A stretch of 64,000 nt of DNA from a virus, in the IMG/VR virus record IMGVR_UViG_3300037247_000703, positions 36,331-100,330 of that record; one strand, 5' to 3'. The notes under the pieces were generated by a model. It saw nothing but the letters and a program-made list of their open reading frames with translations. It ran no database searches and had not been told where the DNA came from. Positions 1 through 64,000 of this stretch are shown in pieces. Numbering within the stretch: the first letter of the stretch is position 1; every line of letters starts with the position of its first letter. Made by a program: the position numbers and the translations under genes.

Positions 1-330
1 CTCGCGGAACATTTCCGCGGTGTGCCTTCCCATCTCGCAAACCTCGACATGCTCGCAACCGATGCACAGGTGTTGCTCGGTATAGCGTCGAACCATCTCA
101 CCTCGGCCCTCGGCCTGCGATGGTCTGCCATCGTCTTCAGGCTCGGGGCCTTCCTCCTGTAGATCCGATGGGGATTGTGTTTCGGTTTCCGATTCCGATG
201 GGGGCACGGATAAAGAGTTCACGTCTTCGATCTTCTGCGAAACGAAGATGTGTCGCACATCGTGATCGTCCTTTGTCCGTCCACAGCAACCGCACGTCTC
301 CACGATAAGTGGTGGCTTCCCGAGTCCCAT
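1..330 (-). CDS. Cysteine-rich hypothetical protein, partial at left edge
   Basis: An open leftward frame of 110 codons continues past the window edge. Its ATG shares a base with the stop of the RuvC gene (TGATG), the usual coupling in this operon. Two cysteine groups are visible, C13/C15/C16 and C89/C92/C98, separated by an acidic Ser/Pro/Glu-rich linker, which suggests two small metal-binding elements. I do not recognise the family, and the C-terminus is not in the window. Confidence 0.7.
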   Translation of the reverse strand, partial: MGLGKPPLIVETCGCCGRTKDDHDVRHIFVSQKIEDVNSLSVPPSESETETQSPSDLQEEGPEPEDDGRPSQAEGRGEMVRRYTEQHLCIGCEHVEVCEMGRHTAEMFRE

Positions 331-875
331 CACGACACTCCCTTCAGCATGACGAAAACTTCAGAGTTCTTACAAACCTCTATGGCGATCATCGCGTCGT
401 AGGCGTGCTCGCGCTTCGACTTCACGGTCACAGATTCGATCAACGTCGCCATCACCGGATAGCGATCGGTGATCTCTTCGTGCAATTCCCTGTCCGTGCT
501 GTTCACCTTTCCGCAGAGCTTCTTCTTCAGCATGTTCGGGCTTATTTGAACCATCGGGATTTCCAGCTCGCTACAGATGCTCGCCAAGACTCCCCAGGCG
601 AACCCGAGCATTCTGATCGTCTTCGCATTGCGTGGCGACGACATGCCTTCGGCGCAGATCAGCTTCACATCGTTGCGGTGAACCAGAGCCATCAAGGCTG
701 CATGCAGTTCCTTGGTTCGACGGAACTCATCATCAGGTGCGAGCACCTTGTTTCGACGGTGCGATTTTTCGGTCAACACGACTCCCACGCACAGGGGGTC
801 GATCCTTTGACCCACAACGCTGGCAAGAGTCCATCCAAAGTTTGCATAACCGGGGTCGACGCCGAGAACGTTCAT
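330..875 (-). CDS. RuvC-like Holliday junction resolvase
   Basis: A 181-residue protein with the RuvC/RNase H-fold layout. The N-terminal GVDPGYANFGW motif carries Asp7, LICAEGMS carries Glu76, and EHAYDA near the C-terminus carries Asp160, matching the acidic residues that bind the catalytic metals. Phage RuvC homologues cut branched DNA made by recombination before packaging. The gene follows an XRE regulator and a RecB-type nuclease, with a 4-base overlap upstream, which supports a recombination role. The length is normal for the family. Confidence 0.88.
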   Translation of the reverse strand: MNVLGVDPGYANFGWTLASVVGQRIDPLCVGVVLTEKSHRRNKVLAPDDEFRRTKELHAALMALVHRNDVKLICAEGMSSPRNAKTIRMLGFAWGVLASICSELEIPMVQISPNMLKKKLCGKVNSTDRELHEEITDRYPVMATLIESVTVKSKREHAYDAMIAIEVCKNSEVFVMLKGVS

Positions 876-1162
876 GCGTGTCGTCTCACCTGTTGACGTA
901 GGCGCTTGAGCACCCGCGGATTGTTCAGGATGTAGCGCTTGATATCGGTCGGCATTCGACCGGCGAGTCGCATCAGTTCGTCAGCGTTCATACCGAGTGC
1001 AGACGCGAGCGACAGAATCAGCGACTCCGAAGGCGTACATTCGATCGATTCCGTCTCGACTCGCGACAGGTACGCGGGCGAGATATTGATTCGCTCTGCC
1101 AACTCGCGAAGGCCATAGCCAGCTTCCTCGCGAGCACTTCTCACTGTCGTTCCGAACGTCAT
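872..1162 (-). CDS. XRE/Cro-type helix-turn-helix regulator
   Basis: A 96-residue protein whose first 60 residues form an XRE-family HTH: VRSAREEAGYGLRELAE, then the recognition part around ISPAYLSRVET and a GMNADEL closing helix. A basic tail (KRLRQQVRRHA) may add DNA contacts. It overlaps both neighbours by 4 bases (ATGA), so it is co-translated with the nuclease upstream and RuvC downstream. The palindrome at 3108-3123 is one possible target, but nothing in the sequence links the two. Confidence 0.85.
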   Translation of the reverse strand: MTFGTTVRSAREEAGYGLRELAERINISPAYLSRVETESIECTPSESLILSLASALGMNADELMRLAGRMPTDIKRYILNNPRVLKRLRQQVRRHA

Positions 1163-2451
1163 TTTTTTGCCTTCTCCTTCTTCTCTTTCTTCTTCTCAGG
1201 CTTCTTCTCGGGCTCAGGCTTTTCCTTCCGAGCGGAGAACCGACTCTGATAGCCAGACTCGGCCATCGCGTCGATCTCGATCTTGAGCATCTTCGCTTCT
1301 GCGGCGTTCATATCCTTCGCGACCTTCTTCACGAGCACGTCGACTTTCTTGACATCGATGCTCATCACCTTCGACCGCACTTCCTCTTCTTTCAGCTCAG
1401 CCTTCTTCGCCAAGACATTGATCACGCTGTCGGGAAATTTCCGACCGTGCTTCGCCTTGTTGATCGCGTAGGTGATCCCGTTGACACTGAACGTGCCGTC
1501 GCCCTTGATCTTCGCCTTGATCAGCTTCTCCAACTCTTCCTTGCGACCCTTGAGCAGCTTGAAAATATACGTCACACGCTCTCGCTCTGCGGTGACCTCC
1601 TGCATCACTTCGGGATTCGCAATAAACATCTCGGCGAGCTTCTCATCATCGGTCGCTAAGGCGTTCTGATACTTCGGGCATTGGTTGCGCTGATCGCACC
1701 ATGCGCAGAACTCGTTCAGACGAGCGGGATAGGGTCCTACCTCGCTCTGTCGCATCAGCGACTCGACGAAGTTGCATGCGCTCTCGATCTGTTCTTCGTC
1801 ACGCGTGGTCTTCATGTCGATGCCGTGACGGAGCATGTCGAACGTGAAGGTGATCTTTTTAGCGTTCGGGTAGAGCTGTTTCGCAGCCCAGAGGTAGATC
1901 GACGGTTGCAGGTCGTTGTCGACCTGATCGCGATCGAACAGCACTCGATTCGTCTTGTAGTCTCTGACGTCGATGTGGTCGTCGCCTAGATCGTCAATGC
2001 GATCGATGAAGCCGAGGAAGTTCCAACCGGCGAGGGGCAGCTCGAAGCGCTGTTCGATCCCAATATGCCGAGCGTAGTCGACCATGCCGTTGCGTGCAGC
2101 GTAGTCAACGAGGATGTGCCGACCTTCCTCGAAGATTTCGAACTCGCTGATGTGCTTGTTCTTCTCGAAGCTCTCGCGGTAAATTTCCATCATCAGATCC
2201 TTGGGAAACGGACCGGCGATCTTCCCGTCAACGATTTGGGTCATCGTCGTTTCCAGCGTGCCGTGCATGAGGTTGCCAAAATGCAGTGGCAGACCGGGCT
2301 CGGACTTGAGACGCTGGACGTAACGCATCTCGAACGAGAGCGGGCACTGCTCGAACCGCTTGACTCTCGACACGCTGATCAGATCATTCGCGTAGGCCGG
2401 GCGTTCGCGGTGCAAGACGATAGGAGTGGTCAGGTGATTGAGCGAGAGCAT
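1159..2451 (-). CDS. RecB-type PD-(D/E)XK nuclease with probable Fe-S cluster
   Basis: A 430-residue protein of the PDDEXK_1 (RecB/AddB/Cas4-like) superfamily. Visible motifs are His63 in NLMHGTLE, Asp150 in GFIDRID, the DYKT motif (Asp164, Lys166) and Gln182 in LQPSIYLWAA. Cys36 in FEQCP plus Cys249, Cys252 and Cys258 in the C-terminal part give the one-plus-three spacing that holds a 4Fe-4S cluster in AddB-type nucleases. The end is a Lys/Glu-rich tail. Such enzymes resect DNA ends for recombination. No helicase is fused; a DinG-type helicase lies in the same operon. Confidence 0.88.
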   Translation of the reverse strand: MLSLNHLTTPIVLHRERPAYANDLISVSRVKRFEQCPLSFEMRYVQRLKSEPGLPLHFGNLMHGTLETTMTQIVDGKIAGPFPKDLMMEIYRESFEKNKHISEFEIFEEGRHILVDYAARNGMVDYARHIGIEQRFELPLAGWNFLGFIDRIDDLGDDHIDVRDYKTNRVLFDRDQVDNDLQPSIYLWAAKQLYPNAKKITFTFDMLRHGIDMKTTRDEEQIESACNFVESLMRQSEVGPYPARLNEFCAWCDQRNQCPKYQNALATDDEKLAEMFIANPEVMQEVTAERERVTYIFKLLKGRKEELEKLIKAKIKGDGTFSVNGITYAINKAKHGRKFPDSVINVLAKKAELKEEEVRSKVMSIDVKKVDVLVKKVAKDMNAAEAKMLKIEIDAMAESGYQSRFSARKEKPEPEKKPEKKKEKKEKAKK

Positions 2452-2455
2452 GGTT

Positions 2456-3067
2456 CTAAGCCTCCACGAAGGTTTTGGTGAACTGGGAAACGCGACAGCC
2501 GGGAAACGCGGCGATCAGCCGACACAGCGTCAACAGATGCTCGGGGGTGATTTCTTTTCGATTCGCGTCGGTGTAGTTGGGCACGAGCCAGAACTCGCCG
2601 ATCGCTTCGGACGTAATGCAGACCTCTACACCGAGTGCTCGAAAGCTCGCTACCTCGATCTCCGAGGGCAGGCCATCAACCTTGAGCTGTCGGTCATCAT
2701 CGGCCGCCACAGGCGCTGTAACGGCCTGTGGCGTCGGCGGTGGCGACAGCGGTGCCGTCGGCTCATCGGGGGAGGCATCCGTAACGGGGAAGCTGGTGAG
2801 ACGGTCGAGCATCTTCGCCTTCCAACCCGGCCGGAAGTACAGCTCGTCGGCGACCGCACTCACGTAGTCGGGGTTCGCTTCGACGAAGGCCGCTGACATC
2901 GGATTGGGGATGGGTTTGCCACTGTTCCGGCGAAGCCACTCTTCACAAACGGGGTGGGCGAGCAGACCGCATGACCGATCCTCCGCGAAGTGCCGACAGC
3001 GTTTTTTCTCTCCCTCGGCCTCGTACTCAGGACAGAGGATCTGACTCGAATTGGTTTTGATAACCAT
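2456..3067 (-). CDS. Hypothetical protein with N-terminal cysteine cluster
   Basis: A 203-residue protein starting at ATG 3067; an in-frame TTG lies one codon upstream, but the ATG has the purine-rich AAAGAGAG nearby. Residues 12-45 hold four spaced Cys plus His, resembling a zinc or Fe-S site, followed by a Pro/Ala-rich linker and a C-terminal domain of about 80 residues. I do not recognise the family. It is the first gene below the repeat-rich segment 3068-3277, so any promoter there would serve this gene and the nuclease-RuvC genes after it. Confidence 0.75.
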   Translation of the reverse strand: MVIKTNSSQILCPEYEAEGEKKRCRHFAEDRSCGLLAHPVCEEWLRRNSGKPIPNPMSAAFVEANPDYVSAVADELYFRPGWKAKMLDRLTSFPVTDASPDEPTAPLSPPPTPQAVTAPVAADDDRQLKVDGLPSEIEVASFRALGVEVCITSEAIGEFWLVPNYTDANRKEITPEHLLTLCRLIAAFPGCRVSQFTKTFVEA

Positions 3068-3107
3068 CAAACTCTCTTTGTTGGACCTATTTTCAACCAG
3101 TTAGACC

Positions 3108-3123
3108 GAGTTACCGGTAACTC
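3108..3123. promoter_or_regulatory. Perfect 16-bp palindrome, probable protein-binding site
   Basis: GAGTTACCGGTAACTC reads the same on both strands. It lies about 40 bases upstream of the start codon at 3067 and carries the same TTACCGG core as the tandem repeats nearby. It could be an operator for a dimeric regulator or part of the origin. Confidence 0.5.
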
Positions 3124-3186
3124 ATTGATGATTTACCGAGTAAGTCGTCGCCAAAAACAATGAACAATAACAGCAATCTAAGTATG

Positions 3187-3217
3187 GTTTACCCCGTGAT
3201 TACCGGGTTTACCGGGT
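3187..3217 (+). repeat. TTACCGGGT direct repeats
   Basis: Two adjacent copies of TTACCGGGT at 3200-3217 follow a diverged copy (GTTTACCCC, 3187-3195). The same motif recurs in inverted orientation at 3525-3551. Confidence 0.65.
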
Positions 3218-3277
3218 TTTGTCAGATGAAACTACCTACACTAGGGATCACATACACGCAGAGGGGGGAGGGGGTTT

Positions 3278-4066
3278 TTATCTCTCACACCCTCTAGTAT
3301 AGATATATATATATATTAGGTAATATAGGTAACTAAGGGGTTTCTCCCAGCCTACCTCGTGGAACTCTTCAGCTTTCTCCTGCCACCCCCAACCGGTAAG
3401 ATGCCACTTAGATCCGGCATCTTGGTCGGTGCTGCCACAAACCGTGCCAAGCCGACTTGACATCGTGCGGAACACTTGTTGCATACGGCCCTGTGGCAAA
3501 ACAGCATGGGGGCCCGGGACCATCAACCCGGAAACCCGGTAAACCCGGTAACTCGGGGGCAAGACTCGTTGAGCCCCTTCGCGTCGAGTCTCGCGACTCG
3601 CGACGTCAATCGAGCCCCTTCTAAGGTGCTGATCTAGCGAACCTTGAGTTTGCTCTCCGACCCTACGAGCACGCCCGATTCGACCATGAGACCCCCCGAC
3701 CGGCCCTAGTTGCCCCCCGAGCGGGTAGGTGGCCTGCGGACTGAGGTACGCCGCAGCGAGAATGGCGCCTACGCAGGCCCCGAGCACGGCCGCGACAGCG
3801 CGCGTAGGACGCCCGTCACGCCCGCGAAGTGATGTCGGCGCCGCGATGGTCCGGGCTCGCGGAACGGCTGCCACAGGACGCCTGACAGCTCCGTCGACGG
3901 GCAGTCTACCGCCCGCCTGCCGCCCGGATTCCCGGTCGCCTGCGCTGGCGAACAGAGCCACGATCGCCTCGCGCGCCGACCACTGCGGATTGCTCGCCCA
4001 CCACGCCATCGCGCCGTAGACGACCGCCATCGCCCCCACAACCCCATACACCGTCCACAACCCCAT
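3278..4066 (-). CDS. Small membrane protein; C-terminal half doubtful
   Basis: A leftward frame of 262 residues. ATG 4066 lies two bases after the stop of the previous gene. Residues 1-25 form one transmembrane segment (YGVVGAMAVVYGAMAWW), and a second lies near residues 90-110 (AVLGACVGAILAAAYLSP). After that the frame runs through the repeat clusters and the A/T tract, giving an Arg/Gly-rich, then Tyr/Ile repetitive tail that does not look like a protein. The N-terminal part is probably real and belongs with the membrane-protein cluster to its right; the true end is uncertain. Confidence 0.45.
   Translation of the reverse strand: MGLWTVYGVVGAMAVVYGAMAWWASNPQWSAREAIVALFASAGDRESGRQAGGRLPVDGAVRRPVAAVPRARTIAAPTSLRGRDGRPTRAVAAVLGACVGAILAAAYLSPQATYPLGGQLGPVGGSHGRIGRARRVGEQTQGSLDQHLRRGSIDVASRETRREGAQRVLPPSYRVYRVSGLMVPGPHAVLPQGRMQQVFRTMSSRLGTVCGSTDQDAGSKWHLTGWGWQEKAEEFHEVGWEKPLSYLYYLIYIYIYTRGCER
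3525..3551 (-). repeat. ACCCGGTAA repeats, inverted relative to 3187-3217
   Basis: Two exact tandem copies of ACCCGGTAA preceded by one diverged copy (ACCCGGAAA). They run opposite to the cluster at 3187-3217, with the A/T tract between the two. The repeats inside the frame 3278-4066 would encode a low-complexity YRVYRVSG stretch, which argues that they act as DNA and not as protein. Confidence 0.65.
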
Positions 4067-4068
4067 AC

Positions 4069-4389
4069 TCACGAGTGGAGCCCCGCATCGCAAGGATCGA
4101 GCGGTCCCGCCCCGCAGACGTCGCAGGCGATGCACGCCGACCGCGGCATTTTTCGGGGTCGGCCCGCCATCGCCGACAGCCGGGCATCGCGAATCGCCTC
4201 GATACTCCGACGGACCGGATCGGCGTTGAGCACGCGCGCCCGCGGCACCTGTGGCGGGGTCCCCGCCTCCGGGGGCACGATTTCGCCCTCGAACTGTCGC
4301 CGCCGTCGGGTGTAGACGATCTCGGTGATCACGATGCCAGCTGCGCTGGAGAGGCAGAAGGCGAGCGAGATCCACATCGTGAGGGTCAC
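4069..4389 (-). CDS. Single-pass membrane protein with cysteine cluster
   Basis: A 106-residue protein beginning with GTG in a GTGA overlap. Residues 5-23 are a transmembrane helix (WISLAFCLSSAAGIVITEI) followed by a positive YTRRRRQ stretch, predicting a cytoplasmic C-terminus. It carries EIVPPEAG, shared with the next gene (EVPPEAG), and an EAIRDA motif plus a CIACDVCG cluster that resemble AIRNA and CIGCG in the protein at 6075-6419. These shared motifs suggest a small paralogous family. The function is not recognised. Confidence 0.75.
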   Translation of the reverse strand: MTLTMWISLAFCLSSAAGIVITEIVYTRRRRQFEGEIVPPEAGTPPQVPRARVLNADPVRRSIEAIRDARLSAMAGRPRKMPRSACIACDVCGAGPLDPCDAGLHS

Positions 4390-4973
4390 GAGCGCCGCCT
4401 CCTACCGCCGCCGGGAAGCAACGAGAACGGCCCCTCGATCTTCGGGGGCTTGGGGGGGTCTGCCGCCGGAGCCTTGCGGCCTACGTCGCCTATGGGCAGG
4501 CTGAATACGTCGCCAGACGGTGAGCGCGTGGCGGGTGTCTGGCCGATCATGCCGCTCTTGTCGGTGCCACGCCGCCCACCGCCGGGAAGGCACGAGAACG
4601 TGCGCTCCGATTTTTTGTCGTCGTCGTCGCTCCAGGGGCGCTCCCAGCCCTCGCCCGCATGGGACCAGAAGCGCGGCGCACGTTCGTCAGGCGGGTCGAC
4701 GTGGCTGACCGCGCCAAAGTCGTTGTGCCGCTCGATGGCCGGCAGCGCTTGTCGCCGGATCGCCGGGAACCTCGACCTCGGCATCGCGGTCGCCGTCGGT
4801 AGCGGCGCCATAGGCCCGCCGGCTTCCGGTGGCACTTCGTCTTCGGTCCAGCCGCGCCACGCGCGCCGTAGCACTGCCACGCCGCCGACGACCACCATGA
4901 CGGTTGCAACCGCCGCCAGCGTAAACGCCAGCCACGAGACGCCGATATGGGCTTGGATAAATTCGTAGATCAT
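4386..4973 (-). CDS. Single-pass membrane protein with long hydrophilic tail
   Basis: A 195-residue protein with one N-terminal transmembrane helix (about residues 13-34) and a positive LRRAWRG stop-transfer segment. EVPPEAG then matches the neighbour at 4069-4389. Two similar short blocks occur near residue 130 and at the C-terminus (FSCLPGGGRR and FSLLPGGGRR). It starts by ATGA overlap with the gene upstream. The tail is acidic in the middle, basic at the end and probably unstructured. I do not recognise a function. Confidence 0.7.
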   Translation of the reverse strand: MIYEFIQAHIGVSWLAFTLAAVATVMVVVGGVAVLRRAWRGWTEDEVPPEAGGPMAPLPTATAMPRSRFPAIRRQALPAIERHNDFGAVSHVDPPDERAPRFWSHAGEGWERPWSDDDDKKSERTFSCLPGGGRRGTDKSGMIGQTPATRSPSGDVFSLPIGDVGRKAPAADPPKPPKIEGPFSLLPGGGRRRRS

Positions 4974-5179
4974 TGTGCTCTCCTGCGCCTCGACATGTCG
5001 CGCGCTGTGGGCATCGGATCCGGTTCGGGCTCCGATGCTGGGATGCCGCCTGTCGCGAGTCGATGTTCAGTGTCTCGAATGACGCGCATGACCTGTCGGA
5101 CGATCGGCCCGACGCCGACGGCAATAATGATCAGGAGGATCGCGTTCACGATCTCGTTCGCGACGTATTCGAGCGTCAC
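4970..5179 (-). CDS. Very small single-pass membrane protein
   Basis: A 69-residue protein, GTG start in a GTGA overlap. Residues 9-30 form a strongly hydrophobic helix (IVNAILLIIIAVGVGPIV), followed by an Arg-rich, Pro/Glu-containing cytoplasmic-like tail. It could be a holin-like or regulatory membrane peptide, but its place among early genes argues against a lysis role. Confidence 0.7.
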   Translation of the reverse strand: MTLEYVANEIVNAILLIIIAVGVGPIVRQVMRVIRDTEHRLATGGIPASEPEPDPMPTARDMSRRRRAQ

Positions 5180-5433
5180 AGGTTCATCCCCTCGAATGCT
5201 TCATCAACGCGAGCGCGCCATTCCTCTTTTGGGAATGATCGCGCGTACAAAAATGCGGTCAGTTCACCGACGCCGTAGCCGCCGCGACAAGACCCGGTAA
5301 TCATCGCAGCCTGCGGTCCCCACAGGTGGCAGTACACCTCGTAGGCTCGCAGCACCACCTCTTCTCTGAGCGTGGCGCGCCGGAGATTTCTTGTCTGCGC
5401 GATCTGCACAGGCATCGTCTTGACGTCGCTCAC
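5176..5433 (-). CDS. Hypothetical protein (85 aa)
   Basis: The start is the GTG that overlaps the stop of the MazG-like gene (GTGA), giving 85 residues; a longer frame upstream is read out of phase from that gene. The protein is mostly helical-looking, with EEVVLRAYEVYCHLW and EEWRARVDEAFEGM segments. No family is recognised. Confidence 0.7.
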   Translation of the reverse strand: MSDVKTMPVQIAQTRNLRRATLREEVVLRAYEVYCHLWGPQAAMITGSCRGGYGVGELTAFLYARSFPKEEWRARVDEAFEGMNL

Positions 5434-5732
5434 GAGCCCCGCTCCTTGTGCCACGTCTCGAACAGTTTCAGCTTGTCGCGTGCACGTTTCTTGATACGCC
5501 CTCCGTCGAGCCCGTTGTGATAGATCACGAAGTCCCATGCCGCGATCACGTCGGCTAGCTCGTCTTCGAGTCGTTCGCGAAGATCGGTGCCATCCCAATG
5601 GTTCGACTCGCCTGCGAGTGCGATCAGCTTGCCGCACACTTGTGTGACTTCGCCCGCTTCCTCGATCAGTTTGCTGATGCCCGGCCACACGTTCGAGCCG
5701 ATGGAAAAATCGCCGCTTCCTTGTGGTGTCAC
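5430..5732 (-). CDS. MazG-like nucleotide pyrophosphohydrolase
   Basis: A 100-residue protein starting with GTG. It shows the all-alpha NTP pyrophosphatase signature: LIEEAGEV (Glu24, Glu25, Glu28) and EDELADV (Glu58, Asp61), the residues that bind the magnesium ions. Phage MazG-like enzymes hydrolyse nucleoside triphosphates and are thought to adjust nucleotide pools or alarmone levels during infection. It sits oddly inside the membrane-protein cluster. Confidence 0.82.
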   Translation of the reverse strand: MTPQGSGDFSIGSNVWPGISKLIEEAGEVTQVCGKLIALAGESNHWDGTDLRERLEDELADVIAAWDFVIYHNGLDGGRIKKRARDKLKLFETWHKERGS

Positions 5733-5908
5733 CGTGCGTCTCCGATGACGACTGTCGCCACCTCGATCAGTCGTGGCCCATGCGCGCCGCAGTCACCGCC
5801 TGAAAGGCGTGCGCAGTCGCGGCACCATCGCCACCATCGCGGCGGACAAATGCAGTGCCGCCCCGTGGAGCCGCCGCATGCGCTGCAAGGATTCAACGAT
5901 CGTGTCAT
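5729..5908 (-). CDS. Cysteine-rich 59-residue protein, probable zinc ribbon
   Basis: A 60-codon frame fits exactly between its neighbours: its ATG overlaps the stop of the gene upstream (ATGA) and its stop overlaps the GTG of the MazG-like gene (GTGA). The protein has CSAC near residue 8, CIC near 19, CRDC near 29 and a further Cys at 40, a pattern typical of small zinc-binding proteins. Its length explains why it is easily missed. Confidence 0.72.
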   Translation of the reverse strand: MTRSLNPCSACGGSTGRHCICPPRWWRWCRDCARLSGGDCGAHGPRLIEVATVVIGDAR

Positions 5909-6078
5909 CGTGCTCTCCTACTCCGGGCCACTGCCCGTGCTGCTTGCCGGTTCCGGCGCCTAGCCGCGCCCGCCCGCTCTCGATAGCTCAGCGGCTTTTT
6001 TGGCTTCGTCCATCGCCAGATTCCGAAGAACACCAAACCGACCGCGATCCCGACCACGATTGCCATCCCCTCGCTCAC
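5905..6078 (-). CDS. Very small single-pass membrane protein (57 aa)
   Basis: GTG 6078 overlaps the stop of the preceding gene (GTGA), and the stop overlaps the next ATG. Residues 4-22 are hydrophobic (GMAIVVGIAVGLVFFGIW), followed by a very basic tail rich in Arg. It belongs to the cluster of small membrane proteins from 3278 to 6419. Confidence 0.72.
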   Translation of the reverse strand: MSEGMAIVVGIAVGLVFFGIWRWTKPKKPLSYRERAGAARRRNRQAARAVARSRRAR

Positions 6079-6419
6079 TTCGAACCTCCGATCGCCGTCG
6101 CCGGGCAGCCGGGCTGACCGCAGCATACCTCTAGATCGCCTACAGCCGCGCCGCAGCCGATACATGTTCCTGGACCGCCAACGTCCAGACCGCCGCGTAT
6201 GATCGCGCATGACCCCGGCTCGCCTGCGACAGCTCGCCGCGCCTCTTCAACGCTGTCGAATGCGCCATCGCATTGGGCATTCCGAATCGCGGCGACGGTC
6301 TCACTGATCGATGAGGTATCGATTGTCGGTCGGCGACGTCGTCGACGCCACGCGCTGAAGGCGTATCCCCAGCCGAACAGACCGACCGCGCAGACGATGA
6401 TCAGCAGTACGTCGCTCAC
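6075..6419 (-). CDS. Single-pass membrane protein with cysteine cluster
   Basis: A 114-residue protein from GTG 6419 (GTGA overlap). One transmembrane helix (LLIIVCAVGLFGWGYAF) is followed by a run of Arg, an ETVAAIRNA motif and a Cys-rich end (CIGCG, CC, C). The order helix, Arg, AIR-A motif, Cys cluster repeats that of the protein at 4069-4389, so the two are probably paralogues. The function is unknown. Confidence 0.75.
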   Translation of the reverse strand: MSDVLLIIVCAVGLFGWGYAFSAWRRRRRRPTIDTSSISETVAAIRNAQCDGAFDSVEEARRAVAGEPGSCAIIRGGLDVGGPGTCIGCGAAVGDLEVCCGQPGCPATAIGGSK

Positions 6420-7054
6420 GGCGAGCACGCTCCGTCGTGGCCGTAGAGGCGCCTGCAGGCTACTCGAACGCGCCCGATGCCGCACGTTGGATGACCGTTC
6501 CATGTGCACTCGTCTTTGTGGTCGGTGTCCAGCGAGCAACCGGGCTCGTGCCAGAGCCACAGTAGTTCTCCGTGCAACACGGCGCTCGATCGCATTCGGC
6601 AGGTCAGTTCGCGCTCGTGGCCGGCGATCAGCGCGCAGTTCAGCTCGTCGCAGCGTTTCGAGCGATCGATGTCGCCCATCATCTCGTCAGGGTCGTCGCC
6701 GTCGACAGTGACTTTCTCGGCCGCGAGCGACATCAGCTTCCCGCCGGCACGCTTGCCGGCACGCACGATCGAGATGGTCACGCCGAGATCGGTCATCAAT
6801 TGTTTCTCGTTCCGCGAGTCGTTGAACAGCGCCAACGCGCCTACTGGCGTCCACAGACATTTCGCGTGACAAGGCAGGCGCGAGCCAGCCCATGGTCGCC
6901 ATTTGTCATTGCAGACCGGGCATGTTCGCCACGCGCTTGCGCCGATAGGCCATGCTTGCGCGCGCATCGACATCACGAACCATTCGTGCGTGACGCCGAT
7001 TTCGTAGGGTTCGACGAGTATGGCTCGCGATGCTCTGTGACCGACGGCTCTCAT
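6416..7054 (-). CDS. Hypothetical cysteine-rich protein
   Basis: A 212-residue protein from the ATG that overlaps the stop of the nuclease-like gene upstream (ATGA). The middle has CPVC and a following CHAKC, and the C-terminal third has six more spaced cysteines, suggesting two metal-binding modules around a helical core. A longer in-frame extension upstream is the other frame of the neighbouring gene and is left out. I do not recognise the family. Confidence 0.7.
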   Translation of the reverse strand: MRAVGHRASRAILVEPYEIGVTHEWFVMSMRAQAWPIGASAWRTCPVCNDKWRPWAGSRLPCHAKCLWTPVGALALFNDSRNEKQLMTDLGVTISIVRAGKRAGGKLMSLAAEKVTVDGDDPDEMMGDIDRSKRCDELNCALIAGHERELTCRMRSSAVLHGELLWLWHEPGCSLDTDHKDECTWNGHPTCGIGRVRVACRRLYGHDGACSP

Positions 7055-7548
7055 GATGCACACTCCGACAGCAGCGGCGCCGCGCAGCTCGGGCACGCCG
7101 CCATCGAGCGCCGCAGCATGGACGCAATGAATCGCCATGTCGGCGCGTCGGTTTCGCGCCACGGCGCTTTGACGGTGAACTCGACCTTCGTCGCGACGTG
7201 CCGGTTCGGTTCGTCGTTCGTGATTTCGATCAGGCCGCACTCGATCGGTATGTTCGCCGGGCTGATGACGCCCTTGGGCGCGACGAAGTAAAACTGATTG
7301 GCGTAGAGCAGCGCCGGCCGTCTCTTGACCGGCTGTTCGAGTTCGCGCAAATAGTCGCGCTTGCTCACCTTGATTTCGTAGGCGGTGCGCACGTTGTGCT
7401 TGCTCGGATACGGCGACATCGCGAACGCGTCGATCCGTCGTTCGCTGTCGACGCCCCATCCTGCCCCCGCGCGCAGCTCGGCGAAGAAGATGTCTTCGGC
7501 GTGTAGCTCGCGCAGGAGTGCGGTGATTCGCTTTGATGTCCACTTCAT
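7051..7548 (-). CDS. MmcB-like PD-(D/E)XK nuclease
   Basis: A 165-residue protein. RIDAFAMSPY holds the Asp and YEIKVSKRDYLRE the (D/E)XK part (Glu-Ile-Lys), followed by a helix rich in basic and acidic residues and a strand ending in YFVAPKG. This is the pattern of the MmcB DNA-repair family of the PD-(D/E)XK superfamily. A CPSC pair near the C-terminus is extra. It is coupled by ATGA overlap to both neighbours. The role is probably DNA repair or processing of phage DNA. Confidence 0.7.
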   Translation of the reverse strand: MKWTSKRITALLRELHAEDIFFAELRAGAGWGVDSERRIDAFAMSPYPSKHNVRTAYEIKVSKRDYLRELEQPVKRRPALLYANQFYFVAPKGVISPANIPIECGLIEITNDEPNRHVATKVEFTVKAPWRETDAPTWRFIASMLRRSMAACPSCAAPLLSECAS

Positions 7549-7763
7549 GACTTCAATTCCTCTATCGCATCCGGCTCAGTCAACGCGTCGGCAAGGTCTT
7601 CATCACCGGCTTCGATCTGCTCGCTTAGATCGGCGCCAAACTCTTCGGTCCAACCGCACGCCATGCACCACGACGGCGATGTCATCACGCCCACGCCGAC
7701 GTCGACTTCGTTGCGATCAATCGAGTCTTGCCCGCACTCGGGGCACAGCTCCTTTTTCGTCAT
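7545..7763 (-). CDS. Zinc-ribbon protein (72 aa)
   Basis: A small protein with CPEC at residues 7-10 and CMAC near residue 33, a classic four-cysteine zinc ribbon, followed by an acidic tail. It overlaps its neighbours by 4 bases on each side. The function is unknown. Confidence 0.75.
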   Translation of the reverse strand: MTKKELCPECGQDSIDRNEVDVGVGVMTSPSWCMACGWTEEFGADLSEQIEAGDEDLADALTEPDAIEELKS

Positions 7764-8056
7764 GCGCGCGCCTCTTTGAGTTCGGCGATAGCCGCGAGCG
7801 CACGCTCACCGAATAAGTTGCCGCCCTCGTTGTCGTATTGAATGAACGCTAGGTGCGGTTGCCCATGACCGCAACAAGCATTCATGACGCCGGGCAAGGT
7901 GCCCAGGCAGCCATCGTGCCCGTCGGGCGTATTGGCGAGCCCGCAGAAACCGCAGTCCCTGTTCGGCGTCTCGGCGACAGGTTCGCGCGTGTCGGCGTAG
8001 AGGCAGAGAACGCGGTGTCCTCTGTGCATGTCTTCGCTCTTGGCTGTGGAAGACAT
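7760..8056 (-). CDS. Hypothetical Cys/His-rich protein (98 aa)
   Basis: The 98-residue product has CGFCG near residue 35, a further Cys at 50 and a CCGHG group near 61. It begins MSSTAK, similar to MSSTTK of the gene just upstream, perhaps from a duplicated start region. No family is recognised. Confidence 0.7.
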   Translation of the reverse strand: MSSTAKSEDMHRGHRVLCLYADTREPVAETPNRDCGFCGLANTPDGHDGCLGTLPGVMNACCGHGQPHLAFIQYDNEGGNLFGERALAAIAELKEARA

Positions 8057-8059
8057 GGG

Positions 8060-8263
8060 TTACGTTTTCTGTGACTCCAGGTAGGCGATGTATCGCCCGA
8101 GCCAGCCATGAACGCGCCGTAATCCTTCCAGTGTCGCGCGCGGCGCGGCATCCTCTCCCCATAGGATGTCGATGTTTGCATCTCTTGCTGCGGGTGCGGC
8201 TTCGAGAACGATTACCTGATCATCTAGATAGAGCGGTCGCGGTTTCTTAGTCGTGGAAGACAT
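8060..8263 (-). CDS. Hypothetical protein (67 aa)
   Basis: The ATG lies 17 bases inside the end of the GP88-like gene. The 67-residue product has a short strand region (DDQVIVLEA) and a C-terminal helix. No family is recognised. The shared MSST start with the next gene is noted. Confidence 0.65.
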   Translation of the reverse strand: MSSTTKKPRPLYLDDQVIVLEAAPAARDANIDILWGEDAAPRATLEGLRRVHGWLGRYIAYLESQKT

Positions 8264-9047
8264 AGCTCACGTTCCTTACGTTGGGGGACCAGCAAGCGCG
8301 GCACGAGCCGCAGCGGTGTTCGCGCGACGGAGCAAGGCACTCGATCGACTCGTTGGCCTTGTCGCCGCGTACAGGATGCCCGGTGAAGCGGTGCACGCTC
8401 GACGTCGTGAGAGCAGCGAGCCGGCCCTCGAACTCGGGCCACTCGTCAAGATAGTCGGCCGACAATCGCACGACGAGATTCTCGGGGAATCTGTCGGCCG
8501 CGTCGTCATCGACGAGCGCGAGGTAATCGGCGACCATCAAATGCTCGCGCGTCGGAAGCCAGTGGTGAACGGTCTCGGTCCGGTAGGCCACCGAGACGAT
8601 GTTGCGAAGGTGCCAGACCGCGGCAAGGTCGCCCGAGTCGTGCCATCGAAACCACGACTTCTCAGGACCGACGCAGCGCAGCCGAATCATCCGAACCATC
8701 GCATCGACCCATCGCGGATCGTGGATCGCCTTCTGTCGATAACTGCGTGACTTGGCGCTCGTGCTGAATTGGTAAAAGCCTCCGAGCGTGTAGCAGCCCG
8801 AGCACACCGAGCCTTCCTCGACCATCAGTTTCTGACCGCGTTTGCATTCGTGCGAGTCGAGGCCGTAGGTGTAGCCGGGCATCTTTGTCGTATGCCCGAG
8901 CTTGCCCGCGATCATCTCCGCGCGCCGCAGCGTGATGCGCCGGTCCGGCTCGACTGGCCCGTGTTTCACTTCGTCGAGCAGACAATCCGGGCAGCGACAC
9001 CACGGCGGATCTCTGAGCACAGGAAGATTCAATCGCCGAACACTCAC
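8247..9047 (-). CDS. GP88-family protein
   Basis: A 266-residue protein from GTG 9047, which overlaps the upstream stop (GTGA). The middle matches my memory of the GP88 family of actinobacteriophages: GYTYGLDSHECKRGQ, then GSVCSGCYTLGGFY, then DPRWVDAMV. Clustered cysteines (CRCPDC, HEC, CSGCY, and CGSCRAC near the end) suggest metal or Fe-S binding. The biochemical role of the family is not established as far as I know. A radical SAM gene lies about 1.5 kb upstream in the same operon. Confidence 0.7.
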   Translation of the reverse strand: MSVRRLNLPVLRDPPWCRCPDCLLDEVKHGPVEPDRRITLRRAEMIAGKLGHTTKMPGYTYGLDSHECKRGQKLMVEEGSVCSGCYTLGGFYQFSTSAKSRSYRQKAIHDPRWVDAMVRMIRLRCVGPEKSWFRWHDSGDLAAVWHLRNIVSVAYRTETVHHWLPTREHLMVADYLALVDDDAADRFPENLVVRLSADYLDEWPEFEGRLAALTTSSVHRFTGHPVRGDKANESIECLAPSREHRCGSCRACWSPNVRNVSYVFHD

Positions 9048-9340
9048 TTCGCTAGCTCGCTGCGTATCTGTGCGGCGATCTGCGCGCAGTGTTTCCCCCA
9101 CGGACCGTCGACGCCGTTGTCGTCGGCCATGATCAGTTCGTATAGCTCTGGATACTCCTTCTCGAACTCGGCGACACCGGTACAGTCGGAGAGCACAACC
9201 GGCAGCGCAGACCATAGCGCCGTCTGCGCGTTGCCCAGAGCGATCGCGAGCTGCGCGTGCTCGGCGCGCGCGCGATGACGCATCGGCAGCTTGTTGACGA
9301 TCTCGGCAAGCGTCAGCTCTCTACTCGGGCCGCCCATCAT
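9044..9340 (-). CDS. Hypothetical helical protein (98 aa)
   Basis: It starts at the ATG overlapping the upstream stop (ATGA). The 98-residue product looks helical, with an Ala-rich segment and two Cys far apart. No family is recognised. Confidence 0.65.
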   Translation of the reverse strand: MMGGPSRELTLAEIVNKLPMRHRARAEHAQLAIALGNAQTALWSALPVVLSDCTGVAEFEKEYPELYELIMADDNGVDGPWGKHCAQIAAQIRSELAK

Positions 9341-9900
9341 CCACCTTCCTTCGCAATCGCTTCGCACGCGCAGTGCAGCGCGCAGCCGCCGCAGGGTTCG
9401 CACGCGATATCGCCCCAACAGCCTCCGGGCGGTGGCGCATCCGAGCAACAGAACTCAACGCCCAGATCGTCGCCGTACAACAGGCGCCGCTGATCGGTCG
9501 CCATAAGAATCAACAACCAACCGGATTCCCTGAGTGCGTTCGTGCGCACGATTGTGTTCACCCTTGCCGTTATCGCTTTGTTCTCGATGATGATCGGCGC
9601 GTCGATGAATTCGATCTCTCGATGTAGCTCGGCGATCTGTTCTTCAAGGTGTCCGACGTCGAGAGCACGCCGACCGAGACAGGTGAAGCAATACTCGATC
9701 TGATGCACGCCCGGGATGTAGCGAAACCGCACCGCGCAGTCGACGCAGTACATGACCTCGGTACCGAGCGCGGCAAGTTCAGCTTCGGCGGCCTCGTGTC
9801 GTCGCTCGCTCTCGTCGAATCGTTGTTCGATCTTCGCGAGTTTGTCGAGGCGTTTGGCAGCGTGGCGCAGCGCCTCTAACGCATCGTTGTGGCTATCCAT
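9337..9900 (-). CDS. Coiled-coil protein with zinc ribbon and cysteine-rich end
   Basis: A 187-residue protein with a coiled coil (about residues 10-47), a zinc ribbon with CVDC and CFTC about 20 residues apart, a second helix, and a C-terminal segment with eight cysteines (CC, CW, CEPCGGC, CAC). Such a density of cysteines suggests several metal ions. No named family is recognised. Confidence 0.7.
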   Translation of the reverse strand: MDSHNDALEALRHAAKRLDKLAKIEQRFDESERRHEAAEAELAALGTEVMYCVDCAVRFRYIPGVHQIEYCFTCLGRRALDVGHLEEQIAELHREIEFIDAPIIIENKAITARVNTIVRTNALRESGWLLILMATDQRRLLYGDDLGVEFCCSDAPPPGGCWGDIACEPCGGCALHCACEAIAKEGG

Positions 9901-10123
9901 CGTCGTCGGCCTTCATCGCTTTGAACAACTCCCTGAGCGCGTCGAGGGTTCGCGGCGAGTGGCCGCCCGAGTTGCAGAACTCGACGGACGAACCAAGACC
10001 CTCTTCACCGGACTCACGGACGGACACGATGATGTCGCCGTCGTCTTGCAACAACAGTCCAAGTCTGCCGTCGGGCGACATATCCTCGGTACGGCGGACA
10101 ATGCGTGGATCGCGATCAGCCAT
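9893..10123 (-). CDS. Hypothetical protein (76 aa)
   Basis: The start at ATG 10123 lies one base after the upstream stop. The product is acidic with alternating strands (GLLLQDDGDIIVSVRE) and a final helix. It overlaps the next gene by 8 bases. No family is recognised. Confidence 0.65.
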   Translation of the reverse strand: MADRDPRIVRRTEDMSPDGRLGLLLQDDGDIIVSVRESGEEGLGSSVEFCNSGGHSPRTLDALRELFKAMKADDDG

Positions 10124-10124
10124 G

Positions 10125-10547
10125 TCACTTGCCTCCGCCGGACAGCGCGCCTTCGAAGGCACAGGCCGCATCGCGGAGGATGCCTGCGGTGAACACGGTG
10201 CCGGCCGGTCCACGGTTCTGATCTTTCACCCACTCCTTCAGCCTCAAGTATTCGTCCGTCGTGAATCGGTCTGGTTCCTTGCTGACGGATGCCCTATCAT
10301 TGGCAACGGCGGCACGGGCGATACACACGACACACGGCGGCAAAAGAACACAGTGGGCGCGTACGTCGCCGATAGTTGGCACGTCGCGATCTAAACAGCC
10401 ATGAGCAGCGATCTCTCGTAGCTGTCTTTCCTGTTCGCGCAAGCGTTCCTCGGCCTCGATGAGCAGCTCGATGTAGAACTCAGTTTCGTTGTCGCCTTCT
10501 TCGCCGCGCCATCGCGCGATTCGGTCTGCAATGCTCATCTCCATCAT
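10125..10547 (-). CDS. Hypothetical protein (140 aa)
   Basis: It starts at the ATG overlapping the end of the radical SAM gene (ATGA). The N-terminal 50 residues form a charged coiled coil (EERLREQERQLREIA); the rest contains CVVC and a helix. The co-translation with the radical SAM gene may mean a functional link, but none can be shown. Confidence 0.65.
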   Translation of the reverse strand: MMEMSIADRIARWRGEEGDNETEFYIELLIEAEERLREQERQLREIAAHGCLDRDVPTIGDVRAHCVLLPPCVVCIARAAVANDRASVSKEPDRFTTDEYLRLKEWVKDQNRGPAGTVFTAGILRDAACAFEGALSGGGK

Positions 10548-11548
10548 TCGCCTCCGTCCGGCATCCTGAGCAGCCGAAGCTGCGATGACTGCCTGCGTTT
10601 CAGTTTTCGTGGATTCCACCGAGCCGCGGTCCATTCTTTCCATGGGATCTTTTTGTCGTAGGCGCCGACCACCCATCGCTGAAATCCGAGCAGCTCCGGC
10701 GTGCGCTCGTAGGGCATCGGATAGGGTCGTGCGCCGAACTCGCGCAGTTGCCGGCGCCGCTTGTTGCGTTCCGCGTGCGCTTCACCGGGCTCGTAACCAA
10801 TCAGCATGTACACCATGATGTGATCGGGTTTGACGCCATGCCGAACGAGCGCCTTAAGACCGGCGAACAGTCGCCCGCGATCTTCCAGTCGATCCCATGC
10901 CGTATAGATCCGCCGCGTCTTGAAATCGAGCGAGCGATAGTTCATCGACGCCATCGCGCTCGCGCTCTCGTCGTCGAGGAAGCGAGCGTTGATGCCTTGC
11001 AACAGCGACACCCGGAACGGCCCCGCGTTGATCGCGTCAACGTGCTCACGCCAGTTCGGCTGCCCGAAGAAGTCGTTGTCTAGGAGGGCCAGATCCCGAG
11101 GCCACGGCTCGCCGCGCCACAGTTGCTCGACTGTCTGTGCGGCGCGAACCTTCCCCTCCTTCTGCGGCACGACGCAGAACTTGCAACGCAGCCGGCAGCC
11201 GCGTTGTGTGAATCCGATCGACGGTCGATAGCTCGGATAGATCGAGTAGTCTTGCACCGCCGTTGTGATGCCGCGGTCTTCGAGTGAGCCCGATACGCTC
11301 CATCCGGTTCCGCCCAGAATCGCGCTTGGGTATTCGCGCAGGACCGCATCGGCGACGGGCCGCGTCTTCAGGAAGATCAGCGAGCCGTAAACGCGGTCAA
11401 ACTCGTCGCCGAAACGACGGCACACGGTGGACGCGTTGCCGGCCTTGCGCAACTCTACGTCATCACCGAGAGCGCGGTGATGCGCAGCGATTCGCATCAA
11501 GGCAACGTTCGGCAACTTGCCATCGAGCTGCAAGAGCAACACCTTCAC
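10544..11548 (-). CDS. Radical SAM protein
   Basis: A 334-residue protein. CRLRCKFC near residue 117 is the Cx3Cx2C motif that holds the 4Fe-4S cluster of radical S-adenosylmethionine enzymes. The N-terminal 100 residues resemble the Rossmann-like, cobalamin-binding-type domain found in many of them, although the DxHxxG motif is not evident. LLDNDFFGQPNW and LLQGINARFL fit later strands of the barrel, and a basic C-terminal tail follows. The substrate is unknown; modification of DNA bases, RNA or protein are all possible. Confidence 0.82.
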   Translation of the reverse strand: MKVLLLQLDGKLPNVALMRIAAHHRALGDDVELRKAGNASTVCRRFGDEFDRVYGSLIFLKTRPVADAVLREYPSAILGGTGWSVSGSLEDRGITTAVQDYSIYPSYRPSIGFTQRGCRLRCKFCVVPQKEGKVRAAQTVEQLWRGEPWPRDLALLDNDFFGQPNWREHVDAINAGPFRVSLLQGINARFLDDESASAMASMNYRSLDFKTRRIYTAWDRLEDRGRLFAGLKALVRHGVKPDHIMVYMLIGYEPGEAHAERNKRRRQLREFGARPYPMPYERTPELLGFQRWVVGAYDKKIPWKEWTAARWNPRKLKRRQSSQLRLLRMPDGGE

Positions 11549-11856
11549 TAGTCCGCGCCTCCGTCTTCCGACATCATCTTCGTCGCCTTGCTGATGCGGT
11601 CACCGAGTGCGGTGATCAGCAACACCGACAGCAGCTCCCACGGTCCGATACGTTTGCTCTTGCGCGGCCAGCCGCGGATCCGCCCGCGCTTCCACACCTT
11701 GTTCGTGTTCTTGGAGTAGTGCGCGCCCTTGTAGATTTCGAATAGGTAGTTACCGCGCATGCTATCGCCGCTGCCGTCGTTGATGATGTGCGCGCGGCCA
11801 AGGTCAATGACATCGCCCTTGCCGGCACGATGGAACTCTAGCTTGATGACGATCAC
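11548..11856 (-). CDS. Hypothetical protein (102 aa)
   Basis: GTG start; the stop shares a base with the ATG of the radical SAM gene. The product begins with a strand-rich segment and a basic middle (KRGRIRGWPRKSKRIG), followed by a hydrophobic helix (WELLSVLLITALG). It could bind nucleic acid. No family is recognised. Confidence 0.65.
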   Translation of the reverse strand: MIVIKLEFHRAGKGDVIDLGRAHIINDGSGDSMRGNYLFEIYKGAHYSKNTNKVWKRGRIRGWPRKSKRIGPWELLSVLLITALGDRISKATKMMSEDGGAD

Positions 11857-11859
11857 CGT

Positions 11860-12132
11860 CTACTGACCCTTGAGCGCCGCGCGCGCCTCGAACGATGCGT
11901 TATCGCAATCCTTCTCGACCTCGCTCAGAGAGTCGGACAGATTCTCAACGTCATCGGGATCGGGGCCGCCTTGTCGTTGTGCTGCCCCCGCCTTGCGCGA
12001 TATCTCGTCGAGCGCATCCGCTGCGCTGTCGAGCGCGGTAGTCAGGTCGTCGATGCGATCTACGATCTCACCGGCATCGTGCCATTCGCCTTCGACGTGA
12101 ATTCTAACTTCTGTGTCGCCATCAGTTGCCAT
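11860..12132 (-). CDS. Acidic hypothetical protein (90 aa)
   Basis: It begins at ATG 12132. The product is strongly acidic: a short strand region with HVEGEWHDAGE, then helical segments that look like a coiled coil. No family is recognised. Confidence 0.65.
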   Translation of the reverse strand: MATDGDTEVRIHVEGEWHDAGEIVDRIDDLTTALDSAADALDEISRKAGAAQRQGGPDPDDVENLSDSLSEVEKDCDNASFEARAALKGQ

Positions 12133-12157
12133 CGTCGTCGCCCTTCGTTGTAGTTGA

Positions 12158-12319
12158 CTACGTTTTGCTCTCAGCAAACATGACGAATTGTTCGAACCAG
12201 TCTGGCTCGCCCTGATCTTCAACTTTTGCTTCGGGATACTTTCGGTTGCATTCATCGATGTAGGCGTTGAACTCGTCCACATCCTTGTGAAGCTGTTTGA
12301 TGAACTCGATCTTCGTCAT
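12158..12319 (-). CDS. Small acidic helical protein (53 aa)
   Basis: A short frame from ATG 12319 to a TAG at 12158-12160, filling a gap between the HerA-like gene and the acidic gene at 11860-12132. The product (MTKIEFIKQLHKDV...) has normal composition and fits the gene packing, which supports it as real despite its size. The function is unknown. Confidence 0.6.
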   Translation of the reverse strand: MTKIEFIKQLHKDVDEFNAYIDECNRKYPEAKVEDQGEPDWFEQFVMFAESKT

Positions 12320-12333
12320 CGTCGCCGTCCCTT

Positions 12334-14121
12334 CTATCCCTCTAGAAAAAGCATGTCGGCCGCCGTGGTTTTACTCGGCGCCGAGTAGATGACCAGCCCC
12401 AGGCTTCGAAGCTGGCCGCGCAGATTGTTGAAGTTGCCGGACGTCTTGCGGTAGTCCGCTTGCTCAGCGAGTTCCTCGTTGGACAGGCCATCCGGCCAAT
12501 GCTCAAGGAGCGGCGCGAGCAGTCGCCGCTGTGACGCCGTCACCATGCCGAGAACGGTCTGATGCAGTTCCTCGGTCGTCGGCAGCTTCTCGGGCCTGTT
12601 CGCCAGAGCGGCGCCCTCAACCGTGAGTTCTGTCTTGCCGCTCACGTACTGCACGAACCCCTTTGCCTTGAGCTTGCCTCGGAGGTTGTGGAAGTTTCCG
12701 CTCGTTGGTTTGTACCTTGCGAAAAACGCCATCGAGAAGTGATTCGCCGGCTTGATGCCGATGCTTTCGAGGCGCGCGAGCGAGTCGAGCAGCCGTTGCT
12801 CCGACTTGTTAATGTCATTCGCCTCCGAGTCTTGCTGCGGGCCAGCGGGTGCACGCGCAGGCGCGGTCGTGCGCCGCTGTTTTGTCGCCGCCTCTCTCGC
12901 TTCAGGATTCGATGCCTTCAACTTGGCTAGCGTGGCCTGCGCCTTCGCGATACGCGCCGAGAGCGTCTTCAAGGTGCCGGCCGCATCAGTCAGCAGCCGT
13001 GTTGACGTGTCCATGTCGCCCATCACGCCGGACACAAGCTCGGTCATGTCTTCGAAATCTTCGACCTCGAACGGGGTGAGGATCTGAACGATGGCTTCGG
13101 CTTCGTGCTTCTCGTTCGCAAGCCCGCGCTCTAGCTCAGCGATGCGCTTCTGTTGCGCGCGCACCTTCTTCGCGAGTTCTTTCGGGTCGGTCTCTTTGGC
13201 CTTTTCGATCGTGGCTTCGAGCGCCTCGCGAATGCTGCCGACGTTGATCTCGGACAGTTTCGGGGGTGGTTTGTCTTCCTGCCCGAACTCGGGTGTCGCG
13301 CTAGCGTCGTAGGTCCACTTCTTCGAGATTTTTACTTGCTCGAAGATGCGGCGACGGGGGGACCATATGAACGCCTCGCCCTTCGCGAGTTCATCGAGCG
13401 TGCCCCACCAATCGTCACCGGAGAGCGACTTCGCTACCTCATTGACCCATTCGCGCACCGCTTTCTTTTCGTGCTTCCCGACGAGTTGCAACACGATGAG
13501 GTTCTGCGCTTGGTTGAGTACGTCTTTGTTGACCGACTGCGGACGCTGATCCATCAGCGTGAGCCCGATGCCGTAGTTCCGGCCACGCCGCGCGATGTCC
13601 TCGATGGCACCGAGCATGCGCGCTGCGCCTTCGTCGCCTTTACGCAGGGTCTGCGGCACGAACACGCGCGCCTCTTCGAGCATCAGATTGACTGCCGATC
13701 TGTTCTTGCGCTTCATCACGAAGAACTCTTCCGCGAAGTCCGCCATCCAACGACGCATGTGCGACTTGCGGAAGTGCGAGACGTCGATGACCGCGCTGAT
13801 CCTCTCTTTGACGAGAAGCCTCGCCACCTCGGCGCCAGACTCCTTGGGTAGCGGCAGGTCGCCTTGATCGCCGCCGAAGATCGGTATGTCGAGTCCGCGC
13901 CCCTTGCCGTTGGCCTTGAGGCGCAAGCCGTACCAGTTGCCGACTGGCTCGACCGCGATGAACTGCGCGCCTAGCCGGTGCATCTCTTCGGCGTACCGGC
14001 CGCCCGTGTAGGTCTTGCCCGAGCCCGAGATGCCCATGATGGCCGTGACCTCAGTGATGATCGATGGCGGCAGTTGCAGCCATCGACCGCCGCGCTTCGC
14101 GAGCTTGATGATCTCTCCCAT
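12334..14121 (-). CDS. HerA/VirB4-like P-loop ATPase with tandem winged-helix end
   Basis: A 595-residue protein. Walker A is GISGSGKTYT near residue 30, the Walker B-like strand is AVNLMLEEARVFVP, and RRGRNYGIGLTLMDQRPQ matches the later motifs of HerA/FtsK-class ATPases (DUF87). A coiled coil follows, then two similar C-terminal units, TSGNFHNLRGKLKAKGF near residue 480 and TSGNFNNLRGQLRSLGL near 560, which look like duplicated winged helices. HerA-type motors work as hexamers on DNA, often with a nuclease. The RecB-type or MmcB-like nuclease in this operon could be a partner. Confidence 0.82.
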   Translation of the reverse strand: MGEIIKLAKRGGRWLQLPPSIITEVTAIMGISGSGKTYTGGRYAEEMHRLGAQFIAVEPVGNWYGLRLKANGKGRGLDIPIFGGDQGDLPLPKESGAEVARLLVKERISAVIDVSHFRKSHMRRWMADFAEEFFVMKRKNRSAVNLMLEEARVFVPQTLRKGDEGAARMLGAIEDIARRGRNYGIGLTLMDQRPQSVNKDVLNQAQNLIVLQLVGKHEKKAVREWVNEVAKSLSGDDWWGTLDELAKGEAFIWSPRRRIFEQVKISKKWTYDASATPEFGQEDKPPPKLSEINVGSIREALEATIEKAKETDPKELAKKVRAQQKRIAELERGLANEKHEAEAIVQILTPFEVEDFEDMTELVSGVMGDMDTSTRLLTDAAGTLKTLSARIAKAQATLAKLKASNPEAREAATKQRRTTAPARAPAGPQQDSEANDINKSEQRLLDSLARLESIGIKPANHFSMAFFARYKPTSGNFHNLRGKLKAKGFVQYVSGKTELTVEGAALANRPEKLPTTEELHQTVLGMVTASQRRLLAPLLEHWPDGLSNEELAEQADYRKTSGNFNNLRGQLRSLGLVIYSAPSKTTAADMLFLEG

Positions 14122-14133
14122 CGTCGTTCTCCC

Positions 14134-14805
14134 CTATCTCTCGATCGTCAACGCCCACAGCCCGTCATCGCGCTCCGACCACTCGCCGATATTGATGCTC
14201 TTGCCATTGCCGTCTTCGATCTCGACAAAGCGGGCGGGCGCATGCGAGGGCGGACCGTCGAAGACGATGACGATCTTGTCGGGCTTGGGCTCCGGGCTGT
14301 GCCTGTTTCGAAGATCGGGATGCTCCTGCTCGATCATCTTGAGCGCGGTGTCAACCTGATGAACGCGAAGCTGTGGCGCGATACCGCTGAGCCATTGGTG
14401 CACGTTGGTGATCAGGCCAAGCGCGAGCAGCAATCGGCTGCCGGTATTCACGGGCACGTCGTGCAACTTCTCTCCCATGCGCAAGGTGGCGAGCGAATTC
14501 TCGATGTGCTTTCGCACGTTGTCGATCAGGTCGTAGGACAGCGCCGCGTGTAACTCGGCCTCGACCTGTTCGAGCGCATCAGCCACGGCGCGCAAGCCCT
14601 TCGTCGCTCGCGCGAATGGCGTCGGGCCTTCGAACGGTGCCATGAGCCAGCCGGCGAGCATCGGCGCCGCGGCACCGGGGAACCAGACGCGGCCCGCCGC
14701 TTCTTCGTCATTCGAGATCAGCTCGATGCCATCGTCGAGCCGTCGGGCGACGATCGTGCTATTGCCGTCATCGCTCGACCATACGGTGATCAGTTCATTG
14801 CTCAT
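14134..14805 (-). CDS. Hypothetical protein next to primase gene
   Basis: A 223-residue protein coupled to the primase gene (4-base overlap). It has a strand-rich start, an Ala/Leu-rich helical middle and a C-terminal strand region with the acidic EIEDGNGKS. The position between primase and HerA-like genes suggests a replication accessory, but no family is recognised. Confidence 0.65.
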   Translation of the reverse strand: MSNELITVWSSDDGNSTIVARRLDDGIELISNDEEAAGRVWFPGAAAPMLAGWLMAPFEGPTPFARATKGLRAVADALEQVEAELHAALSYDLIDNVRKHIENSLATLRMGEKLHDVPVNTGSRLLLALGLITNVHQWLSGIAPQLRVHQVDTALKMIEQEHPDLRNRHSPEPKPDKIVIVFDGPPSHAPARFVEIEDGNGKSINIGEWSERDDGLWALTIER

Positions 14806-17800
14806 TTGCTTTCTCCGTCAACGCCGTCTAGCTCGGCTTGGAAGCCCCATGATTTTTCGTTCTCGACAGGGAACGGCTCGATATCGAGACCGTTCGGAAT
14901 CTCGTCGACCTTGATGCGCAAGCATCGCCGGATCGACTCGGCGAGCTTCACGCGCGCATCGTTGCGCTTGATGTAGGAGCCGCGCTCGATCTTCTCGCGG
15001 ATGACTCGGCGCAATGCGCGCAAGCCGTTCGTCGCGTCTTCTAGCCCTTGCTTCTTCCGCTCGCGCAGGTACACGCCGTAAGCGGTCTGAACGTGCAGCG
15101 CGATCTCCCCGTCGATGCCGGCGTAGTGAATGCCCTCGCGCAACGTGCCTTCCTGCGCGCATGCCGACAGCGATTCGAGAAACTGATCGAAGACGTCTTT
15201 CGCCCCGGCCTCGCCTTCAAGGAAGTCGTCACATTGGTAGGCGATCGCCGCCTGGAAGTCGGGGTCGGGCAACGAGACGCCTAGATTCTCACCGAAGCTC
15301 TGATAGGCGATCAGCCCGAACGCCATGACGACGAGATTGTCGATCACGCGACCGGGCACGTCTTCGGCGCCGCTGATGATGCTCTTGCCGTCGTCATCGG
15401 CTTGGGCGAGAAACTTGTTCGTAATCGACCGCGCCGCGTCGAGCCAGTCACCGAACGGCGCCTGCACCGCGAACTGGATCATCGGCAAGGCGAGCGCGCC
15501 CAAGTCGGCACGCCGGCAGATCGCGAACGCGCGGTGATGCTCGGGTGAGAGTTCGATCGTGTTCTTGTTCGGTGACGAACACAGGATACGCTCGGCGACG
15601 GCGGGGTCATGGTCGGGCTTGTTCTCGCCTGTGACGGACAGCGGCGCCGCGAGCACGTAGTTCGCCAGCGTCAGATCCGGCCGCCCACGCGATTCGGTCT
15701 CGCCACCATAGACGCGCCGCACGTAACGCATCAGTCGGTTGACGTTGCGCTTGAGCATGTCCGCCGGCTTGTACTCGTCGAGAACGATCGGCACGCCGTT
15801 CGTCGAGCTGAGCAGTCGCAGCATCGAGAACTCGGTCTCGGTCGCCGAGAACGGCTCGGCGTCGGTGACGCCATGAATACGCCAGAAGATTAGTTGCAGC
15901 GACGTCTTACCCGAGCCCTGTGTGCCCCAGTTCCACAGAATCGGAAAGTGACCCATCGCATCGGTGATCGGCTTGCGGAACGGCGCCGCGAAGTACCAGC
16001 CAATCAGCGGTAGCATCACGGCCGGCGTGTTGAGCTTCATCAGGTTTGGCAAGACCTCGGCCGCGATCTCCTTGACCTTCGCTTCGTCGACGACGGTGTA
16101 CTTGACGCGCGCCGCGAGTGGGGAGCCGTTGGCGACGTAGGCAAGTTTTTCGTCGGCCTCGATGCCGTTCGGTCCGATGATGCCTTCCGGTGTAATCCAT
16201 CGAACGTCACCACTAGCGCCGTTGGCGTACCACCCGAGCATGGTCGAGCCCGTGCGCTTCACAACGTCGGCGTCGGCGACGATGCGCAGGAGGCCCTGAA
16301 CCTGATCGTCATTGCCGGTCCATTGCAGGTCAGGCGAGATCCGCGTGATCGCCGCGAGGAATTGCCGCCGGCCCTGCCATGCGTTCGGCGGGAAGGCCAC
16401 GCCCTTGATCGTCTTGTTCTTGTCCGTGATGATGTCGCCTGTGATCTGCTCGACCCCCTCGACGCTCACGCGCTCGGTCGGGGTGATCTTGAACGACGAC
16501 AAGACAACCATGTCGCCATCCATGTTATGCGTGAAGTAGAAGTTCACGCCCTCGACGATCTCGCCCTTGAGCCGTTCGCGTTTGTCTTCTTCTTCCTTCG
16601 CGGCATCGCGCTTCTTCTTCTTTAGGAACTCGGCGCGGTCGCGAATCAGTTTCTTGACGTCAGCCTTGCCGACCTTGAACCGCTTGGCGATCGTCGCGAT
16701 GTATCCGGTCTGCTCGATGGCCGCCATGCCGACGAGTACATCGATCGCCGGTTCGAGCTTGCGGCCGATCTGGCTTGGCTCGGTCGCAGGCGACACGCGC
16801 TCGATCAGGTACTCGGGCAACCGTGTCGCGTGTTCGAGCACGCTGAGCAGCTCAGTGCCGCTGTTGGCGCGCAGGAACTCGTTGACGTCGATTTTGTCTA
16901 CGCCATCGGGCTTCGGCAGTTGTGCGAGCCGTGCATCGACGCCAGCCGCGAACAGAATCGATGCCGTCTTGACGGCGCCCTTTTCGCCCGCGCCGCTGTC
17001 TTCGGCGTCGTTGCAGATGACGAGCCGCTTGACGCGCTTGGCGAGCTTGACGAGTTTCTCGGTATCCTTGTCGCGGAAGCGAACGGTGACGGGCGAGATA
17101 CATGGGATGCCGACTTGTTGTGCGCTGATGCAATCGGTCACGCCCTCAGTGACGAGCCCGACGTCGATGACTCCGGTGAACGCGTCTTCGTTGTAGAAGA
17201 TCGAGTTCTCGATGTGGTCGCTCACGTAGGGGTGCTTCTCGCTGTGCGTCAGTAGCTTTTTGTACTTCGCCAGCTCGTGAGGGTCATCGCCCGAGTACGG
17301 CTCGCACCGCCGCGCGATGGCGTACTTCGGCATGCCGTGCTTCCAATAGGGGAAGACGATCCGATCCGCGAAAAAATCGACGATTTTTCCATTTCGGAAT
17401 TTGATGAACAGCCCCGACGCGAGGCACTGATCCTCTTCGAACCCCTCCCCCTTCAGATACTCGAACAGCCGACCGTTGCGCCCCTTGTGATCGACCTGCG
17501 GCCCCGCCCATCCGAGCATCAATCGATCGATCGTCTCGTCGATGAAGCCATAGTGATCGCGCAAGACCTCGTTGCGGATCTTGCTCGGTAGCGCGTTGTG
17601 GTAGTAGATGAACGCCGCTTCCAGTACCTTGCCGATCGCGTGCTGCGCGACGTAGCGCGCCTCCTGCTCGGCGGTGCGCTCCATGCGTTCGACGCCGTAG
17701 CGGTCGGCGAGGTAGTCGGCCGCAGCCATGAACGACCATCCGCGGATCTCTTGCAGCCACGAGAACACGTCGCCGCCTCGGTCGCCGCCGAAGTCGCGCC

Positions 17801-17957
17801 ACGTCCCGTTAGGCCATGCGATCAGCGACGGCCAATCAGCAGCGCCGCGGTATACGTTGCCGCTTTCGGTTAGTCCAGTGACGTCTTCGAGCATGACCTC
17901 GAACAGGTTGGCCCGTTCGCGGATCTTCTCGATGTAGTCTTTGAACTCGACCGACAC
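14802..17957 (-). CDS. Primase with Toprim domain and C-terminal ATPase
   Basis: A 1051-residue protein, GTG start. Residues 10-90 keep the outline of a DnaG zinc-binding domain (FGGDRGGDVFSWLQEI, then SFMAAADYLADRYGV) but lack its metal ligands. A Toprim domain follows: VTEGVTD near residue 267 and ICNDAEDSG near 314. Near residue 675 GTQGSGKTS is a Walker A, with PIVLDEYKP as Walker B, indicating a superfamily 3/AAA-like ATPase, probably the replicative helicase part. Primase and helicase joined in one chain is common in phages. It is likely the main replisome protein here. Confidence 0.87.
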   Translation of the reverse strand: MSVEFKDYIEKIRERANLFEVMLEDVTGLTESGNVYRGAADWPSLIAWPNGTWRDFGGDRGGDVFSWLQEIRGWSFMAAADYLADRYGVERMERTAEQEARYVAQHAIGKVLEAAFIYYHNALPSKIRNEVLRDHYGFIDETIDRLMLGWAGPQVDHKGRNGRLFEYLKGEGFEEDQCLASGLFIKFRNGKIVDFFADRIVFPYWKHGMPKYAIARRCEPYSGDDPHELAKYKKLLTHSEKHPYVSDHIENSIFYNEDAFTGVIDVGLVTEGVTDCISAQQVGIPCISPVTVRFRDKDTEKLVKLAKRVKRLVICNDAEDSGAGEKGAVKTASILFAAGVDARLAQLPKPDGVDKIDVNEFLRANSGTELLSVLEHATRLPEYLIERVSPATEPSQIGRKLEPAIDVLVGMAAIEQTGYIATIAKRFKVGKADVKKLIRDRAEFLKKKKRDAAKEEEDKRERLKGEIVEGVNFYFTHNMDGDMVVLSSFKITPTERVSVEGVEQITGDIITDKNKTIKGVAFPPNAWQGRRQFLAAITRISPDLQWTGNDDQVQGLLRIVADADVVKRTGSTMLGWYANGASGDVRWITPEGIIGPNGIEADEKLAYVANGSPLAARVKYTVVDEAKVKEIAAEVLPNLMKLNTPAVMLPLIGWYFAAPFRKPITDAMGHFPILWNWGTQGSGKTSLQLIFWRIHGVTDAEPFSATETEFSMLRLLSSTNGVPIVLDEYKPADMLKRNVNRLMRYVRRVYGGETESRGRPDLTLANYVLAAPLSVTGENKPDHDPAVAERILCSSPNKNTIELSPEHHRAFAICRRADLGALALPMIQFAVQAPFGDWLDAARSITNKFLAQADDDGKSIISGAEDVPGRVIDNLVVMAFGLIAYQSFGENLGVSLPDPDFQAAIAYQCDDFLEGEAGAKDVFDQFLESLSACAQEGTLREGIHYAGIDGEIALHVQTAYGVYLRERKKQGLEDATNGLRALRRVIREKIERGSYIKRNDARVKLAESIRRCLRIKVDEIPNGLDIEPFPVENEKSWGFQAELDGVDGESK

Positions 17958-17962
17958 AGTGT

Positions 17963-18253
17963 TCAGTTCTCTGTGGTCAACATGGGGAACATTGGTTGCG
18001 CGAGATCGCGGCGCATCTCGTCGCCGAACTCTCGCAGCCCGACTAAGCCGTGCACGCTGTGAAGCTGTCGCAACGAATAGCAGATTCGCACTACCTCTTC
18101 GCGCGGTATTTCGTTGGCGTATCGGTCTGCAATGGCTTTAGCGAAGGCTTCATACGACTCGACGAACGCATCGATCTGTGCGCAGATTTGATCCACGAGA
18201 TCGATCGTGATGATCGAAATCGTGCCGCGCAGCATGATGGTTTCATAGGTCAT
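17963..18253 (-). CDS. Hypothetical helical protein (96 aa)
   Basis: The product is mostly alpha-helical by composition, with no motif that I recognise. It is coupled by ATGA overlap to the next upstream gene and lies 5 bases before the primase start. Confidence 0.65.
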   Translation of the reverse strand: MTYETIMLRGTISIITIDLVDQICAQIDAFVESYEAFAKAIADRYANEIPREEVVRICYSLRQLHSVHGLVGLREFGDEMRRDLAQPMFPMLTTEN

Positions 18254-18528
18254 CCGCGCAGCTTGTCGGCGAAGTGCTTGTTGACTCTGCCCGCCTCGTA
18301 GCCGGGCAACTCGCTAACCGGTTGCTTGAGCGCGTTGTCGCTATCCCACGGCACGGGTGTCGGTGCCTCTGTGATCTGATCGACGCAGCACTGACCGATG
18401 TTGACCTCGCGCTCCGTCTCCGAGCCGAACGAATCGCGATAGTGCTTCAGTCGCTTGGCGGTGATGACCTTGACTGGTCGTTCTCCTGCCGGCCGTACCT
18501 TGCCACAGTTGTCGCATCGAAAGCTCAC
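18250..18528 (-). CDS. Zinc-finger protein (92 aa)
   Basis: The start is GTG 18528 in a GTGA overlap. CDNCGKVRPAGE at the N-terminus and a CC pair about 40 residues later fit a four-cysteine zinc site. The longer upstream frame is out-of-phase reading of the neighbour. No named family. Confidence 0.7.
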   Translation of the reverse strand: MSFRCDNCGKVRPAGERPVKVITAKRLKHYRDSFGSETEREVNIGQCCVDQITEAPTPVPWDSDNALKQPVSELPGYEAGRVNKHFADKLRG

Positions 18529-18800
18529 GTTTTCCTCCGTAGTAGTTTGCGCAGCATCGAGGCCGCGTCGGCGCATCGGTCCTGTGCATCGCCTTGTGTG
18601 ATGTCTTCCAGGGTCGCGAGCACGTCGATGATCGCGTCGTCGTGTTTGATGATTTCTCCGCAGGAGTCGCATACGCCATCGGTAAGCATGCGCACGTCGC
18701 CGCACATCGAGCACCGTGGGATCGACTTGGCCCGGATCGGCTCGCGCTCGCTCTCGCCATCGGGACAAACGACCGCGAGGATCAACGGGAGCTTCTTCAC
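18525..18800 (-). CDS. Zinc-ribbon protein (91 aa)
   Basis: GTG start in a GTGA overlap. CSMCGDVRML and CDSCGEII, about 14 residues apart, form a zinc ribbon; the C-terminal 40 residues are helical with an end rich in Lys and Arg. The function is unknown. Confidence 0.72.
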   Translation of the reverse strand: MKKLPLILAVVCPDGESEREPIRAKSIPRCSMCGDVRMLTDGVCDSCGEIIKHDDAIIDVLATLEDITQGDAQDRCADAASMLRKLLRRKT

Positions 18801-19369
18801 GCGTCTCGCTCCGGGTAGACCGGCATGCCCTCAGTCGACTCGCGCATCGGCATCACGACCGCGAGAAAATGCTCGTGCCGAAACACAATCGGTGCGAGAT
18901 TGTCGCGCGTGTGGGGATAGACCGCGACGATCCCATCTTCATCGCCGAACGCAAGCGCCATCGCGATCAGGTTTCGATCGATGGCGCGGTCGAACAAGTT
19001 GCCGCCGTACCGGGCGACGTTCATGCCCTGCTCGCAGTGTGGGCAGCGGCGGAACTTCGGGGTGCCACACCACCCGCGCAGATCCTTGAGTCGGGCATCG
19101 ATCGCGTGCGCACTCGTCGGCGCGAAGTAACTGAAGAAGGTGGTCGCATACGTTTCGGGCAACGGCTTGAGTCCGCGCGCAGCGGTGTCGCTGATCAGTT
19201 TCGTGCTCACCGCGAGCATTGACCAGCCGTTCGACGACACCGCGTAAGTCTTCCCGCCCTGCGTAAACGCGAACACGCGCGACGTGATATCGCGCTCGGC
19301 ATGTCTCTTCTCGAACGTGCGCAAGGCTTCAAGAGTCTGGTACGCGTTGACCGATGTGGCTTGGCTCAT
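18797..19369 (-). CDS. Possible sliding-clamp-like protein
   Basis: A 190-residue protein from ATG 19369 (ATGA overlap). The C-terminal part resembles the last domain of bacterial beta clamps: NLFDRAIDRNLIAMALAF, a short strand, then HFLAVVMPMRE, close to the VVMPMR signature that ends DnaN. The N-terminal SSNGWSMLAVS is reminiscent of the DGHRL region. A zinc knuckle (C-x7-C-x2-C) is inserted in the middle. At half the normal clamp length the assignment is an inference; no DNA polymerase is seen in the window. Confidence 0.45.
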   Translation of the reverse strand: MSQATSVNAYQTLEALRTFEKRHAERDITSRVFAFTQGGKTYAVSSNGWSMLAVSTKLISDTAARGLKPLPETYATTFFSYFAPTSAHAIDARLKDLRGWCGTPKFRRCPHCEQGMNVARYGGNLFDRAIDRNLIAMALAFGDEDGIVAVYPHTRDNLAPIVFRHEHFLAVVMPMRESTEGMPVYPERDA

Positions 19370-19608
19370 GGCTTCACGATCCTCGGTTGCTCGCGCGGCT
19401 GCACTCCCTTGCACCTGTGCGTTTCGGTACAGCCGTCACAGATGAAATACTTGCAGGTCACGCACTGATTGACGTGCTGCTCGGCGGTGAAGTCTTCGCC
19501 GCAGTCGGGGCATCGCGGCTTGAACTTTTTGATCAGCTCTTGCCGCTTGCGAAGCTCCTTGGCTGCGAGCTTGGCATCTCGGTTCGCTTTCTCATTGCGC
19601 CCGCTCAC
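19366..19608 (-). CDS. Zinc-finger protein (80 aa)
   Basis: GTG start. A basic helical N-terminus (residues 1-30) is followed by CPDCGEDF, CVTCKYF, CDGC and HRC, enough ligands for two zinc ions in a cross-brace-like arrangement. Coupled to the clamp-like gene by ATGA overlap. Confidence 0.72.
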   Translation of the reverse strand: MSGRNEKANRDAKLAAKELRKRQELIKKFKPRCPDCGEDFTAEQHVNQCVTCKYFICDGCTETHRCKGVQPREQPRIVKP

Positions 19609-19611
19609 GAG

Positions 19612-19836
19612 TCAGGCTTTATGGGTGATGCTCGACGGCTTCTCGTTCACGGTGCGCGTCGTCAGGCCCGGCTGTGGTTCCATGTTGTACCAAGCATCGC
19701 GTGCTTGAGTTGCGGTGTTGAAGGCGTGAAGCGAATCCATCATGTACTGCGCGAGAATAAAGTCAGGCGTGTTGCTCTCATTTTCCTGGCACGCCTTGTT
19801 GAGTATGCGGGCCAATTCTTTTTCGAATTCAGTCAC
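19612..19836 (-). CDS. Hypothetical protein (74 aa)
   Basis: It starts at GTG 19836, 8 bases inside the previous gene. The product is helical (EFEKELARILNKACQE) with a polar end. No family is recognised. Confidence 0.62.
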   Translation of the reverse strand: MTEFEKELARILNKACQENESNTPDFILAQYMMDSLHAFNTATQARDAWYNMEPQPGLTTRTVNEKPSSITHKA

Positions 19837-20167
19837 TGTCGTCTCCTTCGATCTTGGGTTCTCGGAAATCGTCGTCGAAAACGCCCCCCGCCGGAAAGCG
19901 AGTCGGCTTCTTCGATGGCGTCTTGCTGTCGGTTTCATCGAGCGCCGCGATCACAATCGTGATGAGCGAATCATTTGCCTCGCGCATGGCATCGAGCACC
20001 GCGCGCCCGCTCGTGCCCTCGGGCGGATTGTCGAATGCCTCGCGCAGCTTCTCGGTCGGCAGCAACATGCGGAACTGTGTGTCGAGCTGTCGGTGTAGCG
20101 CGGCGCGATCTTCGAGTAACGCGCGCAGGTCGTTGACGACATTCACTTCCTTGATGTCGATGCTCAT
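19829..20167 (-). CDS. Hypothetical protein (112 aa)
   Basis: ATG 20167 overlaps the upstream stop (ATGA). Helical N-terminal two thirds and an acidic C-terminal end (DDDFREPKIEGDDSD), similar in style to tails of DNA-binding protein partners. No family is recognised. Confidence 0.65.
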   Translation of the reverse strand: MSIDIKEVNVVNDLRALLEDRAALHRQLDTQFRMLLPTEKLREAFDNPPEGTSGRAVLDAMREANDSLITIVIAALDETDSKTPSKKPTRFPAGGVFDDDFREPKIEGDDSD

Positions 20168-20385
20168 GACCTGACGATCCTCCATTCTTCCTCTTCGCCG
20201 TGTTGCTCAAATTGGAAGTCGATGTCCATGCACACGATGAACTTTTCGTTGAGCTGCCGGATGCCGTACCACTCGGGCGCATCGCCGCGCTGTGTGAGCG
20301 CCATGAGTAGCTTCACTTGATCGATGTCGAGCTTCCGTTGCGTGAACGTCGTGCCCGAGATGAAGCCCATGATCGGATTAGCCAT
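20164..20385 (-). CDS. Hypothetical protein (73 aa)
   Basis: ATG 20385 shares a base with the stop of the methyltransferase gene (TGATG). The product is short, with a strand region (FIVCMDIDFQFE) and an acidic patch. No family is recognised. Confidence 0.65.
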   Translation of the reverse strand: MANPIMGFISGTTFTQRKLDIDQVKLLMALTQRGDAPEWYGIRQLNEKFIVCMDIDFQFEQHGEEEEWRIVRS

Positions 20386-22184
20386 CAACTCTCTCCCTGT
20401 TCGAGTTCGTGAAGACCGTGCGGCAAGTCCGCATCGGGTTCGGCAATCCTCTGCGCATAGATCGACATTCCAATCGCGCGATCCCATGCGTCGAGTGCGC
20501 GTTCTGCGTCAGTCAGCTCTGGTTCATCTTCCGTGATTGTCTGTTCGGAATCGGCCGCCGCCTGATCGAGCAGCGCTTCCGCGCTGTCGAGAAATTGTGA
20601 CTCGGCCGCCGCTTGTAATCGCTCGGTCATGTCGAGCTGTTCGAAGCGAGTCTTCTCGTCGACGCCGGCTGCCTTGAGTAACGGGGCTTGTTCGGCCTCC
20701 CACTCTTCCCAGAACTTGATCCGAGCACGCGCGAGCGCGGCGTGCTTCTCGCCCAGCTCGAACCCGAGGAAGTCGAAGCCCTCGATGACGGCCGCGCAAC
20801 CGGTCGGCCCCGACCCGCAGAACGGATCGAGCACGACGCCGCCCGGGGGTGTGATGATGCGGACGAGCCACGACATGAGCGCGACCGACTTGACCGTCGG
20901 ATGCGTGTTCTTGGCGCCCCCTGTGCGCCCTGCGCCCGCCCGCGGATTCCCGAGCCCCTTGCTCCCATCCTTGCGATCGGTCGCCTGACCGGCTGTGGAC
21001 GCCTCGAACGCGTCGAGGCCCGCGTCACGCTCAGCCCGGCTGGGCTTGGCCTCGTAGCGGAAGGTCGCGAAGAACCGCGAGGCCCCGCCTATGTCGCCAT
21101 AGGTGGCTAGACTGTCGGTCAGGTTTGGCTTCCGCGAACCGTGGGCGCGTGTCGATATGGCGGTGCGCCCGCTGTCGGCGTTGCTCCGGGCAATGCCGCC
21201 GCCCGCTAAGCCGCTTTGACGGTCTAGCTCAGCGACGGGGCACCCGACAGCGCAGTTCCACAGCACGACGCTCTCGTCGCCATACAGCGGCCCTGACGGC
21301 TTGTTGTCGCCGGCCTCGGCTCCGGTGTCCACAAAGCCCGCTGGCCGGCTCCCCTGACTACCCTGACGCCGGTCGCCGCGGATATGCCCCGTGCCAACAG
21401 GCTCGCAGTCCGGCCCGTGCGACAGGATCAGGTTCGCCGGCCAGCGGCCACCGTTCTTGCCGGCCACGGCTGAGCGGTTCGTGCTCGCCCAGCCGCTCGC
21501 CGACATCGTTGACTTGCCGAGTTGTCGTTCGAGCTTCTCGTCGGTGCCGATGCGACAGGCATCAATATTGAGCGCGCCCGTGCCGTACAGCAACACGTTG
21601 CGCGCGACAGTCTTCTCGATCGGTTTGCGCGCGAGAATCCAATGCTCGGTAGCTGGCTTGAGTGCAGTTCCCCAACCTTCCCACTGCTTGGCGGATTCTG
21701 TGGCAGGAGCGGTTATGTCCATCGATCCACCCTTGTCGGGACCGCTGCCGTAAACAAAGTTAGGTCCGTAGCTTTCCAGCTTCGAAACACTGCCGACGAC
21801 ATCACGCTCAGCCCCCGCCGCCCTGTCGATCGCCTTGCTCACGTCGAGCGACTTTGGAAAGCCGTTGCCGAAATGGTGATGCACGATGTCGCGGATCTCG
21901 AACTGCGCATCTTCGATCGCAAACGCGGTCCAATGAGAGGTACGAGGCAGAGCCCACACGAGCAGGTGCCCACCCGGCTTGAGTACGCGATAGCACTGCG
22001 ACATGATCGTGAACAGCCAATCGATCCAGACGTCGCGCCCGCCTTTGTTCGAATCCCACTTTTTCCCCATGAACGAAATGCCAGCGGGCGGATCGGTCAC
22101 GATCGAGTCGATGCACTCGTCAGGCAACGCTGGCAAACCGAAACGTCGATCCATGTTCGGCGCGGTGATCACGTTCCACGTCAT
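20385..22184 (-). CDS. DNA methyltransferase, beta class, N6-adenine or N4-cytosine
   Basis: A 599-residue protein from ATG 22184 (ATGA overlap). The catalytic motif IV comes first (IVTDPPAGISF, Asp31-Pro-Pro-Ala) and the AdoMet-binding motif (LDPFCGSGPTG) near residue 453, the order of beta-class amino-methyltransferases. The usual Tyr/Phe/Trp after DPP is Ala here. HTHP-like KNTHPTVK precedes the second motif. Between the motifs lies a long variable region that may set target choice. It probably methylates phage DNA to evade restriction; no cognate endonuclease is seen. Confidence 0.85.
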   Translation of the reverse strand: MTWNVITAPNMDRRFGLPALPDECIDSIVTDPPAGISFMGKKWDSNKGGRDVWIDWLFTIMSQCYRVLKPGGHLLVWALPRTSHWTAFAIEDAQFEIRDIVHHHFGNGFPKSLDVSKAIDRAAGAERDVVGSVSKLESYGPNFVYGSGPDKGGSMDITAPATESAKQWEGWGTALKPATEHWILARKPIEKTVARNVLLYGTGALNIDACRIGTDEKLERQLGKSTMSASGWASTNRSAVAGKNGGRWPANLILSHGPDCEPVGTGHIRGDRRQGSQGSRPAGFVDTGAEAGDNKPSGPLYGDESVVLWNCAVGCPVAELDRQSGLAGGGIARSNADSGRTAISTRAHGSRKPNLTDSLATYGDIGGASRFFATFRYEAKPSRAERDAGLDAFEASTAGQATDRKDGSKGLGNPRAGAGRTGGAKNTHPTVKSVALMSWLVRIITPPGGVVLDPFCGSGPTGCAAVIEGFDFLGFELGEKHAALARARIKFWEEWEAEQAPLLKAAGVDEKTRFEQLDMTERLQAAAESQFLDSAEALLDQAAADSEQTITEDEPELTDAERALDAWDRAIGMSIYAQRIAEPDADLPHGLHELEQGES

Positions 22185-22555
22185 TCGGCTAGGCCCCCAT
22201 TGATGACCGACAGCTCTGCCCACGAGTCGAGCACGCGATACTCGATCGGGATGCCGCGCCCCTCGGCGTGTGCGATCCCGTACTGCATGCCCTTCGTGAT
22301 TCCGAGGTTCGTATAGACGACCGTGGCATCGGCGACATCGCGCCACAGGAAGCCCGCCTGAATGCCTCGCTCGCGCTCGACCGGGATGCGATCATCGAGC
22401 ACGCCCGGCTGAGTGTAGAGACCGTGCGAGGCGTAGGGGGCTTCGTCGTGGTTGACGATAGCATCGCGCATGCACGCTCGAAGGAAGCGCAGGTTGCGCT
22501 CGACGATCTGATCGTCGTCGCTACCGTAAGGCGACTCGATGACGACGCGCCTCAT
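22181..22555 (-). CDS. DUF7768-type, nucleoside deoxyribosyltransferase-like protein
   Basis: A 124-residue protein. VVIESPYGSD, ACMRDAI, SHGLYTQPGVLDD, GIQAGFLWRDVADATVVYTNLG and GMQYGIAHAEGRGIPIEYR follow the pattern I know from phage DUF7768/DUF4406-type proteins, which resemble nucleoside 2-deoxyribosyltransferases. A role in nucleotide metabolism is plausible, not shown. Confidence 0.72.
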   Translation of the reverse strand: MRRVVIESPYGSDDDQIVERNLRFLRACMRDAIVNHDEAPYASHGLYTQPGVLDDRIPVERERGIQAGFLWRDVADATVVYTNLGITKGMQYGIAHAEGRGIPIEYRVLDSWAELSVINGGLAE

Positions 22556-22734
22556 GGCTTGACCGGCCCTCGGTCGACATCGGCCTTCGGCATCGGTTCT
22601 CGACCGGAACCATTACAGTGGCCACAGGTTTTTTTGATTGGCTTTCCGTGGCGCCACAACCCTGTAGGAAGTGCTCGCGCGCCGTTGCAGCTCGTGCACG
22701 GTGTATCGGTGTCAATGTTCTTGATCGGCGTCAT
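22552..22734 (-). CDS. Zinc-finger protein (60 aa), DnaJ-type CxxCxG
   Basis: ATG 22734 overlaps the upstream stop (ATGA). CTSCNGAR and CGHCNGSGRE are two CxxCxG-type half sites, as in the zinc-binding region of DnaJ. It is small and probably binds one zinc. The function is unknown. Confidence 0.72.
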   Translation of the reverse strand: MTPIKNIDTDTPCTSCNGARALPTGLWRHGKPIKKTCGHCNGSGREPMPKADVDRGPVKP

Positions 22735-23438
22735 CCGTTGCCCTCGAAGATGCGGATGACTTCGGCGTATGGCTTGCCGCCGGCCTCGCTGTGGTAGATG
22801 CGACCGAACGTGATCTCTCCCTCGACCTCGACGACACGTTCCGTCATGTTCTTGCGGAACGGCCACATGAAGTAATAGGGCGGCCCGGTGAACTCGTTGA
22901 CGATCCACTCGATCGTCGACCGTCGAATGCTGCCGTACCGCCAGACGTTGACGACCATGTTCATCGCATAGCCGCGCAACTCAGCATCGCGACGGAAGGC
23001 CGCCGGCCACGGTGCGGTTGACACGAGTCCGAGTAGCGGGAACGTCCACCACGGGGCACCGACGACAGCGCAGACGATAGCGCCGGTCAGAGCGAGCGGG
23101 AAGGTGAGGGACTGTGGCAGGAGGTAGCAGAACTTCCACCACCGTTGTTCGCCCTTGGCGTCGAGCAGGTGAACATACTCATGTGCGAGAATCTTCGTCG
23201 CCTTCCACGGATTCTCTGCGACGAACTCGCGACTCGGGAACCAGACGATCGGATAGATAGTCGACACATACTTTTTCATGTAGTGACGATTGAAAATCCA
23301 GACAACGACCGCGATCAGCTTCTGAACAAAGCTCTCGTTCTTGTAGCGAATCTCGAATCCGGGGATTTCGCGCGCGATGAACGCCGACAGATCGGCAAAC
23401 AGGATTGCCGCCCGCTTTCGTGTGACTTGTGTTGCCAT
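22731..23438 (-). CDS. Membrane protein with HExxH metallopeptidase motif
   Basis: A 235-residue protein. AHEYVHLLD gives His86-Glu87-x-x-His90, the zinc-binding motif of metallopeptidases, and RDAELRGYA (Glu153) sits where a third ligand of gluzincins would be. Between them residues 101-142 form two transmembrane segments. An N-terminal hydrophobic stretch (KLIAVVVWIF) may be peripheral. The layout recalls small M48-like membrane proteases, but the family is not identified, and proteolytic activity is an inference. It lies between a zinc-finger gene and the DinG-type helicase. Confidence 0.6.
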   Translation of the reverse strand: MATQVTRKRAAILFADLSAFIAREIPGFEIRYKNESFVQKLIAVVVWIFNRHYMKKYVSTIYPIVWFPSREFVAENPWKATKILAHEYVHLLDAKGEQRWWKFCYLLPQSLTFPLALTGAIVCAVVGAPWWTFPLLGLVSTAPWPAAFRRDAELRGYAMNMVVNVWRYGSIRRSTIEWIVNEFTGPPYYFMWPFRKNMTERVVEVEGEITFGRIYHSEAGGKPYAEVIRIFEGNG

Positions 23439-23446
23439 TGGTTCGC

Positions 23447-25516
23447 CTAGAACGGAATGTCACCGTCGGGTAAGTCGCCGCTGCCTCCGAAGCTGTTGTT
23501 CGCTTCGAGTAGGTTGCCTTCGGTGCCGAGAAACTTTGCGACGTCGCCAAGGTCTTCGGACCGTGGCACGCGGGGCAAGCTGCGAGTGAACCGCTTACCG
23601 TAGCCCTTGGTAACGAGTCGGTTGTCGAAGCACACGATCACGCCGCGATCGTCTTCGTCGCGAATGAGACGACCGAAGCCTTGCTTGAACATCACGATCG
23701 CCCGCGGCACCGAGTGCACCATGAACGACGAATTCATGAACGACTCGCCTCGGAGCTTCTCGTTCAATGCGTCGAGCACTGGGTCGCTCGGTGACGGGAA
23801 CGGTAGCTTGTCGATGATGACGCACGACAGGGACTCACCCGGCACATCGACACCGGCCCAGAACGACGACACACCGAACAGCACGCTGTCGATTTCGCGA
23901 CGGAAGTCTTCGACGAGTTGTGTGCGCGGCTTGTCGCCTTGCTTGAACAGCGCCACTTGTTGAATCTGTGAGGCCGCGACGTCGTAGCAGTAGTTCAGAT
24001 TTCGGAATGACGTGAACAGGCACAGCGTGCGCCCGCGCGCTTGACGGATGACGTGAACGATTGCGTCGGCGAGAGTCTCTTGGAAGTCGCGGTCGCGCGG
24101 ATCGGGAAACTTGCGCGGCACGATCAATAGCGCTTGCTTGTGGTTGAACGGCGACTCGACGATCAGCCGGCTCGGCTCCTGAACACCAATCTCGTCTTCG
24201 ATGTAGTCGAAGGTCTCGTCGGTTGCCAAGGTGGCCGACGTCATGATCACAGACGGCACGCTGTGAAACAACGCGACCTTGAGCAGACCTGCGACATTGA
24301 TCGGCTTGCCTTTGAGCGCGACCTTGTTCGCATCGCGGAAATCTTGCTCGATGAACACGACGGTGTTGTCATCTTCCAGCTCCATCGAGTTGGCGATGAT
24401 GTCTTTCATCGACTTGGCGCGGTTGCGCTCGATCTCGATGTCGGCCTTAGCGTCTTCCGTCGGCGCCGACGCCTGATGCTGCCGCAGATTCTCTTCGACT
24501 TCATCGAGTGCCGCGACGAGCGGCTCGTACTTCACGACGCCCGGCTTACGAAGGCGCACGTTGTAGTTGTCGCTCTTGGCGTATTCGCGCAGGTCGTCAA
24601 AGAATTCCTCGCCGCGCTTGTTCATCTCGGTTGCCAGACCCGGTAACTTCTGCTTTTCCAGAAACCTCGACAACCGCTTGAACGCACCCGGCGCCATTCG
24701 GTAGCCGAGAAAATCACGCGCGATGTCGACCGCCTCGTGCGCTTCGTCGAGGATCGCGACATCGAACGGCGGAAGCACTGCGCCGGCATACTTGATGTTC
24801 GCGAACAGAACATGATAGTTGCACACGATGATGTTCGCGAGTTTGGCTTCCTCACGAGCGAGCAATGAGAAGCATTGCAAGGCATGCCGGCATTTCTTGC
24901 CCTTGCAATCGTCGGCACCGACCGACAACCGTGACCAGTTGATGCCCGATGGCACGAAGGGAAGCTCGGACTTGTCGCCGGTTTTCGTCTCGTTGGCCCA
25001 CGCGAGCAGCTTCTTCATTTCGCCGTCGAACGTGTGGGCGGTCGTCTTGTCGGCGAACATGTCTTTCTGTTTCGCGCGCTCGGTGTCGCCGAGTAGCTTG
25101 GCCTCTTGACTGAGGCACAGATAGTTCGATTTGCCCTTGAACAGAGCGAAAGAGAACCGCCACGGTATGATCTCTCGCAGCCGTGGCAGGTCTTTTTCGC
25201 AGAGCTGTTCTTGAAGCGCGATGTTCGCGGTCGCGACGACGATCGTCTTGCCGTAGAAGACGGACTGATAGATCGCCGGCACGAGATACGCGAACGACTT
25301 GCCCGTTCCGGTCGGCCCTTCACAGATCAGGTGATCGCCGGTTGCGATCGCCGAGAGCACTGCACGCGAGAGCGAGATTTGGCCGGGTCGCGGTTTGTAT
25401 CCGTCGAACTTCTGCGAGAGGTATCCGCTCTCGCCGAAGGTTGCCTCGATCGGATCATCTACGCGCGGCCCCGCCATGCTCGTGAGCGAGCGCACCTGTT
25501 CTGTTTCGGTTCCCAC
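23447..25516 (-). CDS. DinG/XPD-type superfamily 2 DNA helicase
   Basis: A 689-residue protein. GPTGTGKSFAY near residue 70 is Walker A, ILDEAHEAVD is the DEAH box, TSATLA is motif III, and FGRLIRDEDDRGVIVCFDNR is the DinG/XPD motif VI. Spaced cysteines (DDC, KKC, LQC, then VCNYHVLF) before the DEAH box fit the Fe-S domain of the family. The GTG start has AGGGGG at the right distance. Such 5'-3' helicases unwind R-loops and damaged DNA. Confidence 0.88.
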   Translation of the reverse strand: MGTETEQVRSLTSMAGPRVDDPIEATFGESGYLSQKFDGYKPRPGQISLSRAVLSAIATGDHLICEGPTGTGKSFAYLVPAIYQSVFYGKTIVVATANIALQEQLCEKDLPRLREIIPWRFSFALFKGKSNYLCLSQEAKLLGDTERAKQKDMFADKTTAHTFDGEMKKLLAWANETKTGDKSELPFVPSGINWSRLSVGADDCKGKKCRHALQCFSLLAREEAKLANIIVCNYHVLFANIKYAGAVLPPFDVAILDEAHEAVDIARDFLGYRMAPGAFKRLSRFLEKQKLPGLATEMNKRGEEFFDDLREYAKSDNYNVRLRKPGVVKYEPLVAALDEVEENLRQHQASAPTEDAKADIEIERNRAKSMKDIIANSMELEDDNTVVFIEQDFRDANKVALKGKPINVAGLLKVALFHSVPSVIMTSATLATDETFDYIEDEIGVQEPSRLIVESPFNHKQALLIVPRKFPDPRDRDFQETLADAIVHVIRQARGRTLCLFTSFRNLNYCYDVAASQIQQVALFKQGDKPRTQLVEDFRREIDSVLFGVSSFWAGVDVPGESLSCVIIDKLPFPSPSDPVLDALNEKLRGESFMNSSFMVHSVPRAIVMFKQGFGRLIRDEDDRGVIVCFDNRLVTKGYGKRFTRSLPRVPRSEDLGDVAKFLGTEGNLLEANNSFGGSGDLPDGDIPF

Positions 25517-25546
25517 CGATTACCCCCTGACCGGGTTGCAGTTCGC

Positions 25547-25558
25547 CGCTAGCTAGCG
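25547..25558. promoter_or_regulatory. 12-bp palindrome between SSB and helicase genes
   Basis: CGCTAGCTAGCG is a perfect palindrome in the short gap after the SSB stop codon. It could be a protein-binding site or a chance feature; no T-rich tract follows, so it is not a terminator. Confidence 0.3.
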
Positions 25559-25559
25559 A

Positions 25560-26324
25560 CTACTCGAACGGATCGATCTCCGCTTCCGGTTCGGGGGCGT
25601 TGCCGCTCTTGTCGGCGAGCCACTTCATCGCGGCGTCGAGCTTCGCGCCGGGCAGCTCCTTGACGCGCTTGATGTCGAACTTCGTCAGGAACGAATCCAG
25701 CTCGCTGCGGTCGAGCGCCTTGAGGCCAGCGATCAGCTCCTTGCTTTGTTTGTCGCTGATGACGCCGTTGCTCGAACTGCTCGTGCCCTTCTTCTCGTCG
25801 TCGCTGCTCGCGTTCGGGTTGGCCAGATCGTGAAGCTGAGCCTTCGCGATCTTGTCGACGAGACCCGGCACGTCTTCGATCTTTTTGTCGGGGAGCACCG
25901 AGTAGGTCGTCTTCGGATCCTTGGCCTTGCCCTTGCGCTCCATCTCGAAGATCCACACGCCGAGTCCGTACTTGGTTTTGCATTTGACGAGATCGTTGAA
26001 CCAAGTCACGCCGTTCTCGAACATCGCGACTCGCTCGTCTTCCTTCATGCTGTCGCCGTTGCCCGTCGCGAGAACGTAGCAGTTGATCGACGCGCGGAAG
26101 CTCGGTTTTTTGTCGGCGTGATTGTCGGCGTAGGCTTTGCCTTCGTCGCTGTCAGCCTCGATGTACTGCTCTTGCTTCGTGTCCCAAAACACGAGCCGAG
26201 AGTGCGGCTCGCCAAGAAAGACGACGACGCACTTGTCGCCGTCGTCTTTCAGGCTGAGAAACTTGCCGCCGACACTTGCGTCGTCGGCCATTTGCTGACC
26301 GGTGTCCCATCCACTTTGACCCAT
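25560..26324 (-). CDS. Single-stranded DNA-binding protein
   Basis: A 254-residue protein from ATG 26324, with AGGAG eight bases upstream. The central region reads like the OB-fold ssDNA-binding proteins of phages (CVVVFLGEPHSRLVFWDT, then GVWIFEMERKG). A Ser/Asp linker and helical part are followed by an acidic end, EIDPFE, which resembles the tail that SSBs use to recruit partners. It is placed before the DinG-type helicase, as expected for replication genes. Confidence 0.72.
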   Translation of the reverse strand: MGQSGWDTGQQMADDASVGGKFLSLKDDGDKCVVVFLGEPHSRLVFWDTKQEQYIEADSDEGKAYADNHADKKPSFRASINCYVLATGNGDSMKEDERVAMFENGVTWFNDLVKCKTKYGLGVWIFEMERKGKAKDPKTTYSVLPDKKIEDVPGLVDKIAKAQLHDLANPNASSDDEKKGTSSSSNGVISDKQSKELIAGLKALDRSELDSFLTKFDIKRVKELPGAKLDAAMKWLADKSGNAPEPEAEIDPFE

Positions 26325-26460
26325 GATTCGATCTCCTGTTGGCAAAAAGGTTTCGGGTTGCGGAAACGCTTAATACCGAATCGGTCTGACAGGATGCAAC
26401 TGTTTTGAGCCTGTGGATTTGTGCGCAAGCTGTGGGCAAGCTGCCTAGTTCCGCGCAGCC
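26325..26460 (-). promoter_or_regulatory. Leader with possible promoter and 11-bp tandem repeat
   Basis: This 136-base gap upstream of the SSB gene carries TTGCAT (26394-26399) and TATTAA (26370-26375) 18 bases apart, a weak sigma70-like promoter for extra SSB expression. Upstream, TGTGCGCAAGC and TGTGGGCAAGC lie in tandem at 26420-26441, and a TGTGGAT element sits beside them; on the minus strand these resemble DnaA boxes (two mismatches each). Confidence 0.35.
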
Positions 26461-26670
26461 TCAAGGAGTTCCGTTTCGAATTTTTTTTATGTGCTCGTCG
26501 AGGGCAAGTCGCTTGACATAGCGACACAGGGATCGATGCGAAACGTCGAGATGCTCGGCCGCGCGCGTCGTGTTCCCGTCGGTCGCGAGAAAGGCTGTGA
26601 GGATGCGCTTGCGCGCTTCTGCCGGGTGTTTCTCGACGAGCTGCCCCCACGGTGTTCTACGGTATGACAT
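26461..26670 (-). CDS. Fis-type helix-turn-helix protein (69 aa)
   Basis: ATG 26670 follows AGGAG, which overlaps the upstream stop. The segment ILTAFLATDGNTTRAAEHL followed by VSHRSLCRYVKRL is the HTH_8/Fis fold. Its pattern is shared with the regulator at 28831-29208 (TDGN..AAE.L). Probably a DNA-binding regulator or architectural protein. Confidence 0.82.
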   Translation of the reverse strand: MSYRRTPWGQLVEKHPAEARKRILTAFLATDGNTTRAAEHLDVSHRSLCRYVKRLALDEHIKKIRNGTP

Positions 26671-26683
26671 GGCTTGCCGGCTC

Positions 26684-27592
26684 CTAGTCTTCGTCTTCGT
26701 TGTCGTCTTCGTCTTCGTCGTCGGTGAGGCTGTCGCCGACGGCATTGCGCAGGGTCGCCTTGTCGTCTTCTTCCTGCGAGATGATGGCGTCCATTATCTC
26801 GTGATCGAGAATGCCCTCGAACGCGTCGGTGATGACCTCTTCGAGCACTTCGGGATCGAGCGCGTCGACCTCCCACGATGACGTTCCGTATTTAGCGACA
26901 TATTCAGGCGCTCGCACGTCAGTCATCTTCGCCGGGTTTGGGGGCGGGTCGTACTCGTGCACTTGTTCGATTGTCAGGGCGATCTTCTCGACAGTGAGTC
27001 CACAGATGCCAAACTCGTGCATGCGTGTACGAATGTCGCGCACCATGTCTTCGCCGGACGGATCCAGGTCGCCGAGATAAAACAGTGCGAGCTGGCGATC
27101 GTACTCGTAGGGGCGGAACCGCTCGGCGCCTTCCTTCATCGCTGACGCCGACGAGTAACCGCGATTGACCATCAGGGTGACGTGGAACTGTCGCGCGAGT
27201 GGAGCGAGCACCGACGCGAGCGCATCCTTCTCGACCCACAGTTCGGCGTAATACTCTTGGCCCCTCCATCGCGGCAGTCGGTAACTCCGAAGCGCGGTCT
27301 CGACGAGATCCGACAGGCTGCTGAATTCTGGCGGATTCCTCGGCTGTCGGACGCGGTCTTCGATCGCGTGCCAATCCATCAGTCCCGCGAGGCGAGCGCG
27401 CGTGACCAGTGACGACAGGTTTTGGTAACTGCGCTCGGTATTCGGCACGATGTTTTTGGAGACGAGTTGGTAGTAGAGCTGCCGCAGCGTGAGCTGGTAC
27501 TTCGACAACCTGCGGATGATCGCGTTGCACGTCGCTACCAGCTCCCTTGAATGGGCTCGCGGGTTCCACTCTCGGAATTTTTCCCTCGCCAT
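26684..27592 (-). CDS. Topoisomerase VI A / Spo11-like protein (Mini-A type)
   Basis: A 302-residue protein. The N-terminal winged helix has TLRQLYYQLVSK with Tyr40-Tyr41, the place of the catalytic Tyr in Spo11/TopoVI-A. The Toprim domain follows: AELWVEKDALA with Glu121 and FYLGDLDPSGED with Asp175 and Asp177. A very acidic tail ends the protein. No TopoVI-B (GHKL ATPase) gene is visible, as in the Mini-A proteins described from plasmids and viruses. It might nick or break DNA in replication or recombination. It is one of the first genes of the early operon. Confidence 0.75.
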   Translation of the reverse strand: MAREKFREWNPRAHSRELVATCNAIIRRLSKYQLTLRQLYYQLVSKNIVPNTERSYQNLSSLVTRARLAGLMDWHAIEDRVRQPRNPPEFSSLSDLVETALRSYRLPRWRGQEYYAELWVEKDALASVLAPLARQFHVTLMVNRGYSSASAMKEGAERFRPYEYDRQLALFYLGDLDPSGEDMVRDIRTRMHEFGICGLTVEKIALTIEQVHEYDPPPNPAKMTDVRAPEYVAKYGTSSWEVDALDPEVLEEVITDAFEGILDHEIMDAIISQEEDDKATLRNAVGDSLTDDEDEDDNEDED

Positions 27593-27593
27593 C

Positions 27594-27950
27594 TCAGTCG
27601 CCTCCGTCTTGCAGGGTCCACCCTTCGGGCATGATCCACTCGGGGCCGTCGGCCACGAGCTTGATCTCGCCGGGGTTCTTGCGGTCGCTGTAGTGCATGC
27701 TCCATCCGCCGGATCGATAGGTGCCGCGCTTCGGTTGGTTGCTCGAAGACACGTCGATGTAGCGCGCGTCAGCCGGCTGTGTGAACGCGGCGCCGCGAGC
27801 CAAGATGATCTGCCGGGTCTTGCCCTTCACAGACAGGATTCGCACGAACCGCCGCTTGCCGCGAGGGTCATCGCCGTGCCGGTGAAGCCAGACTTGCCCG
27901 GCGCGCGGGATGCGCTCGGGCTGCCGGCAGACTCGCCGCCGTCTAGCCAC
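27594..27950 (-). CDS. Hypothetical basic protein (118 aa)
   Basis: The GTG at 27950 overlaps the end of the upstream gene by 8 bases, as is usual here; an ATG at 28016 would add 22 residues with a larger overlap. The product is basic and strand-rich (RFVRILSVKGKTRQIILARG), with a Trp-rich C-terminus (EWIMPEGWTLQDG). It could bind nucleic acid. No family is recognised. Confidence 0.62.
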   Translation of the reverse strand: MARRRRVCRQPERIPRAGQVWLHRHGDDPRGKRRFVRILSVKGKTRQIILARGAAFTQPADARYIDVSSSNQPKRGTYRSGGWSMHYSDRKNPGEIKLVADGPEWIMPEGWTLQDGGD

Positions 27951-28671
27951 GGTCGCGTCCCGCTGTGACAAGGTTGCCGCATTGCTGTGGGTCGGTTGCG
28001 GTTCGTTTTGGGTCATTTTGGATTTCGGCCCCGTGCGGTGCCGGTTCGTCTGGCGAGCTTGGCACACTCCTTTGAGTGGTGTCAGCGTTGCTTGGCACAG
28101 TCTTCGAGCGGTTCTCCTTGCGGTCGTAGTAGCCGGCCTTCCTCGCCCACTTGTCGCGGATCGATTTTGCGCGCCGGAGTCGGGTTTCGGCTTTCTTCAG
28201 CATCGCCCGGACGTGTTCCTCGCGTGCCGCCGCGCGCTGTCGCGCCGCTGTCGCGCAGTCGATGACCTCGGGTTCGGCGAACTTGATCGTCAGCCCTTCG
28301 TGCCACGTCGGTTCGAGTGTCCACCAATCGATCATGTTTTTGTGGTTGAGCCCGAGCGTGTGATCGATCTCGTGCTCGAAGATTTGGGCGAGCTTGCGGT
28401 AGTCGACTGGATCGCGCCCGTCGGCTCGGCACTCGGCGACGAATGCCGGGGGTGGAAGCGTAAGCCGAATCGTGATTCCGTGACGGTTGCAATCGCCTTC
28501 GGTCCCGAGAACTCCCCACCCGTGGAGCGCGGAACCCTTTCCATAGTAGATCTCAACCTCGCGCCACTCGACACCCTTGGCGCGCATGCCCGCCGACAGG
28601 AATCGGCGAATGTCGCGGGCGTCGTAGGTAGTGCGGTTCACGACTTTGAGTCGAAGACTTCTCGATGCCAT
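27943..28671 (-). CDS. Metzincin-motif protein, first gene of early operon
   Basis: A 242-residue protein. HEIDHTLGLNH at residues 100-110 fits the metzincin zinc signature HExxHxxGxxH exactly (His100, Glu101, His104, Gly107, His110). The N-terminal 90 residues are strand-rich; residues 140-185 form a basic coiled coil and the tail is disordered. Its ATG lies 7 bases after the -10 box of a strong promoter, so the mRNA is probably leaderless. A host- or phage-protein protease is the obvious idea, but other metal roles are possible. Confidence 0.6.
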   Translation of the reverse strand: MASRSLRLKVVNRTTYDARDIRRFLSAGMRAKGVEWREVEIYYGKGSALHGWGVLGTEGDCNRHGITIRLTLPPPAFVAECRADGRDPVDYRKLAQIFEHEIDHTLGLNHKNMIDWWTLEPTWHEGLTIKFAEPEVIDCATAARQRAAAREEHVRAMLKKAETRLRRAKSIRDKWARKAGYYDRKENRSKTVPSNADTTQRSVPSSPDEPAPHGAEIQNDPKRTATDPQQCGNLVTAGRDRG

Positions 28672-28678
28672 GAAGATG

Positions 28679-28707
28679 ATGTTAACAAAAGTCTAAACAG
28701 ATGTCAA
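28679..28707 (-). promoter_or_regulatory. Strong sigma70-like promoter of the leftward early operon
   Basis: On the minus strand TTGACA (28702-28707) is followed, after 17 bases, by TAACAT (28679-28684). The start codon at 28671 begins only 7 bases after the -10 box, so transcription should begin at or next to the ATG. No ribosome-binding site lies between. Confidence 0.75.
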
Positions 28708-28727
28708 CAGGAAAAAACGCATCGACG

Positions 28728-28757
28728 GTTCTTTTTTGTTTCGCGTTCTTTTTTGTT
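28728..28757 (+). repeat. 13-bp direct repeats in the divergent promoter region
   Basis: GTTCTTTTTTGTT occurs at 28728-28740 and again at 28745-28757, 17 bases apart start to start. The second copy overlaps the -35 box of the rightward promoter. The repeats could be operator sites or a bent T-tract element that sets the balance of the two promoters. Confidence 0.55.
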
Positions 28758-28784
28758 GACCGTGGGGCGTTCGCTCCGTACAGT
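28756..28784 (+). promoter_or_regulatory. Sigma70-like promoter of the rightward cassette
   Basis: TTGACC (28756-28761), a 17-base spacer, then TACAGT (28779-28784). An ATG begins at 28791, 6 bases after the -10 box, again suggesting a leaderless first codon. Confidence 0.7.
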
Positions 28785-28790
28785 AGAGCC

Positions 28791-28811
28791 ATGTACGAGG
28801 CAGTCAGCTAA
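28791..28811 (+). CDS. Possible leaderless 6-codon leader peptide
   Basis: ATG at the expected first transcribed base opens a six-codon frame (MYEAVS) that stops at TAA, 19 bases before the ATG of the Fis-type gene. If translated, it could couple or tune translation of that gene. This may equally be chance; it is too short to judge by composition. Confidence 0.3.
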   Translation: MYEAVS

Positions 28812-28830
28812 GCCAATCCGAGGAAAAGCG

Positions 28831-29208
28831 ATGTCGAAGAAAAAGAAGAACAGGCTACAGAACGAAATGCACGAGTTCGAGGCGGCCAAGATCCGCGAGG
28901 CGCTCTCGCGCACCGATGGCAACCTGAAGAACACCGCCGAGATTCTCGACATGCCGACGACCACGCTCACGTCGACGCTTCAGCGCCGACATCCGAAGCT
29001 GCTCGAATACGCTCGCACCCTGCGCGCGAAGAAAGGCAACGAACGAGGCCGCCCGCGCATCGAGGCGAGCGAGCGCACGAAGAAGGCCGTCAAAGTGGCG
29101 TGGCGCAAGGCCGACGGAATCCTCGCCGAAGCCGCGCGCCTGCTCAAGCTGCCGGCGTCGAGCACCCGCGAGCTTCTGATCCGCTACGAGATGATCGAGG
29201 CCGAGTAG
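28831..29208 (+). CDS. Double Fis-type HTH regulator
   Basis: A 125-residue protein from ATG 28831, with GAGG upstream. Residues 12-50 contain a Fis/HTH_8 unit (IREALSRTDGNLKNTAEIL, then TTTLTSTLQRR). A second, more diverged unit follows from about residue 85 (VAWRKADGILAEAARLLK), joined by a basic linker with an AT-hook-like GRPRIE. As the first gene of a divergent cassette it may regulate the two promoters at 28679-28784. A longer frame upstream crosses the promoters and is rejected. Confidence 0.8.
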   Translation: MSKKKKNRLQNEMHEFEAAKIREALSRTDGNLKNTAEILDMPTTTLTSTLQRRHPKLLEYARTLRAKKGNERGRPRIEASERTKKAVKVAWRKADGILAEAARLLKLPASSTRELLIRYEMIEAE

Positions 29209-29209
29209 A

Positions 29210-29401
29210 ATGAAGCCGGGATGGAGGTGGGATTGGCCGATGAAAAAAGCGCACTACTTCATCGAGGGTAGGTCGCTGTGTAGTCGGTGGGCCTCGTTCG
29301 AAAACGAACCCGACAAAACATGTTACAGGAAGTCGGATCGCTGCAAGCCCTGCAGCCGGAAAGTGGCTGCAGCGGAAAGAGATCGAGGAACCACCCCATG
29401 A
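29210..29401 (+). CDS. Cysteine-containing small protein (63 aa)
   Basis: ATG 29210 lies one base after the previous stop; an in-frame ATG at 29240 is an alternative, with GGAGG about 12 bases upstream. CSRW, CYRK and CKPC elements in the second half suggest a small zinc site. No family is recognised. Confidence 0.6.
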   Translation: MKPGWRWDWPMKKAHYFIEGRSLCSRWASFENEPDKTCYRKSDRCKPCSRKVAAAERDRGTTP

Positions 29402-29607
29402 CTAGTCGACCCGACTCACCGCTCTGGACGAACCCGGCCAGCACCAAGGATGCGTTCCCAGAATTGGCGGACGTTGACCCCGGTTTGCTCGAACAGCTCG
29501 TCTACGAGATGGAGAATGACCCCGAGTTTCAGCGCCAACTGGAGAAACGACTCGCCCCGTACAATACGCCGGTTACTGCCGACACTCTTTACAGGTTGCT
29601 GCCATGA
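29398..29607 (+). CDS. Hypothetical acidic protein (69 aa)
   Basis: ATG 29398 overlaps the previous stop (ATGA). The product is helical and acidic (LADVDPGLLEQLVYEMEND). The family is unknown. Confidence 0.62.
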   Translation: MTSRPDSPLWTNPASTKDAFPELADVDPGLLEQLVYEMENDPEFQRQLEKRLAPYNTPVTADTLYRLLP

Positions 29608-29882
29608 CCCGGACCACCCGACCTACTACGCCAGAGGAGCGGGAAGCGGCGTACCTGGACCACCAAGGCGATCCCGCGTGGGAGTGGGATCGGCGACTGC
29701 TCGACGACCTCAAGGACGCGCACGAGCTGTTGGAGCGGGCCACCGCTCAACTCACAACGGCAGCCGGCGCGCTGCTTCTCGTTCCAGAGGGTACGCGACT
29801 ATCACGAGACGCGGCGGACCTTTCGAACGACATCGACGACTTACTCGCTGCACCCCAGCGCTCTGCCGGGGAGCCGGAATGA
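29604..29882 (+). CDS. Hypothetical helical protein (92 aa)
   Basis: ATGA overlap with the previous gene. The product appears fully helical (DDLKDAHELLERATAQL) and may be a coiled coil. No family is recognised. Confidence 0.65.
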   Translation: MTRTTRPTTPEEREAAYLDHQGDPAWEWDRRLLDDLKDAHELLERATAQLTTAAGALLLVPEGTRLSRDAADLSNDIDDLLAAPQRSAGEPE

Positions 29883-30190
29883 GCGACCGACAGTGCCTTG
29901 CATGTGGACACGTTGTGACGATCACCGGGCCTGGGGCATCGCGTATCGGTTGGGTGTTCAAGAAGCACGTAACCAGGTGCGCTGCGGCTACAGACGACGA
30001 ACGAAAACAGTTCCGCCGTACTGGCAGGTGGCCGATCCGACGGTGCCAATGCGGTTCGCCCATGTTCCCCAACATTGAGGGCCGCTGGCTCTGCCGTGAT
30101 GGTGACTGGGACGGCTCGGCGAGGAAGTGGTTACTCGGCCGATGCCAGCCAGTCTCCGACGATACGCCCGGGGGTCCCGATGCCGGGTGA
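29879..30190 (+). CDS. Zinc-ribbon protein (103 aa)
   Basis: ATG 29879 overlaps the previous stop. CLACGHVV and a second CQCGS pair, followed by a further Cys, indicate one or two zinc sites; FKKHVTRC lies between. A reading in another phase starting near 29450 is rejected. The function is unknown. Confidence 0.68.
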   Translation: MSDRQCLACGHVVTITGPGASRIGWVFKKHVTRCAAATDDERKQFRRTGRWPIRRCQCGSPMFPNIEGRWLCRDGDWDGSARKWLLGRCQPVSDDTPGGPDAG

Positions 30191-30539
30191 GGGGAGAGAC
30201 TCGGCCCGCGAACTGCGGCTCCAAATTTCACGGTTCCTCAGCGGACGGTCACCGGCTGCTGACATCGATCAGGCCATCGAACAATGGCGCGAGGAGACGG
30301 ACCGCCCCACCGTCCGCGCCCTCGAACGTGAGCGGGACAAGCTACGCACCTGCATGACGCTGGACCGGAAGACAATCGAACGGCGAACCGAGCAACGGGA
30401 CCGCTACAAGGATGCGCTAGAGGCAATCTGCGGCAAGAGTTCCGCGCACAAGTCGCCACGACAGCGGTTGATTGATGTCAATCACGCTTTGAAGCGCCTC
30501 GCCCGCGCCGCCCTGTCTCCACCTCCAGACATCGCCTGA
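30180..30539 (+). CDS. Hypothetical coiled-coil protein (119 aa)
   Basis: ATG 30180 overlaps the previous gene by 11 bases. Residues 40-85 are a charged coiled coil (VRALERERDKLRTCM). It ends with a basic helix. No family is recognised. Confidence 0.65.
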   Translation: MPGEGRDSARELRLQISRFLSGRSPAADIDQAIEQWREETDRPTVRALERERDKLRTCMTLDRKTIERRTEQRDRYKDALEAICGKSSAHKSPRQRLIDVNHALKRLARAALSPPPDIA

Positions 30540-30548
30540 TTCCCACAA

Positions 30549-30905
30549 ATGAAACTCGACGGTATTGATCAGGTTACAAAGGCTGCAAAGGCCGCCACGG
30601 CGAAGATCCTGCGCCGGGATCCCAACGACCCCGACCCGACCACGCTGATCGAGTGCTTCTCCGGCGACGTCATCCGGGTGCCGTTCTTTGGCCTGTGTGA
30701 GTTCGCCTTCTTCATCGGGCGCCGCACGGTGACGAGCAAGGTCGAGCTCGTCGGGGAAGACGGCCAGAAGCGCCGTGTGCCCGTCTACGGCGGGGTCAGT
30801 TCAGGCTTCGTCAGACTCCTACCGCGCGAGCGGAATCCGCCACGGGCTGTTACAACGGTCCCCGGGTGGGTTCCCGTGCAGTGTGTCGACCGACACCGGC
30901 CGTGA
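30549..30905 (+). CDS. Hypothetical protein (118 aa)
   Basis: Begins 9 bases after the previous stop. A helical N-terminus is followed by alternating strands (VIRVPFFGLCEFAFFIGRR, then TSKVELVGEDGQ) and a basic end. No family is recognised. Confidence 0.62.
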   Translation: MKLDGIDQVTKAAKAATAKILRRDPNDPDPTTLIECFSGDVIRVPFFGLCEFAFFIGRRTVTSKVELVGEDGQKRRVPVYGGVSSGFVRLLPRERNPPRAVTTVPGWVPVQCVDRHRP

Positions 30906-31057
30906 CCTGTCGCCGTCGCTGACAGCGTGCGGTTCTGTCACAACGAGAAAACACGCACTTGCGTTCTTTACTGTGTAAGACTGTCACACGGGAAAGAACC
31001 TACATGAATTCTTTTCCGTAGTTACGACTTGGCATCTCGCGTGCATTGATTCAGGGC
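30906..31057. promoter_or_regulatory. Non-coding gap with inverted and direct repeats
   Basis: GTTCTTT (30963-30969) and AAAGAAC (30993-30999) form a 7-bp inverted repeat around a 23-base loop, and CTGTCACA occurs at 30935-30942 and 30981-30988. The region separates the last gene of the cassette from the rest, so it may hold its operator or promoter, but no convincing -35/-10 pair is visible. Confidence 0.4.
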
Positions 31058-31324
31058 ATGATCAACAAGACCACCTACGTTCTCGCGAATGCCTCCGGTG
31101 ACCTGTACCTCCGCATCTACACCGAGGAGTGTGGGATGCTGCTCTCCTCGCTCGGTCGCAAGGGAGAGGTCACTCCGCGAATGCTGCGCGAGGAGTCCGG
31201 CCTCACGAAGAGCCAGACCCGCCGACTCATCGAGAAGGGCGTGCTCGACGTCGAAGAGTTCGAGTGTGGCCGCTGTCACGCCGACTGTGCCGGCGAGTGC
31301 AGCACTTCGGGAAACAACTTCTAA
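31058..31324 (+). CDS. Winged-helix-like regulator with cysteine-rich end
   Basis: An 88-residue protein from ATG 31058, with AGGG immediately upstream. EVTPRMLREESGLTKSQTRR followed by LIEKGVLDVEE reads like a short winged helix. The end, CGRCHADCAGEC, has four cysteines in 12 residues and could bind a metal, making it a possible redox- or metal-sensing regulator. It is the last gene before the terminator that ends leftward late transcription. Confidence 0.65.
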   Translation: MINKTTYVLANASGDLYLRIYTEECGMLLSSLGRKGEVTPRMLREESGLTKSQTRRLIEKGVLDVEEFECGRCHADCAGECSTSGNNF

Positions 31325-31347
31325 CGGTAGCCTCGACCCCCGCTCTT

Positions 31348-31381
31348 AAAAAAAACGGCGCCCGGCTTTAACCGGGCGCCG
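31348..31381 (-). terminator. Strong intrinsic terminator of the leftward late operon
   Basis: A perfect 10-bp stem, CGGCGCCCGG with CCGGGCGCCG (31356-31365 and 31372-31381), closes a 6-base loop. On the minus strand it is followed by eight T (31355-31348). It stops leftward transcription from the tail genes before the rightward cassette. It lacks a T-tract for rightward transcripts. Confidence 0.9.
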
Positions 31382-31464
31382 CCGCTCGTGGGAGTGTCTA
31401 AATACCGCAGCCCGGATGGCCTTGGATCCGAACGCCTTCCGACGCCCAGCACCCCACGAACACT

Positions 31465-32103
31465 CTAGATCGGAGTCGCAGGCGGTCGGGCCGGCTGTGT
31501 TTCGGCGCGGTCGCTGTTCGGTGTGTTCCCCTTCTTCAGATCCTTGAAGAATTCGACACCGCCGGCCGCCGCAAAGCCGATCAGCAGGCCCGTGAGCACG
31601 AGCCGAGCTGACAGGCTTTGTCCGGCTAGCTGCCCGGTGAGCACTGCGCCGGCCGTCGAGCTGCCCAGGTTGAGCGCCCACCCACCCCACCGGCTTCTGA
31701 ACCATGCGAGAAAACTCAGCATTTCCCAGCCGACCGCGATTCGAAGTCCGACCATCAACAGCATCAAGGCCGCAGTCGCCGCGAGCGCGTATTCGCCCGA
31801 CATGACCCATTCGAGCACCTTCGTCGCCAGACCGGCAGGATCGTCAGCCGATGGCGCATCAGGAGCCTTCTCCGGGGCTGTGACAGCCGCTTCGCCGGAG
31901 GGCGCCTCGGCAGCGGGGGCCGGAGCCGGAACCGCTGGGGGCGCGTCAGGGGCCACGACTGGCGCCAAGACCTCCGGTTCCGCCGCAGGTTCGGCCGGAG
32001 CCTCGACCGTGGGCGGTTCGACTGGATCGGTGGGTTGTGCAGTGGCGCTGAGTGCCGCGGACAAACCGACCGCGACGAGCAGCATCGATAGGTATCGCCT
32101 CAT
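31465..32103 (-). CDS. Secreted/membrane protein, holin-like candidate
   Basis: A 212-residue protein with GGAGGAG before the ATG. A signal peptide (residues 1-23) is followed by about 60 residues of Pro/Ala/Glu-rich linker, then three hydrophobic segments (ALAATAALMLLMVGL, STAGAVLTGQLAG, LVLTGLLIGFAAAGG). It is the last gene of the late operon, next to other membrane proteins. A holin or lysis accessory is plausible; no family is recognised. Confidence 0.55.
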   Translation of the reverse strand: MRRYLSMLLVAVGLSAALSATAQPTDPVEPPTVEAPAEPAAEPEVLAPVVAPDAPPAVPAPAPAAEAPSGEAAVTAPEKAPDAPSADDPAGLATKVLEWVMSGEYALAATAALMLLMVGLRIAVGWEMLSFLAWFRSRWGGWALNLGSSTAGAVLTGQLAGQSLSARLVLTGLLIGFAAAGGVEFFKDLKKGNTPNSDRAETQPARPPATPI

Positions 32104-32116
32104 GGTTTCTCCTCCT

Positions 32117-33055
32117 TCAATCGAATAGTTCTTTTCCGACGACTCCGAGCAAGATTGCAGCGAGTCCGGCCGCCGACGTCCATGCGATCGGATTCCCCCA
32201 TCGGGGTTTCACGCGTTCGTATTCGTACTTTCGGTTCCACTTGACAACATCGTCAGTCAACCTGTTGTTGCTCGCCTGAAGTACGATAACACTCCGTCGT
32301 TCCGCTTCAAGCGCCGCCCTGATGGCAGAAATCTGAACCCCGAACGCGATGATCTGTTCGCCTTGCGCCGCGCTCGTCTCGCGCAGCTTCACAAGTTCGG
32401 CGTCGGCATCATAGGCCGCCTGTACTTCTTCGATCGTGAGCCAGCCGCAAACCTCGCGGCCATCGGCCAGCGGGTAGACGTGACAAATTGGAATAATCTG
32501 CGGCGTGTATGGCTCGCCATGCGCCGTTGATGACCACAGCACAGTAGCGAGCAAGATAGCGACAACGTGAGCCCACGTGAGCCCACGTGCCGCCCTTGAT
32601 ACAGCCATTGCAGTCACGCCCATCGCGGCTGCGATGGATCGCACCGTTTCACCAACGCTTCGTCTCCGGCGAAGATCGCGAACCATCTCCTCTGTAAGTT
32701 TCGCATTACCGCTACGCTCACCGCGCGGCCAGCGATCCGGCCGACGAGCATGTCCGCCCCGTCCGCGCCGCTCACGGTCGAGTGCGTTATTGGACTGAGT
32801 GCCGAGGTAGAGATGATCCGGGTTGACGCAGGAGGGCGTATCGCACTCGTGCAGAACGCAGAGCCCGTTCGGGATCGAGCCGCGGTGTAATTCCCATGAG
32901 ATCCGATGGGCCGAGCGGCAGCACCCTCCGACGCTTAGCTGACCGTAGTCATTGGGAGGCGGACCCTTGACGGCCGCTATCCATAGCCAGCATCCGGTAC
33001 TCGGATCTGGCTGAAATTTCTCCTCAAAACGATCAGCGACGGGGCGTGCGCGCAT
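32117..33055 (-). CDS. HNH homing endonuclease fused to a membrane protein
   Basis: One frame of 312 residues joins two proteins. Residues 1-145 are an HNH_3-type endonuclease (CWLWIAAVKG, CVLHECDTPSCVNPDHLYLGT) with its usual C-terminal DNA-binding part ending in GLTWAHV, where such enzymes normally stop. Then a signal-like helix (VAILLATVLW), a coiled coil and a C-terminal transmembrane helix follow, as in a spanin-like or lysis protein. The membrane part may also be made from an internal ATG (MGVTAMAVSR). The join coincides with a 10-bp tandem repeat. Confidence 0.7.
   Translation of the reverse strand: MRARPVADRFEEKFQPDPSTGCWLWIAAVKGPPPNDYGQLSVGGCCRSAHRISWELHRGSIPNGLCVLHECDTPSCVNPDHLYLGTQSNNALDRERRGRGGHARRPDRWPRGERSGNAKLTEEMVRDLRRRRSVGETVRSIAAAMGVTAMAVSRAARGLTWAHVVAILLATVLWSSTAHGEPYTPQIIPICHVYPLADGREVCGWLTIEEVQAAYDADAELVKLRETSAAQGEQIIAFGVQISAIRAALEAERRSVIVLQASNNRLTDDVVKWNRKYEYERVKPRWGNPIAWTSAAGLAAILLGVVGKELFD
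32566..32589. repeat. 10-bp tandem repeat at the HNH-membrane protein join
   Basis: CGTGAGCCCA is repeated 2.4 times at the point where the HNH protein should end and the membrane protein begins. Ten bases is not a multiple of three, so gain or loss of one copy changes which frames are joined. Confidence 0.75.
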
Positions 33056-33069
33056 TTCGGCAGCCTACC

Positions 33070-33462
33070 TTACTTGCCCCTCGGTAGATCAGCCCAAGTA
33101 AGGCGATCGATGTTGGCCTTGTCCAGTTCATTGCGCCTCGTTGCGGCATGGATTCGAAGATCGAGTTCGAGGATTCGATCGGCCTGCCGCTTGGCTTCGG
33201 CGAGCGCGGCGTCAGCCTCGGCTTTGTTGCTCGCCACCTGTGCGTCGACTTCGGCCTTGCGCGCGAGTTCTTCGCGCTTGAACTTGTCGCTTCGCAGTTT
33301 CGCTAGCTCGCGACCGTTGCGCCACATCCACCACGACGCGATCGCTAAGCCAGCGAGCACGAGCACGATCAACAGCGGCCATCGCCACCACGATTTCGCA
33401 CCGCCGCCCTTGCCTTCGTCCGGCTTCTGTTTCCCGATTAGATTGGCGAGAAGTTCGAGCAC
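33070..33462 (-). CDS. Membrane-anchored coiled-coil protein, spanin-like candidate
   Basis: A 130-residue protein with one transmembrane helix (about 30-47, LLIVLVLAGLAIASWWMW) and a long coiled coil (EELARKAEVDAQVASN), the layout of inner-membrane spanins (Rz). It lies in the probable lysis cluster at the end of the late operon. No outer-membrane lipoprotein partner is apparent. It could instead be a tail or regulatory protein. Confidence 0.55.
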   Translation of the reverse strand: MLELLANLIGKQKPDEGKGGGAKSWWRWPLLIVLVLAGLAIASWWMWRNGRELAKLRSDKFKREELARKAEVDAQVASNKAEADAALAEAKRQADRILELDLRIHAATRRNELDKANIDRLTWADLPRGK

Positions 33463-33465
33463 GGG

Positions 33466-33852
33466 TCAATCTCGCGTGGTCGGTAGCTTGAACTCGATGT
33501 TGCTGGCCGGTGAAACGATGTGCTGAATGTCGGCGCCGAGCGTGAGCCGCGCATCCCATTTGAGAATGTCGTCGCCGAGCACGAGCGATGTTTGCGCCGG
33601 ACGGAAGAAGATTTTGACCTTGCCTTTGTTCACGACCTGATCCGGATCGACGAGAACCTGTGAAGCGTCGGTCGTGGATAACCGGAACAGTCTGGTTTCG
33701 TCTTCGTTGTTCTCGCGAACGTCGATCTCGATCAGTGCCCCGGTGATATCACGCGGGAAGTTGTCTTCTTCGTCTACGACGAGAAGCTCGATCGTGCGCG
33801 AGCCGCCGATGACGAGCGCGCGGTTCCCTACCAGATCGTGACGGCGAGGCAT
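33466..33852 (-). CDS. Probable small structural protein (128 aa)
   Basis: A strand-rich product (VIGGSRTIELLVVDEE, ITGALIEIDVREN, GKVKIFFRP). Its first part resembles the N-terminal module of some baseplate-type proteins, but this is only a visual impression. It is translationally coupled to the upstream 67-residue gene (TGATG). Confidence 0.5.
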   Translation of the reverse strand: MPRRHDLVGNRALVIGGSRTIELLVVDEEDNFPRDITGALIEIDVRENNEDETRLFRLSTTDASQVLVDPDQVVNKGKVKIFFRPAQTSLVLGDDILKWDARLTLGADIQHIVSPASNIEFKLPTTRD

Positions 33853-34055
33853 CAGGCTTCCTCAATTTCAGAGGCCGTGAGCTTGCCGACTTGAACAATG
33901 TCAGGTGACGTGAGCTTGTCGACTTGCGTGATGGTCGCGACTTGCACACGCGGGATGAGATCAACTTCGCCGCCCGCGCAGAGCATCCCACCCGTGGCGA
34001 GCGCCAGTGGGTTTAGAGGACAGAGCATGCCCCCCGTTGTGAGAGAGAGACTCAT
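33852..34055 (-). CDS. Hypothetical small protein with short internal repeat
   Basis: A 67-residue product coupled by ATGA to the fibre gene upstream. TTGGMLC and ATGGMLC appear 16 residues apart, followed by two KLT segments. A minor virion component is likely from context. Confidence 0.55.
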   Translation of the reverse strand: MSLSLTTGGMLCPLNPLALATGGMLCAGGEVDLIPRVQVATITQVDKLTSPDIVQVGKLTASEIEEA

Positions 34056-35608
34056 GATGTCGGAGTCGGAATCTTGCGGAGTTTGTATTGATCAGGCTTG
34101 CCTTCGCCGGGCGTGCCGTCTTTCGGTGTGGCTGTTGATTCGAATGTTGCGATAGCGCCAGCATGGAACGTGTCGGCCTTGTCGGCAGCGGCGGCGCCAG
34201 CTTCGTTGGCGAATTTCGTGAGAATACTTTTTGTCAGAAGCTGCCCGCCGGCATCGAGAACGTACTCCTGCTGATTGAGAAGTGTGTTGACGAACGGGCC
34301 TTCATCCGGCGAGTAGCGAACGACGACGATGTCGCCAGTGACGGGAATGAACGAGAGCGGCGATTCAAGCGTCAACAAGGCGCCATCCTGACCGGCGACT
34401 GGCTTCGTGTGCGTCTTGACGATGCGCTCTTCCGTGACTGCGCCGGAAACGTCGGTCACGCGGATGCGCAAACCATTGAACGCGCCAGCCGGCTCCTCAG
34501 CAAGGATGAACACAGTTGACACAGTGCCACCTGAAGCCAAGAAGTTCTTACTAACGGCACCAACCTGATCGAGTAATCCGTTGAGGACGATCGAAATCGC
34601 ACCTTGCTGGTCGAAAGTACCTACCCCTGCAAGGGTCGCGACCCCGTCGGTCGCCGTCGCTTCGAAGATAACCCTTCCGCCGTTCAAGGAGAAAATATAG
34701 ACGCCGGAGGCCGAGGATGCGTTGCGCAGGAACATTTCGCCCATTTGATCGAACGCGAAAATCAGCCCATCGCTGTCGGCCATGTCCACGCCGTTCCGGC
34801 CGAACCCGATATCGACAACCGTGCAATCGGTCATAGCCAAAGCGTTGACGAACTTCGCAACACCAAACGTGATCAGGCCGCCAATGAGGCAGCGCCGCAA
34901 CGTCAGGAATCCTGCGAACAAGATGCCTGCGAAGTTGACGAGGCAGTCCTCGAGAACCACACCAATATTGTCGATGGCGCCGAAGATTCCGTCCACGGCG
35001 ATGCCGCGAAATATGGAGCCCTCGATGCTTGCAGTTACCTTGATGTCAACCGGAGTGAGGAAACTGATGCCCTCGAACGTCCACCCCTCGTGATCGACCG
35101 TGATATTGAGGGTGCTGTCGCCGGTGAGCCTGTACTTCCGTCGAGCGAAGAAGTCGGCCAACATTTTTGCGTCGGCCTCGTTGTTGACCGGGTTGCCAAG
35201 CGTACCGTTGACAAACGGGACAGCCCCCGGACTGCCGGCACCAATGTCAACGTTGATTGCCCCACCGTAGGCGACGTCGAACGCGAGCAGCTTCTGCACG
35301 CCGTTGAGCGTGATCGGTTTCGTGACCGCGCTTCCCGTTCCGCCGGTCGGCGTCATGACGGCGAGGAGTTCGGCCTCGAACACGTTCTCCAGGGTCGCGC
35401 CGCCAGCTAGCGGGATCGTGCCCGTGATAAGCGCTAGATCGTAGGACCACACGTCGGTCGCGCCTAGTTTTGCGGCAGCGGTCGAGGACGCCGTCAGAAT
35501 TTCGTTGTCGCGAACGTTGTAGACAGCGACAGCGACCGACGCAGCGCCGGGGAACAGATCGCTTACAGCGGGGCGTTCGCCGTCGATAAGGGGGGTGAAC
35601 CGAGTCAT
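34052..35608 (-). CDS. Putative tail fibre / receptor-binding protein
   Basis: A 518-residue, Gly/Ala/Val-rich protein. Its middle (residues 150-330) has short alternating strands (GSIFRGIAVDGIFGAIDNI, LRRCLIGGLITFGV) typical of a parallel beta-helix, and the C-terminal part is helical. The position after the baseplate genes and before the lysis cluster fits a fibre. No enzymatic motif is seen. Confidence 0.6.
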   Translation of the reverse strand: MTRFTPLIDGERPAVSDLFPGAASVAVAVYNVRDNEILTASSTAAAKLGATDVWSYDLALITGTIPLAGGATLENVFEAELLAVMTPTGGTGSAVTKPITLNGVQKLLAFDVAYGGAINVDIGAGSPGAVPFVNGTLGNPVNNEADAKMLADFFARRKYRLTGDSTLNITVDHEGWTFEGISFLTPVDIKVTASIEGSIFRGIAVDGIFGAIDNIGVVLEDCLVNFAGILFAGFLTLRRCLIGGLITFGVAKFVNALAMTDCTVVDIGFGRNGVDMADSDGLIFAFDQMGEMFLRNASSASGVYIFSLNGGRVIFEATATDGVATLAGVGTFDQQGAISIVLNGLLDQVGAVSKNFLASGGTVSTVFILAEEPAGAFNGLRIRVTDVSGAVTEERIVKTHTKPVAGQDGALLTLESPLSFIPVTGDIVVVRYSPDEGPFVNTLLNQQEYVLDAGGQLLTKSILTKFANEAGAAAADKADTFHAGAIATFESTATPKDGTPGEGKPDQYKLRKIPTPTS

Positions 35609-36072
35609 GGTTGGCCCACCGGAGTCAGGTTGCCTTGGTTGTCTTCAACGAACCGAGCAACCACCGCAGACCACGGAATCGTTGCGCGGATCGTGTTGGC
35701 GAACTGCTGTGATAGGTCCGGGTCCACGCGCGGCGGAAAGCCCCCGATGCGAGCAGCCCCGCTCGCGACCGCGAAGGCTTGCTTCACTTGCCGGATAGTT
35801 GGCTGGTCTGTCCACGAATCAATCTGGTCGATCCCGCGTTGGATGCAAGACCTTTTCGGCTCCGCAAGCGTTGGCAGCGCGAGCGCGGCGCAGGCTCGTG
35901 CCGCTGCAATGATGAGAGCGCGATCGACTTCGAGCATGTAGCAAAGTCCGAGTAGCCAACCGCCGTCCGGGCAATCGTCCCAGGTCGTGCGAGAGTTGGC
36001 ACGCTTCCCAACCCACCGCCGGCCCGCGCCACAGGCGTTGATACCCTTCAGCCCTTTTGCGATCTTAGCCAT
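35605..36072 (-). CDS. Hypothetical late protein (155 aa)
   Basis: The product has scattered Cys and Trp, an Ala-rich helix (ALIIAAARACAALALP) and an RQVKQAF segment. ATGA overlap with the fibre gene downstream suggests a role tied to the fibre, for example a chaperone. No family is recognised. Confidence 0.55.
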   Translation of the reverse strand: MAKIAKGLKGINACGAGRRWVGKRANSRTTWDDCPDGGWLLGLCYMLEVDRALIIAAARACAALALPTLAEPKRSCIQRGIDQIDSWTDQPTIRQVKQAFAVASGAARIGGFPPRVDPDLSQQFANTIRATIPWSAVVARFVEDNQGNLTPVGQP

Positions 36073-36083
36073 CTTCGCCCCGT

Positions 36084-36620
36084 TTAGTCGTTCCTTCGTC
36101 GTCGCCGAAGATACTTCAGTTCGCTCTTGATGTCATCGTGGCGTTCCTTCTGGCGTATCTCCTGCTGCCCGATCAGGACGCCGAGTTCGCCAACGCTCTT
36201 GTCGAGGGCCTGCACCTTGTCTTCCAGCGGCTTGATCTCAACCTTCGTCACCGCCCCGGCGTGCGCAGACTTGATGGCGTGAATCTCGACCTTCGTGTCA
36301 ACCGCCTTGATATCGTCAGCGTTGCTTTTCACCGCCCACTTGATCCCCCCGTAGGCCACGCCGAGCGTGAACAGCGCAGTAAGCACGTACTTGATGAGAC
36401 CGGCGGTGACCGGATGCTTGAGCCCCTTCGGCGGAGGACTATTGCCGTTACCGTTCTCGCGCACCTGGGTGACGAACGTCGTGAGCATCTGGCGGAACCG
36501 CTCCTCCGGGTCGAGGGCTGCACCGCAGTCGGCGTTTGCCGCGAGGACATCGGCGACGAGTGAGTCCGTGTCCGCGCGGTGCGGCGGGTCGGGCTTCTGT
36601 CCGTTGTTCGTCGTCGGCAT
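36084..36620 (-). CDS. Membrane-anchored coiled-coil protein
   Basis: A 178-residue protein with a polar N-terminus, one transmembrane helix near residues 75-95 (LIKYVLTALFTLGVAYGG) and a C-terminal coiled coil (LEDKVQALDKSVGELG) ending in Arg-rich residues. It could be a spanin- or holin-like protein placed among fibre genes. Function unknown. Confidence 0.6.
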   Translation of the reverse strand: MPTTNNGQKPDPPHRADTDSLVADVLAANADCGAALDPEERFRQMLTTFVTQVRENGNGNSPPPKGLKHPVTAGLIKYVLTALFTLGVAYGGIKWAVKSNADDIKAVDTKVEIHAIKSAHAGAVTKVEIKPLEDKVQALDKSVGELGVLIGQQEIRQKERHDDIKSELKYLRRRRRND

Positions 36621-36626
36621 GGACTG

Positions 36627-37700
36627 CTACGGCTTCGCGATGATCGCGCGAGCACCTTCCCATCGAGCAATAGAACCGGCGACATCGGTGATCTCGATCG
36701 CCACGGTGAAAAGAGTATCTGCGGGCAGCGTGCGGGGCAGAGATGGAATGGAGAGAGTCTGCCGATTTCCACTACCGTCGGAGACGGCGGATAGTCCGAG
36801 CCCGGCGAACGCACCAGTAACCATGTTGTACTCGTCGAGTGTGACGGCGATCTTCGTTGGTCCTGTAACGTTGTCCTTGACGAAGCACTCCAGGGAATTC
36901 AGTTTCTCGCCCGGACGCATTCGGTCCAACGTGAAATGTGCAAGGTCGCCCGCGGTGGTGGCAGCAAACTGACTACCTCCACTTTGTGCGAAACCTGTCT
37001 CGTTGACGACAGCACTGACACCGTAGATATGCGTCTTCGGGCTGACGGCGACCGCCGACTCGATGTCGTTTCGGATCTTGTTGATAACGTCGATGAACCG
37101 ACCTTCGCGCAGCTCGCCGAGCGTTGGATTCTGATCGATGAACACGTCGGCGCGGCGCGAGGCGTCGATGTCGGCATCGAGAATCTGCGTCTGCGCGTTG
37201 ATGATCGTGATGTCGGCGAGGATGAGTTGGTCGACACGCGGTGCCGGCGGGACCGCGAAACCGATGGCAGCTTCAGCCGACTGCACCACGTTCAGCTTGA
37301 AGCTCTCCGCGCGCTGGAAGAACACCGTGTTGTTGTTGCCGTCGAGCCGGGGGTCGGAAAGATTGCGGTCGAACTGAATGAAGATGGTGAGGATTTTTTC
37401 GTTGCCCGGCGTGCCGACCGCGGTCGAAACTGAAAGCTCATCGACGGACATGTCGAGCACCTGAAGCACCGAAAAGAAAAGCCGACGACCGAGTTGATCG
37501 TAGGCATTCATCGGACCGGCAATGTCCACCGTGAGATCGGGTGCTGGGAAGTGTTCGGCCACCTCGCCGCCGATGAAGATCCCGCTCAGGAGTTGATCGG
37601 TCATGATCTTCTGATCGGCGGCCTCCATCTTGTCGAAGCCCTCGTCAAGCTCGCTTTCCGTCAGCAGTTGCCTGAAGAAGTAGTCAAGCCTATTGGCCAT
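36627..37700 (-). CDS. Structural protein, baseplate/fibre region
   Basis: A 357-residue protein from ATG 37700, with TGGAGG upstream. A helical acidic N-terminus (ESELDEGFDKMEAADQ) is followed by strand-rich domains (DIAGPMNAYDQLGRRLFFSV, and a C-terminal beta domain near TLPADTLFTVAIEIT). The position between gpI and fibre genes suggests a baseplate- or fibre-associated protein. No family is recognised. Confidence 0.6.
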   Translation of the reverse strand: MANRLDYFFRQLLTESELDEGFDKMEAADQKIMTDQLLSGIFIGGEVAEHFPAPDLTVDIAGPMNAYDQLGRRLFFSVLQVLDMSVDELSVSTAVGTPGNEKILTIFIQFDRNLSDPRLDGNNNTVFFQRAESFKLNVVQSAEAAIGFAVPPAPRVDQLILADITIINAQTQILDADIDASRRADVFIDQNPTLGELREGRFIDVINKIRNDIESAVAVSPKTHIYGVSAVVNETGFAQSGGSQFAATTAGDLAHFTLDRMRPGEKLNSLECFVKDNVTGPTKIAVTLDEYNMVTGAFAGLGLSAVSDGSGNRQTLSIPSLPRTLPADTLFTVAIEITDVAGSIARWEGARAIIAKP

Positions 37701-38166
37701 TGGCAGACCTCCAGTTGTCATTTCGCACAATCTTGGAGATCATGCTTTGTGTTACACCGAATTCAGCAGCGAGTCGATGCTGAGCGTCCCGACCACGAGC
37801 ATATGGCTTCCATCGCCGTCGAATATCGGCGACCCGTTTCTGTGAAAGTTTTGCGTTCGCGTTCTTCTCGCCTCGTCGGCTTCCAAGGCGACGAGCGTCT
37901 TCCATGTTCGACCGATGATTGCCTTCGCGAAGATGATCAGGTCTGACGCATCCCGGATTATGGCACCGATGAAGAACCATGCCTCTCGGCGGCCGACCAC
38001 GCGATAACTCAAACGCGAATCGGTGAGCCCTTACCATTTTCCCTCTCGCCAAACTGAATTTCCCGTAGCCGTCACTTGAATGGCTGCCTCGCCATCGCCA
38101 GCAGCCTCGACCACGAATTACCTTTGCGGCAAAACGTAACTTCGGATCTATCGGTTTGGGCGGCAT
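37690..38166 (-). CDS. Free-standing HNH homing endonuclease
   Basis: A 158-residue HNH_3-type protein: CWRWRGSHSSDGYG, then VLHRCHNPGCVRPDHLREG with the His and Cys of the fold, then ANAKLSQKRVADIRR and an HTH-like end. It lies between gpI and a structural gene, overlapping the latter by 11 bases. Such genes spread by cutting phage alleles lacking them. It resembles the HNH part at 32117-33055. Confidence 0.85.
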   Translation of the reverse strand: MPPKPIDPKLRFAAKVIRGRGCWRWRGSHSSDGYGKFSLARGKMVRAHRFAFELSRGRPPRGMVLHRCHNPGCVRPDHLREGNHRSNMEDARRLGSRRGEKNANAKLSQKRVADIRRRWKPYARGRDAQHRLAAEFGVTQSMISKIVRNDNWRSANGQ

Positions 38167-38169
38167 ATT

Positions 38170-38826
38170 TTAGTGCAACAGGAAGAGATCCCCGAGTCCT
38201 GACTCGCCCAACTCTACATGATCGATGACGGTCGTGTCCGGCTCGATTAGATCGACGAAGTGTTCGTGCGCGACTTTCATCAGGTCCACGAGCGATCTTA
38301 TCCGCTTTCGTTGCTCAGCAGTCAGTGCAATCGGCGAGACGATGTTGAAGGCATAGAGGTTGAATTGGGCGCTTGGGCCAAGAATGGTGTCTTCGCCGAG
38401 TTCGCCTTCGCCAAGAATCCAACCTGTTGTATTGAACGGGACAACGATCACTTCAACGCCAATGAAAAACCGGATGACGTTGATAATTCCGACCGTGGTG
38501 CCCTTCTGTCTGTACATCTCGACAAGTACCGAAATCAGTCGGCGCTTGTCAATTTCGGTGAGATCGAAGTCGAACGGGTTACCGAGATCGCACAGCATTG
38601 CGTCAAGAAAAATCTCGGGCGCCTTGTCGGGATCGAGGATGTCGGTCCACCGATCGATGTCGAACAGCAAGAGATCGGTAATCTCCTGAAGGCAGGCGAT
38701 GAATTTGACGAGATCCCCGGTGACGTCTTCCTCGCGGTTCATCTGAGGTAAGAACTTGATGATGTCGAATCGCCGGCCGGCAGGCTTGGGCGGAACGAAC
38801 GCGGTGAAGGTGATCGTCGTAGTCAC
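38170..38826 (-). CDS. Tail protein I (baseplate, P2 gpI family)
   Basis: A 218-residue protein, GTG start. LPQMNREEDVTGDLVKFI, then FLDAMLCDLGNPFDFDLTE and RRLISVLVEMYRQKGTTVGI match the phage tail protein I family of contractile-tailed phages, which links the baseplate wedge to the fibre. It normally follows gpJ; here several fibre-like genes lie between. Confidence 0.8.
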   Translation of the reverse strand: MTTTITFTAFVPPKPAGRRFDIIKFLPQMNREEDVTGDLVKFIACLQEITDLLLFDIDRWTDILDPDKAPEIFLDAMLCDLGNPFDFDLTEIDKRRLISVLVEMYRQKGTTVGIINVIRFFIGVEVIVVPFNTTGWILGEGELGEDTILGPSAQFNLYAFNIVSPIALTAEQRKRIRSLVDLMKVAHEHFVDLIEPDTTVIDHVELGESGLGDLFLLH

Positions 38827-41043
38827 TTAGCCGCCTCCGGGTCCGGGCGGAATAACAATCGGCACTGGCGGGCCGGCTGTTGGATCAGGGAAATCTGGCG
38901 CTTGAACCAAGTAGGTCTGACCTGGAGAGAAATCGATGTCAACGGTGACGTCAACCGTTCGATCATCAACAGAGACCACACCCACACCGACCGGTGTGAC
39001 AGCCGGGAAGGTCTGCGGTGTAAACGTGTATAGCAGCGGATTGAGGGCGTCGTCGGGCGCGGTTGGATCAACTTGCTTGACCGGATCGTCGAATGTCAGC
39101 CGCACCACGCGAAGACTCTGCGCAACCGCGCTGGCGAATGCCGGAGGAATGAAATCGACAACCGTGAACGAATAGGTTTCGTCGAGCGCGTTCGCGCCAC
39201 CGGTTGTCTCTGTGATGACCTGCACGCCAACGAGTTGGTCGCTCGTGAAGTCGGCGTCCGGGTTGATGGTGATGCGCAGCGTATCGGGATCGGGATTGCT
39301 TGTGGATCCGCTGAAACCCGCCTGGAATACGCCACCGTCAAAGGCGAGCGTGCCGGCAATGAAGACTTGGGTCGCCGACGTGTCAATCCCGATGCCGGTC
39401 AAGTCGGCAATGTCAACGGAGACATCGAGATCCTCCGGCACGCGGATTTGTCCGTCGTCTGGATTGCGATTCAGCAGCACAAGCCCGCCGGGCTCCAGCA
39501 TCTGAATGTCGTCGAGGTAAACGGCGGGCAGTTCAACAAACGTCATTGGGCCAACCTGTGATACTGCTGCACTCGTAGATGTTCCGGCGGCAGAGGCCGC
39601 GCCTCGGGCAACAGATTGAATTATAGCAGTCGCTGTAGACATTCCGGCGGATGCGCCGACCGAGCCTGTCGCCGCAATAGCAGCCGCCGTAGATGCGCCA
39701 ATCGCCAACCCGTCTCCGTTAGCTGTGGCTTCCCCGATTGCCGCAGACGTTGCCGATCCGACGGCGGTGCCGGTCGATCGGGCTACGGATTCGCCGGCCG
39801 CTGCCGATGTTGATGTTGCCGCTGTTGACGCTTCGCTCTGAGCCGTGGATCGCCCTACAGCAGCCGCTGTAGAACTGGCAGTCGCTGCACCATCTCCGAC
39901 GGCCGTGGTCTGTCCAACCGCTGCAGAGGCCGCTGAACCGACAGCCGAGGCAACACCCTGAACTATGGATCGGCCTACTGCGGTTACCATGCTCGTGCCG
40001 GCGGAGTCGCCGATCGAACCCACTGCCGCCACAGCGGTCGCAGTAGACGTTCCCACCGACGCTCCTGCCGCTGTCGCCGTGGATTGACCGGTCGCCGTTG
40101 GGATGGCTACACCGGCAGCGGCTCCGTCACCTGTCGCTGTAGATTGACCGACTGCCGAAGAAGTTGCGGATCCCGCACTCGTTCCATCTCCGCGACCCGT
40201 AGCAAGCCCATCTCCGGCCGTCGAAGAAGTTCCTGCAGATGATCCGTCTCCGCGGAACGTGGCGGCCCCATCCCCGACTGCCGTAGACGCCCCGGCATCT
40301 GCACCAGCGGCACGAGCCGTTGCTCGCCCGACCGCCGATGACGTCGAAGTCCCCGCAGAGGTTCCGGGGCTGCGAGCCGTGGATTGGCCGGTCGCTGTTG
40401 CCGTGCTCGTGCCCGGGATTGTGCCATCGGTCGCAGCCGTGGATTGACCGATCGCCGACGTCGTGCTCGTGCCTGGAATAGTGCCGCTGGTTTCAGCGGT
40501 AGACGCTCCATCTCCTGTGGCCGTACTCGTGCCAGCGGAATCGCCGACACCTTGGGCCAGTCCCGACGAGTAGGTGACATTCCATTCAACAGCGCCGACA
40601 TCGACCGCAGCACGAACAGTCGGACTGCCGCCGGTCTTCGTGCCAAAAACTTTGAGTTCGACTAATGAACCGTCTGCCGTGGCTAGCTCGTTCGCATTCC
40701 AGACGAATTCAAAAACCTGCCCCGAGTCCGACGTAACATTCCGGTTGGTGCCGGCTCGGACCAGCGCGCCGTTCTCCCATAGCTCAGCGCGCGTCGTCGG
40801 CATCCCTGTGCCGCTGTTCGCGGTACGACGAACTTGCCAACGAAAACCCTGAAGATCGGTCCCGATAGTTGGATCGCCAGAAGGCGTCGGAAACGAAGTA
40901 CGAACATCCGTGTTGGTGTTGTTGTCGGTCGCGACCATCCAGTTCGCATCGGGCGAATCTGGATCGTCGTCGATGTCGGTAACTCCCCCCGACAGCCCTG
41001 TCGAGGAAAGTACCGCATCTGGCGCCTGTCGTTCGGTTGCCAA
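38827..41043 (-). CDS. Fibre-like protein with 20-residue repeats
   Basis: A 738-residue protein from a TTG with AGGGG upstream. An N-terminal domain of about 165 residues looks like a beta-sandwich. Residues 165-500 contain about 16 copies of a 20-residue unit, consensus GTSTATAVGQSTATGDGASA, with two shorter copies. C-terminal beta domains follow, ending in a Pro/Gly-rich tail. The regular Ala/Gly/Ser/Thr repeat resembles beta-roll or trimeric stalk repeats of surface fibres. It is probably a fibre shaft. Confidence 0.65.
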   Translation of the reverse strand: MATERQAPDAVLSSTGLSGGVTDIDDDPDSPDANWMVATDNNTNTDVRTSFPTPSGDPTIGTDLQGFRWQVRRTANSGTGMPTTRAELWENGALVRAGTNRNVTSDSGQVFEFVWNANELATADGSLVELKVFGTKTGGSPTVRAAVDVGAVEWNVTYSSGLAQGVGDSAGTSTATGDGASTAETSGTIPGTSTTSAIGQSTAATDGTIPGTSTATATGQSTARSPGTSAGTSTSSAVGRATARAAGADAGASTAVGDGAATFRGDGSSAGTSSTAGDGLATGRGDGTSAGSATSSAVGQSTATGDGAAAGVAIPTATGQSTATAAGASVGTSTATAVAAVGSIGDSAGTSMVTAVGRSIVQGVASAVGSAASAAVGQTTAVGDGAATASSTAAAVGRSTAQSEASTAATSTSAAAGESVARSTGTAVGSATSAAIGEATANGDGLAIGASTAAAIAATGSVGASAGMSTATAIIQSVARGAASAAGTSTSAAVSQVGPMTFVELPAVYLDDIQMLEPGGLVLLNRNPDDGQIRVPEDLDVSVDIADLTGIGIDTSATQVFIAGTLAFDGGVFQAGFSGSTSNPDPDTLRITINPDADFTSDQLVGVQVITETTGGANALDETYSFTVVDFIPPAFASAVAQSLRVVRLTFDDPVKQVDPTAPDDALNPLLYTFTPQTFPAVTPVGVGVVSVDDRTVDVTVDIDFSPGQTYLVQAPDFPDPTAGPPVPIVIPPGPGGG

Positions 41044-41062
41044 CTAACAACCCCTGCGCGGG

Positions 41063-41497
41063 CTAGTCTTCGGTGATCGCTGTCGCGGTCGTCAGCTCTG
41101 GCGTGACGCCATCACCTGTGACGATGTTCGGAGTGACCGTGCCGGAGTAGAGCAATTTGCCCGCACCGGAAGAGTCGGTTCCGACACCAAAATAGGTGAC
41201 CGTTTCACCGCCAGCGGTTCCGGGCGGGAACGTGACCGCCGCCGCCGGGCTCACCGAGCTGCCCGTCACGGTGAAGCCGGCTGTACGACTGACGGCGACT
41301 CGGGCATAGCCGGCGTAAGCGGCTTCGCTCGTCGTCTGATCGCCCGCCTCACCGGGGTCGGCCGAGTGAAGCGAGAAGTAGAGGCTTCCGTCTGCCAAGC
41401 TTCCTCGCAGACCGCCGGCATCACCTACGAGAGTGAAGTCGACGTTGTCGAACAGCAGGTCGAGTAGACCGTTTTCCCAGGTGTCGCTTTTGGACAT
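41063..41497 (-). CDS. Conserved phage structural protein (144 aa)
   Basis: The segment SLADGSLYFSLHSADPG, then TTSEAAYAGYARVAVSRT, is a pattern I know from many phage and prophage structural genes near tail fibres, without a known function. The rest is strand-rich with Gly/Ser/Thr. It is probably a fibre-associated domain. Confidence 0.65.
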   Translation of the reverse strand: MSKSDTWENGLLDLLFDNVDFTLVGDAGGLRGSLADGSLYFSLHSADPGEAGDQTTSEAAYAGYARVAVSRTAGFTVTGSSVSPAAAVTFPPGTAGGETVTYFGVGTDSSGAGKLLYSGTVTPNIVTGDGVTPELTTATAITED

Positions 41498-41500
41498 GAT

Positions 41501-41797
41501 TCATTCCTTGTTGGTAAAGTGTTCGATGGCGTAGGCCATCGTGAGGATGTCGAGGGCTTGCTCCGTATGGGGCAACTGTCCCATCACGGCGATCACGCGC
41601 CGAGCACAGACGAGAGCGCGCTCCACGGATTCCGGTTTCAGCACGACCGGACCAACGCTCTCGAATTCGGGGAAGTGTAGACCCGGAGGCTTGGGCAGCG
41701 GCACGATGACCTCGCGCTTTTTGGAGCGACCTAGGCGGATGTCTTTCGCCTTGATGGGATCGATGCTGGCTTGAACAGTCTTGCCCTCTTCGCTCAT
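41501..41797 (-). CDS. Hypothetical late protein (98 aa)
   Basis: ATG 41797 has AGGAGAG just upstream; an ATG at 41830 overlapping the previous stop is an alternative that adds 11 residues. A basic, Pro-rich N-terminal half and a helical C-terminal half. No family is recognised. Confidence 0.6.
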   Translation of the reverse strand: MSEEGKTVQASIDPIKAKDIRLGRSKKREVIVPLPKPPGLHFPEFESVGPVVLKPESVERALVCARRVIAVMGQLPHTEQALDILTMAYAIEHFTNKE

Positions 41798-41826
41798 TCG
41801 CTTCTCTCCTGTCCGATAAGCATCCA

Positions 41827-42273
41827 TCATGACCTCAACTCCAGCCGGAAGGCTAGTGCGTGAACGCCTGAAAGCTGCGAGACGTTCGCCGCTATCTTCT
41901 GATCGATCTCCTCGCCGTCCCTCAGCGTACGTGATACCCGCTCTGAACCGTCGATGCGTAGCGAGAACTTCCAAGAGTGACCGACCGGCAACGCAGTTGC
42001 CCCACGCATCCGCACAGACACCTCCACGATCTCGATCGTGTCGAAGTCGCCGCTCTGTTCGACCTGTACGAAGTCGCCGATGTCCACGTTCTGTTCAAGT
42101 GCGGCGAGATCGCGGCCGAGACAGAAAACCCAGTCGCCGTCGACCGGATCAAAATTGACTGGAACAATGCGGCCCTGGGTTGTGCCTAGTCCTCGCGTCC
42201 ACGCATTGAGGCCTGGGGCCGGAGCGCCTCCGCCACCAAACCCGCCGTGCCCATATCCGCCTGTCCCGAACAT
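41827..42273 (-). CDS. Structural protein (148 aa), Gly-rich start
   Basis: ATG 42273. A Gly/His-rich N-terminus (FGTGGYGHGGFGGGG) is followed by strand-rich sequence with ALPVGHSWKFSLRIDG. The context suggests a fibre or baseplate accessory. No family is recognised. Confidence 0.6.
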   Translation of the reverse strand: MFGTGGYGHGGFGGGGAPAPGLNAWTRGLGTTQGRIVPVNFDPVDGDWVFCLGRDLAALEQNVDIGDFVQVEQSGDFDTIEIVEVSVRMRGATALPVGHSWKFSLRIDGSERVSRTLRDGEEIDQKIAANVSQLSGVHALAFRLELRS

Positions 42274-42295
42274 GGCTATCCGCAGGCGCCGCGCA

Positions 42296-43702
42296 CTAGA
42301 TTGCTGCCTCCTGCACCAAGAGCGAGGCATGCTCGCTGTCGGCCGCAGCCACTGGCCGGACTTGCGCCGTGTCGCCGGTAGTCCGCCACTGAATCTTGAC
42401 GATTCGCGCGCCCGCCGGGACGGCCAACGCCCGAAAGATCAGGGCGGCGGATTCGACGTTACCCGCACCCGACGTGCTTACGGAGGTCGCGCGCTTGACC
42501 ACGCCATCGACGACGAGGCGGAAATCGATCTCCTGCGCCGTCGCCGTCAAGGTGCTCACGGCGACGGAGAAAAAGCAGTCAAGCAAGGTCAGGCCGGACT
42601 TGGTGATCGTGGTGCTAAACAAATCGACGAACACAGCCGATACCGTAGTAGTGTCGGCGGTGACTTCGACGAATGCCCGCTGAAATTGCAACGCAAGCCC
42701 GTCGATGACGAGAAATATGTCCCCATCCGCGGCACCGACCTTCGCTACCCAGCCGATGTTTTGCATTTCGCCGGTAAACGGCGTCGTCTCCGGGGGCGGT
42801 CTGATCAGTGCCCCGGCGTTGCCGAGCACAAGCTGATCACTCAGGGCAAACGCTGAGGTGTCCAGGCCGGACAGCGCGCCGGCGACGAGTGCCGAGCCGT
42901 TCGTATTGTTCGGCAGGTCGGCGAGTAGCAGGCCGACCGCGGGCCGGAGCGCGGCATCGTCCTTGTCAGCGAGCGAGATCAGCGACATGTCCTCGGGTAC
43001 GCTGAAGCCCGTCACGGTGACCGCATCTCCCCTACTGAGCGTTCCGCCCGTCTCATTGCGAACCGACACGACCACGCCCGCGGGCGTGATCCAGAGCGGA
43101 GGCAGCCCAGCCCCCTGCGTGATCAGCTGCTGGTTGGCGGCACCGGGCGCAAGACGGGTGACGCGCCCCGTGGCGTCAGCGTACCAGATGCTACCCTCTG
43201 CTGCGCCGTCAAGCTGACCGAGATCAGTTTTCTGGTTAGTGGTCGGAATGTTCGCTTGTGTCGCAGCTGAAATGGCGGCAGCGATGACCGCGTTCGTCGC
43301 CGGAGCCCAACCATCCGACCCGAACTGAATCGTCTCACCAGCTGCGATTGGACGGAAGCCGTTAGGTAACTTCGACGCTGCGCCGCCTTGTCCCGAGAAA
43401 AAGAAATCCTGACCGCCAAGCACGGCAAGAACACCACTGTTCGTACCGTCGGCGATGACTTCGACGAGATAAGTGCCGTCGACGTCCATCGTGAATTGCG
43501 CCTGATTCGCACCAGGGCCTGCCGAAATGACAGCAGCCGACCCTACGGGTCTAGCACGCAAAATAACCGAGAACGTTGTCGGCGCAGGGTTCGCCGTATC
43601 GATAACGGTGATGACTTCCGGCGCAACGAAATCGTCGCGTGAGTCGCCGGGCGTACCCGCGCCGGAAACTGAGCCATCGAGCTGAATGATCGGTGTCGCC
43701 AT
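42296..43702 (-). CDS. Putative tail fibre protein (468 aa)
   Basis: A 468-residue, strand-rich, Gly/Ala/Thr-rich protein beginning with a segment typical of fibre tips (MATPIIQLDGSVSGAG). No catalytic motif is seen. The location in the fibre cluster supports the call. Confidence 0.6.
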   Translation of the reverse strand: MATPIIQLDGSVSGAGTPGDSRDDFVAPEVITVIDTANPAPTTFSVILRARPVGSAAVISAGPGANQAQFTMDVDGTYLVEVIADGTNSGVLAVLGGQDFFFSGQGGAASKLPNGFRPIAAGETIQFGSDGWAPATNAVIAAAISAATQANIPTTNQKTDLGQLDGAAEGSIWYADATGRVTRLAPGAANQQLITQGAGLPPLWITPAGVVVSVRNETGGTLSRGDAVTVTGFSVPEDMSLISLADKDDAALRPAVGLLLADLPNNTNGSALVAGALSGLDTSAFALSDQLVLGNAGALIRPPPETTPFTGEMQNIGWVAKVGAADGDIFLVIDGLALQFQRAFVEVTADTTTVSAVFVDLFSTTITKSGLTLLDCFFSVAVSTLTATAQEIDFRLVVDGVVKRATSVSTSGAGNVESAALIFRALAVPAGARIVKIQWRTTGDTAQVRPVAAADSEHASLLVQEAAI

Positions 43703-43715
43703 CAGTTACCCCCGA

Positions 43716-44435
43716 TCAAAGTTGACGCGCAATTTCCAGATGATCAAAAGCGCCGCGCCGCGCGGTGTCTTCGACGCGGAAGGCGAACCCGACGCGACCA
43801 TCTTCGAACGGCTGCGAACCGGAGTTGATGCCGAGCGCGTCGTCGAGGAATGCGCGGCCGGAGCCCGGATCTAGATCATCCATACCCGGGACTGTAGCGA
43901 AAACCGGAGCGCCCACCGGATTCGAATCAAGATCGTTGCGAAATACGTTGAGCACGACGTCGCCGTTGAGATTCACCACCATGTCGAGCCGTAGGTGAAG
44001 CCACGTGTCGTTATTGAAGGGCTCCGTGCCGATAGCGAGGACGCCGTCGACACCAATCGTCTCGGGCAAGCCCTCGTTGATAGCGCCCTTGCGCAGCACG
44101 ATATGGTGCGGGTCGGCATCGCCGAGGCCGAGCAAATAGCCGAGGTCGGACACGTCGGGACCTTGAAGGCCAATGAAGAGGAACGGAGCGAACTTGGTAG
44201 CGCCGGCCGAGGGGTGTCGTTTGATCGCACCCTGGATACGACCACCTTTCGCCATCGGCGCGAAGTTGGTTTGGTTCGTGAACAGCCCGGCTGCCCCGTC
44301 GACGACGGCGAGAGAGTTGAAGCCGAAGACGAAACTCCCGCCCCCGTTCGGCCGGTCGATGCCCGCCGTTGCGCCGCGGTCAAGCTGCCCGGTCGCAAGG
44401 CTGTTAGCAAGGACGGTCCAGTCGGTTTCGCTCAT
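43716..44435 (-). CDS. Lectin-like (concanavalin-fold) structural protein
   Basis: A 239-residue protein with the pattern of a laminin-G/concanavalin jelly roll: SFVFGFNSLAVVDG, FAPFLFIGLQG, TWLHLRLDMVVNLNGDVVLN, GRVGFAFRVEDTARRGAFDH. Such domains bind carbohydrate and occur in phage fibres. It may take part in attachment to host surface sugars. This is inference from the sequence pattern. Confidence 0.6.
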   Translation of the reverse strand: MSETDWTVLANSLATGQLDRGATAGIDRPNGGGSFVFGFNSLAVVDGAAGLFTNQTNFAPMAKGGRIQGAIKRHPSAGATKFAPFLFIGLQGPDVSDLGYLLGLGDADPHHIVLRKGAINEGLPETIGVDGVLAIGTEPFNNDTWLHLRLDMVVNLNGDVVLNVFRNDLDSNPVGAPVFATVPGMDDLDPGSGRAFLDDALGINSGSQPFEDGRVGFAFRVEDTARRGAFDHLEIARQL

Positions 44436-44446
44436 GCTGTTCTCTC

Positions 44447-45235
44447 CTAGAAGGTGTCCATCAAAGTCCAGGTTCCGCTGAAGGTCTCTTCCCTCGCGGC
44501 GCCAGCATCATACAGCGCTGTCTTGATTGTACTGACTTGAACGTTCGGGGTCGCGACTTCGTCCACGACAACGGCGACAGTCATAACGAGAGCGGTGACA
44601 CTTACGGGGGTGTGGATCCCATCGTTCAGGATCGAGTCGAAGACGTCGACCCCCGGTGCACCTTCAAAGCCGTCAGTGATCCAGCTACCGACGATACGCG
44701 TGATCGTGTCCGCCGTCTCCTCGAAGGTGAGGGTGCCGATGAACTCGGCGTGAGCGAAAGTACGGACATCGATGTCCCAGGATTGCTCGAAATCCTCGGC
44801 GCCGCCAATACCACCAAACGCGGCGGACGTGATCGCGCCAAGCACGAACTCGAAGTTCTCGTTGCTAAGCCACTCCTCTTCGAAGTCCTCGATGTCCTGC
44901 GGGGTCGAGTCGTACATCGCAACATCGATCCCGCTGAGGACGAACCCGAAGTTCTCGTTGCTGAGCCAACCCTCTTCGTAATCTTCGCCCCTCTCCGGCG
45001 CGATGGCGAGATCGTAGAACGCGTCCTCCGTGAGGCCGAGAGCGAAGACGAAATCCTCGTTGCTGAGCCAGCCGTCTTCGTAGTCCTCTTCTGGCCGACG
45101 ACGCACGCTCAAGCTCGACGGACCATAACTCGCAAGCTCCTCCGCACTCGCGAGCTGCGTCTGGATCCACTCCGCAGCTTCACCGGGCTCAAGACCGGCG
45201 ATCTCGAAGCTCAGATTCTGGAAGGTGTGCGCCAC
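44447..45235 (-). CDS. Late protein with three EDY(E/D)xxWLSNE repeats
   Basis: A 262-residue protein with GTG start. Residues 50-150 contain three copies of a unit of about 32-36 residues, each with ED(Y/F)E(D/E)xWLSNE(D/N)F, plus a fourth partial copy (EDFEQSW). The C-terminal half is strand-rich. Position between gpJ and a lectin-like gene suggests a baseplate/fibre adaptor. No family is recognised. Confidence 0.6.
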   Translation of the reverse strand: MAHTFQNLSFEIAGLEPGEAAEWIQTQLASAEELASYGPSSLSVRRRPEEDYEDGWLSNEDFVFALGLTEDAFYDLAIAPERGEDYEEGWLSNENFGFVLSGIDVAMYDSTPQDIEDFEEEWLSNENFEFVLGAITSAAFGGIGGAEDFEQSWDIDVRTFAHAEFIGTLTFEETADTITRIVGSWITDGFEGAPGVDVFDSILNDGIHTPVSVTALVMTVAVVVDEVATPNVQVSTIKTALYDAGAAREETFSGTWTLMDTF

Positions 45236-46747
45236 CTAGAACGAGCCTCCGGTGTCACCGTCAATCAGAGTGAGCGTCCCGAGTATCGGAAATTGCTTGT
45301 TCTGAATTGTGAGATCGTCGTCTTGACCGTTGAGTGTCAGGTCGTTGTTCTGATCGCCGATCTTGCGAACGCCGTCGGCCCGTCGCACGACGCCCAAGAT
45401 GTCTGACCATGCGATTTCTCCGGCCGGGTTGCCGTCGACATCCTTGAAATTGAAGCCGAAGTCGACGTTCGTATTCTCGGAACCATCGGGATTATCGAGC
45501 GCGAATACTATTGTGAGCGCGGCGAGAATATTCGCGCGAACTGTGGCTTGCGCGAAGCCGGCTTTCTTGAACACGCGGGCGAAGACGTTGACGGTGAGAA
45601 AAACCGGATCGACGACAGCAACGGCGAACGTGGTCGTGTTCGGAAACTCGACCGTCACCTGATTGAGCACAGCATCCTTGATCGCCTGTGACGGCACACC
45701 GCCGCCGGCTGGGATAATGAACAGCTTGCCGGCATTCTCGTCGATCTCGATGTCTTCGTTCGATGTGAGCATCAACGCACGCGAGACAGTCGCCAACCGC
45801 TTCGCGTTGATCTCGTAGTCTTCGCGAGCCACCGTGCGATTTAGAGCGCGTAGTGATACCGGAGCAAGTTGGCGGATCTGCTCGACGCCCTGCCGATCGA
45901 CACCGCCCGACGCCTTCAGGGGATTCGTGATGCTCACTTGTACCGGATTCGCTAGATCGTCTGTGAACGCCCCCTCGATGACAGCGATATTCGTGGCCTC
46001 GACGTTGCCAATCGAGCCGCCGCCGACCTTGTAGTCGACATCGATCGCGCCTGCCGGAATCGAGCCGTTGACACCATTGCCGAATCGGATCGTCGCGCGG
46101 TCGTTCTGATCAACCACGATCACGAAGTTCCGATCGCCCGCCGCCGAATCGAGGAAGTTGTCGACTTCGGTGTAGACACCGTCGGCCGCGACGATCGCAA
46201 CCGAATCGTCAATGAACGGGATGCGCTCAAGCTCGAACTCTTGATTTGGTAGCGCCGCCGATTGGAATTGCTCTTGTACGGTCTCGGAGTTCTCGACCGT
46301 GACGATTACTTCAGGCGGATCAGTCAACGCCGGAATCAATGCGACCGCGAGTAATTCAAACTCGACCGGATCGGTAACCTGTTGCGTGCGAACCTTCTGG
46401 CCGATCGGAAGCGAGAAATTGCCGACCGGAGGTTCGGCGAGCGATATGGTGACGTCGGCAGTCGCCGCCGCGTTGCCAGACGCCTCGAACGAGATCAGCT
46501 TGGAGAGCGCGATCAGGTTCTTGCGTTGAGTCGCGACCGTGATACGCGACTCCTTTGCCTGATTGTCTTGGTAGAACGTGAGTATGTCGCCAATGAAGGC
46601 GTACATTTCCATCAGAATCACGCCGAAGTTCGCAACTTGAAAGTCGGTCCAGTCTGCGAAGACCGATCGAATGAGTTGCTCTAGCCGATTGCGCAGGCTG
46701 TCAAAGTCGCGATCGGTGTAGTCGATATTTTCGGGGAGAACCGCCAT
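45236..46747 (-). CDS. Baseplate J-like protein
   Basis: A 503-residue protein of the Baseplate_J family: NIDYTDRDFDSLRNRL at the start, NFGVILMEMYAFIGD, IRFGNGVNGSIPAGAID, and the late SLRALNRTVAREDYE. It forms the wedge rim of contractile-tail baseplates (P2 gpJ, T4 gp6). Its place after the gp25-like gene fits. Confidence 0.88.
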   Translation of the reverse strand: MAVLPENIDYTDRDFDSLRNRLEQLIRSVFADWTDFQVANFGVILMEMYAFIGDILTFYQDNQAKESRITVATQRKNLIALSKLISFEASGNAAATADVTISLAEPPVGNFSLPIGQKVRTQQVTDPVEFELLAVALIPALTDPPEVIVTVENSETVQEQFQSAALPNQEFELERIPFIDDSVAIVAADGVYTEVDNFLDSAAGDRNFVIVVDQNDRATIRFGNGVNGSIPAGAIDVDYKVGGGSIGNVEATNIAVIEGAFTDDLANPVQVSITNPLKASGGVDRQGVEQIRQLAPVSLRALNRTVAREDYEINAKRLATVSRALMLTSNEDIEIDENAGKLFIIPAGGGVPSQAIKDAVLNQVTVEFPNTTTFAVAVVDPVFLTVNVFARVFKKAGFAQATVRANILAALTIVFALDNPDGSENTNVDFGFNFKDVDGNPAGEIAWSDILGVVRRADGVRKIGDQNNDLTLNGQDDDLTIQNKQFPILGTLTLIDGDTGGSF

Positions 46748-46762
46748 GTCGTCGCCAGTATC

Positions 46763-47173
46763 TCAGATCACGATCGAGGCTTCCAGATCCGGGAAGACCA
46801 CGCTACCTGTGTTCAGGTCGATGAAGTTGAACCGGACGTTTAGTATTAGCTTCGTATCCTTGCGCTCGACTCTGACATCGGTGATCTTGACCCGTGGTTC
46901 CCAGCGCTGGATCGCCTCAACGACATGGATGCGCGCGAGATTTTGCAGCGTTTCGTTTTGCGGCTGATGCTTGAGCAGATGAATCGCCGACCCGAAATTC
47001 GGTCGCCACGGAACTTCACCTTGCGCGATCTCGGTTGCCGCCACCGTGCCGAGAATTTGGCTGACCGCCGACTTGATCAGCTTCGGTCCAAACTCGTTTT
47101 GGAAGTCGCTCGTGCGGTTCCGTCGGAACGGATGGATCAGTCCACGCCCAAACTGGTTGATCAACGCGACCAT
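46763..47173 (-). CDS. Baseplate wedge protein, gp25/gpW-like
   Basis: A 136-residue protein with GLIHPFRRNRTSDF, LGTVAATEIAQGEVPWRPNF and a C-terminal RWEPRVKITDVRVERKD, the GPW_gp25 family pattern. The protein nucleates sheath polymerisation and joins hub and wedge. It sits upstream of gpJ. Confidence 0.85.
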   Translation of the reverse strand: MVALINQFGRGLIHPFRRNRTSDFQNEFGPKLIKSAVSQILGTVAATEIAQGEVPWRPNFGSAIHLLKHQPQNETLQNLARIHVVEAIQRWEPRVKITDVRVERKDTKLILNVRFNFIDLNTGSVVFPDLEASIVI

Positions 47174-47382
47174 TAGCTGATCCCTCCGACGCCTGTGCCG
47201 CTCTGCGCAGTGGCGGTGCCCGTGGTCGCGACAATCGTATTGACGACGCCGGCCGAGATGAAGTGATCGATAATCGCCTGTGCCATCTTACGAAAGACCT
47301 CATCAGAATTGTTAATCGGGTCTGCAACACTTTGTACCGCAGTCTTGAGTGCGGGTCCGAGTACGGTTGCGTTCAATGCCAT
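47173..47382 (-). CDS. Small baseplate-region protein (69 aa)
   Basis: The product is Ala/Thr/Gly-rich, with a helical middle (EVFRKMAQAIIDHFISAG). It ends by TAATG overlap with the gp25-like gene. Small genes are often found here in contractile phages; the function is unknown. Confidence 0.62.
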   Translation of the reverse strand: MALNATVLGPALKTAVQSVADPINNSDEVFRKMAQAIIDHFISAGVVNTIVATTGTATAQSGTGVGGIS

Positions 47383-47391
47383 GCAGCCCTC

Positions 47392-48042
47392 CTATAACTT
47401 CTTCGCGAAGACTCGAACCGAAGCGCCTCCGAGTTGACCGTGCGTTTTTGCCGTAAAGGGATCAACCGCGCTGGCGAGAACGACGCCTTCGCCTGCGATC
47501 GGATCTTGATTCAAGTTGTCGCCGCCGAGAAACAGCTTCGGCGCATCCACGACGACGAGCTTGCTGTGCTTGATCGTGGTCTTGTCCGGCGACATGATCA
47601 CAGTATCGCCCGTCTCCTTGTCGAGCACCGCGAACCGCTCTTTGCCACTGCGATGGTCGAAGATCAGTTGATAGCGTTCGGTTTCGTAGCCCTTAATCTT
47701 GACGCGATCCGACTTCGAAAGCCCACTCTCGTGCAGCGGCGTTTCATGCGCGCCATCGACGATCCCCCAATGACCGGAAGCGAAGAACAGCCGGTCGACG
47801 TCGCCGCGAAAGAACCACACGTCAACATCCGCGCCGATATCAGGCGGGTCAAACCATCCACGTTGCGCCTTGCCGCCGCCTTGTGTTCCGACCGGGAATG
47901 CCCACGCGCTCGCGGGCTCAATGATGCTGGGCACCCTGATGCGCACGCGGCCGAGCAGCTCGGGATCTTCATTGTCGATCACGGTGCCGGTGTAGAAGCC
48001 GACGTAGTGCAATTCCTCGGTATTGTCGAATTCAGTCGCCAT
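47392..48042 (-). CDS. Baseplate spike protein, gpV/gp5-like
   Basis: A 216-residue protein. HYVGFYTGTVIDNEDPELLGRVRIRVP and PDIGADVDVWFFRGD match the OB-fold at the start of gpV/gp5-type baseplate spikes, and the later GKERFAVLDKETGD and KTTIKHSKLV fit the start of a beta-helix. It pierces the outer membrane on sheath contraction. Confidence 0.82.
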   Translation of the reverse strand: MATEFDNTEELHYVGFYTGTVIDNEDPELLGRVRIRVPSIIEPASAWAFPVGTQGGGKAQRGWFDPPDIGADVDVWFFRGDVDRLFFASGHWGIVDGAHETPLHESGLSKSDRVKIKGYETERYQLIFDHRSGKERFAVLDKETGDTVIMSPDKTTIKHSKLVVVDAPKLFLGGDNLNQDPIAGEGVVLASAVDPFTAKTHGQLGGASVRVFAKKL

Positions 48043-49762
48043 CGCCCAAGCTCTCGCGCAGGGCGCCGACCTCGCGCTTGCGACGATCGCGATACTTCAG
48101 GAACTCGCGATCGCCTTCACGCTGGCTCGTTCTGAATGCTTCAAGCCGCTTTCGTTCGAGCCGCTCTGCCTCGGTCTGCTGATTGCCCGCGCCGCGCCGG
48201 TTGCTCTCGGTCTGATTGTTGAACTGTCCCGCCCTTTCAGCTTCCTCGGCAATGCAGATCCGCTTCGCTCTGCTGGCGCTTATAGAGAGATCGTGCGCGG
48301 CGAAGCCGATTCTGCCCAATCCGAGCCGACCCCCTGCACTGGCTTTCAGTGTTCCGTTGTTGAAGATTTCGATTGCCGTGTTTTGCACGTCGTCGACCAC
48401 CGGGATCGTGAGCGTATTTGACTTCGGATCCTCGGTAAGTTTGGGTTGCAGCTCCTTGAGGATGCGAATGCGCGAACCAAGGAATTGCGATAGGTCGCCG
48501 CCGATGCCTAGACCCTTTTTGTGAATTTCGATGAAGACCTGATCGCGCGTGTCGACGAACTCGTCGATACGCGCCTGAACGTTCTTGAGCGCCGAGAGGC
48601 ACGTCGAGGCACCGCCGCCGCCCCGACCCCCCGGAATGAATGCGAAGAGTCGCTCTTGGTTTCGATTCTCCTTGTGGCCGTCGCGCAGGATCTCGCACTG
48701 ACATTCGTAGCCGGAGCCCGCGATCTTGTGCACGATCTTCTTCAGGTAGTAGTTCCCCGAGAGTCGATTGCCGATACCCTCGATTCCGAGCACCGTCTTC
48801 GCCAGCAATTCGGGATCGCCGAGAATGCCCATCTTCGCCTTGACGGTCAGGTGCCGACGCTTCTTTCCCCGGCCTCGCGCGCGCCGCAAACTGAGCGACG
48901 CGATTGTCTCGGCCGTCACATCGATCACGTCGCGCGCAACGTTCCCGAGTCCGGTCAGCAGCTCCGCAGTAACCTCAGCGTTCGGCGCGAGTTGTGGCGA
49001 GAAGTCTCTCGTGTAGTCGACCACGAATTCGAAGTCAATCTTCTTTTTGTGGTCACGTCCGCGCGTTGTCGAGCGCCCGGGGATCGGAGAGGTATCATTG
49101 TCGATGTCGAACGACAGGATCGACGCCTCGCGATTGCCGGGGCTCGCGCCGCCTGCATACCAGCGGAACGTGCGCACCGGCTTCTGACCAACCTGTCGCT
49201 CATGGAAGTGCAGGCCATCGAAATCAACGTAAAATTCGAAGCCTTCCTTCTGCGCGAGTCGGCGAATGAAGTGCGCATCGGTTTGCTTGGCCTGCGTCTG
49301 AAATTCGACGACCTCTTTCGTGTCTTGGATGAACTGCACGTCATCGCTGAAACCGTTCTCTTCGGCGATCTGTTTCACCATGTCGGAGCGTTTCTTATTC
49401 TCGAACACGCGGCAGCGATCGATCCGATCCATCAGGAACTTTTTAGAGAAGCCTTCGACCTTGAGCGTGGTGAAGCCCGTAACCTTTTTGATCACAACTT
49501 GCCGGGCAGGCGCGAGCCGGCCGGGGTAGCCCCACGTCACTTCGAGGATACCGCCCTTGCGCCAGACAGGTGTGTCGAGGTTGGCCAGATCCCAATTGTC
49601 GACGGTGAGCTTGAGCTTGTCGGCCTTACTCTCGTTGTCTTCGAACTCGAACGACTCGACGCGACCGGTAAGATCGACCCGCACACCTTTCGTGCCCTTC
49701 GGTATGAGCTTGACGAAGTAAAGCGGGTTCCCCAGCGAACCATGTGTCGAGATAACCGACAT
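48032..49762 (-). CDS. Baseplate hub protein, gpD/gp27-like
   Basis: A 576-residue protein. SFEFEDNESKADKLKLTVDN and the later FSKKFLMDRIDRCRVFE, HFIRRLAQKEGFEFYVDFDGL are typical of the phage late-control D / gp27 family. A longer C-terminal extension is Gln/Arg/Glu-rich and basic. It forms the hub under the tail tube and holds the spike. Confidence 0.85.
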   Translation of the reverse strand: MSVISTHGSLGNPLYFVKLIPKGTKGVRVDLTGRVESFEFEDNESKADKLKLTVDNWDLANLDTPVWRKGGILEVTWGYPGRLAPARQVVIKKVTGFTTLKVEGFSKKFLMDRIDRCRVFENKKRSDMVKQIAEENGFSDDVQFIQDTKEVVEFQTQAKQTDAHFIRRLAQKEGFEFYVDFDGLHFHERQVGQKPVRTFRWYAGGASPGNREASILSFDIDNDTSPIPGRSTTRGRDHKKKIDFEFVVDYTRDFSPQLAPNAEVTAELLTGLGNVARDVIDVTAETIASLSLRRARGRGKKRRHLTVKAKMGILGDPELLAKTVLGIEGIGNRLSGNYYLKKIVHKIAGSGYECQCEILRDGHKENRNQERLFAFIPGGRGGGGASTCLSALKNVQARIDEFVDTRDQVFIEIHKKGLGIGGDLSQFLGSRIRILKELQPKLTEDPKSNTLTIPVVDDVQNTAIEIFNNGTLKASAGGRLGLGRIGFAAHDLSISASRAKRICIAEEAERAGQFNNQTESNRRGAGNQQTEAERLERKRLEAFRTSQREGDREFLKYRDRRKREVGALRESLGDGD

Positions 49763-49763
49763 G

Positions 49764-50114
49764 CTACGGAGTCGCTTCCTCCGTGCGTTTCTCGCTAAAT
49801 ATTTCTTCGGTTACGGTTCGGAGCGATGGGATGAACAGCGTGCGGCCCAATCCGATCGAGATCGTCGGATCGTGAATTGGGTCGGGCTGAAAATCAGCGA
49901 TAATCCACCAAAATCCTGACGGCCGATCCAGTCCGCGAAAGAACCGGTGCGCGAGCGTGAACAGGGTGTCGCCTTCGCGGGCGATATGCGTGCGCGTGTC
50001 CGGCAATTCCCGAAATACAAATCGCTCGCGGTCCGTGAGAAACAGGATCTCGGGCCTGTCGATGTCATTGAGTGCGGCCGTGAACTGGAAGCGCGAGAAC
50101 TTGAACGGAGGCAC
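49764..50114 (-). CDS. LysM-like tail protein
   Basis: A 116-residue protein, GTG start. THIAREGDTLFTLAHRFF, WWIIADFQPDPIHDP and LFIPS form a LysM-like unit, as in gpX/gp53-type tail proteins that sit on the inner baseplate. It follows the CIS-tube-type gene. Confidence 0.75.
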   Translation of the reverse strand: MPPFKFSRFQFTAALNDIDRPEILFLTDRERFVFRELPDTRTHIAREGDTLFTLAHRFFRGLDRPSGFWWIIADFQPDPIHDPTISIGLGRTLFIPSLRTVTEEIFSEKRTEEATP

Positions 50115-50653
50115 TAGAGTTCTCCTTCGTCTTCGGAGCCTCGGATCGTTCCGTCGTTCAGCACGTCGTCAACGTGCAGCCGGAAATCGCGGATCTCTTC
50201 AAGTACGACTTTCGCGACGAACGTGATTGGCAGACCCGTCGCGGCGAACTTGGTGTACGTGAATTCGACGCTATCGATGACCGCGGTCAGCGAGATCATC
50301 TGCGGCCAGATAAACAGCAAACGCGGCGGTGCGCCGCCCGGCGTGTTGCCGGCCATCACACGCCGTGGAAAACAGATCGCTTGCAGGAACTTCCGCGCGA
50401 TCAGGTTGCGTTCGGCTTGCTCTTGTGTCTGCGCGTCGAAGAAGAGACTGAATTCGAAGCCGTTATTCTCGGTGTTGACGTAGTGCAGCACTTTGTGCGA
50501 CTGGCCGACGACTGTTTTGCGAGCCCAATTGACGCCGAGCTTTTCGGTGAACTCGGTCGGATTGAACTGCGGCGTGAACCGTGTGCGCGGATCGTCGATC
50601 TTTGTGATCGTCATCTTCTCCGCTGGCGACGTTACCGCTTCAAGCAACGACAT
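50114..50653 (-). CDS. CIS tube-type tail protein (PF19266-like)
   Basis: A 179-residue protein. TPQFNPTEFTEKLGVNWA, EFSLFFDAQTQ and PPRLLFIWPQMISLTAVIDS follow the pattern of contractile injection system tube/adaptor proteins, which end the inner tube at the baseplate. Coupled to the tape-measure gene (TGATG). Confidence 0.75.
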   Translation of the reverse strand: MSLLEAVTSPAEKMTITKIDDPRTRFTPQFNPTEFTEKLGVNWARKTVVGQSHKVLHYVNTENNGFEFSLFFDAQTQEQAERNLIARKFLQAICFPRRVMAGNTPGGAPPRLLFIWPQMISLTAVIDSVEFTYTKFAATGLPITFVAKVVLEEIRDFRLHVDDVLNDGTIRGSEDEGEL

Positions 50654-52803
50654 CAGTCAATTCCCCCCGGCGTCGGCTGGCTTCGTCGCCGGCCATCTTC
50701 GGCCAGTTGCTTTGTCACAGCAGTCGCGACGACTTCGCCATCAAGCTCGATTTTGATGTTGCTCGTAACCTCGGTTTTGCCGCCTGCGACGGTGACTCTC
50801 GTTTCCGCAGGCCCGCCCGCGCCGGCCGTCGCGACGACCGGCGACACAGGCGCCACGTTGCCGGCGCCGAACTTGCCACGGCCGGCAGCGATCGATCCGG
50901 CGGTTGTTACTCCGCCTTCATCGCCGAACGCATCGAACGCGGCTTCGCCGATGCCGGCGCCGAAGTCGACGATCGAGCCGCCGATGTCGGAGACGAAATC
51001 GAAGACATCGCCCGCGATCTCCTTCGCTTTGATCAGGAACGCGACGATCGGTTCGAGCACGGCTTGCACGAGCCTGAACACAAACATAATCGCATCGCCG
51101 ACAGCCGTCGCGACTTCGCCAAGGAACTCGAACGCGGAGGTAAGCGCGCCGCCGACTAGATCGACGAGCCCACCGATGGCGTCAACGATTCCACCGATCA
51201 CGCTGCTGATTACTTCAAACGCGAAGACGAATGGCGCCGCGAGCACCGAGCCGATCTTGGAGACGATGGTAACGAAGCCGCCGATCAGGAACTTCCACGC
51301 ATCGAGCCAGAGATTGAAAAGCCCGGTGAGGAAGGCGCCCGTTTCATTCCAAACGAATCGGAAAAATTCGGCGAAGTCTTCGATGACGCCGACCATAATG
51401 TCGACAGCGGCCTTCCATACAGCAACGATTTCATCCCAGAAAACAATGATCGCTATCGCCGCCGCCGCGACAGCCAAGATGACCAGCCCAACCGGACCGA
51501 AGATCGCCGCCCACATCGTGGCTGCTTTCGCTCCAATACCCGGCATCAACAATCCGAGTGCACCGAGCGCGCCACTGAAAAACAATACAGCACCGCCCAC
51601 GGTCAACAGGATGGCGAGACCCGCGAAGATCACAGCAAACGCTTTCTTCACCGGGCCAGGTAGCTTGTCGAACAGCTTGAGCAGCGCCTCGGCTGCGGTC
51701 GCGAGAATTTTGATGAACGGGGCGAGGGCGGTGCCGATGCCGATCTTGATGTTCGTCCAGACCGCGCCCAGCCGCTTGAGCTGCCGATCGAGTGTCTCGT
51801 TCATTTTCTTGAACGCGGCGTCGGTCGCGCCGGTCTTGTTCTCCATGGCGGCCATGTTCTCCGTAAAGAACTTGGCGTTGTTCGCGGTGAGGGCAAGGAT
51901 TGAGTTCACTGCCTCGATCGAACCGAACAACTTGAGAAGCGAATCTTCGTTGAATTTGGCGGAACCGGTAAGGCTGTCAAGGAACTTGACGAGCCCCTGC
52001 GATCGCAGCGCCGCCGCGTCGAAACTAATGCCGAGTCGCTTCGCTTCTCTCTCGGCGTCCGCCGTCGGCTTGATGATGTTGGCGAACGTCGCCTTCAATC
52101 CCGTCACAGACTCCTTCGTCGAGAGTCCACTTTTCGTGATGGCGGCGATTGACGCGTTCAACTCGTCGAACGTGACGCCAAGGGAAGCGGCCAACGGCGC
52201 CACGCGGCCAATCGTTTTCGACAGTTCGGGGATTGTTGTGACACCCTGCCGGACGGCGATAAACAGCGAATCGGATGCCTCGGCAGCACTGAGCCCGGAT
52301 TTCTCGTAGACGTTGACCGCCTTGATCAGAACCGCGGTCGAGTCGGTCAAGTCGGCCACGCCGCCGATGGCGAGCTTGTTCGCCGAATTGAGCAGCTTCG
52401 TCGCTTCGCCGGCATCAGTGATGCCGCCGGAGATTGTGGCGTACAAGGCAGGTGCTTGCTTGAGCGCGTCTTCGCCGAACGTTGCGGCAAGGTTCATCGT
52501 GATGTCGCGCATCTTCTGTGTCGAGAACGTCGCTTCATCGACGAGCGTCGACACTTCCGCGATCGCCTTCTCGAAATCCTTGGCCGACTTCGCGGCGCCG
52601 CCGAGCGCACGAAGACCGATGGCGCCGGCCGCGAACAGACCGAGCCCGACGCCCATCTTCTTCATGTTGCCGGTGAACTTCGCTTGAGTCGCTTCAGTTG
52701 TCGCATCGAGCGACTTGAAGCGACGTTCGAGCTTGTTGATGTTGCGCGAAGCCAGATCCTTCGCGGTGAATAATAGTCCCATGCCGAGATTGGATAATGC
52801 CAC
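50653..52803 (-). CDS. Tail tape measure protein
   Basis: A 716-residue protein from GTG 52803 with AAAGGAGAT upstream. An N-terminal coiled coil, the conserved phage tape-measure core (FEKAIAEVSTLVDEATFS, LFIAVRQGVTTIPELSK), a run of hydrophobic segments (about 390-470 and later) and a C-terminal helical end. It sets tail length and is delivered into the host on infection. A gene on the opposite strand separates it from the chaperone. Confidence 0.9.
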   Translation of the reverse strand: MALSNLGMGLLFTAKDLASRNINKLERRFKSLDATTEATQAKFTGNMKKMGVGLGLFAAGAIGLRALGGAAKSAKDFEKAIAEVSTLVDEATFSTQKMRDITMNLAATFGEDALKQAPALYATISGGITDAGEATKLLNSANKLAIGGVADLTDSTAVLIKAVNVYEKSGLSAAEASDSLFIAVRQGVTTIPELSKTIGRVAPLAASLGVTFDELNASIAAITKSGLSTKESVTGLKATFANIIKPTADAEREAKRLGISFDAAALRSQGLVKFLDSLTGSAKFNEDSLLKLFGSIEAVNSILALTANNAKFFTENMAAMENKTGATDAAFKKMNETLDRQLKRLGAVWTNIKIGIGTALAPFIKILATAAEALLKLFDKLPGPVKKAFAVIFAGLAILLTVGGAVLFFSGALGALGLLMPGIGAKAATMWAAIFGPVGLVILAVAAAAIAIIVFWDEIVAVWKAAVDIMVGVIEDFAEFFRFVWNETGAFLTGLFNLWLDAWKFLIGGFVTIVSKIGSVLAAPFVFAFEVISSVIGGIVDAIGGLVDLVGGALTSAFEFLGEVATAVGDAIMFVFRLVQAVLEPIVAFLIKAKEIAGDVFDFVSDIGGSIVDFGAGIGEAAFDAFGDEGGVTTAGSIAAGRGKFGAGNVAPVSPVVATAGAGGPAETRVTVAGGKTEVTSNIKIELDGEVVATAVTKQLAEDGRRRSQPTPGGID

Positions 52804-52838
52804 TAGCGAATCTCCTTTGCATGTGGCACAATGACCGA

Positions 52839-53522
52839 ATGGGTACTAAAACTCGGTGGAAATCGATTCCCGGCTTCGAGGGCGTTTACTCTGTTTCGCG
52901 TGACGGTGAGGTCAGGCTCGAAGTCGATCGGCGCAACAAAGAACTTGGTTCGCGACTCAGGCAAACAATGGATCCTGACGGATATCTTCTCGTCCGACTC
53001 AGTCTCGATGGCTCGCAAAAGGCTGGACGGAATCACCGTGTCAACCGGCTTGTCGGCGCAACCTTCCTCGGCGATGTCACCGACATGCAAGTCAATCACA
53101 AGAACGGGGACAAGGCCGACAACCGGCTTTCGAACTTGGAAATTGTGACCCCAGCCGAGAACATCAAACATGCCATCAAAGTTCTCGGGTATCGCCGGGA
53201 CGGCGAGCACAACAACGCCGCCAAGCTCACCGAGCGGCAGGTTGTCATGCTGCGCAAAGCTGCGGCACGCGGGAAGACCTATGTCGCGCTTGGCAAGCGA
53301 TTCGGAATTACATCCGTCATGGCATGCGACATTGCCCGGGGCAAGGCATGGCCCAATGCGCCCGGACCTATCGCCGACCGGCGAACAAGAGAGTACGGCC
53401 GACTGAGTGACGAACAGAAGCAAGAGGTTCGTCAACGATACAAACGCGGAGAGCGGGCCAAGCTGCTTGCTGACGAGTTCGGCGTCAGTCGGCGAACCGT
53501 CTACAACATCATTGATCAGTAG
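52839..53522 (+). CDS. HNH homing endonuclease, antisense to the late operon
   Basis: A 227-residue protein. The NUMOD4 start (WKSIPGFEGVYSVSRDGEVR), the HNH core (VNHKNGDKADNRLSNLEIVT) and an HTH-like C-terminus are clear. It is read rightward between the tail-assembly chaperone and the tape measure, opposite to all neighbours. A longer start further upstream is possible but overlaps the tape-measure start. No clear promoter is visible. Confidence 0.85.
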   Translation: MGTKTRWKSIPGFEGVYSVSRDGEVRLEVDRRNKELGSRLRQTMDPDGYLLVRLSLDGSQKAGRNHRVNRLVGATFLGDVTDMQVNHKNGDKADNRLSNLEIVTPAENIKHAIKVLGYRRDGEHNNAAKLTERQVVMLRKAAARGKTYVALGKRFGITSVMACDIARGKAWPNAPGPIADRRTREYGRLSDEQKQEVRQRYKRGERAKLLADEFGVSRRTVYNIIDQ

Positions 53523-53533
53523 CGCCGCGCCCA

Positions 53534-53872
53534 TTACCTGCGCGATGCTTTCTTGAGCGCCTTGTATTCGCGCTCGCGTTGATCGGCTTGCCATCTCACC
53601 CATTCTAGGAAATCTCCTAGCCCGAGTCCCTTTACTTCTGTGAGGGTGAGGTTAGTGCCTGAACCTCCGTGCTGTTTCCACGTCAGCTCACGGATCCCCC
53701 GCCAGAGAAGCTCCCTTTGCGGGACGTCCAGAACCCTGGCTATGTGGTCGAGCTGTTCGCTGTCTCCGCCCTCGCTTTCGCTCTCTTTTGCTTCTTCCGT
53801 TGTAACGAAGGGAAGAAAAACTCGCGATCCAAAGGGAGCGACACCTCCTGAATCGATCCACAGTCGGGACAC
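53534..53872 (-). CDS. Tail assembly chaperone, frameshifted C-terminal part
   Basis: This frame, -1 relative to the gene at 53740-54537, overlaps its end by 133 bases and has no start with a ribosome site. Its GTG at 53872 lies inside the upstream gene. The product (HIARVLDVPQRELLWRGIRE, a WVRWQADQREREYKALKK helix) is likely made only as a C-terminal extension of the upstream protein by ribosomal slippage, as gpE+E' in P2 or gpGT in lambda. The tape measure follows after the HNH gene. Confidence 0.6.
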   Translation of the reverse strand: MSRLWIDSGGVAPFGSRVFLPFVTTEEAKESESEGGDSEQLDHIARVLDVPQRELLWRGIRELTWKQHGGSGTNLTLTEVKGLGLGDFLEWVRWQADQREREYKALKKASRR

Positions 53873-54537
53873 TCGACTTCGATGTCGGTGTCGAGCCCGA
53901 CGTCGGCTTCGTCGAACTGCTCGATCAGCTCGTTCGCCTGCGAGAGCGAAAGATTTTCGATGAACTCGCGCAGGTTCTCGACGCCTTCGACACTCTTGAT
54001 GCGCGTGCGCAGTGCCAACGTCATCAACTGATCGCGGTTGTTGGCGCGCTGCTTTGCTGCCTTCTTTGTGTCGCTGTGCAGCGGCAACTTGAACGTCACG
54101 ATCTCGCCCGTGTCAGGCGCCTCGGTTCGGAACTCGTTGCCTTCCTTGAACCGCTCGCGCTGCGCTTCATCGAACTTCTGGAGAGGAAGCTCGTCGACGA
54201 GATCGACCGCCCACTCGAATTGTTCTCGGCAGCTTGTGTCGTCGCACTGTGTCTTGAAGACGTACTCGGCGCCGTGCGTGGCTACGCGAATCATGACGAG
54301 CACGTAGTCGACATCGCCCTGTAAGACGGTGTCCCATCTCGGCGGGGCGCCCGCGTCCAGCTCGTAGGGGCCGGGATCCTCAGTCGAAAGCCAACAGGCT
54401 TTCAGAATCTTGGCGGCCAGCGCGATCCGATCCTTCTTCCGGGTCGCACTGGCGATCGCGTTCGCATCGGCTACCGACAGCCCACGAACCGTGCCCGTCA
54501 ACCCTGACGGGCATTCCATTGTGTGTGTCTTGTCCAT
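53740..54537 (-). CDS. Tail assembly chaperone / baseplate protein (gp26-like)
   Basis: A 265-residue protein. It has a zinc-binding pair (CPDC) near its end and a QFDEADVG helix, and resembles T4-type baseplate/hub assembly proteins of the gp26-like group. Its place just before the tape measure and the -1 frame opening inside its 3' end make it the first part of the frameshifted chaperone pair. It ends normally after a Lys/Arg-rich tail. Confidence 0.65.
   Translation of the reverse strand: MDKTHTMECPSGLTGTVRGLSVADANAIASATRKKDRIALAAKILKACWLSTEDPGPYELDAGAPPRWDTVLQGDVDYVLVMIRVATHGAEYVFKTQCDDTSCREQFEWAVDLVDELPLQKFDEAQRERFKEGNEFRTEAPDTGEIVTFKLPLHSDTKKAAKQRANNRDQLMTLALRTRIKSVEGVENLREFIENLSLSQANELIEQFDEADVGLDTDIEVECPDCGSIQEVSLPLDREFFFPSLQRKKQKRAKARAETANSSTT
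53815..53821 (-). other. Candidate -1 slippery site
   Basis: On the minus strand GTTTTTC, read as G-TTT-TTC in the first frame, becomes GTT-TTT after a -1 slip. It lies inside the overlap between the two chaperone frames, in the first frame of a run of five T. It is not a perfect X-XXY-YYZ heptamer, so the exact site is uncertain. Confidence 0.4.
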
Positions 54538-54582
54538 CGTCGTTCCCTTCGTCGTCGTCGTCGCCGCTATCTAGGAACGAGC

Positions 54583-55071
54583 CTAGACGCGCACGAAGAA
54601 ATCGTAGGTCAGCGTGACCATCTCGATCGTCTTTTCGTCGGCGTCGTTGTCCCACTCGCCCGCGACGAACTTGACCGGCCACGCCTGGAAGACTCGCCAA
54701 CGCACAAGCGTTGCTCCGTCACGGTCTTGCTGCACGATGTCGAGATCGCGTTTGAACAGCGGATCAAGCAGGCCGGCACCGAGCCCGGCACCCGCAATCA
54801 ACGACGACATAATCGACGAGTCGGCGACCTCTTCGAACCAGGCGAACATGTCGTCGTCTTGCGTGGCGCCGCGTTCAAGGGTGACGTCACTGAACGTGAG
54901 TCGTCCTGGCGACTTATTCGGAATGAGCGTTCCGCCCTCGTTGTATTCAATCTTCGCGGCCTCGACAGAAAGCTCGCTACACTTGTTGAATGCAGCGGAG
55001 TCGAAACCATCGACTTGAACAAGGAACTTGAACTTGTCGTGGAAGGTTCGCGGTGCTCCGATTACCGGCAT
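54583..55071 (-). CDS. Tail tube protein (gp19-like)
   Basis: A 162-residue protein with [21 protein letters not shown] and [28 protein letters not shown], the T4 gp19-like family pattern. It forms the inner tube through which DNA passes. Its gene lies directly after the sheath gene. Confidence 0.88.
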
Positions 55072-55090
55072 GATTTATTGCCTCCTGTGA

Positions 55091-57313
55091 CTAGGCCGAA
55101 GCCACTTCTTCTTCGAGGGCTCGGGTATCGGCGGTCACCCGGAGAATGATGAATTCGGCCGGCTTCGCCATCGCGAGGCCGATACGGATGATCATCTGCC
55201 CTGCGTTGACGACCGACGGCGGATTCAGAGCCTCAGACACGTCCACGAAAAACGCCGTCGCCGGATTCCTGGACGCGAAAGCGCCGTTGCGCATCTGTTG
55301 CAACAGGAACAGCGTGACCGTTCGGTCGGCGACCGCTCGATTGTCCTCGGTGTTCGGCACATGCTTCAGGAACAGGAGCCCGCCCTTGAGACTCTGCTCG
55401 ATGAAGATGACCCCGCGCCGCTCCGGGATGCTCGGGAAGTTCCCGTTGCCCTTGAGCGTACGTGAGCCGTCGATGTGACGCGGAGATCCGTTGATCGCTG
55501 TGATCGGATTGATGCGCTTCGGGTACAACAGATCGCGTTTCTTCTCGTCCAGCACCTCCTCGTTCTCGAACCCGACCATGCCGCGAATGACACCGTTCTC
55601 GATGTTGGCCGGCGCGATGTACACACCGCCCGGAGTCTGCGCATCGCGGCGCGCGTATACGCCCGCGATGTGACCCGACGGGGGAAGCGTCAGGTTTTCG
55701 GCGTCGCCGAAGACGCCCTTCGACGGATTGAGAATCTTGATCTGCGGCCAGTAGATCGCGCCGAACTCCGAGAGATTCAGAATCGCGGCGGTCGTGTCGA
55801 CGTAGGTGATGATCTGCGTCGTACTGAAACCGGCGGGCGGATCGATGATGGCGAAGCATTCCTTGTCGCGGAACGTGTCGCAGTAGGTGATCATGCCATT
55901 GGCAACGGCTGCTGTTGGCCGATCTGGCGAAATCAGAACGCGGATACCCTGCGTCTGATCGAACGCATGGAAGCCGATGCCGCCGGCAGGGCTGCCGATG
56001 AAGTCATTGTCGTCGAGGCCGGCAAGACCGTCGCCGCCGCCCGTGAGTGGCCCGAAGGTGCCTTCGGCCGGGCGTGGATCGGCCGCCGTCGAATCGAGAT
56101 CGGTGACGGCGATCAGCTTTGACCCCGAGTCGGCGTTGTTGATGATCGTCTCGACAAAGTTCGGGGCCGTGTCGATCATCGAAACGTTTGGGAATGTCTC
56201 GACAATCAGGCCGTCATCTTCGACGAGAAGGTTGAATTCGGTCGAATCTCCGCTCGTCGGCGGATCGATGATGGTCTTGATTGTGTTGGCGTAGGTACCA
56301 TCGGTCTTGCCATCCACCTTGAGCGTGTTCGCCGCCGCGCCGCTATCGCCCGAGTGGGTCGCGTTGTCGAAGCCCAGCTCATCGTCAGCGGTCGAGCCGG
56401 CCTCGACCAAGATCGACGACGTCGGACCGGTCGTGTTGGAGACGATCTGTACCGCACCACCGACGTCGTTGACCGTGAGGCCGGATACAGCTGCCTCAAC
56501 GATGGACTTGACCTCGGCGACCGTAACTGCATCGATATCTGCAACATTGCCGGTCCCATCGAAGGGGCCGCCGGCACCGAAGAGGGTCGCCAACGCCGTA
56601 CCACCCGTGAAGTCCAACTGCGAATCGGTGCCGCGTTTGTCTGAAGTGAGGATGATCGAACCCGCGGGGGCCGTCGCCTGGACCCCGGTCATCTCGGCGT
56701 TGATGACCGCTGCGACTTCGAGCGCCGTAGCCGCACCGATGGCGACGAACTCGGCGGTGTTAAAGGTTACGGTCTGGGGCGAACCGCCGTCGACGCCGAC
56801 GATCAATGTCTGGCCGTCCACGAGCGCGTAAGTCTCAGCCTGCCCCGTTCGCGTTCCGGCGGTCGCGTTGAAGGTCGCCGTCGCCGGACCACCCCCGTCG
56901 ACGGCGATATCGAGATCGTCGGCTGGTTCGAGATCGAACGGACCGACCACCGTGCCGAGGATCGTACCCGCTGACGGGGCGCCCACCGCGGTCAGCAACG
57001 TGAATGTTGCCGCCACTGACGTCTTCGTCAGCGGGTCCGTGATGTCCGCGTAGTGAACGACGCGCGAGATGTGGGCCTCGGTGCCGCCGTTCTGGAAGAA
57101 GCCTTGCATCGCCAGCGTCAGATCGCCGTTGGCGGTGAAGCCACCATAGATCCTGACGTACTCTTCGAAGTTCGTCAGGGTGGTTTGCGTTCGAACCGGA
57201 CCGCGTTCCGTGATGCCGTTCGCCGCGAGCACGGCAGTCGGCAACGCTTGGATCGATCGGATCCTTGGTTCTTCTTCTTCGACGGCGACTTTGGCTGCGA
57301 GCAACTGTGCCAT
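55091..57313 (-). CDS. Tail sheath protein
   Basis: A 740-residue protein. The N-terminal ITERGPVRTQTTLTNFEEYVRIYGG and the C-terminal RGVIFIEQSLKGGLLFLKHV and NAGQMIIRIGLAMAKPAEFI are sheath-family hallmarks. It is longer than average because of inserted strand-rich domains between about residues 100 and 420. The sheath contracts to drive the tube through the envelope. Confidence 0.9.
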   Translation of the reverse strand: MAQLLAAKVAVEEEEPRIRSIQALPTAVLAANGITERGPVRTQTTLTNFEEYVRIYGGFTANGDLTLAMQGFFQNGGTEAHISRVVHYADITDPLTKTSVAATFTLLTAVGAPSAGTILGTVVGPFDLEPADDLDIAVDGGGPATATFNATAGTRTGQAETYALVDGQTLIVGVDGGSPQTVTFNTAEFVAIGAATALEVAAVINAEMTGVQATAPAGSIILTSDKRGTDSQLDFTGGTALATLFGAGGPFDGTGNVADIDAVTVAEVKSIVEAAVSGLTVNDVGGAVQIVSNTTGPTSSILVEAGSTADDELGFDNATHSGDSGAAANTLKVDGKTDGTYANTIKTIIDPPTSGDSTEFNLLVEDDGLIVETFPNVSMIDTAPNFVETIINNADSGSKLIAVTDLDSTAADPRPAEGTFGPLTGGGDGLAGLDDNDFIGSPAGGIGFHAFDQTQGIRVLISPDRPTAAVANGMITYCDTFRDKECFAIIDPPAGFSTTQIITYVDTTAAILNLSEFGAIYWPQIKILNPSKGVFGDAENLTLPPSGHIAGVYARRDAQTPGGVYIAPANIENGVIRGMVGFENEEVLDEKKRDLLYPKRINPITAINGSPRHIDGSRTLKGNGNFPSIPERRGVIFIEQSLKGGLLFLKHVPNTEDNRAVADRTVTLFLLQQMRNGAFASRNPATAFFVDVSEALNPPSVVNAGQMIIRIGLAMAKPAEFIILRVTADTRALEEEVASA

Positions 57314-57342
57314 TGCTGTTCACTCCTGCGGCTGTGAGCGAT

Positions 57343-57663
57343 CTACTTACGCTTCTTTCGCTTGGATTTATCTTCCGCCGCCGCCGTCGCCTTCACCTTG
57401 AGAAAGGCAAGAGTGCCTTCTGCAATCGCTTGCTTGATTGCCGGCACCGCCAGAATTTGATCCGGCAAGCTGTGACGCTTCTCGCGAGAGAGCAACGTCA
57501 ACACTCCGGGTACGTTCTTTCGAACGCGTTTGGGATATCGCCCGCCTTCACGCTTCTCTTCCACAACGATCACAGTCATCGCTTTCGACTGTGCAGCGAA
57601 GGCCGGGTGATCGAGATGGAAGGTTCGCTTCCGCTTTTGCTTGTTGATCAGTGTGACAGGCAT
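57343..57663 (-). CDS. Basic late protein (106 aa)
   Basis: A Lys/Arg-rich product, TVIVVEEKREGGRYPKRVRK then GVLTLLSREKRHSLPDQIL, ending in a KRKKRK tail. It sits between sheath and tail-terminator-like genes and may be a tail-completion or neck protein. No family is recognised. Confidence 0.6.
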   Translation of the reverse strand: MPVTLINKQKRKRTFHLDHPAFAAQSKAMTVIVVEEKREGGRYPKRVRKNVPGVLTLLSREKRHSLPDQILAVPAIKQAIAEGTLAFLKVKATAAAEDKSKRKKRK

Positions 57664-57669
57664 GAGTAC

Positions 57670-58650
57670 CTAGCAGTTCCCGGCCCCAGGTCGGTTCGTA
57701 TTCTCAGGTGGCTGGATGATAATGCCATCCGTCTCTGTCACGCGAGAGAGTTCGACAACCAAATCATCGGCTACCCCCGCCAAATCCTCAAGATCGAAGC
57801 CTCTGATGATGATGTTTCCGGCGAAACTCCGCACGTTGGAGTCATTCAGACGGTCTGTGGAGCTGGGCTCACCGCCTTCCTCGGTGAAGTCCATCTCGTA
57901 GCGGATCTTGCCCAGTGAGGGATCTGCCGGGTCGCGATCCATCGTGATGAACTTGTTGCGGCCGATGAACTTCGTGAAAGCCGCCATCAAATTCAACTTC
58001 TGTGCCTTGAGTTCAGCAACGCCGACGACCTCGAAAAGTAGATCGACCGTGTAGGGGGATCGCCTGATTTCAACCGTGCCATCCGGCAGCTCGATCTGTT
58101 GCTTCTCGTTGGTAGAAAAAAACCGGTTCTCGTTGATGTCTGGCCCTACCAAGATCAGCGCGGGCAGCTTGGCAATCCGCGCAATATTCAGGAAGTCTTG
58201 GGTCGAGCCATCGAAGTCGGTGTGAGCCGTCAAGCTCACTTCGTCAATGACCTGCCGTTTCAGCTCTTGGATGAACGTGCGAACTAGGCGCGTCAGGTCA
58301 TCTTGTGCCGTGAGGTTCGGGCGCCGGAACGTGTAGCCATTGACCTTCGTCGCGACCTCGCCCCCGATCGGATCGCCGTTGTCATCGAGGTTCGTGAGCA
58401 CGACGTCAAACGCGCCGGGGTCGTGAATGGGCGCGAGGCACGTCACCGAGCCTTGCGAAAATACGCGCACGTCGGTCGCCTCGATACCGCCAAACTCTAC
58501 GCGTACGGTGCGCGGAAAAGTTCCGCCGACGAAACCGGTTGCCGGCGGATCGGGAGGAAGCCGCGCATTGTTGGTTTTGAGGCGCACAAGGTTCCGACCG
58601 CCAGTCGGCCCCAACGTGGGGGTTACTGAAACGATCAACGGGACGGCCAT
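57670..58650 (-). CDS. Structural protein with IPT/TIG domain
   Basis: A 326-residue protein from ATG 58650 (a TTG two codons upstream is less likely). The first 110 residues form an IPT/TIG immunoglobulin-like domain (PLIVSVTPTLGPTGGRNLV, VRVEFGGIEATDVRVF). The remainder is helical then strand-rich, ending Pro/Asn-rich. By position between tail completion and sheath genes it is likely a tail-terminator or connector component. Confidence 0.62.
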   Translation of the reverse strand: MAVPLIVSVTPTLGPTGGRNLVRLKTNNARLPPDPPATGFVGGTFPRTVRVEFGGIEATDVRVFSQGSVTCLAPIHDPGAFDVVLTNLDDNGDPIGGEVATKVNGYTFRRPNLTAQDDLTRLVRTFIQELKRQVIDEVSLTAHTDFDGSTQDFLNIARIAKLPALILVGPDINENRFFSTNEKQQIELPDGTVEIRRSPYTVDLLFEVVGVAELKAQKLNLMAAFTKFIGRNKFITMDRDPADPSLGKIRYEMDFTEEGGEPSSTDRLNDSNVRSFAGNIIIRGFDLEDLAGVADDLVVELSRVTETDGIIIQPPENTNRPGAGNC

Positions 58651-58675
58651 TGCCAAAAACTATAACACGCGGCTC

Positions 58676-59314
58676 CTACGTGGGCGGTTTTCCGCTCGGT
58701 CTGCCGATGTTTCCTTTCATGATGATCGCCACCCGGTTCATCACGCGCTTCTTCAGTACGCTCGGTTTCGCAAACCGTTTGAAGACTGGCCCGAACACGG
58801 GGCGCGGCGGAATGCGCACGATGATAATACCGCCGCCGCCCTCGCCTTCCAGACCGCGTGTAGCTCGATGCGCTTCGAATGCAGCGAACAGAAAACGGCG
58901 CATCTTCGCCGTCATCTTGATCACGATCGGCTTGCTGCCGAACTCGTTGAGCCGCATGATGTCGGCGAGCAGGCGACCATCATCGGCGCGCACCGTTCGC
59001 TGCACGCCGATGAAAACGAAGTCGCGCTTCTGCAAGACGCTGATCGATCCAACGAGCCCCTGACCACCGGTTCGAATGAGCGCCTTCGTTCCCCGGAACC
59101 TGCGGAAGCGCCGTGTCGCAACCGTAGTCTTCGCGAGCTTTTTGAACTGCCGACCGCCCGGGGCTTGCTTGCGGATCCCTTGTACTAGTTTCTTGCGAAG
59201 GAACTGGCCCTCTTGTTTCATCGCCTTGCGAATCGCGCGGTTGAGCTGTGTCGCGTTCGCGAAAAACGTTCGCCGGGTCTTCGACCAATCGCCGGTTTTG
59301 ACGAGAGCTGTCAC
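58676..59314 (-). CDS. Tail completion / virion morphogenesis protein
   Basis: A 212-residue protein from GTG 59314, overlapping the amidase stop (GTGA). The basic N-terminal helix (FFANATQLNRAIRKAMKQEG), LIRTGGQGLVGSISV and an IPPRPVFGPVF motif resemble the gpS/gpG-type virion morphogenesis family, which completes the tail top. A longer upstream frame is rejected. Confidence 0.72.
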   Translation of the reverse strand: MTALVKTGDWSKTRRTFFANATQLNRAIRKAMKQEGQFLRKKLVQGIRKQAPGGRQFKKLAKTTVATRRFRRFRGTKALIRTGGQGLVGSISVLQKRDFVFIGVQRTVRADDGRLLADIMRLNEFGSKPIVIKMTAKMRRFLFAAFEAHRATRGLEGEGGGGIIIVRIPPRPVFGPVFKRFAKPSVLKKRVMNRVAIIMKGNIGRPSGKPPT

Positions 59315-60234
59315 TGATTGAGATAGTCTCGCAACACCATGCTGACGTATACCTCGAACGACAGGCACGACGGACGAAGCTCGATCACTTCGTAGACGAA
59401 CTCCCAATCGAACCAAACCGACTTGCGAAGCCAGCCGACATCCCAGCCGCCATATTTGTTCGAGCGACCATACAGGTCGACGTCTTCGTGCGCCGGCAGC
59501 CGCGGGGAGCGCGGGCAGCCGCGGGGATCGACGTACCAGTCATCGGGCCAATCCCAACGCTGCGCCAGATCCCACGCGAGGAACGCGACTGCGACGTGCT
59601 GCCCGGTCGTATGCCGCAACCCTTCCCGATGCGGTTTGTGCTCGGGCAGAGCGGTCCACCTGCCGCGAACATAAAATCCGCACGGCGGAAGCTCGATGCC
59701 GACGTAGCTGTCGTTCACGTAGCGAGTCGGGAACAGGTGCTGCGGCGACTTGTAGTGCCAGTCACCCTTCCATCGCTTCACAGACATGGGCACGATGGGG
59801 CCGATCAATCCTTCGTCGCCTTGACCCTTGGCCTTCTTCCCCTTCGCCCACGCGCCGCTAAGGTACGCGGCCCGCTCGTGACCGGACACGCCGACGTGTG
59901 GGGTGCGAAGCCGATCGTCGGTGTATTGAAACAGCATGCCGTCGTAATCGGCGAGGTAGTGAACCGAGTAATCCTTCCGGGTGTAGTAGTTGCTCGCGTA
60001 GACGATCGGATCGGCGCCGGCATCGACCGCTTTTTTCACGATGGTCGAACCGGTCATGTGTACGACGAGCCCGTGAACCGGATACTTCCGCTCGCGCGCC
60101 TTGCGTAGATCGTCGTCGCCGTACTCTGTCGCGATCGGGCTGTCTCCGATGCGATCAGGAAAGACGGTGTAGATCCGGCTCTGCGGCTTGGCTATATGCG
60201 GCGTCGAAGAAACCCGGGTGATGCGTCTGGACAT
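59311..60234 (-). CDS. N-acetylmuramoyl-L-alanine amidase (endolysin)
   Basis: A 307-residue protein of the amidase_2 family. Its zinc ligand His59 lies in LVVHMTG; KDYSVHYLADYDGMLFQYTDD and TPHVGVSGHE are the typical core, and YVGIELPPCGF contains a likely catalytic Glu. It cleaves the peptide stem from the glycan to lyse the host or open the wall during entry. No ribosome-binding site precedes its ATG, and a TAGACT -10-like box ends 6 bases upstream, so its message may be leaderless. Confidence 0.82.
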   Translation of the reverse strand: MSRRITRVSSTPHIAKPQSRIYTVFPDRIGDSPIATEYGDDDLRKARERKYPVHGLVVHMTGSTIVKKAVDAGADPIVYASNYYTRKDYSVHYLADYDGMLFQYTDDRLRTPHVGVSGHERAAYLSGAWAKGKKAKGQGDEGLIGPIVPMSVKRWKGDWHYKSPQHLFPTRYVNDSYVGIELPPCGFYVRGRWTALPEHKPHREGLRHTTGQHVAVAFLAWDLAQRWDWPDDWYVDPRGCPRSPRLPAHEDVDLYGRSNKYGGWDVGWLRKSVWFDWEFVYEVIELRPSCLSFEVYVSMVLRDYLNQ

Positions 60235-60474
60235 GGGCTCAGTCTACCGAGCCACTATGAAAACGCCCTCCGGCCGGAGGCAACCACCTACAGCCGGAGG
60301 GCAAATGTCTGGCAGGAACCACCCCACCTGACGCACGCCTACAGGCTAGACGAGCCACGCTCGATTGTCCATAGTCGAACCAATTTGCGACCATTATCGA
60401 CACCTTACAGAAAAGGTCGATTTCTCGTTATTTTCCGTTGACGGATGCGAGAGCGCATTGCTAAGATGCTAAAC
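60235..60474. promoter_or_regulatory. Divergent control region with palindromes
   Basis: This 240-base gap separates the leftward late operon from the rightward cassette. It holds the palindrome CCTCCGGCCGGAGG at 60267-60280 and a larger inverted repeat with 10-bp arms (60265-60274, 60293-60302), and GGCTC/GAGCC arms immediately before the amidase start. Leftward TAGACT (60241-60246) is a -10 candidate without a good -35, as often seen for activated late promoters. A weak second leftward candidate is TCGACC/GATAAT (60415-60420, 60393-60398). Confidence 0.5.
60438..60467 (+). promoter_or_regulatory. Sigma70-like promoter of the SNF2 cassette
   Basis: TTGACG (60438-60443), an 18-base spacer, then TAAGAT (60462-60467). 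The ATG at 60475 begins 7 bases after the -10 box, so the first message is probably leaderless; no Shine-Dalgarno sequence is seen. Confidence 0.6.
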
Positions 60475-60654
60475 ATGGCGCACACGAACAAGATCGGCGG
60501 GAAGACCCCGAAGCAATGGCTCGCGAACTACGAGAAGATGGTCGACCCACCCGAATGCGAGAATGGTCATTTCGGCTGCTCTTGCACAGCGAAAACCGGC
60601 GGCCCTTGCATGAACGAAATGAGCCTTCTCGTAGAGCAACCCGATGATCAATAA
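60475..60654 (+). CDS. Small zinc-binding-like protein (59 aa)
   Basis: ATG 60475 is chosen because it lies at the expected first transcribed base; an ATG at 60445 would lie inside the promoter. CENGHFGCSC and GPC provide four cysteines. The end overlaps the SNF2 gene by 11 bases. The function is unknown. Confidence 0.65.
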   Translation: MAHTNKIGGKTPKQWLANYEKMVDPPECENGHFGCSCTAKTGGPCMNEMSLLVEQPDDQ

Positions 60655-62830
60655 GTACGCGGGCACCTGTTACGACTGCGGCGAGCGTGTCGCAGTCGGC
60701 GAAGGCTCGGTCGAGAAGATCGGCGAGAAATGGGAGACGCGATGCAACAGCTGCGTCGGAGCCGACTCGCCGACAATCCGGTTCGAACTGAAAGAGAATA
60801 TTCGCAACACCGCCATCGCGCGCCCCGAGCGGTTCCTTGTTGGCGAGTGGTTTCAAACGTGGCGCAACGCATGCGCGCACGGAGGCTCGCGGTACTGGAA
60901 AGATCCTGACGGCGAAAACGGTGGCTACCTCGTGACGTTCGACGCGCTGCCGCGATTGATCAAGGAGCTGCGCTCAGCCAAGTTCGAGATATCGGTCGAC
61001 CCGCTCGTGAAGAAGGCGATGACCGATCATGTCACTGCGGCGCAGGAAGACGACTCCGATGCGGCTGCGCGCCTCGACGAGCTTGATGCGAAGCTCGCAC
61101 TTGAAGGCAAGGCCGCGTTCAAGTTTCAGAAGCAAGGAACGCGCTGGCTCGCTCCACGGCACGGCGCCATCCTGAACGACGACATGGGGCTTGGCAAGAC
61201 GATGCAAGCCTTGCTCTCTGTGATGTACAGCGCGGCCGTCGTCGTCGTGTGTCCCGCGATCGCGAAGCCAGTTTGGCTGCGCGAGATCGCCAAGTGGCGC
61301 CCCGACCTGAAACCGGTCGTGCTCGATGGTCGCAAGTCGTTCCGCTGGCCCGAGCCCGGCGAAGTCGTCATCATCAACTATGCCATTCAGCCGGCGACTG
61401 CAGCCGAAGAAGACGTGCCCGCCGGCATCCCCCGCGTCAACGAAGGCGACGTCGCGACCGGCACCGTGATCATCGGCGACGAAGCACAGGCACTCAAGAA
61501 CAACAAGAGTCAACAAACGAAGCGCTTTCGCGCGATGGCCGACCAAGTGCGCAAGGCTGACGGCCGCGTGTGGCTGCTCACGGCAACTGCAATCCTGAAC
61601 CGCCCGCCCGAGCTGTGGGCGTTGCTGATCGCTGCCGGCGCGCATCACGACTCATTCTCAAACTTCGATCGGTTCAAGGATATGATGGGCGGGCGCGACG
61701 GTCGCTTCGCGATCGAGTGGGGCAAGCCTGCGCCGGCCTGCGTCGAGCTTCTTCGTCGCGTGATGCTTCGGCGCACGAAGAAGGGTGTGATGCCCGATCT
61801 TCCCGGCAAAATCTTGGCGGATCTCACAGTCGAGATCGATCGCAAAACAACAAAAATCTGTGACGCCCAGCTCGCCGAACTGGAAGCCAAGGGCATCGAC
61901 CTGACGCGCGCTACGCGTGACGCGATCATGTCGAACCTTCGGAAAATTCACTTCGAAGACACATCGACCGCGCGCAAAGCGCTCGCCATCGCGAAGATTC
62001 CGGCGATGCTCAAGTTCGTCGAGCAGTGCGAGCAGAACGATGAACCGCTCGTTGTCTTCTCGCGACACCGTTCGCCGATCGATGCGCTCGACGGTCGTAA
62101 GGGTTGGGCAGTCGTGACCGGCGACACGCCGCAGAAACGACGCGGGCAGATCGAAGACGACTTCCAAGCGGGCAAGCTGCGCGGCGTGGCCGGCACCATT
62201 CAGGCCATGGGCACTGCCGTCACCTTGACCGCAGCCGCGCAGGAGCTGTTCGTCGACGAGAGCTATACGCCTTCCGAGAACGAGCAGGCGCAGGATCGGT
62301 GCCTCCGCATCGGCCAGACCCGCACCGTCAACATCACTCGACTCGTCGCGAATCACCGGCTCGATGAGGGGCTCGCTCTGCTGTGTGCGCAGAAGACCGA
62401 GATCATCGACGGCTCGGTTGACAAGGCCCAGGTCATCGACATCGAGAATCCGACCGAAGCACTCGCCGCTGCCGCGAATGCGGTGACGGAGTCGACCGAG
62501 AGCGAGCAGGCCGCCGAAGACCGCCGCCAACAGCGCGACCACGAGCGGGCCGCCAGAGCCGCCCAGATGGCCGCTGACGGCCGTCCCTCCGGCGTGGCCG
62601 GGAAGCGCCGGGAAGCTCTCACAGCCCGAGACAAATGGGCTGTGAGCGTGCTACGTCGCCTCGCCGCGGATGCCGGCTTCAACTCCCTCGACAACGAGTT
62701 CGGCCACAGCCTCGCTGCCCAGCTCGCTGCCGACGGCCTCACCGACATCCAGTGGCGCGCGGTCATTAAGCTGTGCTCGCGCTACGACGAGCCGCCGGCC
62801 GAGAATGCCGCCGACGGCCTGCCGTTCTAA
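60644..62830 (+). CDS. SNF2-family DNA translocase / helicase
   Basis: A 728-residue protein. A zinc ribbon (CYDC, CNSC) leads. DDMGLGKTMQ near residue 180 is Walker A, IIGDEAQALKN near 278 is motif II, LLTATAILN motif III, and AQDRCLRIGQTRTVN near 552 motif VI: a SMARCAL1/HepA-type SNF2 ATPase. A helical, Ala/Arg-rich domain ends in DGLPF. Such ATPases remodel stalled forks or strip proteins off DNA. It is unusual that it is transcribed rightward inside the late region. Confidence 0.85.
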   Translation: MINKYAGTCYDCGERVAVGEGSVEKIGEKWETRCNSCVGADSPTIRFELKENIRNTAIARPERFLVGEWFQTWRNACAHGGSRYWKDPDGENGGYLVTFDALPRLIKELRSAKFEISVDPLVKKAMTDHVTAAQEDDSDAAARLDELDAKLALEGKAAFKFQKQGTRWLAPRHGAILNDDMGLGKTMQALLSVMYSAAVVVVCPAIAKPVWLREIAKWRPDLKPVVLDGRKSFRWPEPGEVVIINYAIQPATAAEEDVPAGIPRVNEGDVATGTVIIGDEAQALKNNKSQQTKRFRAMADQVRKADGRVWLLTATAILNRPPELWALLIAAGAHHDSFSNFDRFKDMMGGRDGRFAIEWGKPAPACVELLRRVMLRRTKKGVMPDLPGKILADLTVEIDRKTTKICDAQLAELEAKGIDLTRATRDAIMSNLRKIHFEDTSTARKALAIAKIPAMLKFVEQCEQNDEPLVVFSRHRSPIDALDGRKGWAVVTGDTPQKRRGQIEDDFQAGKLRGVAGTIQAMGTAVTLTAAAQELFVDESYTPSENEQAQDRCLRIGQTRTVNITRLVANHRLDEGLALLCAQKTEIIDGSVDKAQVIDIENPTEALAAAANAVTESTESEQAAEDRRQQRDHERAARAAQMAADGRPSGVAGKRREALTARDKWAVSVLRRLAADAGFNSLDNEFGHSLAAQLAADGLTDIQWRAVIKLCSRYDEPPAENAADGLPF

Positions 62831-62831
62831 G

Positions 62832-62951
62832 GTGTGACCACACGTCACAACTGTAGTGTGTGACTACACCCTATGTGCGCGTATCATGGTCCGGGGTGTG
62901 ACCACACTGCGCGGCTCGCGATCTGGCCCCAGCGATTACGTGTGGCTACAC
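62832..62951. repeat. Four palindromic operator-like sites, GTGTGACYACAC
   Basis: Four copies of a 12-bp imperfect palindrome lie at 62832-62843, 62858-62869, 62896-62907 and 62940-62951 (GTGTGACCACAC, GTGTGACTACAC, GTGTGACCACAC, GTGTGGCTACAC). They occupy the gap after the SNF2 gene and before the three-gene module, where a repressor would sit. The third gene of the module is a ribbon-helix-helix protein, a type that binds arrays of short operators. Confidence 0.75.
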
Positions 62952-62980
62952 CCGGCACGGGGCGTGCAGTAGCTAGGGAT

Positions 62981-63214
62981 ATGAGCAAAACAAACACCGT
63001 ATTTCGCACTGTCGCAGAGGCCCTCGCCGCCGGCTATCGTAGCCCGACTCGCTCCGATCGTGACGCCTCCGGCCCGTCGAGCTATGGGTACGCATTCGAG
63101 GACTCGCGCGGTCGCCGCACTGTCAAGGTCTGGCTGACTGAGGCTACACCTCGATTGCGGTCGGCAGGTCCTGGCGCATTCGCCCCCATGTTTCCGCCGG
63201 AGGTGTCCCGATGA
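62981..63214 (+). CDS. Hypothetical protein (77 aa)
   Basis: ATG 62981 follows AGGGAT. The product has a helical start, a strand region (SSYGYAFEDSRGRRTVKVWL) and ends with EVSR, the same last residues as the next gene. No family is recognised. Confidence 0.62.
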   Translation: MSKTNTVFRTVAEALAAGYRSPTRSDRDASGPSSYGYAFEDSRGRRTVKVWLTEATPRLRSAGPGAFAPMFPPEVSR

Positions 63215-63465
63215 CTCGCGTACGAACCCTTTCAAGCCTCGTGCTCCCCGACGGAGCGGCGATACGCTACGGACGCCACTATGATGGCCCCGGGCCAAGC
63301 CGACATGGCTGGTACCGCGAAAGTGCTGCCGGCGAATGCACGTACCTCGGAGCGTCCACCGACGAGGTAGTCGAGCGCGCGCTGCATCCGCTCGCGTGTG
63401 ACCGAATTGCTCATCACGACGTCGTGCAAGCGATCCTCAACGCCGATCTGGAGGTGTCCCGATGA
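63211..63465 (+). CDS. Hypothetical protein (84 aa)
   Basis: ATGA overlap with the previous gene. Product: strand-rich start (LVLPDGAAIRYGRHYDG), a helix and an EVSR end. The same 16 bases, GGAGGTGTCCCGATGA, lie at the end of this gene and of the previous one, carrying the ribosome site and the next start codon. Confidence 0.62.
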   Translation: MTRVRTLSSLVLPDGAAIRYGRHYDGPGPSRHGWYRESAAGECTYLGASTDEVVERALHPLACDRIAHHDVVQAILNADLEVSR

Positions 63466-63608
63466 GCCGCGGCAACCCGATTTTCCGCCTCCGCCTCGCC
63501 CCCGAGGCGCGCGAACGCTGGGAGGCTGCGGCAGCCGATGTCGGCGTGTCGCTCAGCGAGTGGATCCGGCTCGTGATCGAGCTGTCGCTCAAGCGGCAAC
63601 AAGGCTAG
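63462..63608 (+). CDS. Ribbon-helix-helix DNA-binding protein (48 aa)
   Basis: A 48-residue protein, ATG 63462, coupled by ATGA overlap and preceded by GGAGG. FRLRLAPEARERWEAAAADV, then GVSLSEWIRLVIELSL, is an Arc/MetJ-type ribbon-helix-helix. Such proteins bind rows of short palindromes as dimers; the four sites at 62832-62951 are the natural candidates, which would make the module autoregulated. Confidence 0.75.
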   Translation: MSRGNPIFRLRLAPEARERWEAAAADVGVSLSEWIRLVIELSLKRQQG

Positions 63609-64000
63609 CGAGCTGCGCTCTGCGTCCCGAGTTCGCGCTCTTGGAGGCCGACGATCAATAGGTTCCGGCTACGCCCGATACCGAAGCCGGCGGGGGTGAC
63701 GTCGTTGACGAACAAGCCCGGCGGATCGGGAATCGTCTCGATCAGCTTCTCGTCGCAGTCGTAGATCGCCAGAAGCCGGTCATGCAGGCGAATCATCGCC
63801 CGCCCGTTCTCGTCGAGCATGTTGGCTTCTTCTAAATCCTTGAAATGAAACACGAGCGTCATCTTCGAATCCGGGCTCGTGCCCCCGAGCACCTGTCGCA
63901 CCGCCTCGAAAACACCGTCTTCGATCTGGCACCGCAGGCGCACGCACGTCTCTTCGCGCAGTGCTTCGCCCTTCACGTCGTCGGCGTCGGCCTTGATGAT
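63605..64000 (-). CDS. Probable virion protein, partial at right edge
   Basis: A leftward frame open to the window edge (131 codons visible); a GTG at 63976 is a possible but unneeded start. It converges with the RHH gene, sharing 4 bases (CTAG). The product has EEANMLDENGRAMIRLHDRLL then DEKLIETIPDPPGLFV. Position upstream of the tail genes suggests a neck or head-tail joining protein. No family is recognised. Confidence 0.55.
   Translation of the reverse strand: MIKADADDVKGEALREETCVRLRCQIEDGVFEAVRQVLGGTSPDSKMTLVFHFKDLEEANMLDENGRAMIRLHDRLLAIYDCDEKLIETIPDPPGLFVNDVTPAGFGIGRSRNLLIVGLQERELGTQSAAR

Follow-up and report, generated by a model that had tools for sequence, protein, structure and literature searches.

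In the AT-rich intergenic region at positions 28672-28790 of an uncultivated phage genome, the leftward of two divergent sigma70-type promoters is predicted to begin its transcript at the start codon of a metallopeptidase-like gene, P0001. From sequence, the prediction that P0001 mRNA is leaderless and begins at its start codon is well supported, and we assign a probability of roughly 0.74 to the overall explanation in which the leftward transcript is leaderless, the rightward transcript is led by a Shine-Dalgarno (SD) sequence, and chance accounts for the AUG with its 6-codon ORF at the rightward predicted start. Under this explanation the two promoters have a common upstream T-tract module, host RNA polymerase would initiate leftward transcription at A28671 or no more than one base away, and ribosomes would start on the AUG that opens the metallopeptidase-like mRNA. 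Transcription to the right would start near A28791, with a helix-turn-helix (HTH) protein translated from an ordinary SD behind a leader of about 40 nt. The phage would then use both modes of initiation, leaderless for some operon-leading genes and SDs elsewhere.

The window, the whole stretch of 64,000 bases analysed, comprises bases 36331-100330 of an IMG/VR record of 100,330 bases. Its genes include those for a tail sheath, a tape measure and baseplate proteins, and it therefore belongs to a contractile-tailed phage. Megablast of 20 kb of the window against 50,697 phage records gave no match. In genome collections, relatives of the sheath came from MAGs of a mixture of phyla and from one Streptomyces isolate, giving no consistent host, and no WhiB gene was present in the eight genomes searched.

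Divergent promoters and the leftward gene P0001

The leftward promoter (28679-28707, minus strand) reads TTGACA-N17-TAACAT, with its -35 box at 28707-28702, its -10 box at 28684-28679 and an extended TG before the -10, while the rightward promoter (28756-28784, plus strand) reads TTGACC-N17-TACAGT, with boxes at 28756-28761 and 28779-28784. An earlier note on this DNA had placed these boxes 7 nt from ATG 28671 on the minus strand and 6 nt from ATG 28791 on the plus strand, and both placements were confirmed. Between 28300 and 29200 they are the only promoter-like sites scoring at least 9/12 for sigma70-type boxes, which may not be those of the host. Box presence by itself says little, because a scan of 18 kb found four promoter-like sites against a shuffled mean of 3.0, which is no excess. 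Placement was assessed with 100,000 dinucleotide shuffles of 28672-28790, counting sites of at least 9/12 that end 5-8 nt from an end of the region. A qualifying site appeared at the plus end in 0.13% of shuffles and at the minus end in 0.14%, and at both ends in 0 of 100,000. The region itself spans 119 bp and is 44% GC, versus 60% for the genome. It contains an inverted repeat (28703-28760; arms 28703-28720 and 28743-28760, 83% complementary) that spans both -35 boxes, and the sequence GCGTTnTTTTnnTGTTGAC is common to the two promoters, at and above the -35. A direct repeat, GTTCTTTTTTGTT, occurs at 28728-28757(+) as two copies 17 nt apart just upstream of the plus-strand -35, the extra copy lying at 28728-28740. 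This inverted-repeat module may represent an UP element or an operator.

P0001 (27943-28671, minus strand) is a 242-aa ORF with a metallopeptidase-like motif, FEHEIDHTLGLNH, and ATG 28671, which has no SD, is its single usable start: an in-frame TAG lies upstream, and the next in-frame starts, GTG 28641 and ATG 28587, are likewise without an SD. The 7 nt from TAACAT to ATG 28671 fit transcription starting at the start codon. Coding score was positive in the P0001 frame and approximately zero or negative in the other frames, antisense included. Searches for relatives were negative: Pfam returned only a sub-threshold Reprolysin_4 match at the HExxH, motif scans of viral contigs gave no relative confirmed by tblastn, and tblastn against phages gave none. 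Two degenerate-pattern HExxH scans returned 0 and 2 matches, the latter two sharing the motif EHExxHTLGLxH. Both P0001 and the first rightward gene, P0002, are absent from 16 sheath-bearing relatives. The collections searched yielded no homologue, so the assignment of the P0001 start depends on ORF structure together with the coding score. P0001 stands first in a leftward run that also contains helicase, methylase and primase genes, with which it would be co-transcribed, and we infer that this run is one early operon, its timing being judged from that gene content.

Close -10 boxes across the lineage

Relatives of the phage were taken from viral contigs by their tail sheath, and genes were called by a home-made gene finder whose scoring favours SDs and includes no promoter term. 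P0001 was missed by this finder and does not enter the counts that follow; any gene caller with this preference for SDs will set starts of this kind wrongly or overlook them. In the discovery set (G000, the window's own genome, with G001, G006, G007 and G011), 21 SD-less genes have a TANNNT ending 6 nt before the start, versus approximately 1.9 expected, and the held-out genomes G009, G013 and G014 contribute 7 versus 0.63. Pooled over the eight lineage genomes, this amounts to 28 of 419 SD-less genes, versus a mean of 2.54 at other offsets (Poisson P about 6e-20, a value that is too small because the array genes of G011 are related). The signal is uneven among genomes: G000 alone shows a weak peak with two genes at offset 6, and in G009 taken alone the signal is absent. 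The SD-led genes of the held-out genomes are richer in TANNNT at offsets 19-24, which is where promoters with a leader should have it. Among the control phages, T4, Lu11 and SP-15 (80 kb each) have no SD-less gene with TANNNT at offset 6, and BRock has 1 versus 0.17, which is no clear peak.

Two small-gene regions of the relatives carry recurrent promoter sequences. In G011 (L044:6660-9840) small genes form an array that occupies both strands, and most of them are preceded by TTGCAC-N16-TAGGAT or TTGCAC-N16-TACAGT placed 6-7 nt before the ATG; from its sequence this is probably a stereotyped, co-regulated promoter set. In G007, at about 51.5-57 kb of its record, small-gene promoters have TGTCCCGCATCCGG in common, placed between their -35 and -10 regions in an operator-like arrangement.

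A virion gene has a comparable box. An extended -10, TGtTATAGT (58659-58664, minus strand), stands 8 nt before ATG 58650 of a TIG-domain gene (57670-58650) that adjoins the tail sheath gene, so near-leaderless starts extend beyond the early genes. Two relatives (L068 and G001) carry TGcTATAGT 8-10 nt before the start of their TIG-domain genes and four others (G007, G011, G009 and L057) carry a TANNNT 6-10 nt before it; further relatives, for example G013 and L069, are without such a box.

These offsets bear on the possibility that a leader only a few bases long, or one of normal length from another promoter, precedes P0001 in the leftward mRNA, which would then be translated independently of an SD in some other way. 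Offsets of 8-10 nt before the TIG-domain gene in several relatives would agree with a short leader, transcription start sites commonly shift by one or two bases, and a discriminator of 7 nt could itself give a one-base leader. The pooled lineage peak, however, is narrow and lies at 6, beside a lesser peak at 7, and another promoter is disfavoured by the lack of any further site of at least 9/12 in 28300-29200. We therefore regard this possibility as unlikely. The earlier note had proposed that the early operons may be read as leaderless mRNA, and for the leftward operon the single usable start without an SD, the -10 at 7 nt and the lineage TANNNT excess give that proposal good support.

The rightward transcript and the T-tract promoter family

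On the rightward side the proposal is not supported. ATG 28791, which does stand at the predicted +1, opens only a 6-codon ORF (28791-28811; ATG TAC GAG GCA GTC AGC TAA, MYEAVS*), and the gene that really heads the rightward operon is P0002 (28831-29208, plus strand); the earlier note mentioned neither the shortness of this ORF nor the SD-led start behind it. P0002 encodes a 125-aa protein with a Fis-type HTH (HTH_8, PF02954; E 1.5e-8, above the cut-off). An SD, GAGG (28820-28823), lies 7 nt before ATG 28831, so P0002 is SD-led, and its leader would measure 40 nt in a transcript beginning at 28791. The statement that neither side has an SD is accordingly correct for ATG 28671 and ATG 28791 and incorrect for the rightward gene. 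Motif scans of viral contigs gave no P0002 relative confirmed by tblastn, and tblastn against phages gave none. A plus-strand ORF runs through the promoters (27910-29208), but its coding score led us to reject the part before 28831 as a gene. Further along the window, where a rightward run meets a leftward run beginning near 31465, a strong terminator-like stem with 13 pairs, 10 of them G-C, and a T tail was observed at 31354-31383(-).

A T-tract followed by GTTGAC was found at five sites of this phage: 19413(+) and 33776(-) in G000 coordinates, and 28708(-), 28755(+) and 60437(+) in the window; at 15272(+) a similar T-rich stretch precedes TTGACG. Three of these promoters place the ATG of an ORF of 59-242 codons 6-7 nt after the -10. 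They are 28708(-), with P0001 at 7 nt; 19413(+), with ATG 19449 of a 77-aa ORF at 6 nt from a weak -10, CATACT; and 60437(+), whose promoter TTGACG-N18-TAAGAT (60438-60467) lies 7 nt before ATG 60475 of a predicted leaderless 59-aa ORF (60475-60654), just upstream of an SNF2-type helicase gene (60644-62830). The others lead to the mini-ORF (28755(+), at 6 nt), an SD-led gene (15272(+), at 25 nt) and a tRNA-Leu (33776(-), with TTGACT and the -10 CATGCT). This tRNA-Leu (CAG), at L003:13653-13739(-), equivalent to G000 33653-33739, lies outside the window, and since its predicted 5' end falls 7 nt past CATGCT, transcription may begin right at the 5' end of the mature tRNA. The succession of T-tract, GTTGAC, -10 and 6-7 nt provides a rule for finding operon heads of this phage. 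A weaker candidate, TAGACT (60241-60246, minus strand), stands 6 nt before ATG 60234 of the gene at 59311-60234 and has no recognisable -35.

The habit of this family, in which the other ORF-leading members mostly put an ATG at 6-7 nt, lends some weight to an alternative in which both transcripts are leaderless and the 6-codon ORF encodes a leader peptide whose translation adjusts P0002 output, either through termination-reinitiation or by occluding the P0002 SD. Its ATG falls exactly at the predicted +1 with a C before it, and from the end of its stop codon it is 8 nt to the SD and 19 nt to ATG 28831, near enough for coupling. Against this, the chance that any one promoter has an ATG at either of two positions is about 3%, no relative of P0002 was found, and none of the 32 leadered SD promoters of the lineage has an ATG at the corresponding +6/+7 position. 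The mini-ORF is thus not a recurring feature, and its status as a recurring class was rejected. We consider a leader peptide of this kind quite improbable, and slightly more doubtful still is the fuller proposal that a leaderless leader peptide controls an SD-led HTH regulator lying 20 nt further downstream, so that the pair would link two initiation modes in one switch. A coincidental AUG and 6-codon ORF before an SD-led P0002 remains the reading that we prefer. That the boxes are mere chance likenesses in AT-rich DNA, as the unexceptional 18-kb scan might suggest, is highly improbable given that joint placement was never reproduced by shuffling and that the T-tract and GTTGAC recur before other genes and a tRNA of the phage.

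Comparison with known systems

Leaderless phage mRNAs, divergent pairs such as that of Corndog among them, are already described, although the layout is not a common one. The present analysis would extend leaderless operon heads to contractile-tailed phages of an uncultivated group, whose genomes combine leaderless with SD-led genes, on the basis of the lineage-wide positional signal, the held-out genomes and the control phages. The closest arrangement is that of the cluster O mycobacteriophages (Corndog and others), where PL1 and PR2 form a divergent pair predicted to be leaderless on both sides (PMC4351075). The AT-rich intergenic region between the divergent promoters fits that arrangement. 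Here only the leftward side is well supported as leaderless, its gene starting at the predicted +1, while the rightward +1 carries the 6-codon ORF; furthermore, cluster O phages have long flexible tails, whereas this phage has a tail sheath. TA-led (TANNNT) leaderless genes are established in Actinobacteria and Deinococcus-Thermus (PMC3160421, PMC12340547) and show the same TANNNT -10 close before an SD-less start, but in the present lineage such genes are a minority class, in phage genomes, beside many SD-led genes. Most middle and late transcripts of the Thermus phage phiYS40 are leaderless, and expression of host IF2/IF3 changes (PMC3594737); the likeness lies in a tailed phage with leaderless mRNAs, which here are predicted from sequence. 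Finally, the lambda cI mRNA is a leaderless phage message beginning at its AUG (PMC9031893). In lambda the leaderless gene is the repressor, whereas here the HTH gene is SD-led and the predicted leaderless gene is metallopeptidase-like.
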